From Actinoallomurus bryophytorum (GTDB lineage Bacteria; Actinomycetota; Actinomycetes; Streptosporangiales; Streptosporangiaceae): DNA of 64,000 nt. The notes beneath the pieces are model-generated. The model was given only the letters and a program-made list of their open reading frames with translations, was not told where the DNA came from and searched no databases. This document shows positions 1 to 64,000 of the stretch, piece after piece. How positions within the stretch are numbered: the stretch's first letter is position 1; each line of letters opens with the position of its first letter. The stretch spans positions 6,696,001 through 6,760,000 of the forward strand of contig NZ_VFOZ01000001.1 of assembly GCF_006716425.1 (NCBI RefSeq), read 5' to 3'. A program made the translations under genes and the position numbers.

Positions 1-1094
1 CGGTACTCGTCTCCCTGGAGCACCACCGGTTCGCCGGGCAGGTCCAGCGACCAGCGGTGGTCCGGTCCGGCCGCGCGTGCGTCGGACGTCGTGTCGATCG
101 CGAGCCGGGTCAGGTCGACCTGGTCGTGGGCCAGCGGCCGTCCGGCGTCGAGGCGCGCCAGGAGGAGCAGGTCGTCCACGAGATGCCCCATCCGCGCGGA
201 CTCGGCCTCGACCCGGCTCAGGGCGTGCCTGACCTCGGGCCCGGACCCGTCGGCGTCGCGGCCCGCGAGCTCGGCGTGGCTCCGGATGGCGGCGAGCGGG
301 GTCCGCAGCTCGTGGCTCGCGTCGGCGACGAAGCGGCGGAGCCGGTCCTCGCTCGCGTGCCGCTGGGCGAGCGCCGATCCGACGTGTTCGAGCATGCGGT
401 TGAAGGCGATGCCGACCTGGCCGACCTCCGTGCCGGGGTCGCGGTACGGAACCGGGCCGGGCATCGCGATCTCGCCGCTGCCGAGCGGGCGGCGGGAGAC
501 CTCCGTGGCGGTGGCGGCGATCCGGCGCAGTGGCCGCAGCGTCAGCCGTACGAAGACGGTGCCGGCGATGGCGGTGCCCAGCAGCACCGCCCCGAAGACG
601 ATCAGTTCGGTCACCTCGACGCGATCGAGCGTCTGCTCCAGGCCGTGCATCGGCAGCCCGGTGATGAGGACGTCACCGTCCTGACCGGCCGCCGCGATCA
701 CGCGGTACTCGCCGAGGGCCTCCAGGTCGATCGTCTCCGGTCCGGAGCCGGCGGCCAGCCCGGCCAGCCTCTGCCGGTCCGCCGTCTCCAGCACGAGCTG
801 CCCGCCCCGGTCGCTGACCACGCCGCACTGCGTGATCCGGCCGTCGATGAGGCGGGCGCCGAACGTGCCCACGGCCTGTCCGTGCTCCCGGTCGGCGTCG
901 CCGGCGCCATCGGGATGTTCGAGGTTGACGGCGTAGCGGGTGCCCGCCGCGGTGAGCTGCTGGTCGAGCCGCGCGACCAGGAACGCGTGGAGGGCCAGCG
1001 TCGTCACCAGGCCGACGACCGCGCAGGCGACGGTCAGGAGCACCAGCAGCCCGGCGATGAGCCGGCCGCGGAGGGTGCGGATGCGGAAACTCAT
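1..1094 (-). CDS. Sensor histidine kinase, 3' end beyond window
   Basis: Membrane sensor kinase expected to phosphorylate the response regulator encoded just upstream (7-base gap). The start is the ATG at 1092-1094. The product has a first membrane helix at about residues 10-38, an extracytoplasmic loop, a second helix followed by a HAMP-like linker, and a dimerisation/phosphoacceptor helix with the H-box SHELRTP near residue 260. Reading continues in frame to base 3, just before the ATP-binding N-box should begin, so the catalytic domain and stop codon lie outside the window. Domain order fits the OmpR-partner kinase class. The signal sensed cannot be told. The pair is divergent from the flavin-relay operon at 2036-4711, so control of that operon is a reasonable inference. 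Confidence 0.9.
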   Translation of the reverse strand, partial: MSFRIRTLRGRLIAGLLVLLTVACAVVGLVTTLALHAFLVARLDQQLTAAGTRYAVNLEHPDGAGDADREHGQAVGTFGARLIDGRITQCGVVSDRGGQLVLETADRQRLAGLAAGSGPETIDLEALGEYRVIAAAGQDGDVLITGLPMHGLEQTLDRVEVTELIVFGAVLLGTAIAGTVFVRLTLRPLRRIAATATEVSRRPLGSGEIAMPGPVPYRDPGTEVGQVGIAFNRMLEHVGSALAQRHASEDRLRRFVADASHELRTPLAAIRSHAELAGRDADGSGPEVRHALSRVEAESARMGHLVDDLLLLARLDAGRPLAHDQVDLTRLAIDTTSDARAAGPDHRWSLDLPGEPVVLQGDEY

Positions 1095-1101
1095 GCGGAT
1101 C

Positions 1102-1851
1102 TCATCTGATGGGCGGCTTGAGCACGTAGCCGACGCCGCGCACCGTGTGCAGGAGGGGCTCACGGCCGGCGTCGATCTTCTTGCGCAGATAGCTGACGTA
1201 CAGCTCGACGACGTGCGCCTGGCCGCCGAAGTCGTACTTCCACACCCGGTCGAGGATCTGGGCCTTCGACAGCACCCGGCGCGGGTTCCGCATGAAGTAG
1301 CGGAGGAGCTCGAACTCGGTGGCCGTCAGCTCGACCAGGTCACCGCCGCGGCGTACCTCGCGGGCGTCCTCATCCATCGTGAGGTCGGCCACGGTGAGGG
1401 CGTCGCCACCCTGGCCGCGAGCGCGGCCCGTACGCCGGAGCAGGCCGCGCAGCCGCGCGAGGACCTCTTCGAGACTGAAGGGCTTGGTGACGTAGTCGTC
1501 TCCGCCGGCCGTGATCCCCGCGATGCGATCCTCGACCGCGTCGCGGGCGGTGAGGAACAACACGCAGACCGAGGGGTTGTCCGCCCTCAGACGCCGCAGG
1601 ACGTCCAGGCCGCCCATGTCCGGAAGCATCACGTCCAGCAGGACCGCGTCCGGCCGGAGCTCACGTGCGGCCCTGATCGCGTCGGCGCCGTCGCCGGCGG
1701 TCCGCACCTCCCAGCCCTCGAAGCGCAGCACGCTGGCGAGGACCTCCGCGAGGCTCGCCTCGTCGTCGACCACGAGCGCGCGTACGGGGGACCCGTCGGG
1801 ACGGGTCATGATCGGGTGCCGCGGCCGGGGCGACGCATCGGGATCGTTCAT
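1102..1851 (-). CDS. OmpR/PhoB-family response regulator
   Basis: A 249-residue transcription factor. The receiver domain has the acidic pair D29-D30, phospho-acceptor D73 in LLDVMLPD, T101 and K123 in the VTKPF loop. The C-terminal winged helix has the FELLRYFMRNPRRVLSK and VVELYVSYLRKKI signatures. It acts in the cytoplasm as partner of the kinase starting at 1094; the two are cotranscribed. The start at 1851 is preceded by a GGGTGGGA stretch; a second ATG at 1809 has a weaker ribosome site. An inverted repeat in the divergent promoter region (1898-1917) is a candidate site for this protein. Confidence 0.93.
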   Translation of the reverse strand: MNDPDASPRPRHPIMTRPDGSPVRALVVDDEASLAEVLASVLRFEGWEVRTAGDGADAIRAARELRPDAVLLDVMLPDMGGLDVLRRLRADNPSVCVLFLTARDAVEDRIAGITAGGDDYVTKPFSLEEVLARLRGLLRRTGRARGQGGDALTVADLTMDEDAREVRRGGDLVELTATEFELLRYFMRNPRRVLSKAQILDRVWKYDFGGQAHVVELYVSYLRKKIDAGREPLLHTVRGVGYVLKPPIR

Positions 1852-1897
1852 CGTGGTCCCACCCTGCCCCTGGCGGCTGCGGCGTACCTGGGGGTTT

Positions 1898-1917
1898 CTT
1901 CAGAATTACCTCTGAAG
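1898..1917. promoter_or_regulatory. Inverted repeat in divergent promoter region
   Basis: CTTCAGA and TCTGAAG form perfect 7-base arms around a 6-base spacer, 47 bases upstream of the response-regulator start and about 120 bases upstream of the flavocytochrome gene. An 11-base stretch overlapping the right arm (CCTCTGAAGGA, 1909-1919) recurs with one change (CCTCAGAAGGA) at 1966-1976. A second repeat, GGTCAC-N6-GTGACC, lies at 1933-1950. They look like regulator sites for the divergent promoters; no binding protein is proven. Confidence 0.45.
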
Positions 1918-2035
1918 GATGGCAAACGCACTGGTCACGGTGGGGTGACCGGCCGTACACAGGCGCCTCAGAAGGAATCCACAGGAACCGGCAGCAGGGT
2001 GGGGACCTCCACCAACCGCTCACTCGGGGGAGCCT

Positions 2036-3388
2036 GTGACGACATTCGACGGCCGGGTCACCACCCGCCGCCCGGTCCGTGCCGGCCCGGCATACGTGCT
2101 GGTGCCCGTCGCCGCCGGCGCCGCGGCGATCACCGCGCTGTGGTGGCACGACACCCCGGCGATCACGAACGCCGGGGACTGGATCACCAATGCCGGCCGT
2201 GTCACCGGCCTTCTCGCCGGCTACGCGGCCGTCGTGCTGCTCGCGCTCATGGCGCGGGTCCCCGCGCTCGAACGCGGCGTCGGGACGGACCGGCTCGCGC
2301 GATGGCACGCGATGGGCGGCCGGTACATGGTCGGGCTCGTCGTGGTGCATCCCCTGCTGATCATCTGGGGGTACGCCGTCACCGCGCACACCGGTGTCGT
2401 GCACCAGACCGCGACGCTCCTCCTCAGCTACCCGGATGTGCTCATGGCGACGGTCGCGGGCCTGCTCCTCGTCGGCGTCGGCATCGTCTCCATGCGTGCC
2501 GCCCGGCGGCGTATGCGCTACGAGACCTGGTTCTACCTGCACTTCTACACCTATCTCGCGATCGCGCTGGCGTTCAGCCACCAGTTCGCGACAGGCGCCG
2601 ACTTCATGGCGGACCGCGCCGCCCGCGCCGCCTGGGCCCTGCTCTACCTCGGCGTCGGATGCCTGCTCGTCTGGTACCGCTTCGTCACGCCCCTGCGCCG
2701 GGCGGTCGTCCACCGGTTGCGCGTCGCCGGAGTGCACCGCGAGGCACCCGGGGTGGTGTCGATCTACGTCCGGGGGAGACGCCTGCACGAGCTGGGTGCC
2801 GAGCCCGGTCAGTTCTTCCGCTGGCGGTTCCTGACCCGGGAGCTCGGCTGGGCGGCCAACCCGTACTCGCTGTCCGCACCCGTACGACCGGACCTGCTCC
2901 GGATCACGGTGAAGGACTTCGGCGACCACAGCGCGGCGCTCACCCGGGTACGGCCCGGCACCCGGGTCTTCGCCGAGGGGCCGTACGGGTCGTTCACCGA
3001 AGGGCGGCGACGGAGCCGGAAGGTGCTGCTCCTGGCGGGCGGGGTCGGGATCACGCCGTTGCGGACGCTGTTCGAGACGCTGCCCGGCGGCCCCGGCGAG
3101 ATCACGCTCCTGTACCGGGCCACCCGCCGCTCCGACCTGGTGTTCGAGCAGGAGCTCGTGGCGATCGCGCGGGCCAGGGGAGCGGCCGTGTACGTCCTGG
3201 CCGGCTCACGCGCCGAGCTCGGCGCGGACCCGCTGGCGCCGGCGGAGCTGACCCGGCTCGTTCCGGACCTTCCCCGGCACGACGTGTACCTCTGCGGCCC
3301 GGACGGCATGACGGCCGCCGCCACCACGGCGCTGCGCGCGGCCGGGGTCCCGCGACACCGGATCCACCACGAGTCGTTCGCGTTCTGA
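2036..3388 (+). CDS. Ferric-reductase-like transmembrane flavocytochrome
   Basis: Membrane NAD(P)H oxidoreductase of 450 residues. The N-terminal half is a ferric-reductase-type heme b domain with about six helices; paired histidines H91/H105 and H169/H182 have the spacing expected of two b hemes. The C-terminal half is a ferredoxin-NADP reductase module: FAD motif NPYSLS (275-280), nucleotide motif GGVGITP (335-341) and a late CGPDGM motif. It probably passes electrons from cytosolic NAD(P)H across the membrane. The GTG start has GGGGGA just upstream. It is followed by genes for a flavin-carrier protein and the enzyme that attaches its FMN, so the carrier is the likely electron acceptor. Confidence 0.9.
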   Translation: MTTFDGRVTTRRPVRAGPAYVLVPVAAGAAAITALWWHDTPAITNAGDWITNAGRVTGLLAGYAAVVLLALMARVPALERGVGTDRLARWHAMGGRYMVGLVVVHPLLIIWGYAVTAHTGVVHQTATLLLSYPDVLMATVAGLLLVGVGIVSMRAARRRMRYETWFYLHFYTYLAIALAFSHQFATGADFMADRAARAAWALLYLGVGCLLVWYRFVTPLRRAVVHRLRVAGVHREAPGVVSIYVRGRRLHELGAEPGQFFRWRFLTRELGWAANPYSLSAPVRPDLLRITVKDFGDHSAALTRVRPGTRVFAEGPYGSFTEGRRRSRKVLLLAGGVGITPLRTLFETLPGGPGEITLLYRATRRSDLVFEQELVAIARARGAAVYVLAGSRAELGADPLAPAELTRLVPDLPRHDVYLCGPDGMTAAATTALRAAGVPRHRIHHESFAF

Positions 3389-3398
3389 GGAGGAACAC

Positions 3399-3842
3399 AT
3401 GAAACGGGCGATCCTCGCCATTGCCGGGACGATCTCCGGCCTGGTCCTCCTGCTCGGCTTCAAGACCCATCCGGCCGGTCAGGCGGCGGGCGGTGTCACG
3501 GACACGAGCACCGGTACGGCGGCGGGGCCGAGCCCCGGCGTCACGTCCGGCAACGGTTCGTCCGGCACCCGTACCGTCCAGGGAAGCAGCATCGACACGC
3601 AGTGGGGCCCGGTCCAGCTCCAGGTGACGCTGACGCACGGGAAGATCACCAAGGTCACGGCGCTCCGGCTCCCCGACGGCAACCAGCGCGACCGTGAGAT
3701 CAACGACTTCGCCGTGCCGCGGCTGACCCAGGAGGCGCTGTCCGCGCAGAGCGCGCGGATCGACGCCGTGTCCGGCGCGACCTACACCAGCGAGGGGTAC
3801 ATCCGGTCGCTGCAGAGCGCGCTGGACAAGGCGCGCTCATGA
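3399..3842 (+). CDS. FMN-binding domain protein with SGAT motif
   Basis: A 147-residue exported or membrane-anchored flavoprotein. A hydrophobic N-terminus (residues 3-20) is followed by a Gly/Ser/Thr/Pro-rich linker (about 30-58) and a compact FMN-binding domain. The SGAT motif at 125-128 is the usual covalent FMN attachment site, on T128. The start has a strong GAGGAGG ribosome site 10 bases after the flavocytochrome stop. Its stop overlaps the ApbE start (ATGA), so carrier and modifying enzyme are translationally coupled. Likely role: extracytoplasmic electron carrier receiving electrons from the flavocytochrome. Confidence 0.88.
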   Translation: MKRAILAIAGTISGLVLLLGFKTHPAGQAAGGVTDTSTGTAAGPSPGVTSGNGSSGTRTVQGSSIDTQWGPVQLQVTLTHGKITKVTALRLPDGNQRDREINDFAVPRLTQEALSAQSARIDAVSGATYTSEGYIRSLQSALDKARS

Positions 3843-4711
3843 CGGCCCGGCGGCACGTGGAGCACTGCATGGGCACCGTCTTCTCCTTCGATCTCCGTCC
3901 CCCTCACGTCCCCGCGGCCGTCCTGGAGGACGTCGTCGCCTGGCTGCACCGGATGGACGCGACGTTCTCCCCGTACCGGCCGGGCAGCGACATCAGCCGG
4001 CTGGCCCGGGGCGACGTCACGCTCGCCGGGTGCGCACCGGAGGTGGGGGAGATCCTCGGCCTGTGCGACCGGCTGCGGGAGGCCACCGCCGGCTGCTTCA
4101 GCGCATACGCGTCCGGGACTCTGGACCCGTCGGGCGTGGTCAAGGGCTGGGCCGTCGAGTCGGCCGCGGAGATGCTGCGCCGTGCGGGCTCCCGCAACCA
4201 CAGCGTCAACGGCGGAGGCGACCTGCGACTCGACGGCGGTCCGGAACCCGGCCGGCCCTGGCGGATCGGCATCGCCGACCCGCTGCGGCCCGGTGCCGTC
4301 GGCACCGTCGTCGTGGGGCGCGACCTGGCGGTCGCCACCTCGGGAACGGCCGAGCGCGGGGCCCACATCCTCGATCCCCGTACGGGCCTGCCCGCGGAGG
4401 GCCTCGCGTCGGTCACCGTCGTGGGGCCCGATCTGACCACGGCCGACGCGTACGCGACCGCGGCCTTCGTCATGGGCGACGCCGCCCGCGACTGGATCGA
4501 AGGACTGCCCGGCCACGAGGCGTACGCCGTGGCCGCCGACGGCCGGAGCTGGACGACGAGCGGCCTGCGCCCGGCCGCGGCGGACGAAGTCGGGTTACCG
4601 CACCGCCCGGCCGCGACGCCGCCGATCCCGGATGTCAGCGCCGGAGGGCGTCGAGCACCTCGGCCGCGCTCTGCCGCGTACGGCGCGAGTCGTCGGCCGT
4701 TAGCGCGGTGA
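3839..4711 (+). CDS. apbE: FAD:protein FMN transferase (ApbE family)
   Basis: Transfers the FMN half of FAD to a Thr/Ser of target flavoproteins; the target here is almost surely the SGAT protein encoded immediately upstream. Family landmarks are MGTVFSFDL near the N-terminus, YRPGSDIS, the glycine-rich NGGGDLRLDGG and the TSGTAERGAHILDPRTG metal/FAD region. No lipobox or clear signal peptide is present, so the protein seems cytoplasmic, unusual for ApbE and perhaps acting before export. The last ~25 codons overlap the 3' end of the convergent HEAT-repeat gene by 77 bases and look unlike the family, so the functional domain probably ends near residue 255. Confidence 0.9.
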   Translation: MTARRHVEHCMGTVFSFDLRPPHVPAAVLEDVVAWLHRMDATFSPYRPGSDISRLARGDVTLAGCAPEVGEILGLCDRLREATAGCFSAYASGTLDPSGVVKGWAVESAAEMLRRAGSRNHSVNGGGDLRLDGGPEPGRPWRIGIADPLRPGAVGTVVVGRDLAVATSGTAERGAHILDPRTGLPAEGLASVTVVGPDLTTADAYATAAFVMGDAARDWIEGLPGHEAYAVAADGRSWTTSGLRPAAADEVGLPHRPAATPPIPDVSAGGRRAPRPRSAAYGASRRPLAR

Positions 4712-6074
4712 GCAGCTCGATCGCCCGGTCCCCGCCTGGTGGGAGCGCGCCGTGTTCCCGTACGTACCGGCCGAGCCCGAGCGTGGCGTGGTAGCGGGCG
4801 GGTTCGTCAGGGTCGTCCAGATGCGCGAGGAAGCGGTCCACATCGGCCTCGTGGAGCAGCGACAGCGCCGCCGCCCGTACCTCGCCCGACGGGTGGTCCG
4901 CCAGGCCCCTGAGCCTGGGCAGCGCCTCGGGGTAGCCGGTCAGCGCGTTGCGGGTGTGCCAGGCCAGCCCAGGGTCGGCCACGAGGAGGTCCACCAGCTC
5001 CTCCACCACCGCGCGGCGCTTCGAGCGCGGCAGCCGTTGGTCGCCCAGCAGCCGCAGGCCGTCCAGTGCCCCGATGCGTATCCGCTCGTCCGGATCGCGG
5101 ATGAGCAGGAGCAGCAGGCCGGCGGTCCGCTGGTCCCCGAGCTCGCCCAGGACACTGGCCGCGACCGCCCGCACGTAGGGATGGGGCGACCGGGTGACGG
5201 CCGACTTGATATGCCGTACGGCGGACGGCGTGCCGATGCGGGCCAGTGCCCGTACGGCGAGCGGGCCCACGGTGGGGTGGCCGAGCCATCGGACCGCCAT
5301 CGTCAGGGCGCGGCGATCGCCCGAGCGGGCGAGCGCGTGGAGCAGCGTCCGGGCGACGTCCGGATCCCGTTCGTGCTCCAGCGCCGCCAGCAGGACGCCG
5401 GCCGTGCCCGGTTCGTCGGCCAGCCTGCGCGCCACGGCGGCACGTAGTTCGGGAGCCTGACCGCGGAGGCCGCTGAGCAGGGAGTCGCGCAGCCGCGGCG
5501 TGTAGCGGGCGGGCAGCATCTCCAGCGCCTTCACGCGTGCCGCGACGGAACCCTGCCGGGCCGTACGCAGCACCTCGGCCACCACGGCCTCCTCGCCCAT
5601 CCGGGCGCTGACCAGTTTGAGCGCATGTCCCCAGATGGCGGGCTCAGGGTCGCCCAGCAGCCGCACCAGTACGCGGAGATCGCCCGGTGCGTCCAGCCGG
5701 ATCAGCCCGGCGAGTGCGTTGAGCCGTACGTGGCGGTCCTCGTCCGACAGCAGCCGACCGAACGCCTCGGTGACGGCCGGGCCGGTCAGCGCGAGCCGGT
5801 CGGCGGCGACCGAGGCCCGGCGGCGCACTCGCGGGTCCGCGTCCGCCATCAGGCCGATCAGCACGTCACCGGTGCCGGGGACGCCGAGGCGGCCGAGACC
5901 GAGCGCCGCGGCCGCGCGTACGACGGGCTCGGGGTCGCGGGCCGCGTCCACGAGGACCTGAGCGTGCTCGGCCCGGCCGATGCGGCCGAGTCCCTTGGCG
6001 GCGGCCGCCCGCCGCTCAGGGTCCGGCTCCGCCGACTCCCGCAGGAAGAAGGTGATCTGATGTTCGGTGCCCAC
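4635..6074 (-). CDS. HEAT-repeat domain protein
   Basis: A 479-residue soluble protein built almost wholly from about 14 alpha-helical HEAT-like repeats with recurrent L-G-D/R and A-A-x-A-L-G-x-L patterns (for example DPEPVVRAAAALGLGRLG). Such solenoids bind proteins or RNA; no catalytic motif is visible. I chose the GTG at 6074 because AGGGGAGGAG lies just upstream; an in-frame ATG at 6155 has no ribosome site and would add 27 unlikely residues. The gene is convergent with apbE and overlaps its 3' end by 77 bases. Function unknown. Confidence 0.82.
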   Translation of the reverse strand: MGTEHQITFFLRESAEPDPERRAAAAKGLGRIGRAEHAQVLVDAARDPEPVVRAAAALGLGRLGVPGTGDVLIGLMADADPRVRRRASVAADRLALTGPAVTEAFGRLLSDEDRHVRLNALAGLIRLDAPGDLRVLVRLLGDPEPAIWGHALKLVSARMGEEAVVAEVLRTARQGSVAARVKALEMLPARYTPRLRDSLLSGLRGQAPELRAAVARRLADEPGTAGVLLAALEHERDPDVARTLLHALARSGDRRALTMAVRWLGHPTVGPLAVRALARIGTPSAVRHIKSAVTRSPHPYVRAVAASVLGELGDQRTAGLLLLLIRDPDERIRIGALDGLRLLGDQRLPRSKRRAVVEELVDLLVADPGLAWHTRNALTGYPEALPRLRGLADHPSGEVRAAALSLLHEADVDRFLAHLDDPDEPARYHATLGLGRYVREHGALPPGGDRAIELLTALTADDSRRTRQSAAEVLDALRR

Positions 6075-6196
6075 GCCGCTCCTCCCCTGAAGAAGACGTT
6101 CGTGCCGCCCGTCCGGTGTACAGAGCCACCAAACGGCCTGTCCGGATAAGGACATTTACAGGGAGTTGACGGTGAGGAAAGATTCAGCTGACCGGT

Positions 6197-6213
6197 GAAA
6201 CGGGGGCCGTTTC
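6197..6213. promoter_or_regulatory. Inverted repeat upstream of importer gene
   Basis: GAAACGG and CCGTTTC flank a GGG spacer, 48 bases before the solute-binding protein start and between divergent genes. Size and position suit a repressor operator. The regulator is unknown; the IclR in this window has a different candidate motif. Confidence 0.35.
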
Positions 6214-6260
6214 GTGCGGGCGCATAAGGCGCAGGTTCGATTCATCGGTGTCCGGAGGTA

Positions 6261-7289
6261 ATGGTGAGGCTCAGGCGATCACGCATAATCGCAATGATCA
6301 TGGCAACGGTGGCCTGTGCGGCCCTGAATGGTTGTGGGGGGTCCGATGACAAGCCCGGCACCTCCGTGGATCACGTCACCTATCTCACCGCGTTCGGCGC
6401 GGCGGGGCGCGACGCGTTCGTCTGGATCGCGGCGGAGAAGGGCTACTTACGGTCCGCCGGCATCGACGTGCGGATCCAGCTCGGCAAGGCGGCCGGGGAG
6501 AACCTCAAGGCGCTGAGTTCGGGCCAGGCCCAGTTCGCGGCCCTCGACCTCACCGGCGCGATGATCGCCGCGTTCGGCCGCCAGAACTCGGGATTCAAGG
6601 ACTTCCGCGCCGTCCTCGCCGTTCATCAGCACACCCTGGTCTCGATCATGAGTGAAGAGGGGTCGGGGATCACCTCGCCCAAGGACCTCGAGGGCAAGAC
6701 CATCGCCGCCGCCGCGAACGGGGTCAACCAGTTGCTCTTCCCCGGTTACGCGAAGCTGGCCGGTATCGACGCGAGCAAGGTGAAGTGGGTCGCGGTGCAG
6801 CCGGTGCAGCTGGGCAACACCCTCGCGAGCGGAAAGGTCGATGCCCTCAGCACATTCCTGATCGGGCGTCCCACCATCGAAAAGGCCACCCTCCAGGCCC
6901 ATAAGAAAAAGGTGGTGGTCCTTCCGTACAGCGAATACCTACCCGATCTGTTCGGAAACGCGGTGATCGCGCGAACCGATCTCATCAAGAGCAAACCCGG
7001 TCTCGTCGAACGTTTCCGCGGCGCGATGCTCAAGGCACTGGAATACACCGTCGCGCATCCCGACGAGGCCGGCGCCCTGCTGCACGCCAAGCAGCCCGCG
7101 ACGGCCGCCGACGCCGCAAGCGAGGAGATCAAGTTGATGACCCCGTCGGTCACCGCGACGGACGGCGGATCGGTGGTCGGCGCGATCGACCGGGCGCGCA
7201 TGGCGCGCACCATCACCGAACTGCAGAAGATCGGGCTGCTCCGGCCGGGAGTGACTCCGGAAGACGTGGTCGACTTCGATGTCATGTGA
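6261..7289 (+). CDS. ABC transporter solute-binding lipoprotein (NMT1/SsuA type)
   Basis: A 342-residue periplasmic-binding-type lipoprotein. Lipobox LNGC puts the lipidated cysteine at residue 25, followed by a flexible linker and an NMT1-like fold (GRDAFVWIAAEKGYLRSAGIDV is typical). This class binds nitrate, sulfonates, taurine, riboflavin or pyrimidine precursors. GGAGGT sits so close to the ATG that the GTG three bases on (6264) may be the true start. Permease and ATPase partners are at 8111 and, on the opposite strand, 8926-9687. The substrate is not readable from sequence; the nearby hydantoinase-like gene makes a pyrimidine- or hydantoin-like ligand worth testing. Confidence 0.85.
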   Translation: MVRLRRSRIIAMIMATVACAALNGCGGSDDKPGTSVDHVTYLTAFGAAGRDAFVWIAAEKGYLRSAGIDVRIQLGKAAGENLKALSSGQAQFAALDLTGAMIAAFGRQNSGFKDFRAVLAVHQHTLVSIMSEEGSGITSPKDLEGKTIAAAANGVNQLLFPGYAKLAGIDASKVKWVAVQPVQLGNTLASGKVDALSTFLIGRPTIEKATLQAHKKKVVVLPYSEYLPDLFGNAVIARTDLIKSKPGLVERFRGAMLKALEYTVAHPDEAGALLHAKQPATAADAASEEIKLMTPSVTATDGGSVVGAIDRARMARTITELQKIGLLRPGVTPEDVVDFDVM

Positions 7290-8118
7290 GCCCGGTACGC
7301 CGGTGGCCGCCGGCCCGGCGGGGGACGCGGAGGCGTACGCGTTCGACAACGACGCGCCCGGGACGCCGCAGCGGTTCCGGCAGCTGTCCGAGATCCTCGA
7401 CGGCGCCACGATCCAGTGCCTGTCCGGCCTGGGCGAGCTGGCGGGAGCGCGGTGCCTGGAGGTCGGCGCCGGGGGCGGCAGCATCGCCGAATGGCTCGCC
7501 GGGCAGGCGGGGCCGGCGGGAAGAGTGCTGGCCACCGACCTCAACACGCGCCACCTCAGGACCGATCGTGGCTATGAGGTGCTGCGGCACGACCTCGTCA
7601 CCGAGCCGGTTCCCGAGGGCCCCTGGGACGTGGTCCACGTTCGCATGGTGCTCCTCCATCTGCCGCAGCGCCGGGAGATCCTGCACCGCCTCGCCGCCGC
7701 CCTGGCCCCGGGCGGCGCGATCGTCGTGGAGGACTTCGAGACGACGTTGCGCAAGATGGTGTTGGCGGCGCCGACGGCCGAGGACGCCGCGCTGGTCGAG
7801 GCCTACTACGACCTGCTCGTCGAGACGCTGCTGGCGGCGCACGGCAACGACCCCACCTGGGCGGGGCGCGTCCACGCCGCCATGCTCGCCGAGGGCCTGA
7901 CCGACGTGGAGACCGTCGTGTCCGCGCGGTCCTGGGCGGGCGGCACCGCCGGCGCCCTGCTCATCGACGCGAACATCACCGAGCTGCGTACGGACTTCAT
8001 CGAGGCGGGGATGAGCGCCGCCCGGCTGGACCGGCTGCATGCGCTGGCGCGCGACCCCCGGCTGGTGGTGCGCGGCTACCTCACCTACTCGACGACGGGC
8101 CGCCGGTCAGATGGCTGA
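7279..8118 (+). CDS. Class I SAM-dependent methyltransferase
   Basis: A 279-residue methyltransferase of UbiE/Methyltransf type. The SAM-binding signature CLEVGAGGGSIAEWLA is near residue 55, then an acidic strand end (ATDL) and the DVVHVRMVLLHLP motif. It overlaps the solute-binding protein gene by 11 bases and the permease start by 8, so it belongs to the importer operon and may act on the imported compound. The methyl acceptor is unknown. Confidence 0.85.
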   Translation: MSCEPGTPVAAGPAGDAEAYAFDNDAPGTPQRFRQLSEILDGATIQCLSGLGELAGARCLEVGAGGGSIAEWLAGQAGPAGRVLATDLNTRHLRTDRGYEVLRHDLVTEPVPEGPWDVVHVRMVLLHLPQRREILHRLAAALAPGGAIVVEDFETTLRKMVLAAPTAEDAALVEAYYDLLVETLLAAHGNDPTWAGRVHAAMLAEGLTDVETVVSARSWAGGTAGALLIDANITELRTDFIEAGMSAARLDRLHALARDPRLVVRGYLTYSTTGRRSDG

Positions 8119-8929
8119 CCGGCGGGTCACGGCCGATGACCTGATGGCGGGCGCCGGTGCCCGTACGGCCCGGTGGCGGCCGTCCGCCTTGTGGCTGCCG
8201 CTGCTCGGCGCCGTCGTCGTCGTGGCGCTCTGGTGGCTCACCACGATCGTCTTCGCCATCCAGCCGTTCATCCTGCCGGCACCGCCGGACATCACCGAGG
8301 CGTTCTTCCGGCTGCCCGGCTATCTCCTGCGGCAGACCTGGACGACGCTCGTGGAGACCCTCGCCGGGTTCGGGCTCGCGGTCGCCGGAGGACTCCTCGC
8401 CGCGGTGGCACTGAGCGCCTCCCGTGTCGTGGAGCGAGCGCTCTTCCCGCTGCTCGTCGCGGCCAACGCCGTCCCGAAGATCGCGGTCGCGCCACTGCTG
8501 ATCGTCTGGCTGGGGTTCGGTTCCGTGCCGAAGGTCGTGATGGTGTTCCTGATCTCCTTCTTCCCCATCGTGGTCGCGGCGGTGTCCGGGCTGGCCTCCA
8601 TGCCGGCGGAGCTGGGCGAGCTCGCCAGGTCGCTGTCCGCCTCCCGCCGCCAGATGTTCGTCAAGCTGCGCATCCCCTGGGCCCTCCCGCAGATCTTCAT
8701 CGGGCTGAAGGTCGGCATCACCCTGGCGGTGGTCGGCGCCGTCGTGGGTGAGTTCTCCGGAGGGGACCGAGGGCTCGGGTACGTGATCGTCGCCTCCGGC
8801 GCGTCCGCGGACACCGCACTGGCCTTCGCCGCGATGACGCTGCTGGCGGTGATGAGCGTGACGCTCTTCTACCTCGTGTCCGCCGCCGAACGCCTGCTGC
8901 TGCCCTGGGCACGCGAGATCGCGGGTTAG
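8111..8929 (+). CDS. ABC transporter permease (SsuC/TauC type)
   Basis: A 272-residue inner-membrane permease with about six helices and the EAA-type loop (ELARSLSASRRQMFVKLRIPWALPQIF) that docks the ATPase. The ATG at 8111 is chosen because it overlaps the methyltransferase stop; reading upstream in this frame gives non-permease sequence. Its 3' end overlaps the convergent ATPase gene by 4 bases. It should work with the lipoprotein at 6261 and the ATPase at 8926-9687. Confidence 0.88.
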   Translation: MADRRVTADDLMAGAGARTARWRPSALWLPLLGAVVVVALWWLTTIVFAIQPFILPAPPDITEAFFRLPGYLLRQTWTTLVETLAGFGLAVAGGLLAAVALSASRVVERALFPLLVAANAVPKIAVAPLLIVWLGFGSVPKVVMVFLISFFPIVVAAVSGLASMPAELGELARSLSASRRQMFVKLRIPWALPQIFIGLKVGITLAVVGAVVGEFSGGDRGLGYVIVASGASADTALAFAAMTLLAVMSVTLFYLVSAAERLLLPWAREIAG

Positions 8930-9687
8930 CCGCCGTCCTCGACCGCCAGCAGCTCGTGGAGTTCCGCACCGCACCGCGCGACGTCCTCGAGGTGAGACGT
9001 GCGCCCGAGCGTCCGGGGCCGGGGAATGTCGATGTCCATGACCCGGAGGATGCGCCCGGGACGCGGTGTCAGGACCGCCACCCGGTCCGCGAGCAGCACC
9101 GCTTCGGTGATCGAGTGGGTCACGAAGACCGTGGTGGCGCCATGCTCCATGTGAATGCGCTGCAGCTCGATCGCCATCTCCTCGCGGGTGAGCGCGTCCA
9201 GGGCGGAGAACGGCTCGTCCATGAGCATCACCCGGGGCTGCTGGATCAGCGACCGGCACAGCGCGACACGCTGCTGCATGCCGCCCGAGAGCTCATGCGG
9301 CAGCCGCTTCTCGAAGCCGGCCAGGCCGACCGTGTCCAGCAGCCGCAGGGCCTGGTCGCGGTATTCGCCCTTGTCCCAGCCGAACATCTCCACCGGCAGG
9401 AGCACGTTGTCGGCGACCGTGCGCCACGGCAACAGCGCCGGGCTCTGGAACATCAGGGCGACGTCCTGCCGGGGCCGGGTCACCGGCGTGCCGCCGACCG
9501 ATATCCGGCCGGCCGACACGGGGACCAGCCCGGCGACCAGCCGCAGGAGGGTGGACTTGCCGCAGCCTGAGCGTCCCACGAGTGCGATGAACTCTCCCTC
9601 GCGCACCTCGAGGTCGACGCCTCGTAACGCCTCCACGACTCCACGCCTGCTGTGGAAAGTGCGTGACACCCGGCTCATCTGGATCAT
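8926..9687 (-). CDS. ABC transporter ATPase (SsuB/TauB type)
   Basis: A 253-residue nucleotide-binding subunit: Walker A GRSGCGKST (38-46), Q-loop FQSPALLPW, signature LSGGMQQR, Walker B VMLMDEPFSALD and switch His in FVTHSITEA. It belongs with the permease and binding protein coded on the other strand, yet it sits 64 bases after MmgE/PrpD as last gene of the leftward IclR operon. The importer is therefore split between two transcription units. An inverted repeat (9686-9738) covers its translation start; an alternative ATG is at 9678. Confidence 0.9.
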   Translation of the reverse strand: MIQMSRVSRTFHSRRGVVEALRGVDLEVREGEFIALVGRSGCGKSTLLRLVAGLVPVSAGRISVGGTPVTRPRQDVALMFQSPALLPWRTVADNVLLPVEMFGWDKGEYRDQALRLLDTVGLAGFEKRLPHELSGGMQQRVALCRSLIQQPRVMLMDEPFSALDALTREEMAIELQRIHMEHGATTVFVTHSITEAVLLADRVAVLTPRPGRILRVMDIDIPRPRTLGRTSHLEDVARCGAELHELLAVEDGG

Positions 9688-9738
9688 CCGTGGCCGCCCC
9701 TGCCGAGGAGATACTCATCTTCGCGGGCGGCCACGGAT
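9686..9738 (-). promoter_or_regulatory. Stem-loop covering the ATPase start
   Basis: Perfect 14-base arms (9686-9699 and 9725-9738) separated by 25 bases. In the leftward mRNA the 3' arm includes bases of the ATPase start codon and its upstream G-rich stretch. It could attenuate transcription after the MmgE gene or hide the ATPase ribosome site. Confidence 0.45.
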
Positions 9739-9751
9739 CATGCAATGGGCG

Positions 9752-11176
9752 TCAGACGGACTCCGGAGGGCGCGGTCCCGCGACCCGTTCCATCAGGGCG
9801 TGCACGCTGGAGGCGCCGGGGAGGGCGAAGGCCAGCGCCGAGACGTCCCGGGCCTCCTCCTCCGTCAGGACCCGGGACGCGTTGAGGCGGAACTTGGTCG
9901 CCAGCTCGTCGGCCGACAGCGGGTTGCCCGGGCCGCCGCGGTTCACCTCGACCCGCTCCTCGAGCTCGCCGCCGTCGCGGAGCCGTACCCGTAGCACCGC
10001 CGGGAACTGGTGCGGGAAGATCTCGCCGCTGCGGGGGTCGGCCACGCAGCGGACCCGCGCCGCCAGCGCGAGCCGTCGCTCGTCCGCGGCGGCCTCGTCG
10101 GTGAAGTCCTCGTGAAAGACCCCGAGTCCACCGCCGCCCAGCAGCGCGGCCGCCACCGTGTACGGCCCGCTGAACGCCGCGTGGTACCCGGACGCGGGAC
10201 GGGCCTTGTCCTCGGGCGGCTCCGCGATCGTCCGCAGGACGGCACTGGGCGCGCCGAGCTCGATCGCCTCGATGTCGTCCGGGTCCAGGCCCGCGGCGCG
10301 CAGGCGCAGTGCCGCGTCGATGCCGGCGTGGGTGAAGTGGTTGCACGGATAGGGCTTGATGAAGATCCCCGGCAGCTCCCAGGTCTCGCCCAGGCCGTCG
10401 GTGATGGCGTCGGCGTCGTACCGGTCACCGCAGTAGGCCTGCAGGAAGCCGAACCGGCCCTCCAGTACGGTCGGCGGGCCGGTGATCCCGTGCTCGGCCA
10501 TGCTCGCCGCCGCCACGCCCGAGTGGGCGGCCCAACCGCAGTGCACCCGCTTCACCGTGCCGCCGGTGCGGTTGGCCTCGATGATCCCGGCGCCCATGCT
10601 CGCCGCGATGCCGGCCGCGTCGGCGATGCCGCCGGCGTCCAGCCCGTTCAGCATCGCGACGGCGACGGCCGCGCCGATCGTGCCGCAGATGGAGGTGGCG
10701 TGCAGACCGTGCTCGAAGAAGATCGAGTTGCCCAGCTCGCTGTCGTATCCGGCCATGCCCAGCCGGACCGTGACCTCGATCCCGACACCGGCCGCGTCCA
10801 GCATCTCCGCGCCGCTGGAGCCGCGGGCCTCGGCGACCGCGAGCGCGGCCGGGATCACCGACGAGGACGGATGCAGCACCGAGGGCAGGTGGGTGTCGTC
10901 GAAGTCCAGCGAATGCGCCAGAGTGCCGTTGACCAGGGCGGCCGAGGGCGCGGGCAGTTTCAGGCCGCCGCCGACGAGGGTCGACTGGCCCTCGCCGCCC
11001 CACGAGCGGGCCACCGCCGTCGTGGCCTGGCCCGGCCGCTCGGTGGTGGCGGCCAGGCTGTTCCCGAGCAGGTCGAGTACGCGGCGGGCGACGTCGGCGC
11101 GCAGCTCGGGCGCAAGCCCCTGCGCACGGACGTCGGCGGCGAGGGCGGCGATGCGCTGGACGAGCGTGGCGGTCAT
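9752..11176 (-). CDS. MmgE/PrpD family protein
   Basis: A 474-residue soluble enzyme of the MmgE/PrpD superfamily, which includes 2-methylcitrate dehydratase, cis-aconitate decarboxylase and iminodisuccinate epimerase. It has the family HSLDFDDTH segment, HPSSSVIPAALAVAE, the GLHATSICGTIGAA helix and KPYPCNHFTHAGIDA. It starts inside the stop of the cyclase gene (ATGA), so it is coupled to the leftward catabolic operon. Two further full-length paralogues lie in the rightward operon (19847-21184, 26420-27790). Dehydratase, decarboxylase or epimerase activity cannot be told apart by eye. Confidence 0.88.
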   Translation of the reverse strand: MTATLVQRIAALAADVRAQGLAPELRADVARRVLDLLGNSLAATTERPGQATTAVARSWGGEGQSTLVGGGLKLPAPSAALVNGTLAHSLDFDDTHLPSVLHPSSSVIPAALAVAEARGSSGAEMLDAAGVGIEVTVRLGMAGYDSELGNSIFFEHGLHATSICGTIGAAVAVAMLNGLDAGGIADAAGIAASMGAGIIEANRTGGTVKRVHCGWAAHSGVAAASMAEHGITGPPTVLEGRFGFLQAYCGDRYDADAITDGLGETWELPGIFIKPYPCNHFTHAGIDAALRLRAAGLDPDDIEAIELGAPSAVLRTIAEPPEDKARPASGYHAAFSGPYTVAAALLGGGGLGVFHEDFTDEAAADERRLALAARVRCVADPRSGEIFPHQFPAVLRVRLRDGGELEERVEVNRGGPGNPLSADELATKFRLNASRVLTEEEARDVSALAFALPGASSVHALMERVAGPRPPESV

Positions 11177-12012
11177 GCCGACACCGCCGCGACCGGGCGT
11201 ACGGGCGAACCCGTGCCGCCGACGATCGGCAGCGGCGCGAGCATGAAGACGAACTCGGTGAGCCCCTCCGCCGCGGCCTCCTCCAGGTTCAGATGTTCGA
11301 TGATGTAGATCCCGTTCTCCACCAGCAGGACGCGGTGGACCGGCAGCACCCGGTGCCCGGCACCGGCCGGGATCTGCTCGTACGCGGTCGTGTCGGCGCC
11401 GGTCGCGCGCACGCCGATGCCGGCGAGCCAGCGCGCGGCGTCCTCGGTCGCGCCCGGGACCCCGTCCTTCTGGCCGAGGTAGGTCTCGGTGTCCTCGAAG
11501 TTGCGCGCCCAGCCGGTGCGGACCAGCGCCACGTCACCGCGGCGTACCTCGACGCCGGCGCGCCGGGCCGCGGCCTTCAGGTCCTCGGCGGTCACGCCGT
11601 ACCCCGGCGGCAGCACGGGTACCTCGTGCACGGCCGCGACGTCGAGGAGCACCCCGCGGGTGAGCAGCGCGGGCGTCTCCTCGGCGCCACCGGCTGTGAG
11701 CCGCCCGCCCCGCTGTACGTCCTGGACGTCCACGCCGCCGTACAGGTGGCCGTCATGGCTGACGTGCGCGAGCGCGTCGATGTGCGTGCCCACGTGGCCG
11801 CCGGTGACGATGATCTCGTTGGCGGCGGAGCCGCCGTCCGGCCGGACCATGTCGCCATGGCGCCGGATGAGCGTCATGCGGAAGCCGGGGTGGTTGGGGG
11901 AGGACGGCATGCCCGTGAAGAACGGCTGGCCGAGGTCGATGAGTCGTACGCCCGCGGTCACGGCGGCGAGGAGTGGGTCCGGCTCCCTGCCAGGGGTCGT
12001 CGGCGAGCTCAT
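11173..12012 (-). CDS. Cyclase family protein (kynurenine formamidase-like)
   Basis: A metal-dependent hydrolase of 279 residues. The family motif H-x-G-T-H-x-D-x3-H is present as H73, H77, D79 and H83. The family opens N-formyl amides and lactone or cyclic amide bonds. GGGAGGA precedes the ATG at 12012, which overlaps the preceding lyase stop; an upstream in-frame ATG at 12060 lacks a ribosome site. Between a CitE-like lyase and an MmgE/PrpD enzyme, ring opening or amide hydrolysis of an intermediate is a sensible role, but this is inference. Confidence 0.87.
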   Translation of the reverse strand: MSSPTTPGREPDPLLAAVTAGVRLIDLGQPFFTGMPSSPNHPGFRMTLIRRHGDMVRPDGGSAANEIIVTGGHVGTHIDALAHVSHDGHLYGGVDVQDVQRGGRLTAGGAEETPALLTRGVLLDVAAVHEVPVLPPGYGVTAEDLKAAARRAGVEVRRGDVALVRTGWARNFEDTETYLGQKDGVPGATEDAARWLAGIGVRATGADTTAYEQIPAGAGHRVLPVHRVLLVENGIYIIEHLNLEEAAAEGLTEFVFMLAPLPIVGGTGSPVRPVAAVSA

Positions 12013-12851
12013 TCTGCTTCCTCCCGATTGTCGAGTTGTGCGGCGACGGCCAGGGTCCACCGCGCGCCTTCGACGACGGCCGGATCGACGAAGCGCCCGG
12101 AGTGGTCGAGGAACGCGGCCCGGCCGTCCCGCTCCGCCGCGGCCAGCGCGTCGATGAGGTCCCGTGCCGCACGTATCTGCGCCGTGGTCGGGGTGAACAC
12201 CTCGTTCACCACCGGCACCTGCGCCGGATGGATCACCGAACGGCCGAAGAAACCGCCGTCCCGTGCGCGTTCACTGCTGCGGCGCAGGCCGTCGAGGTCG
12301 CCGACATCGGTCCACACGCTCTGCACCGGGGCGGGCAGTCCGGCGGCGCGCGCGGCGAGCACCACGCGGAAGCGGCAGCCGGCCAGCGCGTCCTCGCCGG
12401 CCAGCCGCAGGTCGGCGGCCAGATCGGTCTCGCCGAGCCCGATCCCGCTCACGAGCGGGTGCGCGCGAGCCAGCTCGCCCGCGCGTTCGAGGCCCACCGC
12501 GGACTCCAGGATCAGCTGCATCGGCAGCCCGAGCCGGTAGCCCACCTGCCGTACGACGGCCGGGTCCTCGCACTTGGGCAGCCGTACACCGGACAGCGGC
12601 AGGCCGGCGAGCGCGTCCAGGTCGGCCTCGCCCCACGGCCCGCGTAGGTCGTTGACGCGCACCCACACCGGTTTCGCGGCGTGCTGCCCGGCCACCGAGC
12701 GGACCGTCTCACGCGCCTCGGCCTTGCGGTCCGCGGGTACCGCGTCCTCCAGGTCGATCACGATCACGTCGGCGCCGCCCCTCAGCGCCTTGCCGACGAG
12801 CTCGGGCCGGCTGCCCGGGGCGTACAGCCAGGAGCGCGCGACGCCGGTCAC
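12009..12851 (-). CDS. HpcH/HpaI aldolase / citrate lyase beta-like protein
   Basis: A 280-residue TIM-barrel lyase resembling CitE, malyl-CoA and citramalyl-CoA lyases. It has the N-terminal RSWLYAPGSRPE substrate loop, IDLEDAVP metal-binding segment, LILESAVGL with the second acidic metal ligand, and GGFFGRSVIHPAQV. Mg-dependent cleavage or formation of a C-C bond in a CoA ester is expected. The GTG start overlaps the CoA-transferase stop (GTGA), suggesting the transferase makes its CoA substrate. Confidence 0.88.
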   Translation of the reverse strand: MTGVARSWLYAPGSRPELVGKALRGGADVIVIDLEDAVPADRKAEARETVRSVAGQHAAKPVWVRVNDLRGPWGEADLDALAGLPLSGVRLPKCEDPAVVRQVGYRLGLPMQLILESAVGLERAGELARAHPLVSGIGLGETDLAADLRLAGEDALAGCRFRVVLAARAAGLPAPVQSVWTDVGDLDGLRRSSERARDGGFFGRSVIHPAQVPVVNEVFTPTTAQIRAARDLIDALAAAERDGRAAFLDHSGRFVDPAVVEGARWTLAVAAQLDNREEAE

Positions 12852-14044
12852 ACCTTCCCCTGTTCCCGCAGTCGCGCCAGCTCGGCCTCGTCGACGCCGT
12901 ACCGCGCGAGCACCTCGGCGGTGTGCTGCCCGAGGCTCGGCCCGGCGCTCGTGATCCGGCCGGGGGTGCGCCCGAGCCGGAACAGCACGTTCTGCATGCG
13001 AAGAGGCCCGAGCTCGTCGTCGTCGACGGTCGTGATGCTGTCCAGCGCCGCGAACTGGGGGTCGGCCAGCACATCGCGTACGTCGTAGATCGGGGCGACC
13101 GCGGCCTGCGCCTCCTCGAACGCGGCGACGACCTCGTCGCCCTCGCGCTCGGCGATCCAGACCGCGACGGCCTCGTCGAGCTCGTCGGCATGCTTGGCGC
13201 GTTCCGATCCGGAGGCGAACCAGGGTTCGTCGATGAACTCCGGCCTGCCCACCAGGCGCATCACGCGTTCGGCGATCGACTGGCTGCTGGTCGAGATCGC
13301 CACCCAGCGTCCGTCGCGGGTGCGGTAGGTGTTGCGGGGCGCGTTGTTGGCCGACCGGTTTCCGGTCCGTTCCTGCAGCTCGCCCAGCTGGTCATAGACG
13401 GTGGGCTGCGCGCCCAGCAGCGTCAGGATCGGCTCGATGATGGCGAGATCCACGACCTGTCCGCGACCGGACCTGTCCCGCTCGCGGAGCGCGGTCATCA
13501 CCGCGAACGCCGTGGTGAGCGCCGCGATCCCGTCGGCCAGTCCGAACGGCGGCAGGGTCGGCGGGCCGCCCGGCTCCCCGGTGATCGCCGCGAACCCGCT
13601 CATCGCCTCCGCGAGGGTCCCGAACCCCGGCCGGCTCGCGTACGGCCCGAACTGCCCGAACCCGGTGACCCGGGTGAGCACGACCCCGGGGTTGATCCGG
13701 GAGAGCTCGTCGTAGCCGAGCCCCCACCGTTCGAGCGTGCCAGGGCGGAAGTTCTCGATCACGACGTCGGCGTCGGCGACCATGCGCCGGAAGATCTCCT
13801 GTCCCTCGGGCGAGCCGAGGTAGAGCGTGACGCTCTTCTTGTTGCGCCCGACCACCTTGCCCCACAGCCCGACGCCGTTCTTGCTCGCGCCGTGGCCGCG
13901 TACCGGGTCACCGCGAGGGTGCTCGATCTTGATGACCTCGGCGCCGAAGTCGCCCAGCATGGTCGCGGCCAGCGGGCCGGCGAAGAGCGTCGCCACGTCG
14001 AGCACCCGCAGCCCGGACAGCGCGCCCGCGTCGTCCTCACTCAT
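12848..14044 (-). CDS. CaiB/BaiF family (class III) CoA-transferase
   Basis: A 398-residue acyl-CoA transferase. It has LRVLDVATLFAGPLAATMLGD at the N-terminus, ENFRPGTLERWGLG, and the conserved Asp of FGLADG at residue 171, matching the catalytic Asp of formyl-CoA transferase. Family members move CoA between carboxylic acids without free acyl phosphates. It overlaps the IclR gene by 8 bases and the lyase by 4. It likely activates an organic acid made by the pathway; succinyl-CoA is the usual donor in this family. Confidence 0.9.
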   Translation of the reverse strand: MSEDDAGALSGLRVLDVATLFAGPLAATMLGDFGAEVIKIEHPRGDPVRGHGASKNGVGLWGKVVGRNKKSVTLYLGSPEGQEIFRRMVADADVVIENFRPGTLERWGLGYDELSRINPGVVLTRVTGFGQFGPYASRPGFGTLAEAMSGFAAITGEPGGPPTLPPFGLADGIAALTTAFAVMTALRERDRSGRGQVVDLAIIEPILTLLGAQPTVYDQLGELQERTGNRSANNAPRNTYRTRDGRWVAISTSSQSIAERVMRLVGRPEFIDEPWFASGSERAKHADELDEAVAVWIAEREGDEVVAAFEEAQAAVAPIYDVRDVLADPQFAALDSITTVDDDELGPLRMQNVLFRLGRTPGRITSAGPSLGQHTAEVLARYGVDEAELARLREQGKV

Positions 14045-14849
14045 GACCGGCCCCGATCGCCTGCCACGGATCCGGTTCCGGCAGGCCGCCGCTCCATCCC
14101 AGTGCGCGGGAGACCTGGTCGGCGGCCTCGCGGACCAGCGGGGCGTACTTGTTGCTGGCCCCCTCGTCCACCCGCGCCGCCGGCCCGCAGACCGACAGCG
14201 CGCCGACGACCGCGCCGTCGAAGCCGAAGACCGGGGCGGCCACGGACGCCGCGCCGGGCTGACGTTCGCTGTGCGTGTACGCGTACCCGCTCACGTGGAT
14301 CGCCTCCAGGACGTCGTGCAGCCGGCCCCGGTCGACGATGGTTCGTGGCGTCAGGGCCCCGAGCACGCCCGACACGATCTCCGTACGGTGCGGCTCGCGC
14401 AGGAAGGCGAGGATGCACTGGCTGGAGCTGCCGGCGTGCAGCGGGAACCGGCGGCCGATCTCGACGGTCATCTTGATCTCCTGCCGGCTCTCCACCTGGT
14501 CGAGGTAGACCCGGCCATCGGGGACCAGTGCCGACACGGTGGTCGTCTCGCCGGTCTGCCGCTGCAGTTCGCGGATCACGGGCATGGCCATGCCGCGCAG
14601 GTCCGAATCGCGCAGCGCACGTGCGCCGAGCATGGCCGCGGCCGATCCGAGCCGGTATCCCCGGGTCTCCGGATCGGTGTTGATCAGTCCCCGCGTCAGC
14701 AGCGCCTGCAGGATGCGGTGCACGACCGCTTTGCTCAGGTCGAGTCGCCGGGCGATCTCCGAGACCCCGAGCGACGCCGGTTCGTCGGTGAATGCCAGCA
14801 GCACATCCGCAACCCGGCCGGCGACCTCGGTACCGGACCCCTCGGCCAC
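14037..14849 (-). CDS. IclR-family transcriptional regulator
   Basis: A 270-residue regulator. The winged helix-turn-helix is near residues 10-60 (ASLGVSEIARRLDLSKAVVHRIL), followed by the IclR ligand-sensing domain (HAGSSSQCILAF, PVFGFDGAVVGALSVCGP). The GTG at 14849 is preceded by GGGAGGA; longer in-frame starts would include promoter bases. It heads the leftward operon and is divergent from the Liv importer operon. Two identical-format inverted repeats in the shared promoter (14880-14896, 15011-15029) are the best candidate operators. Confidence 0.9.
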   Translation of the reverse strand: MAEGSGTEVAGRVADVLLAFTDEPASLGVSEIARRLDLSKAVVHRILQALLTRGLINTDPETRGYRLGSAAAMLGARALRDSDLRGMAMPVIRELQRQTGETTTVSALVPDGRVYLDQVESRQEIKMTVEIGRRFPLHAGSSSQCILAFLREPHRTEIVSGVLGALTPRTIVDRGRLHDVLEAIHVSGYAYTHSERQPGAASVAAPVFGFDGAVVGALSVCGPAARVDEGASNKYAPLVREAADQVSRALGWSGGLPEPDPWQAIGAGHE

Positions 14850-14879
14850 GTTGTTCCTCCCACCCCGTGCACGGACGGT

Positions 14880-14896
14880 GTTCCTGTAAGTGGAAC
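14880..14896. promoter_or_regulatory. Candidate IclR operator 1
   Basis: GTTCC-N7-GGAAC, a perfect 5-base inverted repeat, 31 bases upstream of the IclR start. Its arms and spacing recur at 15012-15028 across the divergent promoter. Position suits autoregulation. Confidence 0.5.
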
Positions 14897-14967
14897 GCCA
14901 AGAAATCACACGCCGCTTGGGCTGGTCAAGGCGAATGCACAGTTAGCAAGGGATTTCCGGGAGACCA

Positions 14968-14996
14968 TTGACACTGGATTCCTGCCTGAGCATCAT
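14968..14996 (+). promoter_or_regulatory. Housekeeping-type promoter for Liv operon
   Basis: TTGACA (14968-14973), 17-base spacer, CATCAT (14991-14996, four of six matches to TATAAT). Transcription would begin near 15003, about 55 bases before the binding-protein start, just upstream of operator 2. Confidence 0.5.
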
Positions 14997-15010
14997 TGGC
15001 CACCATCAGT

Positions 15011-15029
15011 CGTTCCGTTAGCAGGAACG
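15011..15029. promoter_or_regulatory. Candidate IclR operator 2
   Basis: CGTTCC-N7-GGAACG with perfect 6-base arms; the core GTTCC-N7-GGAAC matches the repeat at 14880. It lies just downstream of the predicted transcription start, where bound repressor would block the rightward operon. Confidence 0.5.
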
Positions 15030-15056
15030 AGTTGCCAGGACTCCAGGAGCGGGTAG

Positions 15057-16304
15057 ATGAGGAAGATCTGGACCACTGTCGCCCTCGCCTCCGCGGTCTC
15101 GCTCGGCGCTGCGGCATGCGGCGGGACGGCACCGGGAGGCGCGACCGGCGGCAGCGGTGGCGGCAAGACCATCAAGATCGGAACACTCCATCCGCTCAGC
15201 GGAGCCAGCGCGGCCGACGGGAAGCAGCTGGAGAACGGCGCCAAGCTCGCCGTCGAGGCCATCAACGCGGCGGGCGGCATCAAGTCGCTCGGCGGAGCGA
15301 AGCTCGAGATCTCCAGCGGCGACACCCAGGGCAAGCCCGACGTCGGCCAGAGCGAGGCGACCCGGCTGATCCAGGGTGGCGCCGTCGCATTGGTCGGCAC
15401 GTACATGAGCGCGGTCAGCGCCAACGTCTCCGCGGTCGCCGAGCGGAACAAGGTGCCGTTCGTCATGGACGTCACCGGCGACGACGGCGTCCTGAAGCAC
15501 GGCTACAAGTACACCTACCGGATCCAGCCGCCCAACTCCCAGATGGGAACGCAGGGTGCCCAGGATCTGTACGAGATCTCCAAGGCGGCCGGTCACCCCG
15601 TCAAGAAGGTGGCCTACCTGCACGACGACACGGCGTTCGGCACCAGCGTGCTGGCCGCCTTCAAGGCCCAGGCGGCCAAGCTCGGCTTCCAGGTCGGTCC
15701 CGAGATCAGCTACAGCCCGGCGAGCGTGTCGGACCTCACGACCCAGGTCACGCAGGTCAAGGCGTCGGGCGCCGACGTCCTGGCGGTCACCGGCTACTAC
15801 GCCGACAGCGTGCTCGCGGCGAAGGCGGTCGCCTCGGTCAAGCCCAAGCTGAACGCCGTCTTCGGCATCGCCGACGGAGCCTTCGACCAGCCGCAGTTCC
15901 CCGGGGACGCCGGAGCGGCCGGAGCCGGGCTCTACGACACCAACTACCGGCAGGACGCGAACAACCCGCAGGTACAGCAGCTGACAACGCTCTACCAGCA
16001 GCGTTTCAACGACAAGATCCGTACCGAGGCGATGCTCTCCTACGACGCCGTACGCGTCATCGCGGCCGGTCTGGAGAAGGCGGGCAGCAGCGACCGTACG
16101 AAGCTGCGCGACGCGATCTCCGGGCTCTCGCTCGACTCACTGGTGATCGGCAACGGCCCGATCAAGTTCGACGCGACCGGGCAGAACACCGGCTCGCTCC
16201 CGGTCGTGACCCAGGTCCAGGGCGACGCGGCCAAGGTGGTCTACCCGGCCAAGTACGCCGAGGACAAGGTCACGCCGAGCTTCCCGGCCACCGCGGGCAG
16301 CTGA
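15057..16304 (+). CDS. Branched-chain-amino-acid-type ABC solute-binding lipoprotein
   Basis: A 415-residue lipoprotein of the Leu/Ile/Val-binding (periplasmic binding fold I) family. Lipobox LGAAAC puts the lipidated Cys at residue 21, followed by a Gly-rich linker and the HPLSGASAADGKQLENGAKLAVE family start. CAGGAG precedes the ATG. It heads the rightward operon and should deliver substrate to the Liv-type permeases and ATPases that follow. In actinobacteria such systems often carry aromatic or dicarboxylic acids or amides rather than amino acids; the catabolic genes downstream suggest that here. Confidence 0.9.
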   Translation: MRKIWTTVALASAVSLGAAACGGTAPGGATGGSGGGKTIKIGTLHPLSGASAADGKQLENGAKLAVEAINAAGGIKSLGGAKLEISSGDTQGKPDVGQSEATRLIQGGAVALVGTYMSAVSANVSAVAERNKVPFVMDVTGDDGVLKHGYKYTYRIQPPNSQMGTQGAQDLYEISKAAGHPVKKVAYLHDDTAFGTSVLAAFKAQAAKLGFQVGPEISYSPASVSDLTTQVTQVKASGADVLAVTGYYADSVLAAKAVASVKPKLNAVFGIADGAFDQPQFPGDAGAAGAGLYDTNYRQDANNPQVQQLTTLYQQRFNDKIRTEAMLSYDAVRVIAAGLEKAGSSDRTKLRDAISGLSLDSLVIGNGPIKFDATGQNTGSLPVVTQVQGDAAKVVYPAKYAEDKVTPSFPATAGS

Positions 16305-16311
16305 GGCCCCG

Positions 16312-17313
16312 ATGACCATGGCGGAAGCGACGGAGAGCGCGCCGGCCGCCCGCGCGTCGCGGGTCTGGACCAGAGACGTCGCGGTGCGGGCGACGGTCGT
16401 CGTGCTCGTGCTGGCGGCGGCTCTGGTCCTCGCCTACCTGCGCGCGGACAAGCCGGTGATCGTCACCCAGGCGGTCGTCACCGGCATCCTGACGGGCGGT
16501 GTCTACGGCCTGGTGGCCATGGGACTCACGCTCATCTTCGGCGTGCTGGACGTGGTGAACTTCGCCCACGGCGCGTTCCTCGCGCTCGCGCTGTTCATCA
16601 CGTACGGCGTGGTCCAGACGACCGGCGTGCATCCGTATCTCGCACTGCTGATCGCCGTGCCGGTGATGTTCGGCCTCGGCTGGATCGCGCAGTACGCCGT
16701 GCTGAACCGCGCGATGGGCCGGCCGCTGGAGAACCAGCTGCTCATCACGCTCGGCTTCTCCCTGCTCATCGAGAACGGGCTGCTGCTGTTCCTCGGCGGC
16801 AACCCGCACTCGGTCCACTTCCCCGGTAACCGCGGCCTGCCCGTCCTCGGCGCCGTCGCGGACCTGTCCCGGGTCCTGGCGTTCGTGGCGGCCCTGGTGC
16901 TCGCCGGCGTGCTGTACCTGATCCTGCGCCGTACCCGGATCGGCACGGCCATCCGTGCCGTCGCGGCGAACCGGCAGGGTGCCTCGCTCATCGGCGTGGA
17001 CGTCCGCAAGATCTACGCGCTGACTTTCGCGCTGGGCACGGCCTGCGCCGGCGCGGCGGGCACGCTCGTGGCGCCGTTCACCACGATCCAGCCGACGGCC
17101 GGTCAGACGTTCAACATCCTCGCGTTCGTCGTGGTGGTGCTGGGCGGCATGGGCAACGTGCTCGGCGCGCTCGCCGGTGGCCTGCTCATCGGGCTCACCG
17201 AGCAGCTCGGCGGCATCTACCTTCCCGGTCAGAGCCCGCTCCTGCTCGTGTTCATCGTCTTCGTGCTGGTGCTCTTCCTGCGGCCGCAGGGCCTGTTCGG
17301 GAGGAGCTCATGA
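16312..17313 (+). CDS. Liv-type ABC permease (LivH-like)
   Basis: A 333-residue membrane protein with about eight helices, in LivH position. Recognisable segments are GVYGLVAMGLTLIFGVLDVVNFAHG and the late VVVVLGGMGNVLGALAGG loop. It follows the binding-protein gene by 7 bases and overlaps the second permease by ATGA. Forms a heterodimeric channel with the LivM-like protein. Confidence 0.92.
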   Translation: MTMAEATESAPAARASRVWTRDVAVRATVVVLVLAAALVLAYLRADKPVIVTQAVVTGILTGGVYGLVAMGLTLIFGVLDVVNFAHGAFLALALFITYGVVQTTGVHPYLALLIAVPVMFGLGWIAQYAVLNRAMGRPLENQLLITLGFSLLIENGLLLFLGGNPHSVHFPGNRGLPVLGAVADLSRVLAFVAALVLAGVLYLILRRTRIGTAIRAVAANRQGASLIGVDVRKIYALTFALGTACAGAAGTLVAPFTTIQPTAGQTFNILAFVVVVLGGMGNVLGALAGGLLIGLTEQLGGIYLPGQSPLLLVFIVFVLVLFLRPQGLFGRSS

Positions 17314-18362
17314 CCATCACCTCGACGGAGAAGCCCGGCCGGACCGGCCCGCGTCTCGGCGGAGGCATCGGCGGGCGTACGTCGCTGGGCAACCTGGTCG
17401 TCCTCGCCGTGATCGTGGTCGTGCTGATCCCGCTCCCGCTGGTCCTGCCGGCCGCCCAGCAGGCCGTCGCGGTCCGCATCCTGATCTTCGCGCTGATGGG
17501 CGTCGGCTGGAACCTCATGAGCGGCTTCGGGGGGATGTTCAGCTTCGGGCACGCCGCGTACTTCGGTATCGGCGCCTACACCGGAGCATGGCTCCTCGTC
17601 GAGCACGGCGTCTCCCCGTGGATCGGCATGCTCGCCGGCGGAGCCCTGGCCGCCCTGTTCGGGGTGGTCATCGGCTACCTGTCGTTCCGGTACCGGCTGA
17701 AGGGCGCCTACTTCGCGCTGGCCACGTTCGCCTTCGCCGAGATGCTCCATCTCATCGCCACCAGCAGCGGCTTCGTCAACCGGGCCGTCGGCTACAACGT
17801 GCCGCTGATCCAGGGCTCGTCGTTCGGCAAGCTCCAGTTCGCGCTCGGCTCCCCGAACTACTTCTACGTCGGGCTGGGCCTGGTGGCCGTGGCGATCGCG
17901 GTGAACGTCCTCTACCTGCGGTCCCGCGCGGGCCGTTTCACGATCGCGGTACGCGACGACCAGACCGCGGCGGCGGCCCTCGGTGTGCACGCGATGCGCT
18001 ACCAGCTGATCACCATCGCGCTGTCGGCGGCGATCACGGCCGTGGCGGGCGTCTTCTACGTCCAGTACTACCTGTTCATCAACCCGGACCTCGCGTTCGG
18101 CTCGGACGTGTCCATCCAGGCGATCCTGCCGGCCGTCATCGGCGGTGTCGGCACGATCTGGGGTCCGGCGATCGGGGCGTTGATCCTCGGCCCGCTCTCG
18201 GACGTGACCGCGAGCCTGCTGCGCAACCCGCCGGCCTTCCTGTCCACCCTGCAGGGGCGCGGCGGGCTCGACGTGATCCTCTACGCGATCCTGCTCATCG
18301 TCTTGGTGCTGGCCCTGCCGCGCGGGGTCTACGGCGCGATCCGCGGGAGGTTCAGGCGATGA
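17310..18362 (+). CDS. Liv-type ABC permease (LivM-like)
   Basis: A 350-residue membrane protein with about ten helices. It shows WNLMSGFGGMFSFGHAAYFGIGAY, the LivM hallmark, and AVRDDQTAAAALGVHAMRYQL at the ATPase-docking loop. Start and stop both overlap neighbours by four bases. Partner of the LivH-like permease. Confidence 0.92.
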   Translation: MTITSTEKPGRTGPRLGGGIGGRTSLGNLVVLAVIVVVLIPLPLVLPAAQQAVAVRILIFALMGVGWNLMSGFGGMFSFGHAAYFGIGAYTGAWLLVEHGVSPWIGMLAGGALAALFGVVIGYLSFRYRLKGAYFALATFAFAEMLHLIATSSGFVNRAVGYNVPLIQGSSFGKLQFALGSPNYFYVGLGLVAVAIAVNVLYLRSRAGRFTIAVRDDQTAAAALGVHAMRYQLITIALSAAITAVAGVFYVQYYLFINPDLAFGSDVSIQAILPAVIGGVGTIWGPAIGALILGPLSDVTASLLRNPPAFLSTLQGRGGLDVILYAILLIVLVLALPRGVYGAIRGRFRR

Positions 18363-19093
18363 CGATCCTGCGCGTGGAGGGCGTGAGCAAGGCGTTCCAG
18401 GGCCTGCACGCCCTCGGCGACGTCGCCTTCGAGGTCGACGAGGGCCAGATCCTGGGCATCATCGGGCCGAACGGTGCGGGCAAGACGACCCTCTTCAACG
18501 CCATCTCCGGCGCGCTGAAGCCGGACAGCGGACGGATCGTGCTGGCCGGTGACGACATCACCGGCAGGCCGCCCCACCGCATCGCGCGCGCGGGCCTGGT
18601 CCGCACCTTCCAGCTGATGCGCCCGTTCCGGTCGATGACCGTGCTGGAGAACGTCGGCGTCGCGAGCATGAGCCACACGTCCGCGCACCGCGAGGTGGTC
18701 GCGCACGCGTCGGAGGTGGTGGAGCGCGTCGGGCTCGGCCGCTGGCGCGACACGTCCGCGGCCGAGCTGCCGACGGCCGGCCTGAAACGGCTCGAGCTCG
18801 CCCGCGCCCTGGCCATGCGGCCGAAGGTGCTGCTCCTGGACGAGGTGCTGGCCGGGCTGGTCCCGGCCGAGCGGGCACCGCTCCTCGAGCTCCTCGCCGC
18901 GCTGCGCGACGAGGACGGCCTGACGATGCTCTTCATCGAGCACATCATGGCCGCCGTGATGCGGCTGTCCGACCAGGTGCTGGTGCTCGAACAGGGGAGG
19001 GTCCTGACCCTCGGGGCGCCGGAGGAGGTGACACGGGATCCCCGTGTCGTCGAGGCGTACCTCGGAGAGGAGCCGAGCGGTGCTGAAACTTGA
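18359..19093 (+). CDS. Liv-type ABC ATPase (LivG-like)
   Basis: A 244-residue nucleotide-binding protein: Walker A GPNGAGKTT, LivG-type TGRPPHRIARAGLVRTFQ and Walker B LLLDEVLAGLVP. The ABC signature is altered: LPTAGLKRLELAR replaces the usual LSYGQQRRLEIAR, so the canonical SGGQ-like stretch is missing. Function may rely mainly on the LivF partner. The ATG overlaps the LivM stop, and the 3' end overlaps LivF by 14 bases. Confidence 0.9.
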   Translation: MTILRVEGVSKAFQGLHALGDVAFEVDEGQILGIIGPNGAGKTTLFNAISGALKPDSGRIVLAGDDITGRPPHRIARAGLVRTFQLMRPFRSMTVLENVGVASMSHTSAHREVVAHASEVVERVGLGRWRDTSAAELPTAGLKRLELARALAMRPKVLLLDEVLAGLVPAERAPLLELLAALRDEDGLTMLFIEHIMAAVMRLSDQVLVLEQGRVLTLGAPEEVTRDPRVVEAYLGEEPSGAET

Positions 19094-19850
19094 GGGTGTC
19101 TGCGCGGGCTACGGAGGCCTGAGCATCCTCCACGAGCTCTCCCTGGAGGTCGGCGAGGGAGAGATCGTCGCGCTGGTCGGCGCCAACGGCGCGGGCAAGA
19201 CGACCACGCTGCGTACGGTCTGTGGCGTGCTCAAGCCGACCGAGGGCACGATCGAGTTCCGCGGCGAGCGGATCAACGGCAGCCGTACCAGCGCGCTGGT
19301 CGCGGCCGGCCTGGTCCAGGTCCCCGAGGACCGGTCCCTGTTCGGGCCGCTCACCGTCGCGGAGAATCTCACCATGGGCGCGTGGACCCGGCCGGGTCAC
19401 ACCGCGCGCAAGGTACTCGACGAGGTCTACACGCTCTTCCCCATGCTGGCCGAACGCCGTAAGCAGATCGCCGAGACGCTCAGCGGCGGCCAGCAGCAGA
19501 TGCTCGCCATCGGCCGGGCGCTGATGGCCCAGCCGCGGCTGCTGATGCTCGACGAACCGTCCACCGGGCTGTCGCCGAAGCTGACCTGGGCGGTCCTCGA
19601 CGCGGTGCGCGCCGTACGCGACCAGGGGATCGCCGTCCTGCTCGTCGAGCAGAACGCCGCCCAGGCGCTGGCCATCGCGGACCGCGCCTACGTCATGGAG
19701 AACGGCACGACCGTCCTGGAGGGGACCGGCCCCGAGCTGGCCGGTGACGAGCGCGTGAAGCGGGCCTACCTCGGGCTGGCGCCCGATGCCGAGTCCGGGA
19801 CACCGGAGCCGGAGAGTGAGGGCCGGGGGACGGGCGAGGTGAGCGGGTGA
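19080..19850 (+). CDS. Liv-type ABC ATPase (LivF-like)
   Basis: A 256-residue nucleotide-binding subunit with Walker A GANGAGKTT, QVPEDRSLFGPLTV (typical LivF), signature LSGGQQQM and Walker B LMLDEPSTGLSP. The GTG at 19080 is chosen from GGAGAGGAG upstream and by family alignment. The stop overlaps the MmgE/PrpD start (GTGA), tying import translationally to the first catabolic enzyme. Confidence 0.92.
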   Translation: MLKLEGVCAGYGGLSILHELSLEVGEGEIVALVGANGAGKTTTLRTVCGVLKPTEGTIEFRGERINGSRTSALVAAGLVQVPEDRSLFGPLTVAENLTMGAWTRPGHTARKVLDEVYTLFPMLAERRKQIAETLSGGQQQMLAIGRALMAQPRLLMLDEPSTGLSPKLTWAVLDAVRAVRDQGIAVLLVEQNAAQALAIADRAYVMENGTTVLEGTGPELAGDERVKRAYLGLAPDAESGTPEPESEGRGTGEVSG

Positions 19851-21184
19851 CCGGCGAAGCCCTGCGCGCGACCGGTGAGCTGGGCTCCTGGGCCGCCGCA
19901 CTGCGGTGGGAGGAAGTGCCGGATCCGGTACGCGCCCGGCTGCCGCTGGTCCTGTTCGACGTCCTCGGTGCCTGCGCGGCCGGGGCGCGCCTCCCCGAAC
20001 AGCGTGCCCTGGTCGAGGCATGGGACCCCGCTCCCGGGCCCGCCCCCCTCGTCGGCGGCGGACGGAGCGTGAGTGTCGAGGACGCGGCGTGGCTGAACGG
20101 CATCGCGACGGTCTGCCTCGAACTCGACGAGGGCAACAAGTACGCCCGTGGGCATCCGGCGGCGCACGGGTTCTCCGCCGTGCTCGCCCTCGCCGCTCGC
20201 CTGGACGCGGACGGGCCGACGACGGCCGCCGCACTGCTCGTCGCCTACGAGGTGGCGGCCCGTTTCGGCCGCGCCACCACGCTGAACGCCGGGGCCCACC
20301 CGCACGGCAGCTGGGGCGTGACCGGCGCGGCCGCGGGCTGCGCCCGGCTGCTCGGGCTGGACGGTGACGCCGTCGCCGCGGCGATCGACACCGGGGCCGG
20401 CCTGCCGGTCGCCGCGCACTTCGCCTCGGCCCTGGACGGGAACCCGGTGCGCGACGCCTGGATGGGCGCCGCCAACAGTTCGGGCCTCGCCGCCGCCCGG
20501 ATGGCGGCGGCCGGGCTGGCCCGCAACACGGGCACGGCCGGGCACACGCTGGGCGGCCTGCTCGGCTCCTTCGAGCCCGGCGAGCTGGTCGCGGAGCTGG
20601 GCACGCGCTGGGATATCACGCTCGGGTACTTCAAGAGACACGCGTCCTGTTCGTTCACCCATCCCGCGGCCGACGCCGTACTCGAGCTGCGCCCGGCCCT
20701 CGCCGGCCGGGCCGTCGAGGAGATCCTGGTCGAGACGCACTCGCTGGGCGCGGGTCTGGACCGGGTGACCTGGGACAACAGGCTTTCCGCGATGTTCTCC
20801 ACCCCGTTCGTCGTCGCCACCGCGTTCCTGCGGGGCCGTGTCGGCCCGGAGGCTTCGATCCCGCCGGCACTCCACGATCCGGAGGTCGTGGAGCTGGCGA
20901 GCCGGGTCCGCGTCGCCGTCGCGCCGGACCTGGACGCCCGGCTTCCCGGCGAGCGCCCGGCCCGCGTCACGGTGCGCACGCGCGACGGCGCCCGCCACGT
21001 CCACGAGGTGCCGAACCCCGTCGGAGACGTCGACCACCACCCCCTCACCGAGGCCGACCTGTCCGGCCTGCTGAGCGGACTGCTCGGGGACGGCACCCTG
21101 CCGGGCCGGCTCCGCGACTGCGCCGGGCGGCTGCCGGAGGCGCCTGGCGTCCGTGACCTGCTGGGTTCGCTCGCCGATCCGTAG
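19847..21184 (+). CDS. MmgE/PrpD family protein
   Basis: A 445-residue MmgE/PrpD enzyme, second full-length paralogue in the island. It shows LELDEGNKYARGHPAAHGFSAVLALA where the family has a D/N-D-T/H active-site segment, NAGAHPHGSWGVTGAAAG, and YFKRHASCSFTHPAADA. The substrate-loop residues differ from the 9752-11176 protein, so the paralogues probably act on different intermediates. First enzyme gene after the Liv transporter. Confidence 0.87.
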   Translation: MTGEALRATGELGSWAAALRWEEVPDPVRARLPLVLFDVLGACAAGARLPEQRALVEAWDPAPGPAPLVGGGRSVSVEDAAWLNGIATVCLELDEGNKYARGHPAAHGFSAVLALAARLDADGPTTAAALLVAYEVAARFGRATTLNAGAHPHGSWGVTGAAAGCARLLGLDGDAVAAAIDTGAGLPVAAHFASALDGNPVRDAWMGAANSSGLAAARMAAAGLARNTGTAGHTLGGLLGSFEPGELVAELGTRWDITLGYFKRHASCSFTHPAADAVLELRPALAGRAVEEILVETHSLGAGLDRVTWDNRLSAMFSTPFVVATAFLRGRVGPEASIPPALHDPEVVELASRVRVAVAPDLDARLPGERPARVTVRTRDGARHVHEVPNPVGDVDHHPLTEADLSGLLSGLLGDGTLPGRLRDCAGRLPEAPGVRDLLGSLADP

Positions 21185-21229
21185 GGCGGCGCTCGTCCAG
21201 TCGCCGAGACAAGAACCCGGGAGAGCCCA

Positions 21230-21868
21230 GTGCGCATTTTCGCGATCACCCCCATCCACGTCCCCGAGGAAGAGCTCCTGCGCCGGCAGCGGCGCTACGA
21301 CCAGATCAGCCCGCCCGGTGTCACGGTCGAGCTGCACGACATCGGCGACCACGCGCCCAGCGCCCTGGAGACGGCGGAGGACGTACGCGAGTCCGAGCGG
21401 TGCGTCGTCGCGGCACTGCGTGCGGCCGGGCCGGGCTACGACGCGTTCCTGCCCGACTGCGTGCTCGATCCCGGCGTCGCCGAGTTGCAGGGACGGCTCG
21501 CGGCACCCGTGTTCGGCATCCTGCGGCTCTCCGTCGGCTACGCGGTCGCCACCGGGCGCACCGCCGGCGCGGTCACGCGCAACCAGGCGATCGCGGATGA
21601 GCTCACGGCCGTCGCCGCGGCGTACGGCTTCGCTGGATCACTGCGCGAGGTGTCCGTGCTGGACCTCGGCCTCGACGCGATCGCCGATGACGCCCGCTGG
21701 GTCGCGGCGCTCGGCGGAGCCGTGGACGGTCTCGCCGACGACGGCGCGGACCTCGTCGTGAACGGCTGCTCGGCCGTCGACCTGGACGCGGCCGACCCCC
21801 ATCGCGTCCCCGTGGTCGACCCGACAGCCCTGGCCCTGCGCCTCCTGGGGGCGGGGGAGGCGGCATGA
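21230..21868 (+). CDS. Asp/Glu/hydantoin racemase superfamily protein
   Basis: A 212-residue cofactor-independent racemase/isomerase-like protein. The two catalytic cysteines of the superfamily are visible as C77 (LPDCVLD) and C180 (VNGCSAVD), one per half of the pseudo-symmetric fold. The superfamily includes hydantoin racemase, maleate isomerase, arylmalonate decarboxylase and Asp/Glu racemase. GGGAGAG precedes the GTG. Beside a hydantoinase-like gene, hydantoin racemase is possible; maleate isomerase chemistry would also fit. Confidence 0.83.
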   Translation: MRIFAITPIHVPEEELLRRQRRYDQISPPGVTVELHDIGDHAPSALETAEDVRESERCVVAALRAAGPGYDAFLPDCVLDPGVAELQGRLAAPVFGILRLSVGYAVATGRTAGAVTRNQAIADELTAVAAAYGFAGSLREVSVLDLGLDAIADDARWVAALGGAVDGLADDGADLVVNGCSAVDLDAADPHRVPVVDPTALALRLLGAGEAA

Positions 21869-23241
21869 GCGAGACGGGTCCCGACCTGGTCGTCGCCGGT
21901 GCCGGCGGCGGGCTGGTGGCGGCGCTGCGCGCCGCCCAGCACGGTCTGGACGTCCTGGTCGTCGAGGCCAGCGAGCACTTCCGGCGCGGCAACAACACCT
22001 CGATGTCCACCGCGATGGTGCCCGGAGCGGGGTCGCGCTGGCAGCGCGAGGCCGGCATCGACGACTCGCCGGAGCTCTTCGCCGAGGACGTACGGGCCAA
22101 GACCAAGGGCCAGGGCGACGAACGGCTGGCACGGGCACTCGGGGACGTCAGCGCCGGCCTAGTGGAGTGGATGGCCGACCACCTCGGCATGCCCCTGTCG
22201 CTCGTCACCGACTTCCACTATCCCGGGCACTCGGTCGACCGGTGCCACACCATTCCCGGGCGGCACGGGACCGGGCTGATCGACCATCTGCTGAGCGCGG
22301 TCAGGGCCGAGGACCGGGTGGAGATGCTCGTCCCCGCCCGGCTGTCCGGCATCCGGTCCTCCGCGGACGGGCACGTCGAGGCCGCGGTCGTCACCTACCC
22401 GGACGGGTCGGCCGAGGACATCCCCACCCGCGCGCTGCTGCTGGCCACCAACGGCTACGGCGCCGACCGTGACCTCGTCGCGGAGCACCTGCCGGAGATC
22501 GCCACGGCGGTCTACCACGGCAGCGAGACCTCGCGGGGCGACGCCCTGCGGATCGGCACCGGGATCGGCGCCGCCACCGCCTTCCTCGACGCGTACCAGG
22601 GGCACGGGGCGCTGGCCCACCGCGCGGCGACGCTCGTCGGCTGGGCGACGATCATGCACGGCGCCGTCATGCTGGACCTCACCGGGTACCGGTTCGGCGA
22701 CGAGACGACCGGCTACTCCGAGTACGCCGCCGCGCTCGCCGCACGGCCGCAGGCCACCGGCTGGATCGTGCTCGACCAGCGGATCCACGACCTGTGCCTG
22801 CCGTTCACCGATTTCCGGCAGACCGTCGAGTCGGGTGTACTGGTCTGGGCGGACGACGTCGAGTCGCTGGCCGGGGCCATCGGCCTGCCGGCGGCGGCCG
22901 GCGAGCTCGCCGAGGTCGCCCGCGCCGCACGGGGCGAGGCCACCGACCGGTTCGGGCGCACCTTCTTCGAGGCGCCGCTGGCACCGCCGTACGCCGCGGT
23001 GCGCGTGGTCCCGGCGCTGTTCCACACCCAGGGCGGGCTCGTGGTCGACGAGCACGCACGCGTCCTGCGGGACGACGGCTCGCAGATCTCCGGCCTGTAC
23101 GCCTCCGGTGGCGCGGCGGCCGGGATCTCCGGACACGGCGCTGCCGGTTACTTGGCGGGGAACGGCCTGCTGCCCGCACTGGGCCTGGCGTACCTGGCCG
23201 CCGACCACCTCGCACACCACATCGGGAGGGAAACGCGATGA
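21865..23241 (+). CDS. FAD-dependent oxidoreductase (fumarate reductase flavoprotein-like)
   Basis: A 458-residue flavoprotein of the succinate dehydrogenase/fumarate reductase/3-ketosteroid dehydrogenase group. The N-terminal dinucleotide motif is VVAGAGGGLVAALRAAQHG with a terminal acidic VVEAS; the C-terminal FAD-closing segment includes GLYASGGAAAGISGHGAAGYLAGNG. It likely introduces or reduces a C=C bond next to carboxylates. ATG overlaps the racemase stop. No heme- or iron-sulfur-subunit gene is adjacent, so its electron acceptor is unknown. Confidence 0.85.
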   Translation: MSETGPDLVVAGAGGGLVAALRAAQHGLDVLVVEASEHFRRGNNTSMSTAMVPGAGSRWQREAGIDDSPELFAEDVRAKTKGQGDERLARALGDVSAGLVEWMADHLGMPLSLVTDFHYPGHSVDRCHTIPGRHGTGLIDHLLSAVRAEDRVEMLVPARLSGIRSSADGHVEAAVVTYPDGSAEDIPTRALLLATNGYGADRDLVAEHLPEIATAVYHGSETSRGDALRIGTGIGAATAFLDAYQGHGALAHRAATLVGWATIMHGAVMLDLTGYRFGDETTGYSEYAAALAARPQATGWIVLDQRIHDLCLPFTDFRQTVESGVLVWADDVESLAGAIGLPAAAGELAEVARAARGEATDRFGRTFFEAPLAPPYAAVRVVPALFHTQGGLVVDEHARVLRDDGSQISGLYASGGAAAGISGHGAAGYLAGNGLLPALGLAYLAADHLAHHIGRETR

Positions 23242-24707
23242 GTTCACTGGAAACACTGGTCAAGAACGTCCAGGTCGTACGGCCGGGCGTCGCCGAGCCG
23301 GAGCGGCTCGACATCGGGATCGCCGGAGGAAAATTCACCCGGCTGGCGGCCGACATCCCCGCCGAGGACGCGCAGGTCGTCATCGACGGGCGCGGCCTGC
23401 TCGCGTTTCCCGGCGTCGTCGACGCCCACCAGCACTGGGGGATCTACAACCCGCTGGACGAGGACACCCGTACCGAGAGCCGTGCGTCGGCGCAGGGCGG
23501 CGTGACGACGGCGCTGACGTACATGCGCACCGGTCAGTACTACCTGAACCGCGGTGGCAGCTACGACGAGTTCTTCCCGCATGTCCTGGAGCAGTCGGAG
23601 GGTCGTGCCTACGTCGACTACGCCTTCCACCTCGCGCCCATGATGCGCGAGCACATCGAGGAGATCCCGCTTCTCATCGAGAAGTACGGCGTGACGTCGT
23701 TCAAGATCTTCATGTTCTACGGCAGCCACGGCCTGCACGGCAGGTCGGCGGACCAGAGCTCGTTCCTCATGATCCCCAAGGACGAGCGGTACGACCTGGC
23801 GCACTTCGAGTTCGTCATGCGCGGAGTCCAGGAGGCACGGGAGAAGCTCACCGAGCTCGCCCCGCACGTCTCGCTCTCCCTGCACTGCGAGACCGCCGAG
23901 ATCATGACCGCCTACACGCGGCTGGTCGAGGAGCAGGGCACGCTGAGCGGCCTGGCCGCCTACAGCGCGTCCCGCCCGCAGCACTCCGAGGGCCTCGCCG
24001 TCACCATCGCGTCCTACCTGGCGCACGAGACCGGGCTGCCCAACATCAACCTGCTCCACCTGTCCTCGCGCAAGGCGCTCGACGCCGCGGTGCGCATGGC
24101 GCGGACGTTCCCGCACGTCGACTTCAGGCGTGAGGTGACGGTCGGGCACCTGCTCGCCGACGTCGAGACCGCCGCCGGGATCGGCGGGAAGGTCAACCCG
24201 CCGCTGCGGCCGCGCGAGGACGTCGAGGCGCTGTGGGAGTACGTCCTCGACGGGACCGTCGACTGGGTGGTCAGCGACCACGCCTGCTGCAAGGACGAGA
24301 CAAAGTTCGGCGACCCGCGCGAGGACGTCTTCGCGGCCAAGTCGGGCTTCGGCGGCACCGAGTACCTCCTGCCCGGTCTCGTCGGAGAGGGACGCCGCCG
24401 CGGCCTGTCCTACGGGCGTATCGCGGAGCTGACCTCGTGGAACCCCGCCCAGCGGTACGGCCTGCCGACCAAGGGCACCATCGCCGAGGGGTACGACGCG
24501 GACTTCTGCCTGGTCGACCCGTCGGCCACCTGGACGGTGCACGCCGCCGACTCCGAGTCGACGCAGGAGTACACCCCGTTCGAGGGCTTCGAGCTGTCGG
24601 CCAAGGTGACCGACACGTTCGTCCGCGGCCACCAGGTCCTCGAGCGCGGCAACGTCGTCGGCACGCCACAGGGCGTCTTCCTGCGCCGGCCCACGGGGAC
24701 GCGATGA
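23238..24707 (+). CDS. Hydantoinase/dihydropyrimidinase-like amidohydrolase
   Basis: A 489-residue binuclear-metal amidohydrolase. Metal and catalytic residues can be placed: H64 and H66 (DAHQHWG), a lysine suited to carbamylation at K156 (TSFKIFMFYG), H216, H274 (NLLHLSS) and D347 in SDHACC. Size and layout match D-hydantoinase, dihydropyrimidinase and allantoinase, enzymes that open cyclic ureides or imides. The start overlaps the upstream flavoprotein stop. This is the strongest clue that the island's substrate, or an intermediate, has a cyclic amide bond. Confidence 0.87.
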   Translation: MSSLETLVKNVQVVRPGVAEPERLDIGIAGGKFTRLAADIPAEDAQVVIDGRGLLAFPGVVDAHQHWGIYNPLDEDTRTESRASAQGGVTTALTYMRTGQYYLNRGGSYDEFFPHVLEQSEGRAYVDYAFHLAPMMREHIEEIPLLIEKYGVTSFKIFMFYGSHGLHGRSADQSSFLMIPKDERYDLAHFEFVMRGVQEAREKLTELAPHVSLSLHCETAEIMTAYTRLVEEQGTLSGLAAYSASRPQHSEGLAVTIASYLAHETGLPNINLLHLSSRKALDAAVRMARTFPHVDFRREVTVGHLLADVETAAGIGGKVNPPLRPREDVEALWEYVLDGTVDWVVSDHACCKDETKFGDPREDVFAAKSGFGGTEYLLPGLVGEGRRRGLSYGRIAELTSWNPAQRYGLPTKGTIAEGYDADFCLVDPSATWTVHAADSESTQEYTPFEGFELSAKVTDTFVRGHQVLERGNVVGTPQGVFLRRPTGTR

Positions 24708-25407
24708 CGCTGACCGCACCCGACGTCGGGACCAGCCGGGACCTGGCCCGGCTGGCCGTGACGGTCCACGCGAAGGAGCCGGGCCCGGACGAATGGGCGG
24801 AGTTCCGCCGGCTCGTCCATGACGGCCCCGTACGCGCGCTGGCCGCACCGGCCCCGGAGGCGCTGGCCTCCCTGGCCGAGGAGATCGGCGGACCCACCGG
24901 CGAACTGCCGCTGCTCGGCACCGGGCTGCGCGCCGACGACTACGAGGCGCTGGGGTGGAACGCCGCCCGGTGCGGTGCCGCGGACCTGCCCGATGTGGCG
25001 CTCCTGATCGCCGGTCTGGCCGCCACCGATGAGTTCGACCTCACGTCGGCCGCCGCGTCGGCGCGCCTGTGCCGCGCCGTGCTGGCCGGCCGGGCGGTCG
25101 TCCGCGCCGCCGGGGCCCTGATCGCCGGACCCGTACCGGCCCGTCCTTCGTACGGCGTGCTCGGTGCTGCCGTGACCTGCGCACTGCTCGGCGGGGCGTC
25201 GGAGGAGGACCTGGCCGTCGTGCTCGATCTCGCCGCGAGCCTGATGGTGACGGTCGTCGCCGCCGGCGGTGACGCGCGGCTCCTGGCGGCCGGGCATGTC
25301 TGCGCCTCCGGATGGCTGGCGGTGGCCGTCTGGCGGGCCGGAGTGACGCCGCTGCCCGGGGCCGGGCCCACACCGCGTCGGTCGTCGCCGGACGGCTCCT
25401 CGGATGA
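24704..25407 (+). CDS. Small MmgE-like helical protein, probable frameshift near 3' end
   Basis: About 234 residues, rich in Ala/Leu helices, with a segment (VLGAAVTCALLGGASEEDLAVVLDLAASL) resembling part of the MmgE/PrpD helical domain; no catalytic residue is recognisable. The ATG overlaps the amidohydrolase stop. As written, the frame runs on to 25729, 326 bases into the next gene, with poor-quality sequence. If the frame slips by one base around 25360-25369 (a GGGGCCGGGCCC run), the protein ends HTASVVAGRLLG with its TGA overlapping the next ATG, like every other junction here. I therefore place the end at 25407. A one-base deletion in the sequence or in the genome is likely. Confidence 0.6.
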
Positions 25408-26390
25408 ACCGGCCCGGCCTGCTGGTCAACCTCGCCGCGCCCATCGCGGGACACGCTGCGGGACACGCTGCGGAACGCCAGGACGCGGCCGGCGTCGCGG
25501 CGAGAGCGTGCGCGGCCGGGTTCGACGGCGTCGGTCTCACCGACAGCCCACGGTTGTACCCCGACTGCTTCATCGAGACCGACCGGGTGCTCGCCGGTAC
25601 GCCGGCCGCGCTCGCCGGGCCGTGCGTCGTGGGTCTGGGCCTGCGGCACCCGGCCACGGTCGCCGCCTCCCTGACCACCCTCGGCCGGCGGCACGGCGAG
25701 CGTCTGCTGGCGGTGGTGGGCCGCGGTGAGAGCTCGGTGCGCAACGAGGGGCTGCCGGTGCCCGGCCTCGACGCGTACGGCGAGCTGCTCGCCGGGCTGG
25801 TCAGCGCCTCCGGCGAGCTGGGCGGAGACCCGGGCGCGGGGCGGCTGCTCGGCGCCGCGTCCGGCCCGCGCACGATCGCGCTGACCGCCGCCCACCTCGG
25901 CGGGGTCCTCATCGACGTGGGCGTCGAACCCTCCGTCGTGGCCGCAGCGGTCGGGATCGCACAGGACGCGAACCCGTCCGTACGCTGCTGGCTGTTCACG
26001 CGTGCCGTTCCGACCCGTTCCGCGGAGGAGGCACGCGAGGTGGCCGAACCCATCCTCGGCTCCTGCGCGGCCCGGCTGGTCGCGGCGCCCGGCTGGTACG
26101 GGCTGAGCCCGGATCTCGCCGGCCCCGTACGCCGCGTGGCGGAGAGCCACGACTACCGCCGGCACGGCACGTCCGGCGCACGCGGCGGGGAACGCGCTCC
26201 GGAGCAGGTGGAGACCGCGGTGCGGGACCGTTTCGTGCTGACCGGAGAGTCCACGCGCCTCGCGGCGCGGGTGGCCGAGCTGACCCGCCTCGGGGTCGAC
26301 GGCTTCGTCGTCGCCGGGGCGTTGCGCGGCGTGTCCGAGCGGCTGGACGCGCTCGGCGCGGCGTTCGCGGAGGGTTTCGCGGCCGCGTGA
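25404..26390 (+). CDS. LLM-class (luciferase-like) flavin/F420-dependent oxidoreductase
   Basis: A 328-residue bacterial luciferase-like TIM-barrel protein. GLTDSPRLYPDCF, VVGLGLRHPATVAASLTTL and RLLAVVGRGESSVRNEG match the F420-dependent methylene-H4MPT reductase-like branch, whose members also include flavin monooxygenases of cyclic compounds. It uses reduced F420 or FMN in the cytoplasm. It starts at the ATGA junction described for the preceding gene. Ring or C-H oxidation of an intermediate is plausible; substrate unknown. Confidence 0.82.
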   Translation: MNRPGLLVNLAAPIAGHAAGHAAERQDAAGVAARACAAGFDGVGLTDSPRLYPDCFIETDRVLAGTPAALAGPCVVGLGLRHPATVAASLTTLGRRHGERLLAVVGRGESSVRNEGLPVPGLDAYGELLAGLVSASGELGGDPGAGRLLGAASGPRTIALTAAHLGGVLIDVGVEPSVVAAAVGIAQDANPSVRCWLFTRAVPTRSAEEAREVAEPILGSCAARLVAAPGWYGLSPDLAGPVRRVAESHDYRRHGTSGARGGERAPEQVETAVRDRFVLTGESTRLAARVAELTRLGVDGFVVAGALRGVSERLDALGAAFAEGFAAA

Positions 26391-26419
26391 GCCGCGGCCG
26401 CCGACCGGAAGGGAGTGTC

Positions 26420-27790
26420 ATGTCCACCACCGAGACCGTTGCCGGAGCGGAACCCGATATCGAGGCCGTGCGGCGCTTCGCCGCGACCACCCGGCTGGAC
26501 GCCGTACCGGACGACGTGGTCCGGCACACGCGCCTGCTCCTCCTGGACACACTCGGCGCGCTCATCGGCGGTCTTCGCTACCCCCAGGTCCGGGCGCTCG
26601 CGGACACGGTGGGCGGACCGGCGAGCCGGTTCGGCGGCCTCGTCACTCTCGGCGCCGCCGCGACCTGGCTGGACGCCGACTCGGGCGGTTCCTTCCATCC
26701 GCAGGGCCACCGGCTTCCCCCGGTGCCCACCGCGCATCCGGCACCGCACGTGCTGCCGGTGCTGCTGCTCGCCGCCGCCGACGGCGACCTCGACGACGAA
26801 CGGCTCCTGGAGATCTTCCTGGTGGCGGTGGAGGTCGGCCTGCGGCTGGGCGTCGGCAGCGCGCTGCGCCCGGGGTTTCATCCCCACGGGGTCCACGGCC
26901 CGTCGGCCGCGGCGCTGGCCGCCGCGCTGGTCCACGACCCGGCGGGGTCGACGGCGGCCCAGGCGTTCCTGCTCGGGTCCGCACTGCCGTTCGCGACGGC
27001 GCTGGAGGTGCCGATGCGCGGCGGTACCGTCCGCAACCTCTGGACCGGCCTCGGCGCCTACCACGGTGCGATGGCGCACCAGTGGGCCCACGCCGGCCTC
27101 ACCGCCCCGGCACGCGACCTGGTGTCGGTGTTCGACGGGGCCGTGTGCACCGGTCTCGACCCGGCCGCGCTGACCGCGGACCTCGGGACGCGGTGGGAGA
27201 TCGTCAACAGCTACTTCAAGCCGTACCCGTGCGCGCGGTGGCTCCATCCCGCGCTGGACGCGCTCACCCGCGTCCTGGAGGAGGTGCCGGGGCCGGCGGC
27301 CACGATCGCGGAGCTGTCGATCGAGACCTTCGCGTTCGCCGTCTCCCTCGACGACCCGGACCCCACCTCCGACATGCATGCGCGCTTCTCGCTGCCGTAC
27401 TGCGCCGCCGCGCTGGCCCACGACGGCCACCTCGACGCCGCGTCCTTCCTGCCGGACGACCTCGGGCGGGAGGCGGTACGCGACCTCGCCCGCGAGGTCC
27501 GCCTCACCGAGGTGGAGGAGTACACTGCGGCCCTTCCGGTCCGGCGCCCGGCCAGGGTCACCGTGCGTCGCACCGACGGCGGCCAGGCCACGGCCGAGGT
27601 CGCGCACGCGCGTGGCAACCCCGACACGCCCCTGAGCGAGTCGGAGATCATCGCGAAGTTCCGCCGCAACACCGGCGACCACGTCCCGTCGGCCGTCGCC
27701 GAGGGCGCCGTCGCGTCACTGCTCTCGCCGGGACAGGACCGGCCCGGGCACGCGTTCGCCACCCTGTCCGCGCGGCTGACCACCGACTAG
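26420..27790 (+). CDS. MmgE/PrpD family protein
   Basis: A 456-residue MmgE/PrpD enzyme, third full-length paralogue. It has ADSGGSFHPQGHRLPPVPTAHP in the position of the family active-site loop, FHPHGVHGPSAAALAAAL, and YFKPYPCARWLHPALDA. The ATG at 26420 follows GAAGGGAG; an earlier ATG at 26387 overlaps the LLM stop but has no ribosome site. It is followed after 8 bases by the isomerase-like gene. Confidence 0.87.
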   Translation: MSTTETVAGAEPDIEAVRRFAATTRLDAVPDDVVRHTRLLLLDTLGALIGGLRYPQVRALADTVGGPASRFGGLVTLGAAATWLDADSGGSFHPQGHRLPPVPTAHPAPHVLPVLLLAAADGDLDDERLLEIFLVAVEVGLRLGVGSALRPGFHPHGVHGPSAAALAAALVHDPAGSTAAQAFLLGSALPFATALEVPMRGGTVRNLWTGLGAYHGAMAHQWAHAGLTAPARDLVSVFDGAVCTGLDPAALTADLGTRWEIVNSYFKPYPCARWLHPALDALTRVLEEVPGPAATIAELSIETFAFAVSLDDPDPTSDMHARFSLPYCAAALAHDGHLDAASFLPDDLGREAVRDLAREVRLTEVEEYTAALPVRRPARVTVRRTDGGQATAEVAHARGNPDTPLSESEIIAKFRRNTGDHVPSAVAEGAVASLLSPGQDRPGHAFATLSARLTTD

Positions 27791-27798
27791 GAGATCTC

Positions 27799-28096
27799 GT
27801 GGAGTTCCTCGTACACGTCGAAATCAACTGGCCGCCCGAGGCCGATCCGGAGCTCAGGGAGGAGATCTTCCAGAAGGAGCTGCGCCGCGGCCAGGAACTG
27901 GCCCACCAGGGCCTGTGCAAGCGGCTGTGGCGGATCCCGGGCCGGTGGGCGAACTACGGCCTGTACGAGGCACCGGACGCGACCACCGTGCACGAGGCGG
28001 GTGTCGTCACTGCCCCTGTGGCCGTGGATGGACGTCGAGGTGATTCCGCTGGCGGAACACCCCAACGACCCGCGCAAATTCGGCATCGTCCCCTAG
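27799..28096 (+). pseudogene. Muconolactone delta-isomerase-like protein, apparent frameshift
   Basis: A small ferredoxin-fold protein of about 98 residues. The first 67 codons (GTG start at 27799) give EFLVHVEINWPP, KELRRGQELAHQGLCKRLWR and WANYGLYEA. After HEA (27991-27999) the homologous C-terminus, beginning VSSLPLWPWMDVEV and ending at TAG 28094-28096, is in the next frame. One extra G in the GCGGGTG run at about 28000 explains this. Read as given, the frame continues about 590 bases further with no meaning. Either a sequencing indel or a recent mutation. Intact family members isomerise lactone double bonds and often close catabolic operons. Confidence 0.8.
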
Positions 28097-28158
28097 CACC
28101 CGTGACCGGCCTGGCGGCGGCACGGCGGTGCGGCTCACGGTCCGGTGAGATGGAGCGC

Positions 28159-28980
28159 CTAGGCGGGATCCCGCGACCCCACTACGCGCGTCGCGGCGGG
28201 CGCGCAACGGCTCGATCTCGTACGCCCGGCGGCCGCGTACCACCGCAGGGCGACGACGGCGGCGAGGGCGACCTCGATCAGGTCACCGCCGTAGTACATG
28301 ACCATGGCACCGTAGTGCAGGTCCCCGGCCGGGAGGCGGGTACGGGGCGGCGCCGTCGCCCAGAGGGTCCTGGCCAGCACGGCGTGGGCGGCGCAGGCGG
28401 CGACGAGCGTGCCCGCGCGTACGGCGAGACCGTGGCGGCGGCGGACGGGATCGAGCTGGCAGACCGCGGCGGTGAACAGGATCCCCGCCACCAGGACGTG
28501 CACGTGGACGAGCGCCTGGAGCCCCGGCCGGTCGTGGCTGACGGCGAAGAGCCGCGTACGGTACAGCAGCCACAGCCCGCCGACGTCCGCCGCGGCCGCC
28601 AGCGGCGGGAAGACGAGCCAGGCGGCGGCGCTCGAGTGCGCCACGGCGAGGACGGCGTGCCGCGCCGGGCCGGGCGGCAGCGCGCGTAGCCCCAGGGTGA
28701 GCGGGCGCGACAGGACCAGCAGGAGCGGTGCGGCCATGCCGATGATCAGATGCCGCAGCATGTGGGCGGTGAACTCCCCGCCCGGCAGCGGCACGAGGGC
28801 GGCGACCACCAGCGCGGCGCCGGCGGCGGCGCAGCAGGCGTCCCGCCACCGGGACCAGCCGTCGCCGCGTCGCCGTAGCCGCACCGACGCCACCAGGTAG
28901 ACGCCGACGACGACCAGTGCGATGGCCGCCGCCACCCAGCCCAGCGCCGGGACGCCACTCGAATGCCCGCCGTGGTCCAT
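28159..28980 (-). CDS. Cytochrome c oxidase assembly protein (CtaG/CcoG-like membrane protein)
   Basis: A 273-residue polytopic membrane protein of the caa3-type CtaG family (DUF1404-like). It has about seven helices, the conserved HMLRHLIIGMAAPLLLVLSRPL stretch, HVHVLVAGILF and YYGGDLIEVALA with histidines suited to copper handling. Its ATG shares one base with the stop of the DUF2243 gene upstream, a frequent neighbour of this family. Likely role in copper delivery or assembly of a terminal oxidase. Confidence 0.82.
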   Translation of the reverse strand: MDHGGHSSGVPALGWVAAAIALVVVGVYLVASVRLRRRGDGWSRWRDACCAAAGAALVVAALVPLPGGEFTAHMLRHLIIGMAAPLLLVLSRPLTLGLRALPPGPARHAVLAVAHSSAAAWLVFPPLAAAADVGGLWLLYRTRLFAVSHDRPGLQALVHVHVLVAGILFTAAVCQLDPVRRRHGLAVRAGTLVAACAAHAVLARTLWATAPPRTRLPAGDLHYGAMVMYYGGDLIEVALAAVVALRWYAAAGRTRSSRCAPAATRVVGSRDPA

Positions 28981-29432
28981 CACTCCTCCGGCACGCGCCG
29001 GGTGACCCCGCGCAGGAGCCAGGCCCCGGCCAGCAGCATGACCACGGCGATCGCGTTCCAGGTCCAGTCGTAGGGGGCGAGGTCGACGTGGTACCGGATC
29101 TGGTGCAGCCGGAGGAGCTTGTGCTGGACGGTGCCGTCGTAGAGCTGGAAGCCCCCGGCGCCCAGCAGGATCCCGCCGGCCAGCCGGCGCCGCGACAGGC
29201 TCGCACTCCGGCGAAGATCGGCGACCATGACCAGCCCGATGACGACGGCGAACCAGCCGAAGGCGTGGAACAGCCCGTCGGAGACCAGCCCGGCATCGGT
29301 GCTCGACCGATCGTAGAAGTGGTGCCAGTGGAGCAACTGGTGGAAGACGGTCTCGTCGACGAACGCCGCGATGCCGATGCCGATGAGGACCCCGGACCAC
29401 AGGGAACGGCCGCCTCGGCGTTCCGGCGACAT
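28980..29432 (-). CDS. DUF2243 membrane protein
   Basis: A 150-residue protein with four predicted helices and the DUF2243 signatures FVDETVFHQLLHWHHFYD, GLFHAFGWFAVVIG and GTVQHKLLRLHQIRY. The several His/Asp residues at membrane edges suggest metal or heme binding, but the function is undescribed. The ATG at 29432 is chosen because AGGAGG lies 8 bases upstream; an in-frame ATG at 29462 would add ten residues. Coupled to the CtaG-like gene. Confidence 0.82.
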   Translation of the reverse strand: MSPERRGGRSLWSGVLIGIGIAAFVDETVFHQLLHWHHFYDRSSTDAGLVSDGLFHAFGWFAVVIGLVMVADLRRSASLSRRRLAGGILLGAGGFQLYDGTVQHKLLRLHQIRYHVDLAPYDWTWNAIAVVMLLAGAWLLRGVTRRVPEE

Positions 29433-29580
29433 GTCGCTGACCTCCTCGTCGTCTCCCAACATCCTTTCCCAGCGGCGCGGTACACGAACTCAGCGTTCCC
29501 GAGTGGTCACCTTGTGTCATCGGCACCGAACCCCGGCGGTACTCCCGTTTATCCCTCCAGGGCGGGGAAGTGCCGTGTCC

Positions 29581-29814
29581 ATGTCCACGCATGAACTCTC
29601 GGAGGCCGACGGCGAGCGGGTGACCGTGACGCCGTACGAGAACGGGCCCCTCATCGTCCGCGGTCCGGTCGAACTCCTCACCCAGGACGGGCGGCGGATC
29701 GATCCAGGGCGGAAGACGATCGCGCTGTGCCGTTGCGGACGGTCCGGCGCCAAGCCGTTCTGCGATGGTTCGCACAAGGCGACGAGGTTCCGGGCGGCCA
29801 GTGAGCCGGATTGA
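29581..29814 (+). CDS. CDGSH iron-sulfur domain protein
   Basis: A 77-residue protein with the complete CDGSH 2Fe-2S motif: C50, C52, C61 and H65 (CRCGRSGAKPFCDGSH). Such small proteins carry a redox-active, labile cluster. GGCGGGGAAG precedes a GTG at 29575 and this ATG at 29581; either could be used. It is convergent with the heme-oxygenase-fold gene at 29836-30834, 21 bases away, a pairing I have seen repeatedly in actinobacteria. Confidence 0.88.
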   Translation: MSTHELSEADGERVTVTPYENGPLIVRGPVELLTQDGRRIDPGRKTIALCRCGRSGAKPFCDGSHKATRFRAASEPD

Positions 29815-29835
29815 GCCCGGCCCACCGGCGCGTTT

Positions 29836-30834
29836 TCAGCGAAGGGCCGCCACGGCGTTCAACGACGTGGCCGACCGGCCCCAGCAGCCCATCAGGTGCT
29901 CGGTGAACAGGCGGTCCAGGGCGAGGCCGCAGCTCGCGCCGAACAGCACGTCGGCGGCCAGTTCGGGGTGCTCGGCTACCAGGCCGCCGCACAGGTCGTG
30001 GGCGGCGAGCTGCTCGTGGACGGCGTCCGCCTGGACGTGCTCGTCGTAGAACCGGCGGGTGTGCCGGTCCGCGCCCAGCCGGGCCAGGCCGGAGCTGTAG
30101 CGGCGGTTCGGCAGCGAGGAGGTCATCTCGAACGCCGCCAGGTGGCCGAGCAGGGCACCGCGGCGGCGCCGGTGCAGTCCCAGGAAGGACATGAGGTTGT
30201 TGACCGCCAGTGTGATCGCCGGCACGGCGTCGAGGTACGCCCCGTAGGTGTCGTCCAGCTCCAGCCCTCGCATCGCCCCGCGGAAGAGCTCCGCGTGCAT
30301 GAGCTCCAGACGGCCACCGCCGTACTCATCGGCCTGGATCTCCACGAGAGCCGCCTTGCTCGGCCCGCTGAGCCGGGGGATGCCCCAGGTGTGGGGATCG
30401 GCCTCTTTGAGGTGGTAGATCGAACGATGGATCACGAACTCGCGAAACTGCTCCAGCGTCGCCTCACGCTGGAGGAACCTGGCCAGGGACGGGCCCTCGT
30501 CGGCGGTGGCGAGACGTGCCAGCTCACCCGGCACGTCGGTGACCGGCGCCGGGCGAGGCACCAGTGCCCGCAGGTGGCGCTCGAACCGCCTCTCGGCGCC
30601 CTGGCGCAGGCCGAGCAAGGAGGGATTCCACTCCCAGCCGTCATCGACGTCGGTGAACCCCTGGTAGTGCAGCTCGTAGCAGACGAAGAGCGCGAGTTGC
30701 AGGTCGTCGTCGTGAAGGGCGGGCCCGTCGCCGGTGAACGGCGAGGCGAGCCGCGCGGGCAGGTCGTGGGGGTGAGCGGTCAGCTCCTCGAAAAGGGCCG
30801 CGGTGACCGGGCCGCGGGGGGCCGGCAGGCGCAT
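29836..30834 (-). CDS. Iron-containing redox enzyme family protein (heme-oxygenase-like fold)
   Basis: A 332-residue all-helical protein of the heme-oxygenase-like diiron oxidase/oxygenase group. Candidate ligands are in FVIHRSIYHLKEADPHTW, EIQADEYGGGRLELMHAELF and YDEHVQADAVHEQLAAHDL, where Glu/His/Asp pairs recur at helical spacing. GGAGG stands 8 bases before the ATG at 30834; the GTG at 30843 overlaps that ribosome site and is less likely. The CDGSH protein coded next door could supply electrons or iron. Confidence 0.8.
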   Translation of the reverse strand: MRLPAPRGPVTAALFEELTAHPHDLPARLASPFTGDGPALHDDDLQLALFVCYELHYQGFTDVDDGWEWNPSLLGLRQGAERRFERHLRALVPRPAPVTDVPGELARLATADEGPSLARFLQREATLEQFREFVIHRSIYHLKEADPHTWGIPRLSGPSKAALVEIQADEYGGGRLELMHAELFRGAMRGLELDDTYGAYLDAVPAITLAVNNLMSFLGLHRRRRGALLGHLAAFEMTSSLPNRRYSSGLARLGADRHTRRFYDEHVQADAVHEQLAAHDLCGGLVAEHPELAADVLFGASCGLALDRLFTEHLMGCWGRSATSLNAVAALR

Positions 30835-31103
30835 CAGTGGCACCTCCGTCCCGTACCGATCTCGCCTCTTTCATCCGGCGCTCTCTCCGTGCGGTCATCC
30901 GCAGGTCGTCGGCCGTCCGGCAGTGTCCGGTATCCACTCATCAATGCCCCCGTCATCGCGGTCCCGTGAGATGCCTGCGCTGCCCCGGACGGTCGCCGGT
31001 AAACCAGCGGGCCTCGCGGTTGCCCGGATGAGGCGTAGTTCCCGTACGGCGGGTATGTGAAAGGTGAGTGGCCGTTCGGCCATCGGCAACGGCTGGAGGG
31101 AAC

Positions 31104-31457
31104 ATGTTCGCGATCGAGGACATCCGCGACTGGCGGGGCCACGACGTGATCGACGCCGACGGGAAGAAGATCGGGGAGCTGGAGGCCGTCTACGTCGACA
31201 CCAGCACCGATCAGCCGTTCTTCGCCACCGTCAAGATCGGTCTGCCCTCCCGGCACCGGCTGGTGTTCGTGCCACTGGCGGAGGCGACGGTGGGACCGGG
31301 CCATGTCCGTGTCGCCTTCGCGAAGAAGCAGGTCAAGGACGCTCCCTCGATCGACACGGACGGAGAGCTGCCGGCCGGCGACGAAGAGGCGGTCTTCGCC
31401 CACTACGGCCTGACCTACCAGGCGGAGCCGGACCAGCGCCGGCTCGGACGCCGCTGA
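31104..31457 (+). CDS. PRC-barrel domain protein
   Basis: A 117-residue protein whose first 75 residues form a PRC-barrel (DWRGHDVIDADGKKIGELEAVYVD, then FFATVKIGL and LVFVPLAEA). These small beta-barrels are common in actinobacterial stress regulons. GGAGGGAAC precedes the ATG. Upstream, GCGT-N14-GGGTAT (31033-31056) loosely fits a general-stress sigma-factor promoter. Confidence 0.85.
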   Translation: MFAIEDIRDWRGHDVIDADGKKIGELEAVYVDTSTDQPFFATVKIGLPSRHRLVFVPLAEATVGPGHVRVAFAKKQVKDAPSIDTDGELPAGDEEAVFAHYGLTYQAEPDQRRLGRR

Positions 31458-31499
31458 CCGTGGACCCCGGACCGCGCCACCCGAGAGGGAGTACCCGTT

Positions 31500-31670
31500 A
31501 TGGCCTTGTTCTTGTTCGTCGTCATCGTCGCGATCGCGCTGGGACTCGTCGGTGCCGTGGTGAAAGGTCTTTTCTTCCTACTGATCATCGGCGTGGTGCT
31601 GTTCCTGGCCGACCTCGTCGTCGGCGGAGTCCGAATGGGCCGCCGCCGTGGCACCCGCCCCGCCCGCTGA
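31500..31670 (+). CDS. Small hydrophobic membrane protein
   Basis: A 56-residue protein with two hydrophobic segments (about 2-20 and 23-42) and an Arg-rich tail (RMGRRRGTRPAR). GAGAGGGAG lies upstream. It lies 42 bases after the PRC-barrel gene and is probably cotranscribed. No domain recognised; tiny two-helix proteins like this often accompany envelope-stress genes. Confidence 0.65.
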   Translation: MALFLFVVIVAIALGLVGAVVKGLFFLLIIGVVLFLADLVVGGVRMGRRRGTRPAR

Positions 31671-31818
31671 GGGCCTCCGATCGCCGGTCATCACTTGGCG
31701 TGATAAGCGCTGCTGAGGCCGGTTGTTTCCCCGTCCGGCACATTGCTGTTAGCTGGAGCAGTGACGGCTCCGCACGACTGCGAGTGCTTCCGTCCACCTT
31801 TGAAAGCAGGAAATCGTC

Positions 31819-31974
31819 ATGATCGTTCTCGGCATCATCCTTCTGCTCATCGGATTCCTGGCCCACATCTCGATCTTGTGGACCATCGGAATCGTCATCC
31901 TCGTCGTCGGGCTCGTCCTCATGCTCCTGGGCCGGCTGGGACACGCCGTTGGCGGCCGCAACCACTACTTCTGA
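31819..31974 (+). CDS. DUF6131 family small membrane protein
   Basis: A 51-residue protein, almost all hydrophobic (MIVLGIILLLIGFLAHISIL, then a second helix) with a short GGRNHYF tail; this matches the widespread actinobacterial DUF6131 family. Function unknown. It is followed at once by a strong hairpin terminator. Confidence 0.8.
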   Translation: MIVLGIILLLIGFLAHISILWTIGIVILVVGLVLMLLGRLGHAVGGRNHYF

Positions 31975-31984
31975 TCCCGGCGCC

Positions 31985-32019
31985 GCCCGGCCGAAGCCCG
32001 CTCAGGGCTTCGGCCGGGC
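31985..32019 (+). terminator. Hairpin terminator after DUF6131 gene
   Basis: Perfect 15-base arms (31985-31999 and 32005-32019) with a 5-base loop, starting 10 bases after the stop. No T-run follows, as is common in actinobacteria. Confidence 0.75.
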
Positions 32020-32373
32020 GCCGATGAAGGAAGCCGAGCCCCCACCGCGGCCGGTGCCGCACCGGCGTCACCACCTGCTGGTGTGGTAACCCCGCGCCGG
32101 GGGCACGGTCCGCGCGTTGACGCGGAGAACTGAATCTTTCCCCGCCCCACCCTGACCTCCTCGGGTGTGGCGATCCGGCCGCCGAAGTTCAGGGAGGCCC
32201 CTGACGCGGTCGGGGCCCGAAACGGCGAGCCCGGCCGAGCGGCTTGCGCATCCGCCGGGACTCGCCGTTCTCGACCGGCGCGGGGACCCGCCGCGTACGG
32301 CCCATCCGCCCGCTTGTGCCCTCGGCGGCCCTAGAGGTCAGCCGTTGGATCTTCGCTCTGTTGGCTCGCCGCG
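32020..32373. other. Intergenic region before the WD40 gene
   Basis: No supported gene. It holds a short hairpin (TCAGGG-AGGC-CCCTGA, 32189-32204) and no obvious ribosome site for the gene at 32374. The 5' end of that gene is therefore uncertain. Confidence 0.4.
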
Positions 32374-35300
32374 ATGGTGCAGACCGTCTGCTGGCGGCCA
32401 CTATCGGACGGGGCGCATTTTCCGCGCATTCATCACGAATTGTCGGCGATCCTTGCTCGTATGGAGGCCGGCGGGGGTGCGGATGAGCAGACCGAACGGA
32501 TGCGCGCGGGAGTGCGGGCCCGTATTGCCCGTGTGACGCAGACGACGGGAGACGGGCTGCAGCGATGGTCACCGCCGGTCCTGCTCGGAGTGTTGTGTGC
32601 AGGTGCGTTCGGCCCGCTGCTGGCGGCTTCGGCGGGGGTGGCCGGCACTGGGGCCGCGCTGGTCGCGGGAATCGGAGTGGCGGGTTCGGTCGGTGGCAAT
32701 GCCCTCGCCGACGTCATCCAGGCAGGTATCGGCCGATTGCGCGACGGCGGGCAGGAACCGACTCGGGAGGAGATCGAGGAGGAGGTCGAGCAGCGGATTC
32801 AGGAGATCCTGGGTGCCGGCGGTCTGCAGGCTCGGCAGCTGCGCGGTGACATCGCCAGGGTGTTGCGGGAGATAGGAGCCGCGAGCGCCGCGCTGGAGCA
32901 GGCGGTACGAAGTGGTGACCAGGAGTTGCAAGCGCAGCTGACCAGCGCGCTGGCGGGGCTCGGGGACGAGTTCGCCGAGTTCCGATTTCTGCTGGTCGAC
33001 GTGAGCGCGGCGCTGGCGGCCATCCAGGACGATCTGAACCAGCAGGGATCAGAGCAACGGCTGATCATCGATCTGCTGCGGCGACAGGCCACTCATACCC
33101 GCCTGATGCGTGAGGACGTCCTGGCCATCGAGCACCGTAGCCGTTCCGGTGATGACGGTGATCCGAACGGGCCGCAGAGATCCGCGCCGTGGCTGGAGGG
33201 GTGCCCATACCGAGGACTGTCACCGTTTGAGGAGGACCAGGCCGAGGCGTTCTATGGCCGGGAGCGGGTGACCGCCGAACTGGTGGGCACACTCGCCGAA
33301 CGCCTGGTCGGACTCGGACTGGTGGTGGTCACCGGCGCATCCGGGGTCGGCAAGTCCTCGCTGCTGCGGGCCGGGTTGCTGCCGGCGCTGGCCCGTGGTT
33401 CATTGTCTCCGTCCTCGGCAGAGTGGCCTCGCAGGCTGATCACGCCGACCCGCGCTCCTCTCCAGGAGCTGGCCACCCAACTGGCCGTTCTGTCCGCTGG
33501 TGACCCGACGGTGGTCTGCGACAGCCTTGCCGAACATCCCGACCAGGCGCACCTGCTGGTACGGCAGGCGATCCTGGCAGATGCCGAGAGGAACGGGGTC
33601 TCCGCGGAAGCCGCTGAGCGGCATCGGCTCGTGCTGCTCGTCGACCAGTTCGAAGAGATCTTCACACTCGGCCAGGACCAGGATGAGGCCGGCGAGGCAC
33701 AGCGGTCGGCATTCATCACCGCTCTCCATGCGGCGGCCGGCACACCATGCGGAAGCCGCCAGCAACCACCGGCGCTCGTAGTGATCGCCATCCGCGGGGA
33801 CTTCCTGGATCGATGCGCCGCCTACCCCCGGCTACGGGAGGCGATGCCCGGAGCGCATTTCATCGTCGGCCCCATGGCCGAACCGGACCTCCGCCGAGCG
33901 ATCACCGGGCCCGCGGCCGCGGCCGGACTGCGGATCGAGCCCGGACTGACCGACACCGTCCTTGCCGACCTTCGCTCCGGTGCCGCTTCGGAGGGATACG
34001 AGACAGGGGCACTGCCCTGGCTGTCGCATGCGATGCTCATCACCTGGGAACACCGCGAGGACGGCCGGTTGACCAGCCGTGGCTACGGTCTGTCCGGCGG
34101 AGTCCGTCATGCCATCCAGACCAGCGCGGAGGCCGTCTACGCCGACCTCGGCGGCGCACAACAGGACATCGCCGCCGCCATGTTCCAGGAGATGGTCGTC
34201 GTGGCACGCGACGGCCGGCTGGCCCGTCGCCGGAGGACCCGCACCAGCCTGTACGCCGGGCGGGCCGGTGCTGAACGCGATTCCGTCGATGCCGTGCTGG
34301 AGGCGTTCGCGGCCAAACGGCTCGTCGTCCTGAGCGGGGAGACCGCTGGAATCGCCCACGATGAGCTCCTGCGCGCGTGGCCGCGGCTGCGTGCATGGCT
34401 GGAGCCCGACCTGGCCGGTCACATCCTGTACGGGCAGATCCTTGACGACGCCGCCGAGTGGGCCCGTAACCACCAGGACCCGTCTTTCCTCTACCGGGGC
34501 ACCCAGCTGGCCGCCGTCCTTGAGGCCAACGGCCGGTGGGAGACCGGAGACCACCCGCTCACCGGTACGGCCCGTGAGTTCCTCGACGCGTCAACGCACG
34601 CTGCCCGCCGCAGGCTCCGTCAACGCCGGGCAGTGCTGAGCACGCTGGCCGCATTGCTCGTCGTCGCCATCACCGCGGCGGCGACGGCCATCTACACGGC
34701 TGATGACGCCGACCATCAGCGCGTCCTCGCGGTGTCCCGGCAATTGGCGACGGAGAGCCAATCCGTGACCGCCACCGACCCCGTCACCTCGGCACTGCTG
34801 GCAGCGGCAGCCTGGCGCATCGCACCTACGGCCGAAGCCCGCTACAGCATGCTCACGGCCCTCCAGAACCCCGAACGGGGAACCTTCACGGGCCACACCG
34901 GCGCGGTCAGAGCGGTGGCGTTCAGCCCGGACGGAAAGATCCTTGCCACCTCCAGTAGCGATGGGTCGGCGCGTTTGTGGGATCGGGCAACGGGTTACTC
35001 TGTTGGCGAATCGCTATATTCCGGTGGCTCGGTCAACGCGATCGCGTTCAACCCGGACGGCGGCCACATCATCACCGGTTCGAACAACGGATCTCTTGAG
35101 TTGGGGAGTGCACGAGCGAACAGCCGTGAGGCTGCTTTCTTCGCCAGGAACGGGAGCGGCGTGTACGGAGTGGCGTTCAGTCCCGACGGTAGAACCGTTG
35201 TCACTGCCGGCGCCGATCACACGGCTCGGCTGTGGGATTTCGCCACTCACAGGCCGGTCGGTAAGCCGTTTGTCGGTCACACCAATGCGGTGTCGTCGGT

Positions 35301-36642
35301 GGCTTTCAGTCCCGATGGTAGGACTCTTGCCACCGGTAGTTATGATCGTACGGCTCGGTTGTGGGACACCGCCACTCACAGGCCGGTCGGTAAGCCGTTT
35401 GTCGGTCACACCAATGCGGTGTCGTCGGTGGCTTTCAGTCCCGATGGTAAAACCCTCGCCACCGCCGGTGGCGATTTCACCGCACGGCTGTGGGACACCG
35501 CCACTCACTCTCCGATCGGCGCACCTCTCACCGGCCACACCGCCTTCGTGGCCGGGGTCGCATTCAGCCCGGACGGAAAAACTCTCGCGACCGCGAGCGG
35601 AGATCAGACGGCACGGCTGTGGGACGTCGCAACCCATCGTCAGGTCGATGACTTCGTGGGTTCCACCAATGGAGTAACCGCATTCAGCCCGGACGGACAA
35701 ACCCTCGCCACCGCCAGCGCCGGTACCGACCACACGGCACGATTGTGGGACGTCGCCACCCACCATCAGGTCGGTGCACCCTTCGTCGGCCACACCAAGG
35801 TCATCAATGCGATGACCTTCAGTCCGGATGGCAGAACGCTTGCCACTGCCAGTACCGATCAGACGGCACGGTTGTGGGACGTGGCCACCCAACGCCAGAT
35901 CGGTACCTTCAATCATCACTCCGGTGCCACTTTAGAAGCGGTGGCGTTCAGCTCTGATGGTAAGAGGCTTGCCACTGCCGGTAGCGATAACACGGCACGG
36001 TTGTGGGATGTTGCCACCCAACGCCAGATCGGTGACTTGATCACAGGTTTCGGGGATAACATGCGCGCGGTGGCATTCAGCCCTGACGGCAAGATACTTG
36101 TCGCCGCCAGTAACGATAATACTGCACAGTTGTGGGACATCGCCACCCGAGAGATTATCACGCAACTGCGGGGTCACACGGGCGTTGTCAACTCGGTGGC
36201 ATTCAGCCCTGACGGTAAAACCCTCGCCACCGTCAGTAACGACGGAACGGCACGGCTGTGGGACATCGCGACTTATAGCCAGATCGGTGCACCGTTCACC
36301 GGGCATACCAGCTACGTCGACTCGGTGGCGTTCAGTCCCGACGGCAGGACCCTCGCCACCGGCAGCGCCGATTACACGGCACGGCTGTGGGACGTTGCTA
36401 TGCATCGCCAGATCGGTGCACCGCTCATCGGGCACACCGGTTACGTCTACTCCGTGGCGTTCAGCCCGGACGGAAGAACCCTCGCCACCGCCGGTTATGA
36501 CCACACGGTGCGATTGTGGAATGTGGGCGAGCCCGCCGATCTTCTCTCGTCGATCTGCGCCGTCACCACCCGCTCATTCACGCACGCCGAATGGCGACGC
36601 TATGTACCTGGGGAAAAATTCCGGCAAGTATGCCCACAGTAG
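32374..36642 (+). CDS. Large P-loop NTPase (nSTAND-like) with C-terminal WD40 repeats
   Basis: 1,422 residues. A short N-terminus leads to a hydrophobic Gly/Ala segment (about 66-115), a coiled region, then an NTPase module beginning PYRGLSPFEEDQAEAFYGRE with Walker A GASGVGKSS (321-329) and Walker B-like LVLLVDQFEEIF (419-430). A membrane helix lies at about 753-775, followed by 13 WD40 repeats from residue 837, each near 43 residues (SVAFSPDGRTLATGS, TARLWD). Repeat 2 is degenerate and lacks the WD dipeptide. A 79-base stretch is identical between adjacent blades (35242 and 35371). The architecture is that of bacterial signalling or defence STAND proteins that bind a trigger via repeats. 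The start is uncertain: the ATGs at 32374, 32461 and 32500 all lack ribosome sites. Confidence 0.85.
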   Translation: MVQTVCWRPLSDGAHFPRIHHELSAILARMEAGGGADEQTERMRAGVRARIARVTQTTGDGLQRWSPPVLLGVLCAGAFGPLLAASAGVAGTGAALVAGIGVAGSVGGNALADVIQAGIGRLRDGGQEPTREEIEEEVEQRIQEILGAGGLQARQLRGDIARVLREIGAASAALEQAVRSGDQELQAQLTSALAGLGDEFAEFRFLLVDVSAALAAIQDDLNQQGSEQRLIIDLLRRQATHTRLMREDVLAIEHRSRSGDDGDPNGPQRSAPWLEGCPYRGLSPFEEDQAEAFYGRERVTAELVGTLAERLVGLGLVVVTGASGVGKSSLLRAGLLPALARGSLSPSSAEWPRRLITPTRAPLQELATQLAVLSAGDPTVVCDSLAEHPDQAHLLVRQAILADAERNGVSAEAAERHRLVLLVDQFEEIFTLGQDQDEAGEAQRSAFITALHAAAGTPCGSRQQPPALVVIAIRGDFLDRCAAYPRLREAMPGAHFIVGPMAEPDLRRAITGPAAAAGLRIEPGLTDTVLADLRSGAASEGYETGALPWLSHAMLITWEHREDGRLTSRGYGLSGGVRHAIQTSAEAVYADLGGAQQDIAAAMFQEMVVVARDGRLARRRRTRTSLYAGRAGAERDSVDAVLEAFAAKRLVVLSGETAGIAHDELLRAWPRLRAWLEPDLAGHILYGQILDDAAEWARNHQDPSFLYRGTQLAAVLEANGRWETGDHPLTGTAREFLDASTHAARRRLRQRRAVLSTLAALLVVAITAAATAIYTADDADHQRVLAVSRQLATESQSVTATDPVTSALLAAAAWRIAPTAEARYSMLTALQNPERGTFTGHTGAVRAVAFSPDGKILATSSSDGSARLWDRATGYSVGESLYSGGSVNAIAFNPDGGHIITGSNNGSLELGSARANSREAAFFARNGSGVYGVAFSPDGRTVVTAGADHTARLWDFATHRPVGKPFVGHTNAVSSVAFSPDGRTLATGSYDRTARLWDTATHRPVGKPFVGHTNAVSSVAFSPDGKTLATAGGDFTARLWDTATHSPIGAPLTGHTAFVAGVAFSPDGKTLATASGDQTARLWDVATHRQVDDFVGSTNGVTAFSPDGQTLATASAGTDHTARLWDVATHHQVGAPFVGHTKVINAMTFSPDGRTLATASTDQTARLWDVATQRQIGTFNHHSGATLEAVAFSSDGKRLATAGSDNTARLWDVATQRQIGDLITGFGDNMRAVAFSPDGKILVAASNDNTAQLWDIATREIITQLRGHTGVVNSVAFSPDGKTLATVSNDGTARLWDIATYSQIGAPFTGHTSYVDSVAFSPDGRTLATGSADYTARLWDVAMHRQIGAPLIGHTGYVYSVAFSPDGRTLATAGYDHTVRLWNVGEPADLLSSICAVTTRSFTHAEWRRYVPGEKFRQVCPQ
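35242..35449 (+). repeat. Recent tandem duplication within WD40 region
   Basis: Two copies of a 129-base unit; the first 79 bases (35242-35320 and 35371-35449) are identical, giving adjacent blades with the same residues. The codons match too, which indicates recent duplication rather than protein-level constraint. Confidence 0.85.
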
Positions 36643-36665
36643 GCGGTCTGGAGTGTCTCGGCCGG

Positions 36666-36810
36666 TCAGGCCGGGCGCAGCACCGCGACTCCGTGTCCGT
36701 CCAGGCGTAGCGACGTGACCGGGCCGGTGCCGGTCAGCTCGTCGTGCATCGGTGTGGGCAGGGTGCCCCGCGCGCCGGCCAGGGCATGGCCCGCCGATGA
36801 GACCCGAGAT
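36666..36810 (-). pseudogene. Possible remnant of a glycoside hydrolase C-terminus
   Basis: Reading leftward from about 36810 to a TGA at 36666-36668 gives a tail that includes LTGTGPVTSLRLDGHGVAVL. It resembles the last beta-sandwich strands of GH42-type galactosidases and related enzymes. No start or upstream domain is present, so if real it is a decayed fragment. Similarity is by eye only. Confidence 0.3.
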
Positions 36811-36961
36811 GGGCGTAAAGAGAACCCCTTGGGTGACCTCTTCGGCCTGCCGGGAGCCGGTTCTCCTCCCTTCGGACGACCGCGGGCCGGGCTCGGTGTA
36901 AGAAGCGGGCACTCCTGATCGCTTCCCCGGTGAGGATGTACCCCAACAAAGGAGCCGGAGC

Positions 36962-37507
36962 ATGACGGATCCGGACGCGGTGGGCAGGTTCACCGCGATC
37001 TACGACGAGTTTCATCCCCGGGTCTACGCCTACGCGGTCAGCCGTACGGGAAGGCAACTGGCGGAGGAGGTGGCCAGTGAGACCTTCTGCGTGGCCTGGC
37101 GGCGATTCGGTGACCTGCCCTCACGACCCCTGCCCTGGCTGCTCGGCATAGCCCGGAACGTCCTGCGTGAGTCCTACCGGGCTCAGGTCAAACAGAGCTC
37201 GCTGGACGCCGAGCTGAAGAGCTGGGTGTCCGAGGCGGAGCTCACCTCCGCCGACGTCGGTGAGGCGGTCGTCGAGCGGGCGCAGGTGCTCCAGGCGCTG
37301 AGCCGCCTGTCCAGCGGGGACCGGGAGGTCCTCACACTCGTCGCCTGGCATGGGCTTTCGGCGGCCGCGGCCGCGAAGGTCATCGGTACCTCCAAGGCGA
37401 CGTACTTCGTCAAGCTCCACCGTGCTCGCAGGCGGCTGGAGCAGGCGCTGTCCGACGGTCCCGCCACGCGCTCATCCCTGCTCATCTCTAGGACGGAGAC
37501 GTCATGA
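36962..37507 (+). CDS. ECF-type RNA polymerase sigma factor
   Basis: A 181-residue sigma-70-family factor with region 2 (YDEFHPRVYAYAVSR, EEVASETFCVAWRR, LPWLLGIARNVL) and region 4 (LSRLSSGDREVLTLVAWHGLSAAAAAKVIG...). AAAGGAG precedes the ATG. It overlaps the CU044_5270-family gene by 4 bases, a standard actinobacterial pair in which the partner is membrane-anchored. Targets unknown. Confidence 0.92.
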   Translation: MTDPDAVGRFTAIYDEFHPRVYAYAVSRTGRQLAEEVASETFCVAWRRFGDLPSRPLPWLLGIARNVLRESYRAQVKQSSLDAELKSWVSEAELTSADVGEAVVERAQVLQALSRLSSGDREVLTLVAWHGLSAAAAAKVIGTSKATYFVKLHRARRRLEQALSDGPATRSSLLISRTETS

Positions 37508-38709
37508 AACGTGCGCAGAGCGCCATGGAACGGCTGGCCGCGGCCCGTCCCGAAAGCCTGGATCCGCCCTCGGACGCCGAGCGGCGCCGGCGTGACATCG
37601 CCGGGGCACTGGCCGAGACGGCCGGGCGCCAGAGGCTGCTGCCCAGGCGGACCTCCCGGCGACTGGGTCTCGGTCTCGGGCTGGTCGCGGCCGGTACGGC
37701 GGCGGTGGTCGTCGCCGTCGCGGCATTGGGCGGCGGCTCGCCTCGCGACCCGGCCGGCGGTGGTTCCCGGCCGACCGAGCTCGCACCTCACAGCGTCCTG
37801 CTCGCGGCAGCAGAGAAGGCCGAGGCCGAGCCGATGGGCAAGTACTGGTACAACGACCAGGTCGAGGCGCAGACGTACCTGGTCAAGGACGGGTACGCGG
37901 TCTCGGCCGCGGCCAGCGAGTTCTTCGAATGGACGGCCGTCAAGAAGGGGGGAGGCAATCTCTTCTACGGTCGTGACCTGCCGGCGCGCCCCCTGACCAA
38001 GGCCGACGAGGCCGCGTGGCGCCGGACGGGGTCGCCGAAGAGCTTCCGGGTCTGGTCCAACGACCACTGGGGCACCTACACCGCGAAGCCGGGCCCCTGG
38101 CGGCCGGACAAGCCGCAGGCCAGGGAGGGCGGCCGGTTTCCGTTCGCCGGATTCGACAACGGCCGGATGGTGCCGATGCCCTGCCCCAAGCAGGTCGGTG
38201 GGACCGGCTGCGCCAAACCTGTCGGATACGGTGCGACCATTCAGGATCTGGAGAACCTGACCACCGATCCGAAGCAGCTCGCCACCCGTTTCATGAGCGT
38301 CAAGCCGGGTTCCAAAATCGGTCCGAACAACGCGCAACTGCTGATGAGCGTGTCGGACAACCTGAGCGGCGCCCCGGTGCCACCGAAGCTGCGGGCGGCC
38401 ATGATGCGGATGCTGCCACTGCTGCCGGGCGTCCATCCGGTCGGCTCGGTCACCGACCCGCTGGGCCGGCCGGGCTTCGCCGTGGCGGCGGACTGGCCGT
38501 CGGAGGGCCCGACCTATCACGGCTACGGCTCGAGGGTGGAGCTCATCTTCAACGACAAGGGGGAGTGCCTCGGGGAACGCGAGGTCCTCACCAAGCCGGG
38601 TGGTGAGTACCGGAGGCAGAAGCCCGGCTTCGTCATCTTCTACCAGATGAACCGCAGCTCGGGTTGGACCGACAGCAAGCCCGCACCTCCCAAGAAGCTC
38701 CCTTACTGA
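37504..38709 (+). CDS. CU044_5270 family membrane protein, sigma-factor partner
   Basis: A 401-residue protein with a cytoplasmic N-terminus, one membrane helix (about 56-76: LGLGLGLVAAGTAAVVVAVAA) and a large extracytoplasmic domain. The ATG overlaps the ECF sigma stop. By position and topology it probably controls the sigma factor, though no zinc-type anti-sigma motif is visible. The outer domain contains two cysteines (CPKQVGGTGC) that may form a disulfide. Confidence 0.85.
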   Translation: MKRAQSAMERLAAARPESLDPPSDAERRRRDIAGALAETAGRQRLLPRRTSRRLGLGLGLVAAGTAAVVVAVAALGGGSPRDPAGGGSRPTELAPHSVLLAAAEKAEAEPMGKYWYNDQVEAQTYLVKDGYAVSAAASEFFEWTAVKKGGGNLFYGRDLPARPLTKADEAAWRRTGSPKSFRVWSNDHWGTYTAKPGPWRPDKPQAREGGRFPFAGFDNGRMVPMPCPKQVGGTGCAKPVGYGATIQDLENLTTDPKQLATRFMSVKPGSKIGPNNAQLLMSVSDNLSGAPVPPKLRAAMMRMLPLLPGVHPVGSVTDPLGRPGFAVAADWPSEGPTYHGYGSRVELIFNDKGECLGEREVLTKPGGEYRRQKPGFVIFYQMNRSSGWTDSKPAPPKKLPY

Positions 38710-38759
38710 ACCGAACTCGAACGAGATGGACCGGCCCCGAGCCGAGCGTGAGATCGCGG

Positions 38760-38793
38760 TCCCAGGCCCGCCCCTTTCGTGGCGGGCCTGGGA
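38760..38793. terminator. Bidirectional hairpin terminator
   Basis: Perfect 13-base arms (38760-38772 and 38781-38793) with an 8-base loop, between the convergent CU044_5270 and M64 peptidase genes. Confidence 0.75.
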
Positions 38794-38798
38794 GCGTG

Positions 38799-40676
38799 TC
38801 AGCCGGTCTTGCGGAGGACCGCCTGGATCGTGGTGGTCTTCCCGATGTTGCCGGCGGCGTCGATGGCTCGGAACTGGATCGTGTGACGGCCGTAGCCGGG
38901 AGGTACGTTCTCCCAGGCGACGGCTCTCGCGGGCTTGCCGAGCTTGCCGTAGTACAGGTCGTCGATGTTGGTGCCCAGCGGCGTGAACAGGAACGGCGCG
39001 GTGGAGTCGGTCGGCCAGCCGAAGTAGCGGTACCAGCCGTCCCCGTCGACCTGGAACTCCGCCAGCGCTGCCCCGGACGCGTTGTCGGAGGGGTTCAGCT
39101 TCATCGTGAACCGGTCGTCGAAGACCTTGGTCCTGCCGACCGTGGCGGCCGGCCGGGAGAACTCCGCGGAGACCACCGGACGTTGTGCGTCCACCGTCCA
39201 GGTGAGAGGGGATGACTCGGTGCCGGTGGCGGGGTCCACCGCTCGCGCGGTGACCGTGTGTGTCCCGGAGGTGAGGTGGAAGCGACTCAGAGCCAGGTCA
39301 CGGTCGTTTCCCGTCGTCCTCACGCGCCGGCCGTCGACGGTCCACCGGACGGCCGGGACCGACGTCGCGGGGTGCGCCGTCTCCGCGTAGATCACGTCGT
39401 TCGCGCCCACATCGGTGCTCGCCGGGGTGGAGTCGGTGAAGCCCGGCGTGGTGGCCGTCGGCGCGGTCTTGATCCGGGTGTCCACCGTCCAGGTACGGGA
39501 CTGGGTGAGAGCCGCCGAGGATCTGATCGCCGGGTCGCGGACGAAGTCGGTGGGGTCCTGGACCGTGGCGGTCAGCGTGTGCGTGCCCGGCTTGACGTGC
39601 AGCCTGGCCAGGTCGACGTTGTGCCGGTCCGCGCTGCCGGAGATCGTCCTGCCGTCGAGAGTCCAGCCGATGTGCAGCGTGTGGCTCACCGGGTGCAGCG
39701 TCTCCAGCCAGACGACACGGTCGGCGCCGATGGGCGTTCCGACCGGGGTGTCGTCCTGCACCAGGTTGAGCTTCCCGGAGATGGCCTGCGTCATCCGCTC
39801 GCGTTCCACCTGGTCGTAGGCGTATCCCAGGGTCTTCATCATCGAGTGCTCGCTGGGCCGCCAGACGCCCGTGGTGTCGTACATCCCGCCCTCGTAGCGG
39901 CCGATGACGCCGCCGGCGGTGCTCCGGTCACCGAGCCAGCGCCACCACTTCGCCTGTTGCTGCCGCATCTGCGTCTCGGTGAGGAGGGTGTGGTGGATCG
40001 AGTCGGGCTCGCCGCCGGTGTACGCGCCGCCGGGCACACCCCGCTGGTAGTAGTTGTACTCGTCCTGCAGGCCGCCGAGTGAGTGGCCGATCTCGTGCGG
40101 CATGATCAGCGACGACATCGCGTTGCTCCCGGACGCCGTCGCGTACGTTCCTCCCGCGCCGCCGTACGTCGGGCTGTTGGCCAGAGCGACGATCTGCCGG
40201 TTGGCGGCGCTGGTGCCGGTGACCAGGTTCGCGTACGTGTTGGCCGCGTCGTCGTCCATGACCAGGAGCCGCTGGATGCCGTCCGTCCGGCAGCCGCTCC
40301 AGAACTGCATGCTGAGCGGGGTCGTGCGCCGGGGTGCGGACAGCGACGGATCGCAGCTCACGCCCGACTCGCCCGAGACGATCTCGACCCGGTAGATGTT
40401 GATGTAGCTGCGGTAGGACTTCCACGGCTCGAAGGCGAACAGCGTGCTGATCTCGTGGTCGACGTTCTCGCGGAACGTCGGCATGTCGGCCTCGGTGAAA
40501 CCGTCGCCGAGGATCACGACGTTGAACCGCTTCGCCGGATCGCCGGTGACCTGGACCGGTACGACCTTGGCGCTGCCGATGTCATCGGCGTGTGCGGCAC
40601 CGGCGGGCGCCACGAGGATCGGCGACGCGGCGACCGCCAACGTCGCGGCCATCGTGGCAATCATGCGTCTCAGCAT
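38799..40676 (-). CDS. Secreted M64-family metallopeptidase
   Basis: 625 residues. A signal peptide (Arg-rich start, hydrophobic 6-22, Ala-rich cleavage area about 28-31) precedes an M64 zinc peptidase domain with FNVVILGDGFTEADM and the active-site motif H194-E-I-G-H198 followed by L-x-DEY (205-207). After the catalytic domain come two similar beta modules (about 330-410 and 430-505, each ending TWTVD) and a third domain, probably binding or spacer units. AGGAGG precedes the ATG. Secreted protein degradation is the likely role; the prototype is an IgA protease, but IgA need not be the target. Confidence 0.88.
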   Translation of the reverse strand: MLRRMIATMAATLAVAASPILVAPAGAAHADDIGSAKVVPVQVTGDPAKRFNVVILGDGFTEADMPTFRENVDHEISTLFAFEPWKSYRSYINIYRVEIVSGESGVSCDPSLSAPRRTTPLSMQFWSGCRTDGIQRLLVMDDDAANTYANLVTGTSAANRQIVALANSPTYGGAGGTYATASGSNAMSSLIMPHEIGHSLGGLQDEYNYYQRGVPGGAYTGGEPDSIHHTLLTETQMRQQQAKWWRWLGDRSTAGGVIGRYEGGMYDTTGVWRPSEHSMMKTLGYAYDQVERERMTQAISGKLNLVQDDTPVGTPIGADRVVWLETLHPVSHTLHIGWTLDGRTISGSADRHNVDLARLHVKPGTHTLTATVQDPTDFVRDPAIRSSAALTQSRTWTVDTRIKTAPTATTPGFTDSTPASTDVGANDVIYAETAHPATSVPAVRWTVDGRRVRTTGNDRDLALSRFHLTSGTHTVTARAVDPATGTESSPLTWTVDAQRPVVSAEFSRPAATVGRTKVFDDRFTMKLNPSDNASGAALAEFQVDGDGWYRYFGWPTDSTAPFLFTPLGTNIDDLYYGKLGKPARAVAWENVPPGYGRHTIQFRAIDAAGNIGKTTTIQAVLRKTG

Positions 40677-40873
40677 GAGGGGGGCCTCCTACGAAATACA
40701 CATGGGACGACGTTGATCATCGTCTGCGGGAGGGCGGCAGGGAACCGCGGGGTCACGGTTGGCCGGAAGGTGCCTTCTCGCACCGGCCTATTCCTGCCGG
40801 AACCTCGGGTGAGCCGGGTGCCTAGGCTGGGGGTGCATCCCCGCCCGGCAGCATCTCGACAGAAAGCCGAACC

Positions 40874-41839
40874 ATGACGGACACCCCGCCGGTCACTCTG
40901 GACGACGTCCGCGACGCCGCCGCGCAGATCAAGGGAGTGGCGCACCGCACCCCGGTGCTGCGTTCACGGACCCTGGACGCGCTCGTCGGCGCCGAGGTCT
41001 TCCTCAAGTGCGAGAACCTTCAGCGTGTCGGCGCGTTCAAGTTCCGCGGCGCCTACAACGCCGCCTCCCGGCTGGCGCCGGAGCAGCTGCGCAAGGGCAT
41101 CGCCGCCTACTCGTCGGGCAACCACGCCCAGGCCGTCGCCCTCGCCGCACGGGAGCTCGGTACGACCGCGGTGATCCTCATGCCGGAGGACACCCCGCGG
41201 TCCAAGATGGACGCCACCGCCGGTTACGGCGCGGAGATCGTCACCTACGACCGTTACACCGGCGACCGGGTCGCCATCGGCGAGGCCCTGGCCGCCGACC
41301 ACGGCCTGGCGCTCATCCCGCCGTACGAGCATCCGCATGTCATCGCCGGGCAGGGCACCGCCGCGCTCGAACTCCTCGATGAGGTCGGCGGGCTCGACGC
41401 GCTCGTCGTCCCGGTCGGCGGCGGCGGCCTCATCGCCGGCAGCGCCACCGCCGCGAAGGGACTCGACCCGGGCATCCGCGTGATCGGCGTAGAGCCGGAG
41501 GCCGGGGACGACACCAAACGGTCCCTGGAGGCCGGCCGGCGCGTCTCCATCCCCGTGCCGCGCACCATCGCCGACGGGCAGGCCGCCGACATCCCCGGAG
41601 AGCTGACGTTCTCCGTCAACCGGCGGCTGGTCGACGAGATCGCGCTGGTCACCGACGACCAGATCCGCGAGGCCATGCGGCTGGTCTTCGAACGCCTGAA
41701 GGTCGTCGTCGAGCCGAGCGGCGCCACCCCGCTGGCCGCCCTCCTGGCCGGCCGCATCGACCCCGTACCCGCCCGCATCGGCGTGATCGTCTCTGGCGGC
41801 AACATCGGCGCCCGTCGTTTCGCCGAGCTCTGCGGCTGA
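40874..41839 (+). CDS. Threonine/serine dehydratase (PLP-dependent)
   Basis: A 321-residue fold-type II PLP enzyme. The Schiff-base lysine is K56 in AFKFRGAYN, the substrate loop is SSGNHAQ (80-86) and the phosphate-binding glycines are at 182-185. No C-terminal ACT domain follows, so it matches the catabolic threonine ammonia-lyase/serine racemase group rather than feedback-inhibited IlvA. Deaminates Thr/Ser to 2-oxo acids or racemises Ser. It stands alone, divergent from the M64 peptidase. Confidence 0.9.
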   Translation: MTDTPPVTLDDVRDAAAQIKGVAHRTPVLRSRTLDALVGAEVFLKCENLQRVGAFKFRGAYNAASRLAPEQLRKGIAAYSSGNHAQAVALAARELGTTAVILMPEDTPRSKMDATAGYGAEIVTYDRYTGDRVAIGEALAADHGLALIPPYEHPHVIAGQGTAALELLDEVGGLDALVVPVGGGGLIAGSATAAKGLDPGIRVIGVEPEAGDDTKRSLEAGRRVSIPVPRTIADGQAADIPGELTFSVNRRLVDEIALVTDDQIREAMRLVFERLKVVVEPSGATPLAALLAGRIDPVPARIGVIVSGGNIGARRFAELCG

Positions 41840-41856
41840 CCGGAAAGGCCTCCGGT
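41839..41856. terminator. Short hairpin between convergent genes
   Basis: ACCGGA-AAGGCC-TCCGGT, 6-base arms, in the 23-base gap between the dehydratase and the NADAR gene; a plausible shared terminator. Confidence 0.4.
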
Positions 41857-41862
41857 GCCGGG

Positions 41863-42996
41863 TCACAGGGGGATGCCGGCCCGGTGGGCGGCGAGTTCGG
41901 AGCGGACGACCTCCAGGAGCCGGCCGATCCAGTTCCGTCCGCCGTCACCCTTGGATATCCAGTAGGCCGAGTCGAGGCCGGTGTAGCGGATCCGCCCGTC
42001 ACCGGTCGTGAGCAGCGTCTCGGCAAGGTCGGGGTGTTGGTCGAACTTGGCGCGCAGGAGGGAGGCCATGACGGCGACCCTCGCCTGTGGCCAGCCGTCG
42101 CGGCGTGGCGCCGCCTCCCCGAGCCGCTCTGCCTCGTAGGGGCGCTCCGCGCCGCGGATGCGCTCGGCGGCCCGGCCGTCGGTGGTGGACAGCGCCCAGT
42201 AGGCGTGGGTCACGGTCGGGTAGGTGAGGCCGGTGACGGTGACCGGAGCCGGGCACTCGTTGCGCAGCGCGAGGACGCCGAGGTCGTCCGGCCACCCTTG
42301 GGGGAACACCACCGCGTCGAGGTGCACCGTCGGTGCGTCCGCGTCTTCCGGCCCGTCCGCGGGGCGCCGCCGGGTGTCCTCGTACTCGGCGAGGTGGCGG
42401 TCGCGGTCGGCGAAGTAGGCGAAGGCGCGCTGCCGTAGCTCCTCGGTGACGACCTCCTCGTCCCCGAGGTTGCGCAGGTCGCCGACGGGCTCCCCCACGC
42501 GGGCGGCGAGCACGCTGAGCGGGGCGTCGCCGTAGTCCATGTCCCCGAGCGCGTACGTGCACAGGTGGCCGGGGATCGCGTCGTACGCCTCACGCAGCGC
42601 GATCCGGTCGTCCTCGGTGCGGCTGTCGAGGTAACGGCCGAGTGCCCGCAGGCATCGGCCGGTGGAGTCGGGCCGGCCGTTGAGCTGGTCGATCTCGTCC
42701 GCGACCTCGCCGATCAGCTCTTCCCCACTGATCCACATGTGCGGATCCTCGAACCGCCACGCCGCCAGGTGGTGGACGGAGGCGCGGTCGCCGGGCCTGA
42801 GGCTGGTCGCCACCCAGCCCTGTTCGATCTTGCGCCGCAGTCCGTCGAGGTCGACCCACTCCCAGCAGTGAATGGCCCCGTCCGCGAAGATGAAGAGCTC
42901 GGTCAGGTGGTAGCCGCCGTTGCGGATGAAGATGGGCCGCCAGGTGCCCTCGACGCGGTCGCCCTCGACCATGCGGTAGGTCCGTCGGTTCAGCAC
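41863..42996 (-). CDS. NADAR-domain protein with N-terminal DUF7638-like domain
   Basis: About 377 residues. The N-terminal third (VEGTWRPIFIRNGGYHLTELFIFADG, CWEWVDL) resembles a DUF7638-like domain; the C-terminus is a NADAR domain: THAYWALST, an Arg/Glu-rich helix, LLRAKFDQHPDLAETLLTTGD, then AYWISKGDGGRNWIGRLLEVVRSEL. NADAR proteins act on ADP-ribose and related N-glycosides, and some remove ADP-ribose from guanine in DNA or RNA. The start is uncertain: GTG at 42996 or ATG at 42972; neither has a strong ribosome site. It lies 75 bases downstream of an NAD-dependent DNA ligase gene on the same strand. Confidence 0.78.
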   Translation of the reverse strand: MLNRRTYRMVEGDRVEGTWRPIFIRNGGYHLTELFIFADGAIHCWEWVDLDGLRRKIEQGWVATSLRPGDRASVHHLAAWRFEDPHMWISGEELIGEVADEIDQLNGRPDSTGRCLRALGRYLDSRTEDDRIALREAYDAIPGHLCTYALGDMDYGDAPLSVLAARVGEPVGDLRNLGDEEVVTEELRQRAFAYFADRDRHLAEYEDTRRRPADGPEDADAPTVHLDAVVFPQGWPDDLGVLALRNECPAPVTVTGLTYPTVTHAYWALSTTDGRAAERIRGAERPYEAERLGEAAPRRDGWPQARVAVMASLLRAKFDQHPDLAETLLTTGDGRIRYTGLDSAYWISKGDGGRNWIGRLLEVVRSELAAHRAGIPL

Positions 42997-43071
42997 GGCA
43001 CGGACTCTAGGGCGACGTCGACCACCGTGGCCACCGCGTTCGCGGGAGCCCGCCACGTGCCGCGCGCCGGC

Positions 43072-45132
43072 TCACAGGAACGCCTCGACCATCTCGGCGA
43101 ACTCTTCGGGCGAGGCGATCGGGACGCTCAGGCCGGCGGCCTTGTCCTTCTTCGAACCGGCCTTCTCTCCGGCGACGAGCAGGGACGTCTTGGTGGAGAC
43201 GCCGGAGGACGCCTTGCCGCCGGCACGCTCGATCAGGTCGTTCATCTCGTTGCGGGACAGCGCGGCGAGGGGGCCGGTCATCGAGCCGGTGACGACCACG
43301 GTCATTCCGGTCAGTGGCAGGTCCGGGTCGCCCGGAGGCGCCTGTTCGCCGGTCGCGGCGCCGGGTTCGGTCATCGACACCCCCGCGGCGATGAGCTTGT
43401 CGATGACGGGCGCCAGGTCGTGGAGCTCTCTGGTGATGAGCGCGGCACGCTCGGGTCCGATGCCCTCGACCTCCTGGAGTGCCTCGATGCCGGCGCCGCG
43501 TATCGCCTCCATGGTGGTGAAGTGGCGGGCGATCCGGCGGGACATGCGCCGGCCGGTGCCCTGGACCCCGAGGGCGCAGAACACCTTGTTCAGCGGTTTG
43601 GCCTTGGCGGCCTCGATCGCGGCCAGGAGGTTGGCCGTGCTCGTCTCGCCCATCCGCTCCAGGCCGAGTACGGCGTCGTGGTCGAGGGTGAACAGGTCGG
43701 CGAAGTCGGCGATGAGCCCGGCGTGGAGCATCGCCTCGATGCGGGTGCGGCCGAGGGTTTCGATGTCCAGGGCGTCGCGGGCGACCGCGTAGGAGATGGA
43801 CGCGAGGGCGTGGCACAGCCGCCCCTGGACACACCGCCACCGCTGCTGGGACGTGTCGATGTCTCCGCCGCACCGTGGGCAGACGGCCGGCATGGCGATG
43901 GGGGTCTCGGCGCCGGTGCGCAGGTGCACGACGGGTGCCTCGACGCGGGGGATCACGTCGCCGGCCTTGTAGACGGTGACGTGGTCACCGAGGAGCAGGC
44001 CACGGCGGCCGATGTCGGCGGCGTTGTGCAGCGTCGCGTAGGTGACGGTGGTGCCGTCGATCTGGACGGGTGAGAGCACGGCCCGGGGTGCGATGACGCC
44101 GGTGCGTCCCACGTTCCACTCGACCTCGAGCAGCCGGGTGATCTTCTCGACGGCGGGGAGTTTGTACGCGATCGCCCACCGCGGCGCGCGGGAGCTGAAG
44201 CCGGCCTCGATCTGGTCGGCGGCGGCGTCGGCCTTGATGACGATCCCGTCGATGCCCAGGCCCAGCTCGGCCCGCAGCGTGGCGATCTCCTCGATGCGCC
44301 GCCGTACGTCCTCGAGATCGGCGGCGGTGGTGATCCCGGCGCCGGTCGCGGTGGTGGTCTGCACACCCAGTCCGGCGACGTAGGTCATCACCTCGCTGTG
44401 CGCGGACTCCTGGAGCCGCCGGGTGAGGTCGGTGCCGGGCGTCAGGCCGAGCGCGCCGTAGCCGAAGAAGCTCAGCTCGACCTTGTACGGGCGCTCCCTG
44501 GCCCGCAGCGTGCCGGCCGCACCGCTGCGGGCGTTGGAGAACGGCGTGCCCTCGTGCTGGACGCGGATGAGGTTCGCGGCCTCGAACTGGGCGGCCGTCA
44601 TCATCACCTCACCGCGCATCTCCACACTCACCGGCGCAGGCAGCCGCTCCGGCAGGCCGACGATGGTGCCGATCGCATGGGAGACGTCCTCGCCCGCGGT
44701 GCCGTCGCCGCGGGTGACGAGCTGGACCAGCCGCCCGTCCCGGTAGCGGGCGGCGATCGCCAGGCCGTCGAGCTTCGGCTCCACGCTCCATGCCCCCACC
44801 GGCCGGTCGAGCCGTCGTTCGAGCCCGGCGGCCCAGGCGGTGAGCTGCTCGGGGGAGAAGACGTTGTCGAGACTCAACATGGGGACCGTGTGCGGCACGT
44901 CTCCGCTCACCGCCCCGCCGGCGACCTTTCCGGTCGGTGAGTCCGGCGCCACCTCGCCGGGATGGCCGTCCTCGTACGCCGCGATGCGCCGCACCAGCCG
45001 GTCATAGGTGTCGTCGTCCAGCGCGGTGGAGCCATCGCCGTAGTAGGCCGCCGCGGCGGCGACCGCTTCGGCGACCGCCTGCCGGTAGGCCGCCTCATCA
45101 CCCAGTGCGGGAAGTCCCAGAGCCTCGGTCAC
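43072..45132 (-). CDS. ligA: NAD-dependent DNA ligase
   Basis: Seals nicks using NAD+. 686 residues: domain Ia ([17 protein letters not shown]), adenylation domain with nucleophile K120 in EPKLDG, OB-fold, zinc finger beginning CPRCGGD, helix-hairpin-helix region ([16 protein letters not shown]) and C-terminal BRCT domain ([12 protein letters not shown]). The second half of the zinc finger (CVQGRLCHA) departs from the usual CxNxxCPA. The GTG at 45132 follows GGATGAGGGT. It may be a second ligase paralogue rather than the replicative one, as it lacks a typical housekeeping neighbourhood. Confidence 0.93.
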
Positions 45133-45265
45133 ACCCTCATCCTGCCGTGAGGCCCTGACATTCCGCGGCACTCGCCACCGGGGACGACGAGGGACCGGTG
45201 CCCCCACGACCGTCGAGGTGTGGACGATGCCGGTGGCGTGTGCGGGCCGAGTGTCCTGATCACCT

Positions 45266-45991
45266 TCACCATGACCAGAAGTAGCGGCCGTCCGCCGCCC
45301 AGCTGATCGGCACCGTCGTCCGAATCGCGTACGCCATGCCGAGACCGCGGGCGATGTACTGGGTGCGATCGATCTGCAGGCCATAGCCGTGGCCATGGTC
45401 ATCCCACCATTGTTCATGTTGGCCGATGCACTCCTGGCCGTTCATGTAGGCGTTGGTGCACGGTGCCGGCGGTGTCCATCGCTGCTTGTGCTCGAAATGG
45501 ACGACCGAGCCGTTGACCGTGGACGTGATCGTACCGACGGCATCCAGGCAGTAGCCGGTGGCGGGGATCGTCCATCGCACGTAATGTTGCCGGCCTTTGT
45601 CGGCCGGCAGGGGGGTCATATCGGTGCAGCCGGCATCGCCGACGGTTTCCGACGTCACACGCTGAACTTCGTTCACGGGTTTGCCCTGGCCGTCAGAGTA
45701 ACCGTCCAGCTCGACCCAGTCGCCGCTGCGAATGAAGTGCTCGGCGGAGGCTGGGGGCCAGTTCGCGGAGTCCCCCCAGGAAATGTCACTCGACGATGCG
45801 TTTTGTGGACTCCAGGCCCACTGGCCGGCGACACTTCCACCGGAAAAATACTGGCCGGCCGACCGGGTGAACATCAGCGAGTAGTCACCGTAGTTCTCCG
45901 GCGTCGCGGCATTCGCGGTCACTGGCCCGGCAAGGGAGAGAACCGCCGCCGAGGCGGCCGCGATCAGCGCTGAAAATCTCGTCGTCATCAT
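45266..45991 (-). CDS. Secreted protein of unknown function
   Basis: A 241-residue protein with a clear signal peptide (residues 1-28, ending ANA-ATP). The mature part is Trp/Tyr/Gly-rich with four cysteines (CTDM, YCLD, CTNA, QECIG) that probably form disulfides, and ends ADGRYFWSW. No family recognised. Transcribed alone, upstream of ligA but with 133 bases between. Confidence 0.7.
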
Positions 45992-46208
45992 CCGTACTCC
46001 GTTCGGCGTCTGTGATCACGGAGCCGGCCGTCAGCCCATGTGAAGACGACTGGAATGGACGGGACGGGGATTGAGGCGCACCGTGTCGGCGCAACGTACT
46101 CCGGCTGATCTGCGGCGCCGCCACTCTTCAAGAGATGGCGAAGCATCCGGCCGCGGGCTGATCGCCGGGTCGAGGTCCAGCGGTCTCAGGGGCCGCACGC
46201 GGGAGTGG

Positions 46209-46739
46209 CTAGCCGGGCGCGGGTTCGTCTTTCCAGCCGTGCCGTGTCCCGCGGGGCGGCCATTGGTGGCCCGGGTCGATGCGGCCCAGGATGCGTTGGG
46301 CGATCAGTTCGAGTCGCTCGACGTCGTCGCCTTCGAGGGCGTCGAACACCACTCTCCGCACGGTCGCCACATGCCCCGGTGCCACATCCGCGAGGAAGGC
46401 GAACCCCTCGTCGGTCAGGTGCGCGAGGGTGAACCGGGCGTTGTCCGGGCTACGGCGACGGCTGATCCATCCCCGCGCCTCCATCCGCTCGACCGTGTGC
46501 GTGAGCCGTGACGGGGTCGAGTTGGCCAGAGTCGCCAGGTCCCCCATGGGGAGGGTGCGGCCCTCGGACTCGGACAGAACGCTGATGACCAGGTATTCGA
46601 AGTGACTGATGCCGGCGCGCTGCCGAAGATCCGTCTCGAGCGCGTGGGGCAGTTTCAGCAGCAGACCGGTGAGCGACACCCAGGTCTGCTCCTCGACAGG
46701 GGTCAGCCAGCGGGGCGGCTCGTCGTCGGCAGGTACCAC
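46209..46739 (-). CDS. MarR-family transcriptional regulator
   Basis: A 176-residue winged-helix repressor with the MarR layout: ISHFEYLVISVLSESEGRTLPMGDLATLANSTPSRLTHTVERME, then wing WISRRRSPDNARFTLAHLTDEG. GTG start at 46739. Divergent from an O-methyltransferase, with a 20-base perfect palindrome between them. It probably represses both genes; the effector is unknown. Confidence 0.9.
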   Translation of the reverse strand: MVPADDEPPRWLTPVEEQTWVSLTGLLLKLPHALETDLRQRAGISHFEYLVISVLSESEGRTLPMGDLATLANSTPSRLTHTVERMEARGWISRRRSPDNARFTLAHLTDEGFAFLADVAPGHVATVRRVVFDALEGDDVERLELIAQRILGRIDPGHQWPPRGTRHGWKDEPAPG

Positions 46740-46795
46740 CGCTGAACCCTACCAACTTGAACCGGCGGCGCGTCTGCTATGTGTCTGATAACGTG

Positions 46796-46815
46796 ACGTT
46801 TGAAGCTTCAAACGT
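46796..46815. promoter_or_regulatory. Perfect 20-base palindrome, candidate MarR operator
   Basis: ACGTTTGAAGCTTCAAACGT is self-complementary end to end. It lies 57 bases from the MarR start and 100 bases from the methyltransferase start. Size and symmetry suit a MarR dimer. Confidence 0.7.
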
Positions 46816-46914
46816 GGCCTTTGCGGGGGTCACCGATTTATCGCTGCCCTGATATCGCCGGGCGCATTCGTCGTCCAAAATCATCTAAGGCATGCCAAGA
46901 AGAGAGAGAAAACA

Positions 46915-47949
46915 ATGACGGTAGATGAACACCCCTCACCAGAGCCGGACGCGACCCTTGAAGCCCACGGGGCCGTGATGCAGATGGTCTCCGGGTTCTG
47001 GGTGAGCCAGATCGTCCGTACGGCGGCCGACTTCTCGCTCGCGGAACACCTGCGGGACGGGCCGCGTACGGCCGAGGAGATCGCGAGCAGGGAGTCCGCG
47101 GACGTCTCCGCGACGTTCCGGCTCATGCGCGCCTGCGTCAGTGTCGGACTGCTCGCGTTCGAGGGTGAGGGGTTCGCCGGTACGCCGCTGCTCGCGGTCC
47201 TGCACCGGGACTCGCCGATGTCGGTGAAGAGTTTCGCCCTGGCCCAGACCGCGCCGGGACACTGGCTGACCTGGGGCCGCACCAGCGATGCGATACGGCA
47301 GGGCCGGAGCCAGTCAACGGAGGCACTCGGTAAGTCGATCTTCGACTACTTCGCCGAGCACCCCCAGGAGGGCGCCCTGTTCTCGGCGGCGATGACCGAC
47401 CTGTCGACTCCCGTCATCCTGGAGGCCGTCAAGGAACTGGACGTGACGGGCGCCAAGACGGTGGTCGACGTCGGCGGCGCCAACGGCGCGTTCGTCCTGG
47501 AACTGCTGGCCGCGCACCCGCACCTCGAAGGTGTCGTCCTCGAGCTCCCCCACGCCGTACCGGGTGCCGAGGCGGAAGCGAAGAACCGGGGCCTGGAGGA
47601 CCGACTCGAAGGTGTCGCCGGAGACTTCTTCGAGCTGGTGCCCGAAGGCGACCTTTATCTTTTGAAGTACATCCTGCACGACTGGGACGACGAATCCTGC
47701 GTCCGTATCCTTCGCCTGTGCCGGCAGGCCATGCGCCCCGGCGCCCGGGTCACCGTCGTGGACATGGTGATCGCCGAACAGGACGGCGGGTTCGCCCCGC
47801 TGATGGACATCGCCATGTTGACGATGCTCAGCAGCCGTGAGCGTACGGCCGCCGAGTTCGACTCACTCTTCGAGCAGGCCGGCCTGCGGCGCGTGCGGAC
47901 CACCGAGCTCCAGGCCCCGTACTCCATGATCGAAGCCGTCGCGGTCTGA
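46915..47949 (+). CDS. Hydroxyneurosporene/acetylserotonin-type O-methyltransferase
   Basis: A 344-residue enzyme with an N-terminal dimerisation winged helix (VSGFWVSQIVRTAADFSLAEHL) and a C-terminal SAM domain: VVDVGGANGAFVLELL, then LLKYILHDWDDESCVRIL carrying the catalytic-base region. Such enzymes methylate hydroxyls of aromatic or polyketide substrates, often in secondary metabolism. No biosynthetic genes are adjacent, so detoxification or modification of a foreign compound under MarR control is possible. Confidence 0.9.
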   Translation: MTVDEHPSPEPDATLEAHGAVMQMVSGFWVSQIVRTAADFSLAEHLRDGPRTAEEIASRESADVSATFRLMRACVSVGLLAFEGEGFAGTPLLAVLHRDSPMSVKSFALAQTAPGHWLTWGRTSDAIRQGRSQSTEALGKSIFDYFAEHPQEGALFSAAMTDLSTPVILEAVKELDVTGAKTVVDVGGANGAFVLELLAAHPHLEGVVLELPHAVPGAEAEAKNRGLEDRLEGVAGDFFELVPEGDLYLLKYILHDWDDESCVRILRLCRQAMRPGARVTVVDMVIAEQDGGFAPLMDIAMLTMLSSRERTAAEFDSLFEQAGLRRVRTTELQAPYSMIEAVAV

Positions 47950-48007
47950 CCTGGAAGCGGGGGTCGTCGTACGGGGATCGGCGGCCCTCGCCCCGCGGCA
48001 TGCCGCG

Positions 48008-48756
48008 CTAGGAATCTCCCTCGGCCAGACGTTCCCGCAGGCCCGCTGCCATACCCGCGACGGTCAGCAGGTCGAGCAGCTCTCCGGCGGTACGAGCGAG
48101 CCGCTTGCGCCGCACCGGCGCCATCCGCAGGCGAAGGTGGACGCGGGTCCGCCGCGACGCGCCCGCGCCCACGTCCGCATCCGCGCCCACGTCCGCGTCC
48201 GCGTCCGCATCCGCGCCCGCGTCCGCGTCCGCGTCCGCATCCGCGCCCGCGCCCGCGTCCGCATCCGCGTCCGCATCCGCGCCCGCGTCCGCGTCCGCGG
48301 CCTGAAGCGTGATCGACCAGGTGACGTCGGTCCTGTTGCGGCGCGACCTGTACACCAGCGACGTCGGCGGGGCGATCTCGGCGACCTCGAAGGTCTCGTG
48401 ACGTCCGCCGTAGTCGGGGATGACGTCGCCCACCCGGAGTCCCAGCCATCGCGGGTCGACGGACCTGGAGGCACGCCGGGAGCGGGGGAGGAGGCGCTCG
48501 ATGTTCCGCGGGAGGTACCAGCCGGCCCGGCGCTTGCCGAGCTGCAGCAGCCAGGGCCAGACCTCCTCCGGTGTGCCGTCGACGGTGAACGCCCGGTCCA
48601 TGACGATGTCGGCCGGGGCCACGATCGCGTCCCCGGCACGGACCGCCCTCCGCTCGGCCTCGGAGGCGCTGACTCCGTCGAACATCACGATGACGGGGGC
48701 GGACCGGCGCGGCGGACGACGACGCGGCGCATCGGTTCGATGGTGATCTCGGTCAT
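48008..48756 (-). CDS. SRPBCC (polyketide-cyclase-like) protein with Ala-Asp repeat insert and probable frameshift
   Basis: A START-like ligand-binding fold: FTVDGTPEEVWPWLLQLGKR at the first strand/helix, GDVIPDYGG, SLVYRSRRNRTDVTWSITL, and a C-terminal helix AGELLDLLTVAGMAAGLRERL. A 48-residue run of Ala alternating with Asp, Gly or Val is inserted between two late strands (bases 48159-48300). An ATG at 48756 overlaps the MarR stop and begins MTEITIEPMRRVVVRRAGPP, but hits a stop after 23 codons. One more C in the five-C run at 48695-48699 would join it to the main frame. Uninterrupted, the main frame can only start at ATG 48685 or GTG 48688, without a ribosome site. Confidence 0.7.
48159..48300. 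repeat. Hexanucleotide microsatellite in SRPBCC gene
   Basis: About 23 imperfect copies of a 6-base unit (GCGGAC, GCGGAT, GCGGGC on the coding strand). Copy number is likely variable; length changes stay in frame because the unit is a multiple of three. Confidence 0.9.
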
Positions 48757-49286
48757 GGCGCTCCGGTCGGTTCGGGACTCGCGTGGACGGGTGATGGCTC
48801 GTGAGACGGCGCGTTGAGGACGAGAACCTCCTCGCCCATCGCGTCGGCCACACCGGTGAGGAAGCGCTTGATGATCAGTAGCTCGGCGGTGTCGAAACCG
48901 TCCATGACGAGGTTGGTGCGGCGGCTGATGGGGCGGAAGAAGGCCGCGACCGTGGCCAGCCCCTGCTCGGTGTACCGCAGCCGGACCATGCGGCGGTTCC
49001 GTGGATGGTCCTGGGTGCGCCGGACGTATCCCGCCTCTTCCAGCCGGTCGATCACGTACGTCGTGCCGGCCGAGGACAGCCCGATGTGCTCGCGCAGGCG
49101 TGCCGGTGTCAGCGGCTCTCCCGCGTCGTCGGCGGTGATGATCGCCACGAGGGCCTGCAGGTCGCTGTGGTGCATCCCGCGTCCGAGGGCGAAGGCCTGC
49201 ACCAGCCGGGTCGCGGCCGTGCCGTGCCGCCTCAGGGCATCGCCGATCGCCCGGCGGATGCCGCCATCTTCGGTGTCATTTGTCAT
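48753..49286 (-). CDS. MarR-family transcriptional regulator
   Basis: A 177-residue MarR-type protein: HHSDLQALVAIITAD, recognition region LREHIGLSSAGTTYVIDRLEEAGYVRR, wing DHPRNRRMVRLRYTEQG. I prefer the ATG at 49286; a GTG at 49310 overlaps the candidate operator. The stop overlaps the ATG of the SRPBCC frame. Divergent from a NarL-type kinase gene; the short shared promoter suggests it may also affect that operon. Confidence 0.88.
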   Translation of the reverse strand: MTNDTEDGGIRRAIGDALRRHGTAATRLVQAFALGRGMHHSDLQALVAIITADDAGEPLTPARLREHIGLSSAGTTYVIDRLEEAGYVRRTQDHPRNRRMVRLRYTEQGLATVAAFFRPISRRTNLVMDGFDTAELLIIKRFLTGVADAMGEEVLVLNAPSHEPSPVHASPEPTGAP

Positions 49287-49304
49287 ATCGATTCCCGAAG
49301 CTAC

Positions 49305-49319
49305 ACTCACTCAGTGAGT
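49305..49319. promoter_or_regulatory. Inverted repeat between MarR and kinase genes
   Basis: ACTCACT-C-AGTGAGT, 15 bases; more ACTC/GAGT half-sites follow, including GAGTACTC at 49332-49339. A probable operator controlling both divergent genes. Confidence 0.55.
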
Positions 49320-49360
49320 AACTCAATCACAGAGTACTCAACCGTCCGGGGGGCGACATT

Positions 49361-50521
49361 GTGAGGCGACAGGCGTGGACGCGTGGTCCGCTGGCCGATG
49401 CGGGGCTCGCGGCGTTGGCGCTGGCGGCCGTCGCCGCGTGGGGCGGTACCGGACTCGACACGCTGGGCTGGGTGTTCGCCGTCGCCGAAAGCGCCGCTCT
49501 GTGCCTGCGCGGCCGCCGTCCGGTGCCGGTGGCGGTGTTCACCCTCGTGGCCTGCCTGGTCTACTACGCGGTCAGCGAGGTCCACGGGCCGATCTGGCCG
49601 GCGTTCCTGATCGCCCTGTACACGGTGGCGGCGCGTGCACGACCGGCCATCGCCGTCGTTCTGGTCACGGTCGCCCTGGTCGCGTTCGCCTTCGAGGAGA
49701 AGGGGACCGGGACGCCGCATCTCGCCGGTGCCGCTCCCTTCCTGCTCGCGGGCTGGCTGGTCGCCGCGATCGCGGTCGGCGGGGTGGTGCACAACCGCCG
49801 TGCGTACCTGCGCGAGGCGGAACGGCACGCGCAGGACGCGCGGCTGCGCCGCGACGAAGAGCTGCGACTGCGCGCGGCCGAGGAACGCCTGCGGATCGCA
49901 CGGGAGCTGCACGACGTACTCGGCCACAACATCTCCCTGATCAACGTCCAGGCCACCGCCGCACTGCACCGGTTGCAGTCCCGGCCCGAACGCGCGGCCC
50001 CGGCGCTGACGGCGATCAAGGCGTCGAGCAAAGAGGCACTGCGCGAACTGCGCACGACGCTGGGGGTCCTGCGCCAGGTGGACGAGGCCGCCCCGACCGA
50101 TCCCGCACCGGGCCTGGCCGGACTGTCCGCGCTGGTCGGACGGGCCGGCACCGCCGACCTGAGCGTCAGCCTCGAGATCGCCGGACGGCCACGGGACGTA
50201 CCGGCCGAGGTGGGCCTCGCCGGCTACCGCATCGCGCAGGAGGCACTGACCAACGTGGCCCGGCACGCGGGCGCGAGCACGGCGGTGGTCCGGGTCCGTT
50301 TCGACGATCGGCAGGTCACGGTGGAGATCGAGGACGACGGGCGCGGGACACCGGTGGCGTCCGCCGGGTCGGGCTCGGGACTGCGCGGGATGGCCGAACG
50401 CGCCATCGCGCTGGGCGGAGAGTTCGCCGCCGGGCCGCTGCCCGGCCACGGCTTCCGCGTCAGCGCTCGCCTGCCCGAGCGGGTCGGCGCGGTGCCGTCC
50501 GGCAGGGAGGCGCACCGATGA
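49361..50521 (+). CDS. NarL-partner sensor histidine kinase
   Basis: A 386-residue kinase with four to five N-terminal membrane helices (to about residue 145), a coiled linker, HisKA_3 phosphoacceptor domain with H184 (ELHDVLGHNIS), and a HATPase domain (QEALTNVARHAGAS, DDGRGTP, GLRGMAERA). No extracytoplasmic sensor domain, so it may sense a membrane or redox signal. GTG start; overlaps the regulator gene by 4 bases. It precedes cydABDC, so oxygen or redox sensing is a reasonable guess. Confidence 0.9.
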   Translation: MRRQAWTRGPLADAGLAALALAAVAAWGGTGLDTLGWVFAVAESAALCLRGRRPVPVAVFTLVACLVYYAVSEVHGPIWPAFLIALYTVAARARPAIAVVLVTVALVAFAFEEKGTGTPHLAGAAPFLLAGWLVAAIAVGGVVHNRRAYLREAERHAQDARLRRDEELRLRAAEERLRIARELHDVLGHNISLINVQATAALHRLQSRPERAAPALTAIKASSKEALRELRTTLGVLRQVDEAAPTDPAPGLAGLSALVGRAGTADLSVSLEIAGRPRDVPAEVGLAGYRIAQEALTNVARHAGASTAVVRVRFDDRQVTVEIEDDGRGTPVASAGSGSGLRGMAERAIALGGEFAAGPLPGHGFRVSARLPERVGAVPSGREAHR

Positions 50522-51183
50522 TCCGCGTCCTGCTGGTCGACGACCAGACGCTGGTGCGCGCCGGCTTCCGGTCGATCCTCGAGGGCGAGGACGACATCGA
50601 GGTCGTGGGGGAGGCGTCGGACGGCGCCGAGGCGCTGCGTTCGGCACGTGACCTGGATCCGCACGTCATGCTCATCGACATCCGGATGCCGGTGCTCGAC
50701 GGCCTGGAGACCACCCGGCGGATCGCCGCCGACCCGCGCCTGGCCGGCGTCAAGGTGATCATCCTGACCACCTTCGACCTGGACGAATACGTCTACGCCG
50801 CCCTGCGGGCCGGCGCGAGCGGCTTCCTGGTCAAGGACACCGAACCCGCCGAGATGACGCACGCCATCCGGGTCGTGGCCCGCGGTGACGCACTGCTCGC
50901 GCCGTCGGTCACCCGCCGGCTCATCGCGGAGCTGGCGACCAGGAGCAGGCATCCGGACCCGAGCCCACGGCTCAACGTGCTGACCGCCCGTGAGCGCGAG
51001 GTCATGACCCTGGTCGCCCAGGGCCTGACCAACGACGAGATCGCGGCACGCCTCGTGCTGAGCCCGGCGACCGTCAAGACCCACGTCAGCCGCATCATGA
51101 CCAAGCTCGACGTCCGCGACCGTACCCAGCTCGTCATCCTGTCCTATGAGTCCGCGATGGTCACGCCGGGCTGGCTGAGCTGA
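50518..51183 (+). CDS. NarL/LuxR-family response regulator
   Basis: A 221-residue regulator: receiver with D54 phospho-acceptor (LIDIRMP), T84 and K106, and C-terminal LuxR helix-turn-helix (LTAREREVMTLVAQGLTNDEIAARL, VKTHVSRIMTKLDVRDR). ATG overlaps the kinase stop. cydA starts 99 bases downstream on the same strand; it is either cotranscribed or controlled by this protein. Confidence 0.93.
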   Translation: MIRVLLVDDQTLVRAGFRSILEGEDDIEVVGEASDGAEALRSARDLDPHVMLIDIRMPVLDGLETTRRIAADPRLAGVKVIILTTFDLDEYVYAALRAGASGFLVKDTEPAEMTHAIRVVARGDALLAPSVTRRLIAELATRSRHPDPSPRLNVLTAREREVMTLVAQGLTNDEIAARLVLSPATVKTHVSRIMTKLDVRDRTQLVILSYESAMVTPGWLS

Positions 51184-51282
51184 GGATGTACGCCGCGCGC
51201 CTCGCCTACCACCAGTGGGGTAACGCGGGTGCTAACCCCGGTATGACGACCCGGCCTTCACCTCTGACCCAGAGTCGTCGCC

Positions 51283-52554
51283 GTGGACGTCAACACCTTG
51301 AACTTCGCCCGGCTGGAGTTCGCGCTGACCGCGGGAACGCATTTCTTGTTCGTCGGGCTGACACTCGGCCTGGCGACGCTCGTCGCCGCCATCCAGACCC
51401 GGGCCACGATCAGCCGTAGCGCCGTACACGAACGCATGGTGCGTTTCTGGGGCCAGCTGTACGTCATCAACTACGCGGTGGGCATCGTCACCGGCCTGGT
51501 CATGGAGTTGCAGCTCGGGCTGAACTGGAGCGGCCTGGAGCACTTCGCGGGCAACGTCTTCGGCTCGGGGCTCGCGCTGGAGACCATCACCGCCTTCTTC
51601 GTCGAGTCCACCTTCGTCGGATTGTGGATCTTCGGCTGGGGACGGCTGAACCGCTGGGCCCACCTCGCCGTGATCTGGGTCGTCACCCTCACCGCGTACG
51701 CCTCGGCGTACTGGATCATGGTGTCCAACGGCTTCCTGCAGCACCCGGTGGGTGCACGCGCCGTCGACGGCGTGCTGCGGCTGGACGACGCGGCGGCGGT
51801 CCTGACCAACGAGAGCGTCCTCATGGCGTTCGGGCACGTCCTGGGCGGCGGGCTGGTCACCGGCGGACTGGTGATGGCCGGCGTCAGCGCCTACCACCTG
51901 CGCCGCGACACCGCCGAGCGGGAGTTCCACGTGCGATCCCTGCACCTGGGGATCCGCGTGACGGTGCCCGCGCTGCTGGTCACCATCGCGCTGGGCGGCC
52001 TCCAGTTCGGCGTCGTCGGCGACACGCAGCCGCTGAAGATGAAGGTCTTCGGCCACGACACCGCCGAGATCAACCACCTCCAGGCCGAAGCCGTGGTCCG
52101 GTTCGGACCCGGAAACTACGTTCCGTCCTCGGGCTGGGGCGCCGCCGGCTACGTGATGATCGGCTGCTGGGCCGTGATGTTCGCCGTCGCGGTACTCGCC
52201 GCGATCATGCTGCGGTCGCCGGAGCGTACGGCGCGCGCACGCCGCCTGCACGGGGCGGTGATCGCCATGGTCCCGCTGCCGTTCCTCGCCCTGGTCGCCG
52301 GCTGGGTGTTCCGCGAGACCGGCCGCCAGCCCTGGGCCGTCTACGGCCTGCTCCGCACCAGGGACGCGGTGTCCCCGATCTCGGCCGTGGCCATGCGGAC
52401 GCAGGTGGCCGTGTTCGTCCTGCTCTTCGCCGTGCTGCTGGTCACCAACTCCTGGTTGCTGGCGCGGTTCGCCCGCCGGGGGCCCGATGCCGCCGCGCTG
52501 GGCCGGCCGGCCGGAGAAGCGGCGCCCGAGCCCGTCGTCGAACCCACTTTCTGA
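51283..52554 (+). CDS. cydA: Cytochrome bd oxidase subunit I
   Basis: A 423-residue membrane subunit that oxidises quinol and carries the b558, b595 and d hemes. Seen: H20 at the first helix (TAGTHFLFVGLTLG), conserved GLVMELQLGLNW, ESTFVGLWIFGW, and the GRQPW motif beside the Q-loop. The Q-loop insertion is short, and the protein is shorter than many actinobacterial CydA. GTG start. Confidence 0.95.
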   Translation: MDVNTLNFARLEFALTAGTHFLFVGLTLGLATLVAAIQTRATISRSAVHERMVRFWGQLYVINYAVGIVTGLVMELQLGLNWSGLEHFAGNVFGSGLALETITAFFVESTFVGLWIFGWGRLNRWAHLAVIWVVTLTAYASAYWIMVSNGFLQHPVGARAVDGVLRLDDAAAVLTNESVLMAFGHVLGGGLVTGGLVMAGVSAYHLRRDTAEREFHVRSLHLGIRVTVPALLVTIALGGLQFGVVGDTQPLKMKVFGHDTAEINHLQAEAVVRFGPGNYVPSSGWGAAGYVMIGCWAVMFAVAVLAAIMLRSPERTARARRLHGAVIAMVPLPFLALVAGWVFRETGRQPWAVYGLLRTRDAVSPISAVAMRTQVAVFVLLFAVLLVTNSWLLARFARRGPDAAALGRPAGEAAPEPVVEPTF

Positions 52555-52568
52555 GAGGCACTGATCCC

Positions 52569-53345
52569 GTGAACACACTGGCCGTCGCCCTGCTGGGCCT
52601 GTTCGCGCTCGGCTACCTGGTCCTGGGCGGCGCGGACATCGGCGTCGGAATGGTCCTGCCGTTCCTGGGCCGTACCTCACGTGACCGGAGGCTGGTCATC
52701 GCCGCGATCGCGCCCTTCTTCCTCGGGAACGAGGTCTGGCTGGTCGCCACCGCGGGCGTCCTCGCCGGAGCGTTTCCGCCCATGGAGTCATCCGTGCTGC
52801 ACGGGCTCTACCCGGCGGTCGCCGCCCTGCTGCTCGGCTGGGTGGTCCGCGACACGGGGCTGTGGCTACGCGGCCGCGTCGACGCACGAGGATGGCGCGC
52901 CTGCTGCGACACGGCCATCACCGCCGGAAGCTGGACGGTCGCGCTGAGCTGGGGCGCGATCCTGGCGTCGCTGATCCAGGGATCCACCACGCAGGTGCGG
53001 ACCACCCCGTCGGCGATCGCGACCGCCCTGGCCGTCGCGGGGCTGTTCGCCGTACACGGCATGGCCTTCGCCGCCGTCCGGCTGACCGGCTCGCCACGTC
53101 ACCGTGCCCGCCGCCTGTGCGGCTCGTCCGGCGAGGCCACGCTCCTGGCCGCGACGTCCGCCGCGCTCGTCGTCCTGGGTCTGCTCGCCGGATTCGGGCT
53201 GGAGCCGGCGGGCCGTACGGCCGATCACGCGTCACTGGTGTTCCTGCTGCCACCCGTCCTCTTCGTCACCCCGCTGCTGCTCGCCACGCAGGGCTGGGTG
53301 TGGTGGACCTTCCGCCACCGCGTCACGACGGCGACGTACCTGTGA
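52569..53345 (+). CDS. cydB: Cytochrome bd oxidase subunit II, short form
   Basis: A 258-residue membrane subunit, shorter than the usual 330-380. The family start LGLFALGYLVLGGADIGVGMVLPFL and FFLGNEVWLVATAGVLAGAFP are present, with about seven helices in all. GTG start 15 bases after cydA; the stop overlaps cydD (GTGA). It should still pair with CydA given the operon, but C-terminal helices of the longer forms seem missing. Confidence 0.88.
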   Translation: MNTLAVALLGLFALGYLVLGGADIGVGMVLPFLGRTSRDRRLVIAAIAPFFLGNEVWLVATAGVLAGAFPPMESSVLHGLYPAVAALLLGWVVRDTGLWLRGRVDARGWRACCDTAITAGSWTVALSWGAILASLIQGSTTQVRTTPSAIATALAVAGLFAVHGMAFAAVRLTGSPRHRARRLCGSSGEATLLAATSAALVVLGLLAGFGLEPAGRTADHASLVFLLPPVLFVTPLLLATQGWVWWTFRHRVTTATYL

Positions 53346-54958
53346 ACCCCCGGCTGGTTGGGTTGGTCCCGCGGCGCACCCTGGTGGCGCTGGCCGTCCT
53401 GGCGGCGGGCCGCGCGGTCCTGGTCATCGCGCAGGCGTGGCTGCTGGCGGAGACGATCGCCCGGCTCGACCCCTCGCCGCTGCCCTGGCTCGGGCTGGTC
53501 GTCGCGGCCAGGGCCCTGCTGACCTGGACCGGCGACCAGCTGGGCCGCCGCGGAGCCGAGACCGTCAAACACCGGATGCGTGACCGGCTGGCCGAGCACG
53601 CGGCGGCCCGGAGCGACGGCGGCGCGTTCGCCACGCTCGTCGGCTCCGGGCTGGACGCCCTGGACGCGTCGCTGTCGGGGTACGTCCCGCAGCTGGTCCT
53701 CGCGGCCGTCGTCCCGCCTCTGGTCCTGGTCCGGCTGTTCGCCGCCGACCCGCTGACCGGGGTCATCGTGTCGGTGACGCTGCCATTGGTCCCGGTGTTC
53801 GGGGTGCTCATCGGCCTGCACACCCGCGATGCCACCCGAACCCAGTGGGCGCGCCTGCACCGGCTCGGCGGGCACTTCCGCGACGTCATCGCCGGCCTGT
53901 CCACACTGCGGGCCTTCGACCGGACCGGCCACCAGGCCGGCGTCGTACGGCGGATGGCGAACGAGCACCGCGCCGCCACGATGCGAGCGCTGCGCGTCGC
54001 GTTCCTGTCGGGGTTCGTGCTCGAGCTCGTCGGATCGCTGTCCGTCGCCCTGGTGGCCGTACCGGTCGGGCTGCGGCTGCTCGACGGACGTCTCTCCCTG
54101 ACGACGGCGCTGCTGGTGCTGCTGCTCACCCCCGAGGCGTTCGGGCCGCTCCGCGCCCTGGGCACGCGCTTCCACGCCGGCGCCGAAGGCATGGCCGTCC
54201 TGGAGCAGGTGCGGGACATCCTGGACACGGAACGGCGGCCGGCCGCCGGCCGTACGGCTCCCCGGCCCGGCGCGGAGATCCGGCTCGTCGACGTGACCGT
54301 GACCTTTCCAGGGCGGGACCGGCCCGCCCTGGACCATCTGTCGCTGACCGTACGGCCGGGCGAGAAACTCGCCGTCGTCGGCCCGAGCGGCGCCGGAAAG
54401 TCCACACTGCTGCACCTGCTGCTGGGCTTCGTCACCCCCGACACCGGACGGGTGCTCATTGACGGGACCGACCTGCGCGACCTGGACCTGGAGGCATGGC
54501 GCCGGCGGCTCGCCTGGGTACCCCAGCATCCCCACCTGTTCGCCGGCAGCATCCTGGACAACATCCGGCTCGGCGTCCCCGGGGCGGCGCTCGCGGACGT
54601 ACGGTCCGCGGCGTCCGCCGCCTGCGCCCTCGACTTCGTCACCGCGTCACCCCGCGGCCTCGACACCGTCCTCGCGGAGAACGGGACCGGGCTGTCGGCC
54701 GGCCAGCGCCAGCGTGTCGCCCTGGCCCGCGCCCTCCTTCGCGACGCGCCGATCGCCCTGCTCGACGAGCCGACCGCCCGCCTGGACCTGGCCAGCGAGC
54801 GTGACGTCGTCACCGCGACCGGACGGCTGTTGCACGGCCGTACCGCCGTCCTGGTAGCACACCGGCCCGCGATCCTCGCGACGGCCGACCGCGTCGTACG
54901 GATCGAAGACGGCCGCCTCCACGAGTCCGGGATTCTCCGTACGGAGGCGGTCGCGTGA
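53342..54958 (+). CDS. cydD: ABC exporter subunit for bd oxidase assembly
   Basis: A 538-residue half-transporter with six membrane helices followed by an ATPase domain: Walker A GPSGAGKST, signature LSAGQRQR, Walker B IALLDEPTARLD. CydDC exports cysteine/glutathione-type thiols and binds heme, and is needed for bd oxidase maturation. The signature has LSAGQ instead of LSGGQ. Both ends overlap neighbours. Confidence 0.93.
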   Translation: MNPRLVGLVPRRTLVALAVLAAGRAVLVIAQAWLLAETIARLDPSPLPWLGLVVAARALLTWTGDQLGRRGAETVKHRMRDRLAEHAAARSDGGAFATLVGSGLDALDASLSGYVPQLVLAAVVPPLVLVRLFAADPLTGVIVSVTLPLVPVFGVLIGLHTRDATRTQWARLHRLGGHFRDVIAGLSTLRAFDRTGHQAGVVRRMANEHRAATMRALRVAFLSGFVLELVGSLSVALVAVPVGLRLLDGRLSLTTALLVLLLTPEAFGPLRALGTRFHAGAEGMAVLEQVRDILDTERRPAAGRTAPRPGAEIRLVDVTVTFPGRDRPALDHLSLTVRPGEKLAVVGPSGAGKSTLLHLLLGFVTPDTGRVLIDGTDLRDLDLEAWRRRLAWVPQHPHLFAGSILDNIRLGVPGAALADVRSAASAACALDFVTASPRGLDTVLAENGTGLSAGQRQRVALARALLRDAPIALLDEPTARLDLASERDVVTATGRLLHGRTAVLVAHRPAILATADRVVRIEDGRLHESGILRTEAVA

Positions 54959-56595
54959 TCGCCGTCCTGCGGGCCGTGCGGGTGCGCCCCCTGATCCTTG
55001 CCGCCGTCATGGCCGCGGTGACCGAGCTGAGCGCGGTGGGGCTGGTCGCGACCTCCGCGTACCTGATCACCCGGGCCGCGCAGCGGCCCTCGATCGCCGC
55101 CCTGACCGTCGCCATCGCCGCGGTACGGGGCTTCGCCCTCGCGCGTGGCACCTTCCGCTACGCCGAACGGCTCACCGGGCACGACACGGCCCTGCGCGCC
55201 GTCGCCGAGCTACGGGGCAAGGTCTATGACGCCCTCCTCGGCCGGTCCGCGGCACGGCGTGACGCGGACGTGCTGACCCGCCTGGTCGCCGACACCGACA
55301 GCGTCCAGGACCTGCTCCTGCGCGTCGTCCTGCCCGCGACCACGGCCCTGACCACCGCGATCGTCGCGATCGGGCTGTGCGCCGCGCTCCTCCCCGCCGC
55401 CGGCGCCGTACTCGTCGCCGGCCTGGTCGTGGCCGGGCTGGCGATCCCGGCCGCCACGGTGCTCGCCGCCCGGCGATCCAACGCGCGCGTAGCGTCGACG
55501 CGCGCACACCTGGCGGCCGTCACCCTCGACCTGGTCGACGGGGCGCGGGATCTCGCCGCGTTCGGCGCCACCGGCCGTACCGCGGGTGCCTTCCGGCGGC
55601 ACACCGCGACGCTGGCCACCCTCGAACGCAGGTCCGGCGCCGTCTCCGGCGCGATGGCCGCCGCGGGCCTGATCGTCCAGGGCCTGACCACCGTCGGCGT
55701 GGCCCTGGTCGCGATCCGGTCCGGCGCGGACAGCGTCCTGGTCGCGGTCGTCACGCTCACCACCCTGGCCGCGGTCGAGACCGTGCTGCCCCTGACCGGC
55801 GCCGCGCAGCAGCTGACGGTGATCGCACCGGCCGCCCGGCGCGTCGCGGCACTGACGGCCGCACCCCGGCGCGTTTCGCGTGCGGTTCCGGCCGGCACCG
55901 GAGCGATGGACCTGCGGAACGTCGGCGTCCGCTACGACCGTCCGGCGCTGGACGGCATCGACCTGCACGTACCGGCCGGACGCTCGGTCGCCGTGGTGGG
56001 TGCCAGCGGAGCGGGCAAGAGCACCCTGCTCGGCGTACTCGCCGGCCTCATCGAGCCGGACGAGGGTACGGCCACGCTCCCAGCGTCCCGGGCCCTGACC
56101 CAGGACGCGCACCTGTTCCGCACCTCGGTGAGAGCCAACCTCCTGCTGGCACGGCCGGACGCCGGCGAGGGGCGACTCGCGGAGGCGACGCGGCAGGCGG
56201 GACTGACGGACTGGCTCGCGTCGCTGCCCGCGGGCTGGGACACGACGGTGGGGGAGCGGGGACACCGGCTGTCCGGAGGGCAGCGGCAACGACTGCTCCT
56301 GGCACGTACGCTCCTGGCCGACCCGCCCGCGCTCCTGCTCGACGAGCCCGCCGAAGGACTCGAGCCGGAACACGCCGACGCGATCCTGCACGCGATCCTC
56401 GCCGCACGCCGCGGCCGCACCACGCTCGTCGTGACGCACCGGCTCGCCCCGCTGCACGCGTTCGACGACGTCCTCGTCATGGACGAGGGCCGCATCACCG
56501 ACCGCGGAACCCACCGGGAGCTCCTCGCCCGACGCGGCGTCTACCGGGACCTGTGGGACGCCCAACAGCTCAACGCACCCATCACGGGCCACTGA
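54955..56595 (+). CDS. cydC: ABC exporter subunit for bd oxidase assembly
   Basis: A 546-residue half-transporter: six helices, then Walker A GASGAGKST, signature LSGGQRQR and Walker B LLLDEPAEGLEPEHAD. Begins with GTG overlapping the cydD stop. Its intact signature contrasts with CydD, consistent with an asymmetric heterodimer. Confidence 0.93.
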   Translation: MIAVLRAVRVRPLILAAVMAAVTELSAVGLVATSAYLITRAAQRPSIAALTVAIAAVRGFALARGTFRYAERLTGHDTALRAVAELRGKVYDALLGRSAARRDADVLTRLVADTDSVQDLLLRVVLPATTALTTAIVAIGLCAALLPAAGAVLVAGLVVAGLAIPAATVLAARRSNARVASTRAHLAAVTLDLVDGARDLAAFGATGRTAGAFRRHTATLATLERRSGAVSGAMAAAGLIVQGLTTVGVALVAIRSGADSVLVAVVTLTTLAAVETVLPLTGAAQQLTVIAPAARRVAALTAAPRRVSRAVPAGTGAMDLRNVGVRYDRPALDGIDLHVPAGRSVAVVGASGAGKSTLLGVLAGLIEPDEGTATLPASRALTQDAHLFRTSVRANLLLARPDAGEGRLAEATRQAGLTDWLASLPAGWDTTVGERGHRLSGGQRQRLLLARTLLADPPALLLDEPAEGLEPEHADAILHAILAARRGRTTLVVTHRLAPLHAFDDVLVMDEGRITDRGTHRELLARRGVYRDLWDAQQLNAPITGH

Positions 56596-56607
56596 GAAAG
56601 GATCATC

Positions 56608-57885
56608 ATGCGCGTACTCATCGTCGGCGCGGGCACTGGGGGACTCTGCCTGGCGCACGGGCTGACCAGGGCCGGCATCGACGTGGAGGTCTTCGAACGC
56701 TCCACCGAGAGCACCGACGGCCTGCCCGGATACGGCATCCACCTCAACGCGAACGGATGCAAGGCCCTGCACGACTGCCTGCCGCCGGAGAACTGGGACC
56801 GGTTCGACGCCGTCACCGCACCGGCCAAGGACATCGTCCGCTTCCACGACGAACACCTACGGCAGATCACCGCGCGCGACGGCGACTTCATCGCCTCCGA
56901 GTCCGACCCCATCCGCCATCGCCGCGCCGTCAGCCGGCTCGCGCTCCGCGAGGTCCTGCTGGAGGGACTGAACCCGGTCCTGCGATGGGACAAGACGTTC
57001 GTCCGCTACGAGCAGCCGCCGGGCGGCGGCGTCACGGCCCACTTCGCCGACGGCACCACCGCCGCCGGGGACGTCCTGGTCGGCGCGGACGGCAGCAACT
57101 CCCGCGTACGCGGCCAGTACCTCCCGGACCTGCGGCGCTTCGACGTCGGCGTGTTCAACGTCGCCGGTCGCTACGCGCTGACGCCCGACCGCGCCGCCCG
57201 GCTCCCGACCCCGCTCACCGAAGGATCGGTGAACAACATCGTCCCGGCCGGACCCGGCTGGATGTTCGTCTCGACCTGGTACACCCCGCGACGGTGGGCC
57301 GACGCCCAGCACGACGGCTCCCACATCAAGGACGACGCGGCCACGGACTACGTGGTGTGGGCGTACGCGGCCGCACGGGCCGGCTACCCGGCCGGCGTCG
57401 AGGACATGAACTCGGACCAGTTGCGCGATCTCGTCCTGGACCGCACGAAGGACTGGGACCCGACACTGCGGTCACTGGTCGCGGACGCGGTACCCGGCTC
57501 GATCGCACCGATCCCGCTGCGCAGCATGCCCACGCTCGAGCCGTGGCCCGCGAGCACCGTGACCCTGCTGGGCGACGCGATCCACAACATGACCCCGATG
57601 GCCGGCGTCGGCGCCAACACCGCGCTACGCGACGCCGGTCACCTGCGAGCCGCGCTGTCCCAGGCCGCGGCCGGAGACGGCGACCCGGTCCAGGCCATCG
57701 CCGAGTACGAGACCCGGATGCGGGCGTACGCCAACATCGCCCTCAGCCAGTCCCTGCGCAACGCCCGCACCGCGGGCGCGGAGGCCCGGCTGAAGCGAAG
57801 CGCCTTCCGCACCCTGCTCCGCGTCGCCGAGGCCGCGCCCCCCGTCAAACGGTTCATGTTCGCCGCGCCGAAAGACCGTGACTGA
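56608..57885 (+). CDS. FAD-dependent monooxygenase (PHBH-like)
   Basis: A 425-residue class A flavoprotein hydroxylase: GAGTGGLCLAHGLTRAG at the N-terminus, DVLVGADGSNSRVRGQYL, and LLGDAIHNMTPMAGVGANTALRDA, the three family fingerprints. Typical substrates are aromatics or antibiotics. It follows cydC by 12 bases and may be cotranscribed, though no functional link to bd oxidase is evident. Confidence 0.88.
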   Translation: MRVLIVGAGTGGLCLAHGLTRAGIDVEVFERSTESTDGLPGYGIHLNANGCKALHDCLPPENWDRFDAVTAPAKDIVRFHDEHLRQITARDGDFIASESDPIRHRRAVSRLALREVLLEGLNPVLRWDKTFVRYEQPPGGGVTAHFADGTTAAGDVLVGADGSNSRVRGQYLPDLRRFDVGVFNVAGRYALTPDRAARLPTPLTEGSVNNIVPAGPGWMFVSTWYTPRRWADAQHDGSHIKDDAATDYVVWAYAAARAGYPAGVEDMNSDQLRDLVLDRTKDWDPTLRSLVADAVPGSIAPIPLRSMPTLEPWPASTVTLLGDAIHNMTPMAGVGANTALRDAGHLRAALSQAAAGDGDPVQAIAEYETRMRAYANIALSQSLRNARTAGAEARLKRSAFRTLLRVAEAAPPVKRFMFAAPKDRD

Positions 57886-57978
57886 CCGAACGGCGGGCTT
57901 TAAGCGTGTCCCCGAGTCGATCGGCGTAACCCTAACGAGGGCGTGTCTCGAAGTCCTCGGTCTGGGCCCCGCCGATCC

Positions 57979-58118
57979 GGGGCTGCGGGTCTGGGGCTGC
58001 GGGTCTGGGGCTGCGGGTCTGGGGCCCGCCGGTCTGGGGCTGCGGGTCTGGGCCCCGCCCCGCCTGGGGGCCCTCCCGCCTGGGGGCCCTCCCGCCCGGG
58101 GGCCCTCCCGCCCGGGGG
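57979..58118. repeat. Two adjoining GC-rich tandem repeat arrays
   Basis: Array A: a 14-base unit GGGGCTGCGGGTCT at 57979, 57993, 58007 and 58036, with a 15-base variant at 58021. Array B: a 16-base unit GGGGGCCCTCCCGCC(T/C) at 58066, 58082 and 58098. They fill most of the 349-base gap after the monooxygenase gene. Strong G-run asymmetry could form unusual DNA structures. Confidence 0.85.
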
Positions 58119-58189
58119 TGCCATCCCACTCTTATTGTCCAGCGGGAACAGCGGCGGGTGGAAGTAGAGCGGGGTTCTGTGGATAACGT

Positions 58190-58220
58190 CGTGTGGCGCC
58201 GCCCCAGGCGGCGCCACACG
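58190..58220. terminator. Strong hairpin terminator between convergent genes
   Basis: Perfect 14-base arms (58190-58203 and 58207-58220) with a 3-base loop, 15 bases past the stop of the leftward gene at 58235. Serves the leftward operon and perhaps the rightward monooxygenase transcript. Confidence 0.75.
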
Positions 58221-58234
58221 GCAACAGCATGGCC

Positions 58235-58603
58235 CTAGTGGACGAGCTTCTCGACCGCCTGCCTCAGGCGCTCCGCGCCTTCGGCGAGAGGGACGACGGA
58301 GGTGAGGATGGTCGTGAGCCGGCCGACCGCGGCCGTGAGGCGGCCGCGGTCCGGCTTGGCCCTGTCGAGCTGGTCGGCCACCTCCGTCATCTTCTCCTCC
58401 GCCTCGCTCTGCGCCGCCTCGGAAAGATCCGAACCGTGCTCGGCCAGCAGGGTGCGGAGTTCCCGCAGCTCGTTCACGGTCTGCTCGGCCGCCGCGGCCT
58501 GGTTTGATGCTCGCGCCTTGGCGCCGATCGCCATCGCGCCGGTGTTGATGATCTGTCCGTTTCCGCCTTGGAAAATGCCGTCGTTACGTCCCACGTGCGT
58601 CAT
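58235..58603 (-). CDS. Small coiled-coil protein with N-terminal Gly/Asn motif
   Basis: A 122-residue protein of unknown function. Residues 7-31 contain NDGIFQGGNGQIINTGAMAI, then a mostly helical, Glu/Ala/Leu-rich body likely to form a coiled coil, ending AEGAERLRQAVEKLV; the body recalls DUF5955-like small proteins. The Gly/Asn segment closely matches the C-terminus of the protein coded immediately upstream (58624-60132). GAGAGG precedes the ATG; 20 bases separate the two genes. Shared assembly through the common motif is my inference. Confidence 0.7.
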   Translation of the reverse strand: MTHVGRNDGIFQGGNGQIINTGAMAIGAKARASNQAAAAEQTVNELRELRTLLAEHGSDLSEAAQSEAEEKMTEVADQLDRAKPDRGRLTAAVGRLTTILTSVVPLAEGAERLRQAVEKLVH

Positions 58604-58623
58604 GAGGACCTCTCAGGTAGGAA

Positions 58624-60132
58624 TCACGATGCCGATGCCGAGGCGTCCGTGCCGACGGCCATTTGTCCCGCGTTGCTTATGGTTCCGCCGCCGGTCTGGA
58701 TCATCCCGTAGTTGAGGATCGTCGCCTGGCGGGCACGGAACTCCCCGGTGTCCATGCCCTTCTTCTCGAGAAAGTCGATGACGATCTCCAAGAAGCGGCG
58801 CTCGATGATGTCGCCGTACTTTCCGGCGTCGACGGACTGGAAGAAATGCTGATACTCCTTCGCGTGCGCCAGCTCACGAATGCTGGTGCGAGCTCCGTAG
58901 TCGAAGGCGTCGATCTTCTTGCCGGGGAGCTCGATGCCGAGCGAGACCTCGCCCTCCAGGGATGGCTGGTCTCTCTTGATCACCAACGACCACAGGCGGT
59001 AGGGCAGGAGGACGAGGAGGAGGACGGCCTCGACCGCCTCCCGGACCATCCGCAGGACCGACTCACCGGCGATCAGGCAGACCTCGCCATCGGTGATCTC
59101 CGGCGAAAGGCGGTCCGCCGCGCGGTACGCGGGGTTGAGCGGTGGGAGGACGTATCTGTGGAACTCGGTGTAGAGCGTCCGGCCCTTGACGTCGAAGTTG
59201 ATGAACGCCGACGAGACGACCTCCTGGCCCCACGATCCGATACGGACGCAGAGGTACTCACGTGCGGAGTCGTAGCGTTCGCCGCCCTGTGAGGAGGACG
59301 AGACGTCGGCCGGTGACTCCGGGCGCTCGGGTCCGACCGCGGTCCGGTACCAGCGCCGCGATATGTCCAGGCCCTCGATCTGCTGGTCACCCCATCCCTC
59401 ATCCTTGAGGGTGGCCTCGAGCCGCTCCTGGACGTACTCGAAGATCTCGCCGGCCGGAAACGCCTCGACCTCCGCCGCGTCATCGAGGCCTGGGCGGCCG
59501 TCGAGCGAGACCGCCAGGGAGCCGCGTGCCTTGTTGAGCAGGATCGGAAACTTCGAGGAGTTCCGCCGGATCCCAGCGCCGATGAAGGGGTCGTAACCGC
59601 TGTAGTAGACCAGCCCGGAACCGCTGTCCTGCTCGCGGTTGATCCGGTCGCAGTCGTAGGCGGTCAGCATCGGATGGACGGGGATGCGCCCGTCGAAGCC
59701 GTGCCGATCGCGAGAGGTCCGCGGGTCTGCGAGATCAGTGGTGAGGATGTGCAGGGCGACCAGGCGCTCGGCGCATATCGCGGCCCATGTCGCCCAGAGC
59801 CACAGCGCCACTCCGATGGCGAAGGCCATGGTGCCGAAGAAGAACAGGAACACGGGGATCAGCGGGCTCAGGATGACGACCACACGGCGGCGGGACCGGC
59901 GTTGCCGCGCGACGAGGGCGTGGCCCAGCACGGGAAGGACGTCGAAGCCGAATGACGGCGCCACGAACCGATCACTCTCGCTGACGAGCTCCCTGATCAC
60001 CGCGTCAGAGAAGGCGGGGTCCACGTGGGCGCCGACGCACAGGAGCCGGGTCACCTCACTTGAGGCGTACGGCCGCGCCGAGAGCCGTGAGGTGGATCGA
60101 CGCTCACCGGACCGCCGAGATGGTGATGCCAT
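58624..60132 (-). CDS. Membrane protein of unknown function with C-terminal Gly/Asn motif
   Basis: 502 residues. An N-terminal cytoplasmic part (to about 80), a hydrophobic hairpin near 85-125 (VVVILSPLIPVFLFFFGTMA onward), a large central soluble region (GLVYYSGYDPFIGAGI, EYVQERLEATLKDEGW), a second hydrophobic stretch near 365-385, then a helical region and a C-terminal motif with YGMIQTGGGTISNAGQMAVG. GGGAGGA precedes the ATG. Middle gene of a three-gene leftward operon. No enzyme motif was recognised. Confidence 0.75.
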   Translation of the reverse strand: MASPSRRSGERRSTSRLSARPYASSEVTRLLCVGAHVDPAFSDAVIRELVSESDRFVAPSFGFDVLPVLGHALVARQRRSRRRVVVILSPLIPVFLFFFGTMAFAIGVALWLWATWAAICAERLVALHILTTDLADPRTSRDRHGFDGRIPVHPMLTAYDCDRINREQDSGSGLVYYSGYDPFIGAGIRRNSSKFPILLNKARGSLAVSLDGRPGLDDAAEVEAFPAGEIFEYVQERLEATLKDEGWGDQQIEGLDISRRWYRTAVGPERPESPADVSSSSQGGERYDSAREYLCVRIGSWGQEVVSSAFINFDVKGRTLYTEFHRYVLPPLNPAYRAADRLSPEITDGEVCLIAGESVLRMVREAVEAVLLLVLLPYRLWSLVIKRDQPSLEGEVSLGIELPGKKIDAFDYGARTSIRELAHAKEYQHFFQSVDAGKYGDIIERRFLEIVIDFLEKKGMDTGEFRARQATILNYGMIQTGGGTISNAGQMAVGTDASASAS

Positions 60133-60171
60133 GCTGGTCCTCCCGTTTCCGCGGAGAGTGGCAATACATGA

Positions 60172-60963
60172 TCAGAAATCGTCGGAGGTGATCGTTTGCA
60201 GGTCGTACTCGCCGGCGATCGGATTCCAGAGGGAGACGAATTCCTCCTTGGCCTTTCCCGCTCTCGTGCTCGCGGATTCGCCGTCTTTGTAATTTCTGCC
60301 GCCGGTCGGAGCCTGACCGTCACACTGCCCATTGCTCACGTCGCGTCCCCAGGCGGCGAACGCATTGTCGGCCGCGGCCGATTCCGTGAGGGCGGTCACC
60401 AGAGCCTGCGCGGCTTCCTGGCCGCCGCTGAGGCGGTCGACGGACGCCTGGCCGACCTGATCGGCGATCTCCGACCGGTCGGTGCCGGCCTGGGTCAGTG
60501 CCGAGATGTCCGCGTCGAACCCGTCACCGCTGCCACACGCCTGGATGTCCTGGACGGCCGAGATCACCGTCTGGTGGTCCGTGATCGCCTGTTGCAGAAG
60601 GCCCTGGAGGGCCGCTGCCTGCGACGGGCCGTCGGTGGCCGCCGGCGACGGGTCCTCCGATGGAGCGTCGCTGCTGACCGGCTCCTGCGGAACGTCGGTG
60701 TCACCGGGCACGCCCGATCCGCTGCCGGTGTAGCCGGCCGAAGAGCCGTCGCCGCCGCCGGACCAGGGGTGAGCGATCAGGATCACGATCGCGAGCACCG
60801 CGACGAGGCTCGCCCCCATGACGAACAGGGCGACGCGCCGTATCTGAAAGGGAAGAGACTGGAAGGTGGTCGTGGAATATGTTTCCGCCGACCAGTTGTC
60901 AACCGGTGAGAGATTACCCGCGTCGAAGTCATCACGCCCTGTTTCCACGGCGCCCACCCCCAT
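60172..60963 (-). CDS. Single-pass membrane protein with Cys-containing outer domain
   Basis: About 263 residues. A short cytoplasmic N-terminus, one membrane helix (VALFVMGASLVAVLAIVILI), a Gly/Ser/Pro/Asp-rich linker and a helical extracytoplasmic domain with two cysteines (IQACGSG, NGQCDGQ). First gene of the operon with 58624-60132 (39-base gap). The start is uncertain: ATG 60963 or GTG 60948, preceded by G-rich bases. Topology suggests an exported sensor or scaffold; no family recognised. Confidence 0.65.
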   Translation of the reverse strand: MGVGAVETGRDDFDAGNLSPVDNWSAETYSTTTFQSLPFQIRRVALFVMGASLVAVLAIVILIAHPWSGGGDGSSAGYTGSGSGVPGDTDVPQEPVSSDAPSEDPSPAATDGPSQAAALQGLLQQAITDHQTVISAVQDIQACGSGDGFDADISALTQAGTDRSEIADQVGQASVDRLSGGQEAAQALVTALTESAAADNAFAAWGRDVSNGQCDGQAPTGGRNYKDGESASTRAGKAKEEFVSLWNPIAGEYDLQTITSDDF

Positions 60964-61187
60964 CGGTATGGCCGGGAGGTGAACCTTTTTTGTCCACCAC
61001 ACTGTGGACGCACCGGGTCGTGAGTTAGATCGCTGATTAACTGTAACGAAGCGGTAACAGATTGCAATGTCGGAAAATGGAATCCGCCATCGGAGCTCTG
61101 ATTGAAATGAGCGTGAGATTTGTGACAAGCCTTCGATGTCGGGTGGCGGCGCGGGCGGAATGCTCCACCCGGACCTCACGAGGCTCT

Positions 61188-61221
61188 TTGAACGATCACT
61201 TTAAGTAGTTACAGTACTACT
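61188..61221 (+). promoter_or_regulatory. Promoter with inverted repeat centred on its -10 box
   Basis: TTGAAC (61188-61193), 16-base spacer, TACAGT (61210-61215). The -10 hexamer is exactly the spacer of AGTAGT-N6-ACTACT (61204-61221). A repressor bound there would block polymerase. It drives the EF-hand gene 36 bases downstream. Another repeat, GTCCAC-N6-GTGGAC, lies at 60992-61009 upstream of the leftward operon. Confidence 0.5.
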
Positions 61222-61256
61222 GTCCGCGTCACGCTCCTCCCTGGAGGTTCCCCCCG

Positions 61257-61772
61257 ATGGATGCACGTCTGGATCGAATCAAGGCCGCGTTCGATGCTCT
61301 CGACACCAACTCCAACGGTTACCTGGAGGCGGGCGACTTCGACAGGCTCGGGCACCGGATCGTCCAGGCCCTCGACGTGGCGGAGAGCTCACCCAAGGCC
61401 CAGGCGATGCACGCGGGCTGCCGTCGCTACTGGCAGGGCCTTGTCGGCACCCTCGACCGGAACGGCGACGGGAGGCTGACCTGCGAGGAGTACGCACGGT
61501 TCCACGAACCTGACGGGTACGAAGGCAACGTCCGCCCCTACGCGGAGGCGTTGACCGCGATATGCGACCGCGACGACGACGGCTTCGTCCAGCACGCCGA
61601 CCTCGTGCGGGGGCTGGGGGCCGTGGGCTTCCCCGTGGCGAACATCGAGGATCTCTCCCGGGCGCTCGACCCACAGGGCACCGGCCAGGTCTCCAGGATC
61701 GAGTGGCGGACCGCCATCGAGGACTTCTTCCTCACCAAGGGCAGTCACTCCGTCGGCGACACCCTCGTCTGA
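61257..61772 (+). CDS. EF-hand calcium-binding protein (calerythrin-like)
   Basis: A 171-residue protein with four EF-hand loops: residues 16-27 (DTNSNGYLEAGD), 67-78 (DRNGDGRLTCEE), 104-115 (DRDDDGFVQHAD) and 138-149 (DPQGTGQVSRIE). The first three keep good Ca ligands; the fourth lacks acidic residues at positions 3 and 5 and may be weak. Layout matches prokaryotic calerythrin/sarcoplasmic calcium-binding proteins, cytosolic Ca buffers or sensors. GGAGG precedes the ATG; monocistronic with its own terminator. Confidence 0.92.
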   Translation: MDARLDRIKAAFDALDTNSNGYLEAGDFDRLGHRIVQALDVAESSPKAQAMHAGCRRYWQGLVGTLDRNGDGRLTCEEYARFHEPDGYEGNVRPYAEALTAICDRDDDGFVQHADLVRGLGAVGFPVANIEDLSRALDPQGTGQVSRIEWRTAIEDFFLTKGSHSVGDTLV

Positions 61773-61789
61773 CACCCCGCGGCCGGCGT

Positions 61790-61820
61790 CGAGCCGGTGC
61801 CCCCCACGGGCATCGGCTCG
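61790..61820 (+). terminator. Terminator hairpin after EF-hand gene
   Basis: 13-base arms with one mismatch (61790-61802 and 61808-61820), 5-base loop, followed by TCTTCCC; starts 18 bases past the stop. Confidence 0.7.
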
Positions 61821-61843
61821 TCTTCCCGTCCTGCCAGACCGCC

Positions 61844-61875
61844 GCCTCGCGGCCGGAGGATGCCGGCCGCGAGGC
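61844..61875 (+). promoter_or_regulatory. Hairpin in 5' leader of methyltransferase gene
   Basis: Perfect 13-base arms (61844-61856, 61863-61875) and a 6-base loop, ending a few bases before the GGAGAGGAG ribosome site of the gene at 61897. Either a second terminator in tandem or a translation-control element. Confidence 0.45.
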
Positions 61876-61896
61876 AGGGCCCGGAGAGGAGAGTCC

Positions 61897-62778
61897 ATGG
61901 CCGGTGACACCGGCGTGGAAGAAGGCGTTGGACTGACCGCCCTCATGGTCGCCGCCGCGCGGGCGATCGAGACCCACCGCCACGACGCCCTGGCGCGGGA
62001 CGTCTACGCCGAGCACTTCGTGCGCGCGGCACGTGCGTCCGCGGGCTGGCCGATCCGCCCTCATCAGGTTCCTGACGGCGACGCCGATCCGCTGTGGGGC
62101 CGGCTGGGGCGCTACTTCGGCCTGCGGACGCGGGTCCTCGACGACTTCCTCCTGTCCCAGGTACGCGACGGCGCACGGCAGGTCGTGCTGCTCGGGGCCG
62201 GCCTGGACACGCGGGCGTACCGGCTCGACTGGCCGCCCGGCTGCACGGTCTTCGAAGTCGACCAGGAGGACGTCCTCGCGTTCAAGGACCGCGTGCTCGC
62301 CGGGCTGCGTGCCACACCGAAGGCCGAGCGCGTCACGATCGGGGCGGATCTGCGCCTCGAATGGGCCAAGGCGCTGACCGGCGCGGGCTTCGACCCGGCC
62401 GCACCGGCCGCCTGGCTCGCCGAAGGGCTGCTGCTCTACCTTCCCCGTGCCGCCGAACGCGCCCTCATCGAGGCGGTCGACGGGCTGAGCGCCGCGGGGA
62501 GCGCTCTGGCCTACGAGATCAAGCTCGGCGTGGAGTCCGCGGCCGTCCGCGAGAGCTCGATCTACTCGGCGGCCAGGCGGACCGGTATCGACCTGCTCGT
62601 CCTGTTCGACGGGGATCCGCGGCCCGACTCCGCCGCGGACCTGACCGCCCGTGGCTGGGGCACGTCGGTCCACACCGCGTTCGAGTTCACCCGTCGCCAC
62701 GGACGCGGCCCACACCCCGAGCCCGAGCAGCACGACGCGCTGGCCGCCAACCGATGGGTGTTCGCCGGCAGGCCCTGA
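61897..62778 (+). CDS. SAM-dependent methyltransferase (TIGR00027/leucine carboxyl methyltransferase type)
   Basis: A 293-residue enzyme with the family features: LTALMVAAARAIETHR, TRVLDDFLL, VVLLGAGLDTRAYRLDWPPG (SAM loop), FEVDQ and the late WLAEGLLLYLP. Common in actinobacteria as multi-copy paralogues; substrates are mostly unknown, some O-methylate polyketide carboxylates. GGAGAGGAG precedes the ATG. Confidence 0.9.
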   Translation: MAGDTGVEEGVGLTALMVAAARAIETHRHDALARDVYAEHFVRAARASAGWPIRPHQVPDGDADPLWGRLGRYFGLRTRVLDDFLLSQVRDGARQVVLLGAGLDTRAYRLDWPPGCTVFEVDQEDVLAFKDRVLAGLRATPKAERVTIGADLRLEWAKALTGAGFDPAAPAAWLAEGLLLYLPRAAERALIEAVDGLSAAGSALAYEIKLGVESAAVRESSIYSAARRTGIDLLVLFDGDPRPDSAADLTARGWGTSVHTAFEFTRRHGRGPHPEPEQHDALAANRWVFAGRP

Positions 62779-62797
62779 CGGCGGCCACCGGCACAGG

Positions 62798-62900
62798 TCA
62801 GCCGGCGAAGAAGTCGCCGAGGGAGGTGGCGAGCGCGTCCGGAGCCTCTTCCGCGACATGGTGTCCGGAGTCGATTCCGTACCCCGGCGGTCCGGTCGGT
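62798..62900 (-). pseudogene. Possible remnant of an alpha/beta-hydrolase C-terminus
   Basis: Reading leftward to the TGA at 62798-62800, the tail GIDSGHHVAEEAPDALATSL matches the catalytic-His end of haloalkane-dehalogenase/epoxide-hydrolase-like proteins (GHH followed by EEAP). Preceding residues do not continue the fold and no nucleophile region is present, so this looks like a decayed fragment. The rest of the 331-base gap to 63110 shows no supported gene. Confidence 0.45.
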
Positions 62901-63109
62901 CTCTTCGTGATGCCTTGGGAATCGAAGGCTTCGAACATCGCCTCAGCCTCTCTCACGCATGCGTGTCGCGGTGCCCGCGTGGGCCGGGCGCGTGAGTTCG
63001 TCCCGCGTGACCTCGGCCACATTCGGGCCGTCGGCATCACAGAACGCGGTGCCGATCAGTCTTATCAGTGAGATGCCGATGGCGGCATACGCTGATGTTC
63101 GGGGAACTC

Positions 63110-64000
63110 ATGACCCTCAGATCGCGGTACGTGCGCGGAGCCGGCCAGGGGCACTGGTCGTTCATGTTCGGTGAGATCGCCGCATACGCATTCGTCGTGC
63201 TGGTACTGACCGGCGCTTTCCTCATGGGGTTCTACGAGCCCACGATGAGGCGGACGGTCTACGACGGCACGTACCCGACGCTGCGGGGCGTCGGCATGAG
63301 CGGAGCGTACGCCTCGACGCTGAACCTCAGCTTCGATGTCCGCGGCGGGCTGCTGGTGCGGCAGATCCACCACTGGGCCGCCGTCATCTTCGTCGCCGCC
63401 GTGCTGCTGCAGCTCTTCCGCATGTTCTTCACCGCGGCCTTCCGCCGCCCGCGCGGGCTCAACTGGCTCATCTGGGTCGGACTGCTGGCGCTGGGCATGG
63501 CCGCGGGCGTCACCGGCACCGTGCTGCCCGACGACCAGCTGTCCGGCGGCAGTCTCAGTCTCATCCAGGGGATCGTCCAGTCGATTCCGGTGGTCGGCAC
63601 CTACCTGACGCTCTGGCTGTTCGGCGGCGACGTGCCCGGCGACAGGATCATTCCTCGCCTGTACGAGGCGCATCTGGTCATCGGCGTTCTCGTCCTCGCG
63701 CTGCTGGTGCTGCGCCATCGGCTCCTGCGGCGGCAGGGGCACACCCGTTTCGCCGGCGGGCGGCCCCGTACCCTCGACCGCCGCTCCCGCCTGGTCGCGG
63801 CCGGGGCGCTGTTCTCCGCCGTGTGCGGGGTTCTCGCGCTGCTGGGTTCGTTGGCACAGATCAACCCGGTCTGGCTGTACGGCCCCTTCGAACCCGGCTC
63901 GATCACGGCAGGGGCCGTACCCGGCTGGTACATGGGCTTCCTCGACGGCGGACTCCGGATCATGCCGAACTGGGAACCCAACGTGTTCGGGCACCCGCTC
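63110..64000 (+). CDS. Cytochrome b subunit (QcrB-like) of a bc complex, 3' end beyond window
   Basis: 297 residues are visible. It begins GHWSFMFGEIAAYAFVVLVL in place of the longer N-terminus of standard QcrB, then MSGAYASTLNLSFDVRGGLL, VRQIHHWAAVIF, LPDDQLSGGS, SIPVVGTYLTLWLFGGDVPGD and the fourth-helix His pair in LYEAHLVIG...LRHRLL. The helix-two ligand for the high-potential heme, normally His fourteen residues after the first His of QIHHW, is Gln (CAG) here. GGGGA precedes the ATG at 63110; another ATG is at 63095. No qcrC/qcrA is seen upstream, so this is probably a stand-alone paralogue. Confidence 0.85.
   Translation, partial: MTLRSRYVRGAGQGHWSFMFGEIAAYAFVVLVLTGAFLMGFYEPTMRRTVYDGTYPTLRGVGMSGAYASTLNLSFDVRGGLLVRQIHHWAAVIFVAAVLLQLFRMFFTAAFRRPRGLNWLIWVGLLALGMAAGVTGTVLPDDQLSGGSLSLIQGIVQSIPVVGTYLTLWLFGGDVPGDRIIPRLYEAHLVIGVLVLALLVLRHRLLRRQGHTRFAGGRPRTLDRRSRLVAAGALFSAVCGVLALLGSLAQINPVWLYGPFEPGSITAGAVPGWYMGFLDGGLRIMPNWEPNVFGHPL

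Follow-up and report, generated by a model that had tools for sequence, protein, structure and literature searches.

The BASS motifs of Bell/NLR gene pairs (BASS 1-10, Dyrka et al. 2020) join the products of adjacent receptor and effector genes, TIR effectors included (PMC8086366, PMC7889193). In fungi, the PNP_UDP-associated amyloid signalling motif (PUASM) forms fibrils and links PNP_UDP effectors to NLRs (PMC9815663). Bacterial conflict systems repeatedly employ PNP_UDP, TIR and EAD modules as effectors or adaptors (PMC7159879, PMC8195603), and one review raises the question of whether bacterial signalling amyloids also act in NLR-independent pathways (PMC7889193). Here we describe a three-gene module (P3, P2 and P1) within a 64,000-nucleotide stretch of the Actinoallomurus bryophytorum genome (contig NZ_VFOZ01000001.1, positions 6,696,001 to 6,760,000), hereafter called the window, in which two adjacent genes end and begin, respectively, with the same motif.

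With the BASS systems, the P2/P1 pair has in common a motif of 20-40 residues shared by the ends of neighbouring genes, its occurrence in filamentous actinobacteria and the presence of TIR effectors. It differs from them in that P2 sits in the membrane and lacks an NTPase domain and there is no NLR, in that the motif lies at the C-terminus of the presumed receptor and the N-terminus of the effector, which is the reverse arrangement under the roles that we prefer, and in that the usual effector is a DUF5955 protein rather than a recognised Bell domain. The pair may work like a BASS-type signalosome, but it is kept apart from that class because of the absent NLR and the reversed ends. Searches with Pfam and NCBIfam gave no NTPase match in P2 and 26 homologues.

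The likeness to PUASM lies in a Q/G/G-spaced hydrophobic pattern common to the PNP_UDP_1 effector and the receptor. In PUASM, however, the receptor is a fungal NLR and the motif is at the effector C-terminus, and the similarity is not clearly above shuffled controls (shuffle fractions of 0.01-0.14 for the present motifs against the one validated fungal PNP_UDP-linked peptide, with no clear match). As in RHIM, PP and HET-s signalling, a short homotypic motif would couple a sensor to a death effector, but P1 and P2 had no match to the Pfam amyloid or RHIM profiles at E up to 1 (short profiles miss diverged motifs), and the I-Q-T-G core of P2 resembles the RHIM tetrad by eye only. The EAD1/GAP1 systems also place a homotypic module on a core protein and on an effector encoded by the adjacent gene, with an effector repertoire overlapping the one found here (PMC7159879), and EAD1 itself is present here in some of the downstream partners, though not on both proteins of a pair. 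An EAD is a folded domain of about 90 aa, in most cases helical (PMC7159879), whereas the present motif has 27 residues and no predicted structure. Finally, EACC1 belongs to an actinobacterial system of two genes, one for a membrane component and the other for an effector that varies; there, a single-TM domain occurs with a caspase-type protein (PMC7159879), whereas P2 is much larger and has a helical hairpin. A Pfam search found no EACC1 match in P2 or its homologues.

The shared motif and the proteins that carry it

A sequence-only reading of the window had reported one motif at the facing ends of two consecutive genes, and the gene positions and minus-strand order that it gave for the three genes were confirmed (Table 1). 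The genes are closely spaced, with 39 bp between P3 and P2 and 20 bp between P2 and P1. The C-terminal motif of P2 and the N-terminal motif of P1 (NYGMIQTGGGTISNAGQMAVGTDASAS and NDGIFQGGNGQIINTGAMAIGAKARAS, respectively) align without gaps and are identical at 14 of 27 positions; their composition is rich in G, A, S, N and Q and poor in charge. The Smith-Waterman score of this alignment is 65, a value reached by none of 100,000 shuffles of the P1 N-terminus (mean 25.1, sd 4.9, maximum 58), so that the reported likeness is beyond chance; no other open frame of the whole window scored above 45. Just past the module, a plus-strand gene (61257-61772) encodes a 171-aa EF-hand protein (Pfam EF-hand). 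On the other side, short G/C-rich repeats (GGTCTGGGGCTGCG, GGGCCCTCCCGCC) occupy positions 57960-58120, between the module and an upstream plus-strand monooxygenase gene.

Table 1. Features of the P3-P2-P1 module (window positions) and of the second P2-type locus of the same genome (positions within locus L134)
Feature	Position	Strand	Basis or remark
P3, 263 aa, single-pass membrane protein with outer domain	60172..60963	-	Sequence, hydropathy; motif absent
P2, 502 aa, membrane-anchored presumed receptor	58624..60132	-	Unnamed in Pfam/NCBIfam
P2 hydrophobic hairpin, residues 84-133, predicted transmembrane helices	59734..59883	-	Hydropathy and AlphaFold
P2 cytosolic alpha/beta domain, residues 172-461	58750..59619	-	AlphaFold; weak Bet v 1/START (helix-grip) likeness
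P2 C-terminal (receptor-side) motif, residues 474-500	58633..58713	-	Alignment; disordered in model
P1, 122 aa, presumed effector/adaptor, motif plus DUF5955 helical bundle	58235..58603	-	Pfam, AlphaFold
P1 N-terminal (effector-side) motif, residues 7-33	58505..58585	-	Alignment; low-confidence coil in model
P1 four-helix bundle (DUF5955), residues 30-121	58241..58516	-	AlphaFold; Pfam PF19380 above cut-off
L134, divergent ORF, HTH plus macro-like in appearance	1854-3050		Precedes receptor
L134, second P2-type receptor	3007-4854		Overlaps PNP_UDP_1 gene
L134, PNP_UDP_1 protein	4826-5902		Directly after receptor
L134, Macro-domain protein	5896-6972		After PNP_UDP_1

Neither P2 nor P3 had a match in Pfam, NCBIfam or PADLOC, and no relatives of P2 were found among solved structures by profile search. 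The hydropathy of P2 peaks at residues 84, 102 and 367. An AlphaFold monomer model built with 27 aligned relatives is confident in the body of the protein (mean pLDDT 78) and places helices at residues 65-88 and 101-133 in the hairpin region. The cytosolic domain contains an inserted long, partly hydrophobic helix (residues 348-388). Most of the top VIA-align rows for this domain are of the Bet v 1/START fold, a weak likeness (best Z 6.2, below the level that the tool considers meaningful, with an rmsd of 3.5 over 124 residues; best Foldseek E 0.029). Since the fold match reaches a Z of only 6.2, we put forward ligand sensing by P2 as a hypothesis. The tail (residues 476-502) has a pLDDT below 50, about 40 in the motif, and is disordered in the model. 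In the alignment of the family, an N-terminal block and a cytosolic part are conserved, with the hydrophobic region between them and the motif at the very end.

The helical part of P1 matches DUF5955 (PF19380), a Pfam family of unknown function, with 28.2 bits against a gathering cut-off of 27.1; of 41 P1 relatives, 31 match the family at E up to 0.01. The AlphaFold monomer model (41 relatives) gives the bundle a pLDDT of 95-98 over most of its length and leaves the motif as a low-confidence coil. P1 had earlier been called a coiled-coil protein; it is indeed helical, but a four-helix bundle is the better description. This bundle matches generic helical bundles only (Foldseek, VIA-align), the best Z of 11.1 being inside the range that the tool calls uninformative for bundles, and a profile search against solved structures returned coiled-coil-like matches only. 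The most hydrophobic 19 residues of P1 average only 1.45. P1 is not a peptidase, and its PADLOC match to PDC-M14B (E 1.8e-5) was treated as a match of helical composition; with that profile, 247 genomes gave no hit at E 1e-8, and neither did the controls of the search. Some DUF5955 matches away from P2 look real, namely L038 and L045, in which the DUF5955 protein starts with a motif (FRFGDVRGPVNAGSGNLN) but has no P2 upstream; others (L050, L054, L055 and L059) were set aside as unrelated coiled-coil proteins. Among the openly available papers searched, none names DUF5955, and an earlier description within the subscription literature is possible.

Homologues and covariation of the two motifs

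A single-sequence search detected P2 homologues in 139 of 297 genomes of the window's order; in a sample of 395 genomes from the class, a profile search found them in 67, many of these belonging to one large genus outside the order. The 69 named loci come from Nonomuraea, Actinomadura, Streptosporangium, Planomonospora and relatives. Nearly all of the homologues end in such a motif, and the very next gene starts with a matching one, the two genes overlapping or lying no more than 50 bp apart in 120 of 124 pairs; a few keep a motif-like tail without a recognisable adjoining partner (L103, for example). The motif is kept in homologues of both P2 and P1.

Covariation was assessed in a first set of 72 loci, in which partners were chosen by their DUF5955 helical domain or by position and never by the motif. 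The mean motif score was 65.3 with a P2's own neighbour, compared with 38.9 with partners from other loci and 25.0 with shuffled sequences, and none of 20,000 permutations reached the observed covariation. Control segments (the preceding 50 residues of P2 and the partner's C-terminus) scored about 20. When the set was reduced to 22 non-redundant loci, with P2 bodies less than 55% identical, the observed value was 1542 against an expected 775 (sd 58), no permutation in 100,000 reaching it. When partners were exchanged between loci with less than 45% identity, the score fell in over 99% of cases. For 54 further loci, forming a second set, the values were 71.4 against 32.7 (0 of 100,000 permutations); this set is slightly biased, as the motif score served to choose the partner frame, and three of its loci repeat the first set.

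Individual loci illustrate the matching. L006 has an unlike version of the motif and yet a matched pair (SGQGHNIGGSNN with SGQGNNIGGSGN), GGQQHGINFG pairs with itself in L037, and the matched pair of L191 is His-rich. Divergent yet internally matched pairs of this kind are what a private homotypic contact would predict. Both the presence of the motif in homologues of the two proteins and its covariation within each locus support the earlier proposal that it is a shared interaction element of the adjacent proteins.

Downstream partners and P3

The gene downstream of P2 occupies an exchangeable slot. Its commonest occupant is a DUF5955-type helical protein; a PNP_UDP_1 nucleosidase takes its place in 13 loci (L003, L113, L134, L175, L177, L184, L187, L190, L191, L193, L195, L196 and L223), a CAP12/Pycsar-type TIR protein (CAP12-PCTIR_TIR) in one (L011), and in four (L205, L207, L208 and L209) the downstream partner carries EAD1, all as identified by Pfam, which detected no EAD1 in the P1 and P2 of the window. 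The closest relative found for the window's P2, in L003 (49% identical), has a PNP_UDP_1 partner, so that even close relatives differ by an exchange of effector. The earlier guess of a signalling or conflict system is upheld by these partners, the motif tying a membrane protein to effectors of conflict type. With the motif present in homologues of both proteins, covarying and tied to such effectors, the refuting condition set by the sequence-only reading does not overturn its proposal.

The window's own genome contains a second P2, in L134 (contig C1, 6840000-6850000, outside the window), whose motif matches that of its partner weakly (score 26). Its neighbours (Table 1) suggest an ADP-ribose or nucleotide-based output. 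The genome holds two P2-type lines with unlike motifs, and locus-specific motif matching would be a natural model for how such parallel lines are kept insulated from one another within a cell.

P3 has one strong hydrophobic segment, from residue 45 (Kyte-Doolittle 2.96), in agreement with its earlier description as a single-pass protein with an outer part, and its outer domain contains two invariant cysteines (C143 and C214). In a survey of the window and L061-L129, a P3 homologue, sometimes in two copies, lies in the examined flanks of 49 of 70 P2 loci. Members of the family also occur elsewhere, at about one to three copies per genome; as the genomes span several million bases, chance would not account for 49 of 70 loci, and a functional link between P3 and P2 is therefore probable. 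P3 is nearly always encoded on the strand opposite to P2, the window and L003 being cases of the same strand. Because P3 lacks the motif and mostly lies on the opposite strand elsewhere, the suggestion that all three proteins form one complex is not supported for it. P3 may perhaps act as an outer sensor.

Proposed coupling of P2 to P1 and alternative explanations

We consider it fairly probable that P2 acts as receptor and P1 as effector, the two being coupled through a homotypic motif, and that clustering of P2 nucleates a probably amyloid assembly that activates P1. P2 would be anchored in the membrane by its helical hairpin, and its folded cytosolic domain would probably sense a ligand or a change in the membrane. 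A stimulus would reach P2 with or without the participation of P3, the activated P2 would cluster, and the C-terminal motifs would nucleate a beta-rich, probably amyloid, assembly. As covariation, position and analogy suggest, this assembly could recruit and template the N-terminal motif of P1, so that the attached helical bundles are brought together and switched on. The output would most likely be an arrest of growth or the death of the cell, serving defence or self-recognition, given that PNP_UDP_1, TIR or EAD1 proteins fill the same slot elsewhere. AlphaFold folds the bodies of both proteins and leaves the motifs disordered, as expected if the motif folds on assembly.

Amyloid signalling, as in the BASS, RHIM and HET-s systems, is the likeliest form of this coupling, suggested by analogy with BASS and PUASM and by the composition of the motif. 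HET-s-type amyloids are beta-solenoids. The sequence-only reading had offered a short beta-solenoid or a trimer as the form of the motif; the former is compatible with our reading, and nothing favours the latter. More tentatively, and with slightly more doubt than confidence, we propose that an NLR-independent amyloid pathway is widespread in actinobacteria, with a membrane-anchored receptor that senses a ligand or lipid and is perhaps controlled by P3, exchangeable cytosolic death effectors and private, locus-specific motif pairs. With its constant membrane receptor, more than 100 loci with matched motifs and swapped effectors of known types, the P2 family is a testable candidate answer to the question raised by the review of the field. 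If the proposal is true, it would give DUF5955 and the unnamed P2 family their first role.

Alternatively, the motif might be a constitutive, non-amyloid docking element, a beta-solenoid or beta-sandwich with one copy per protein that parks P1 on P2, signalling then occurring by release or rearrangement. The covariation would suit any homotypic contact, one member each of the P2 and P1 families matches B_solenoid_ydck weakly (E 0.0035 and 0.0018, respectively), and in L049 and L037 the motif resembles repeated solenoid turns. However, each copy is disordered in its AlphaFold model (27 and 41 aligned relatives), albeit in monomer runs, and TIR, PNP_UDP and EAD partners are typical of systems activated by assembly. 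We regard constitutive docking as unlikely.

An exchange of roles, with P2 as a membrane-acting executioner (Bell- or HeLo-like) and the downstream protein as sensor or activator, would bring the motif positions into agreement with the published Bell/NLR layout (PMC8086366, PMC7889193), and P2 is a membrane protein by both hydropathy and AlphaFold. Yet the downstream PNP_UDP_1, TIR and EAD1 proteins act as effectors or adaptors in other systems, and P2 is the constant partner, with a large folded domain, which makes this exchange quite improbable. Less probable still is a toxin-antitoxin-like arrangement in which the DUF5955 protein binds the P2 tail and keeps P2 inactive. A small, all-helical partner and a tight operon with frequent stop-start overlap would fit such an arrangement, but the slot also accepts enzymes and EAD1, and a swap to a nucleosidase or a TIR protein bearing the same motif is unexpected for a neutraliser.

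That a glycine-rich linker was recently copied by DNA duplication or gene conversion, with no shared function, is extremely improbable: identical residues share a codon in 1106 cases over all pairs against 965 expected from local codon usage (sd 19), most markedly in L195 and L196, but the codons of the window pair agree less often than expected (38% versus 51%), and the conservation of many motif versions across many genera is hard to explain without selection. In some loci (L195 and L196), one motif copy has probably been overwritten by the other at the DNA level. The lower-than-expected codon agreement in the window indicates that its pair is old and has been maintained at the protein level. 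In L195, L196 and L191, the neighbouring motif copies are near-identical in protein sequence and their codons are unusually alike.
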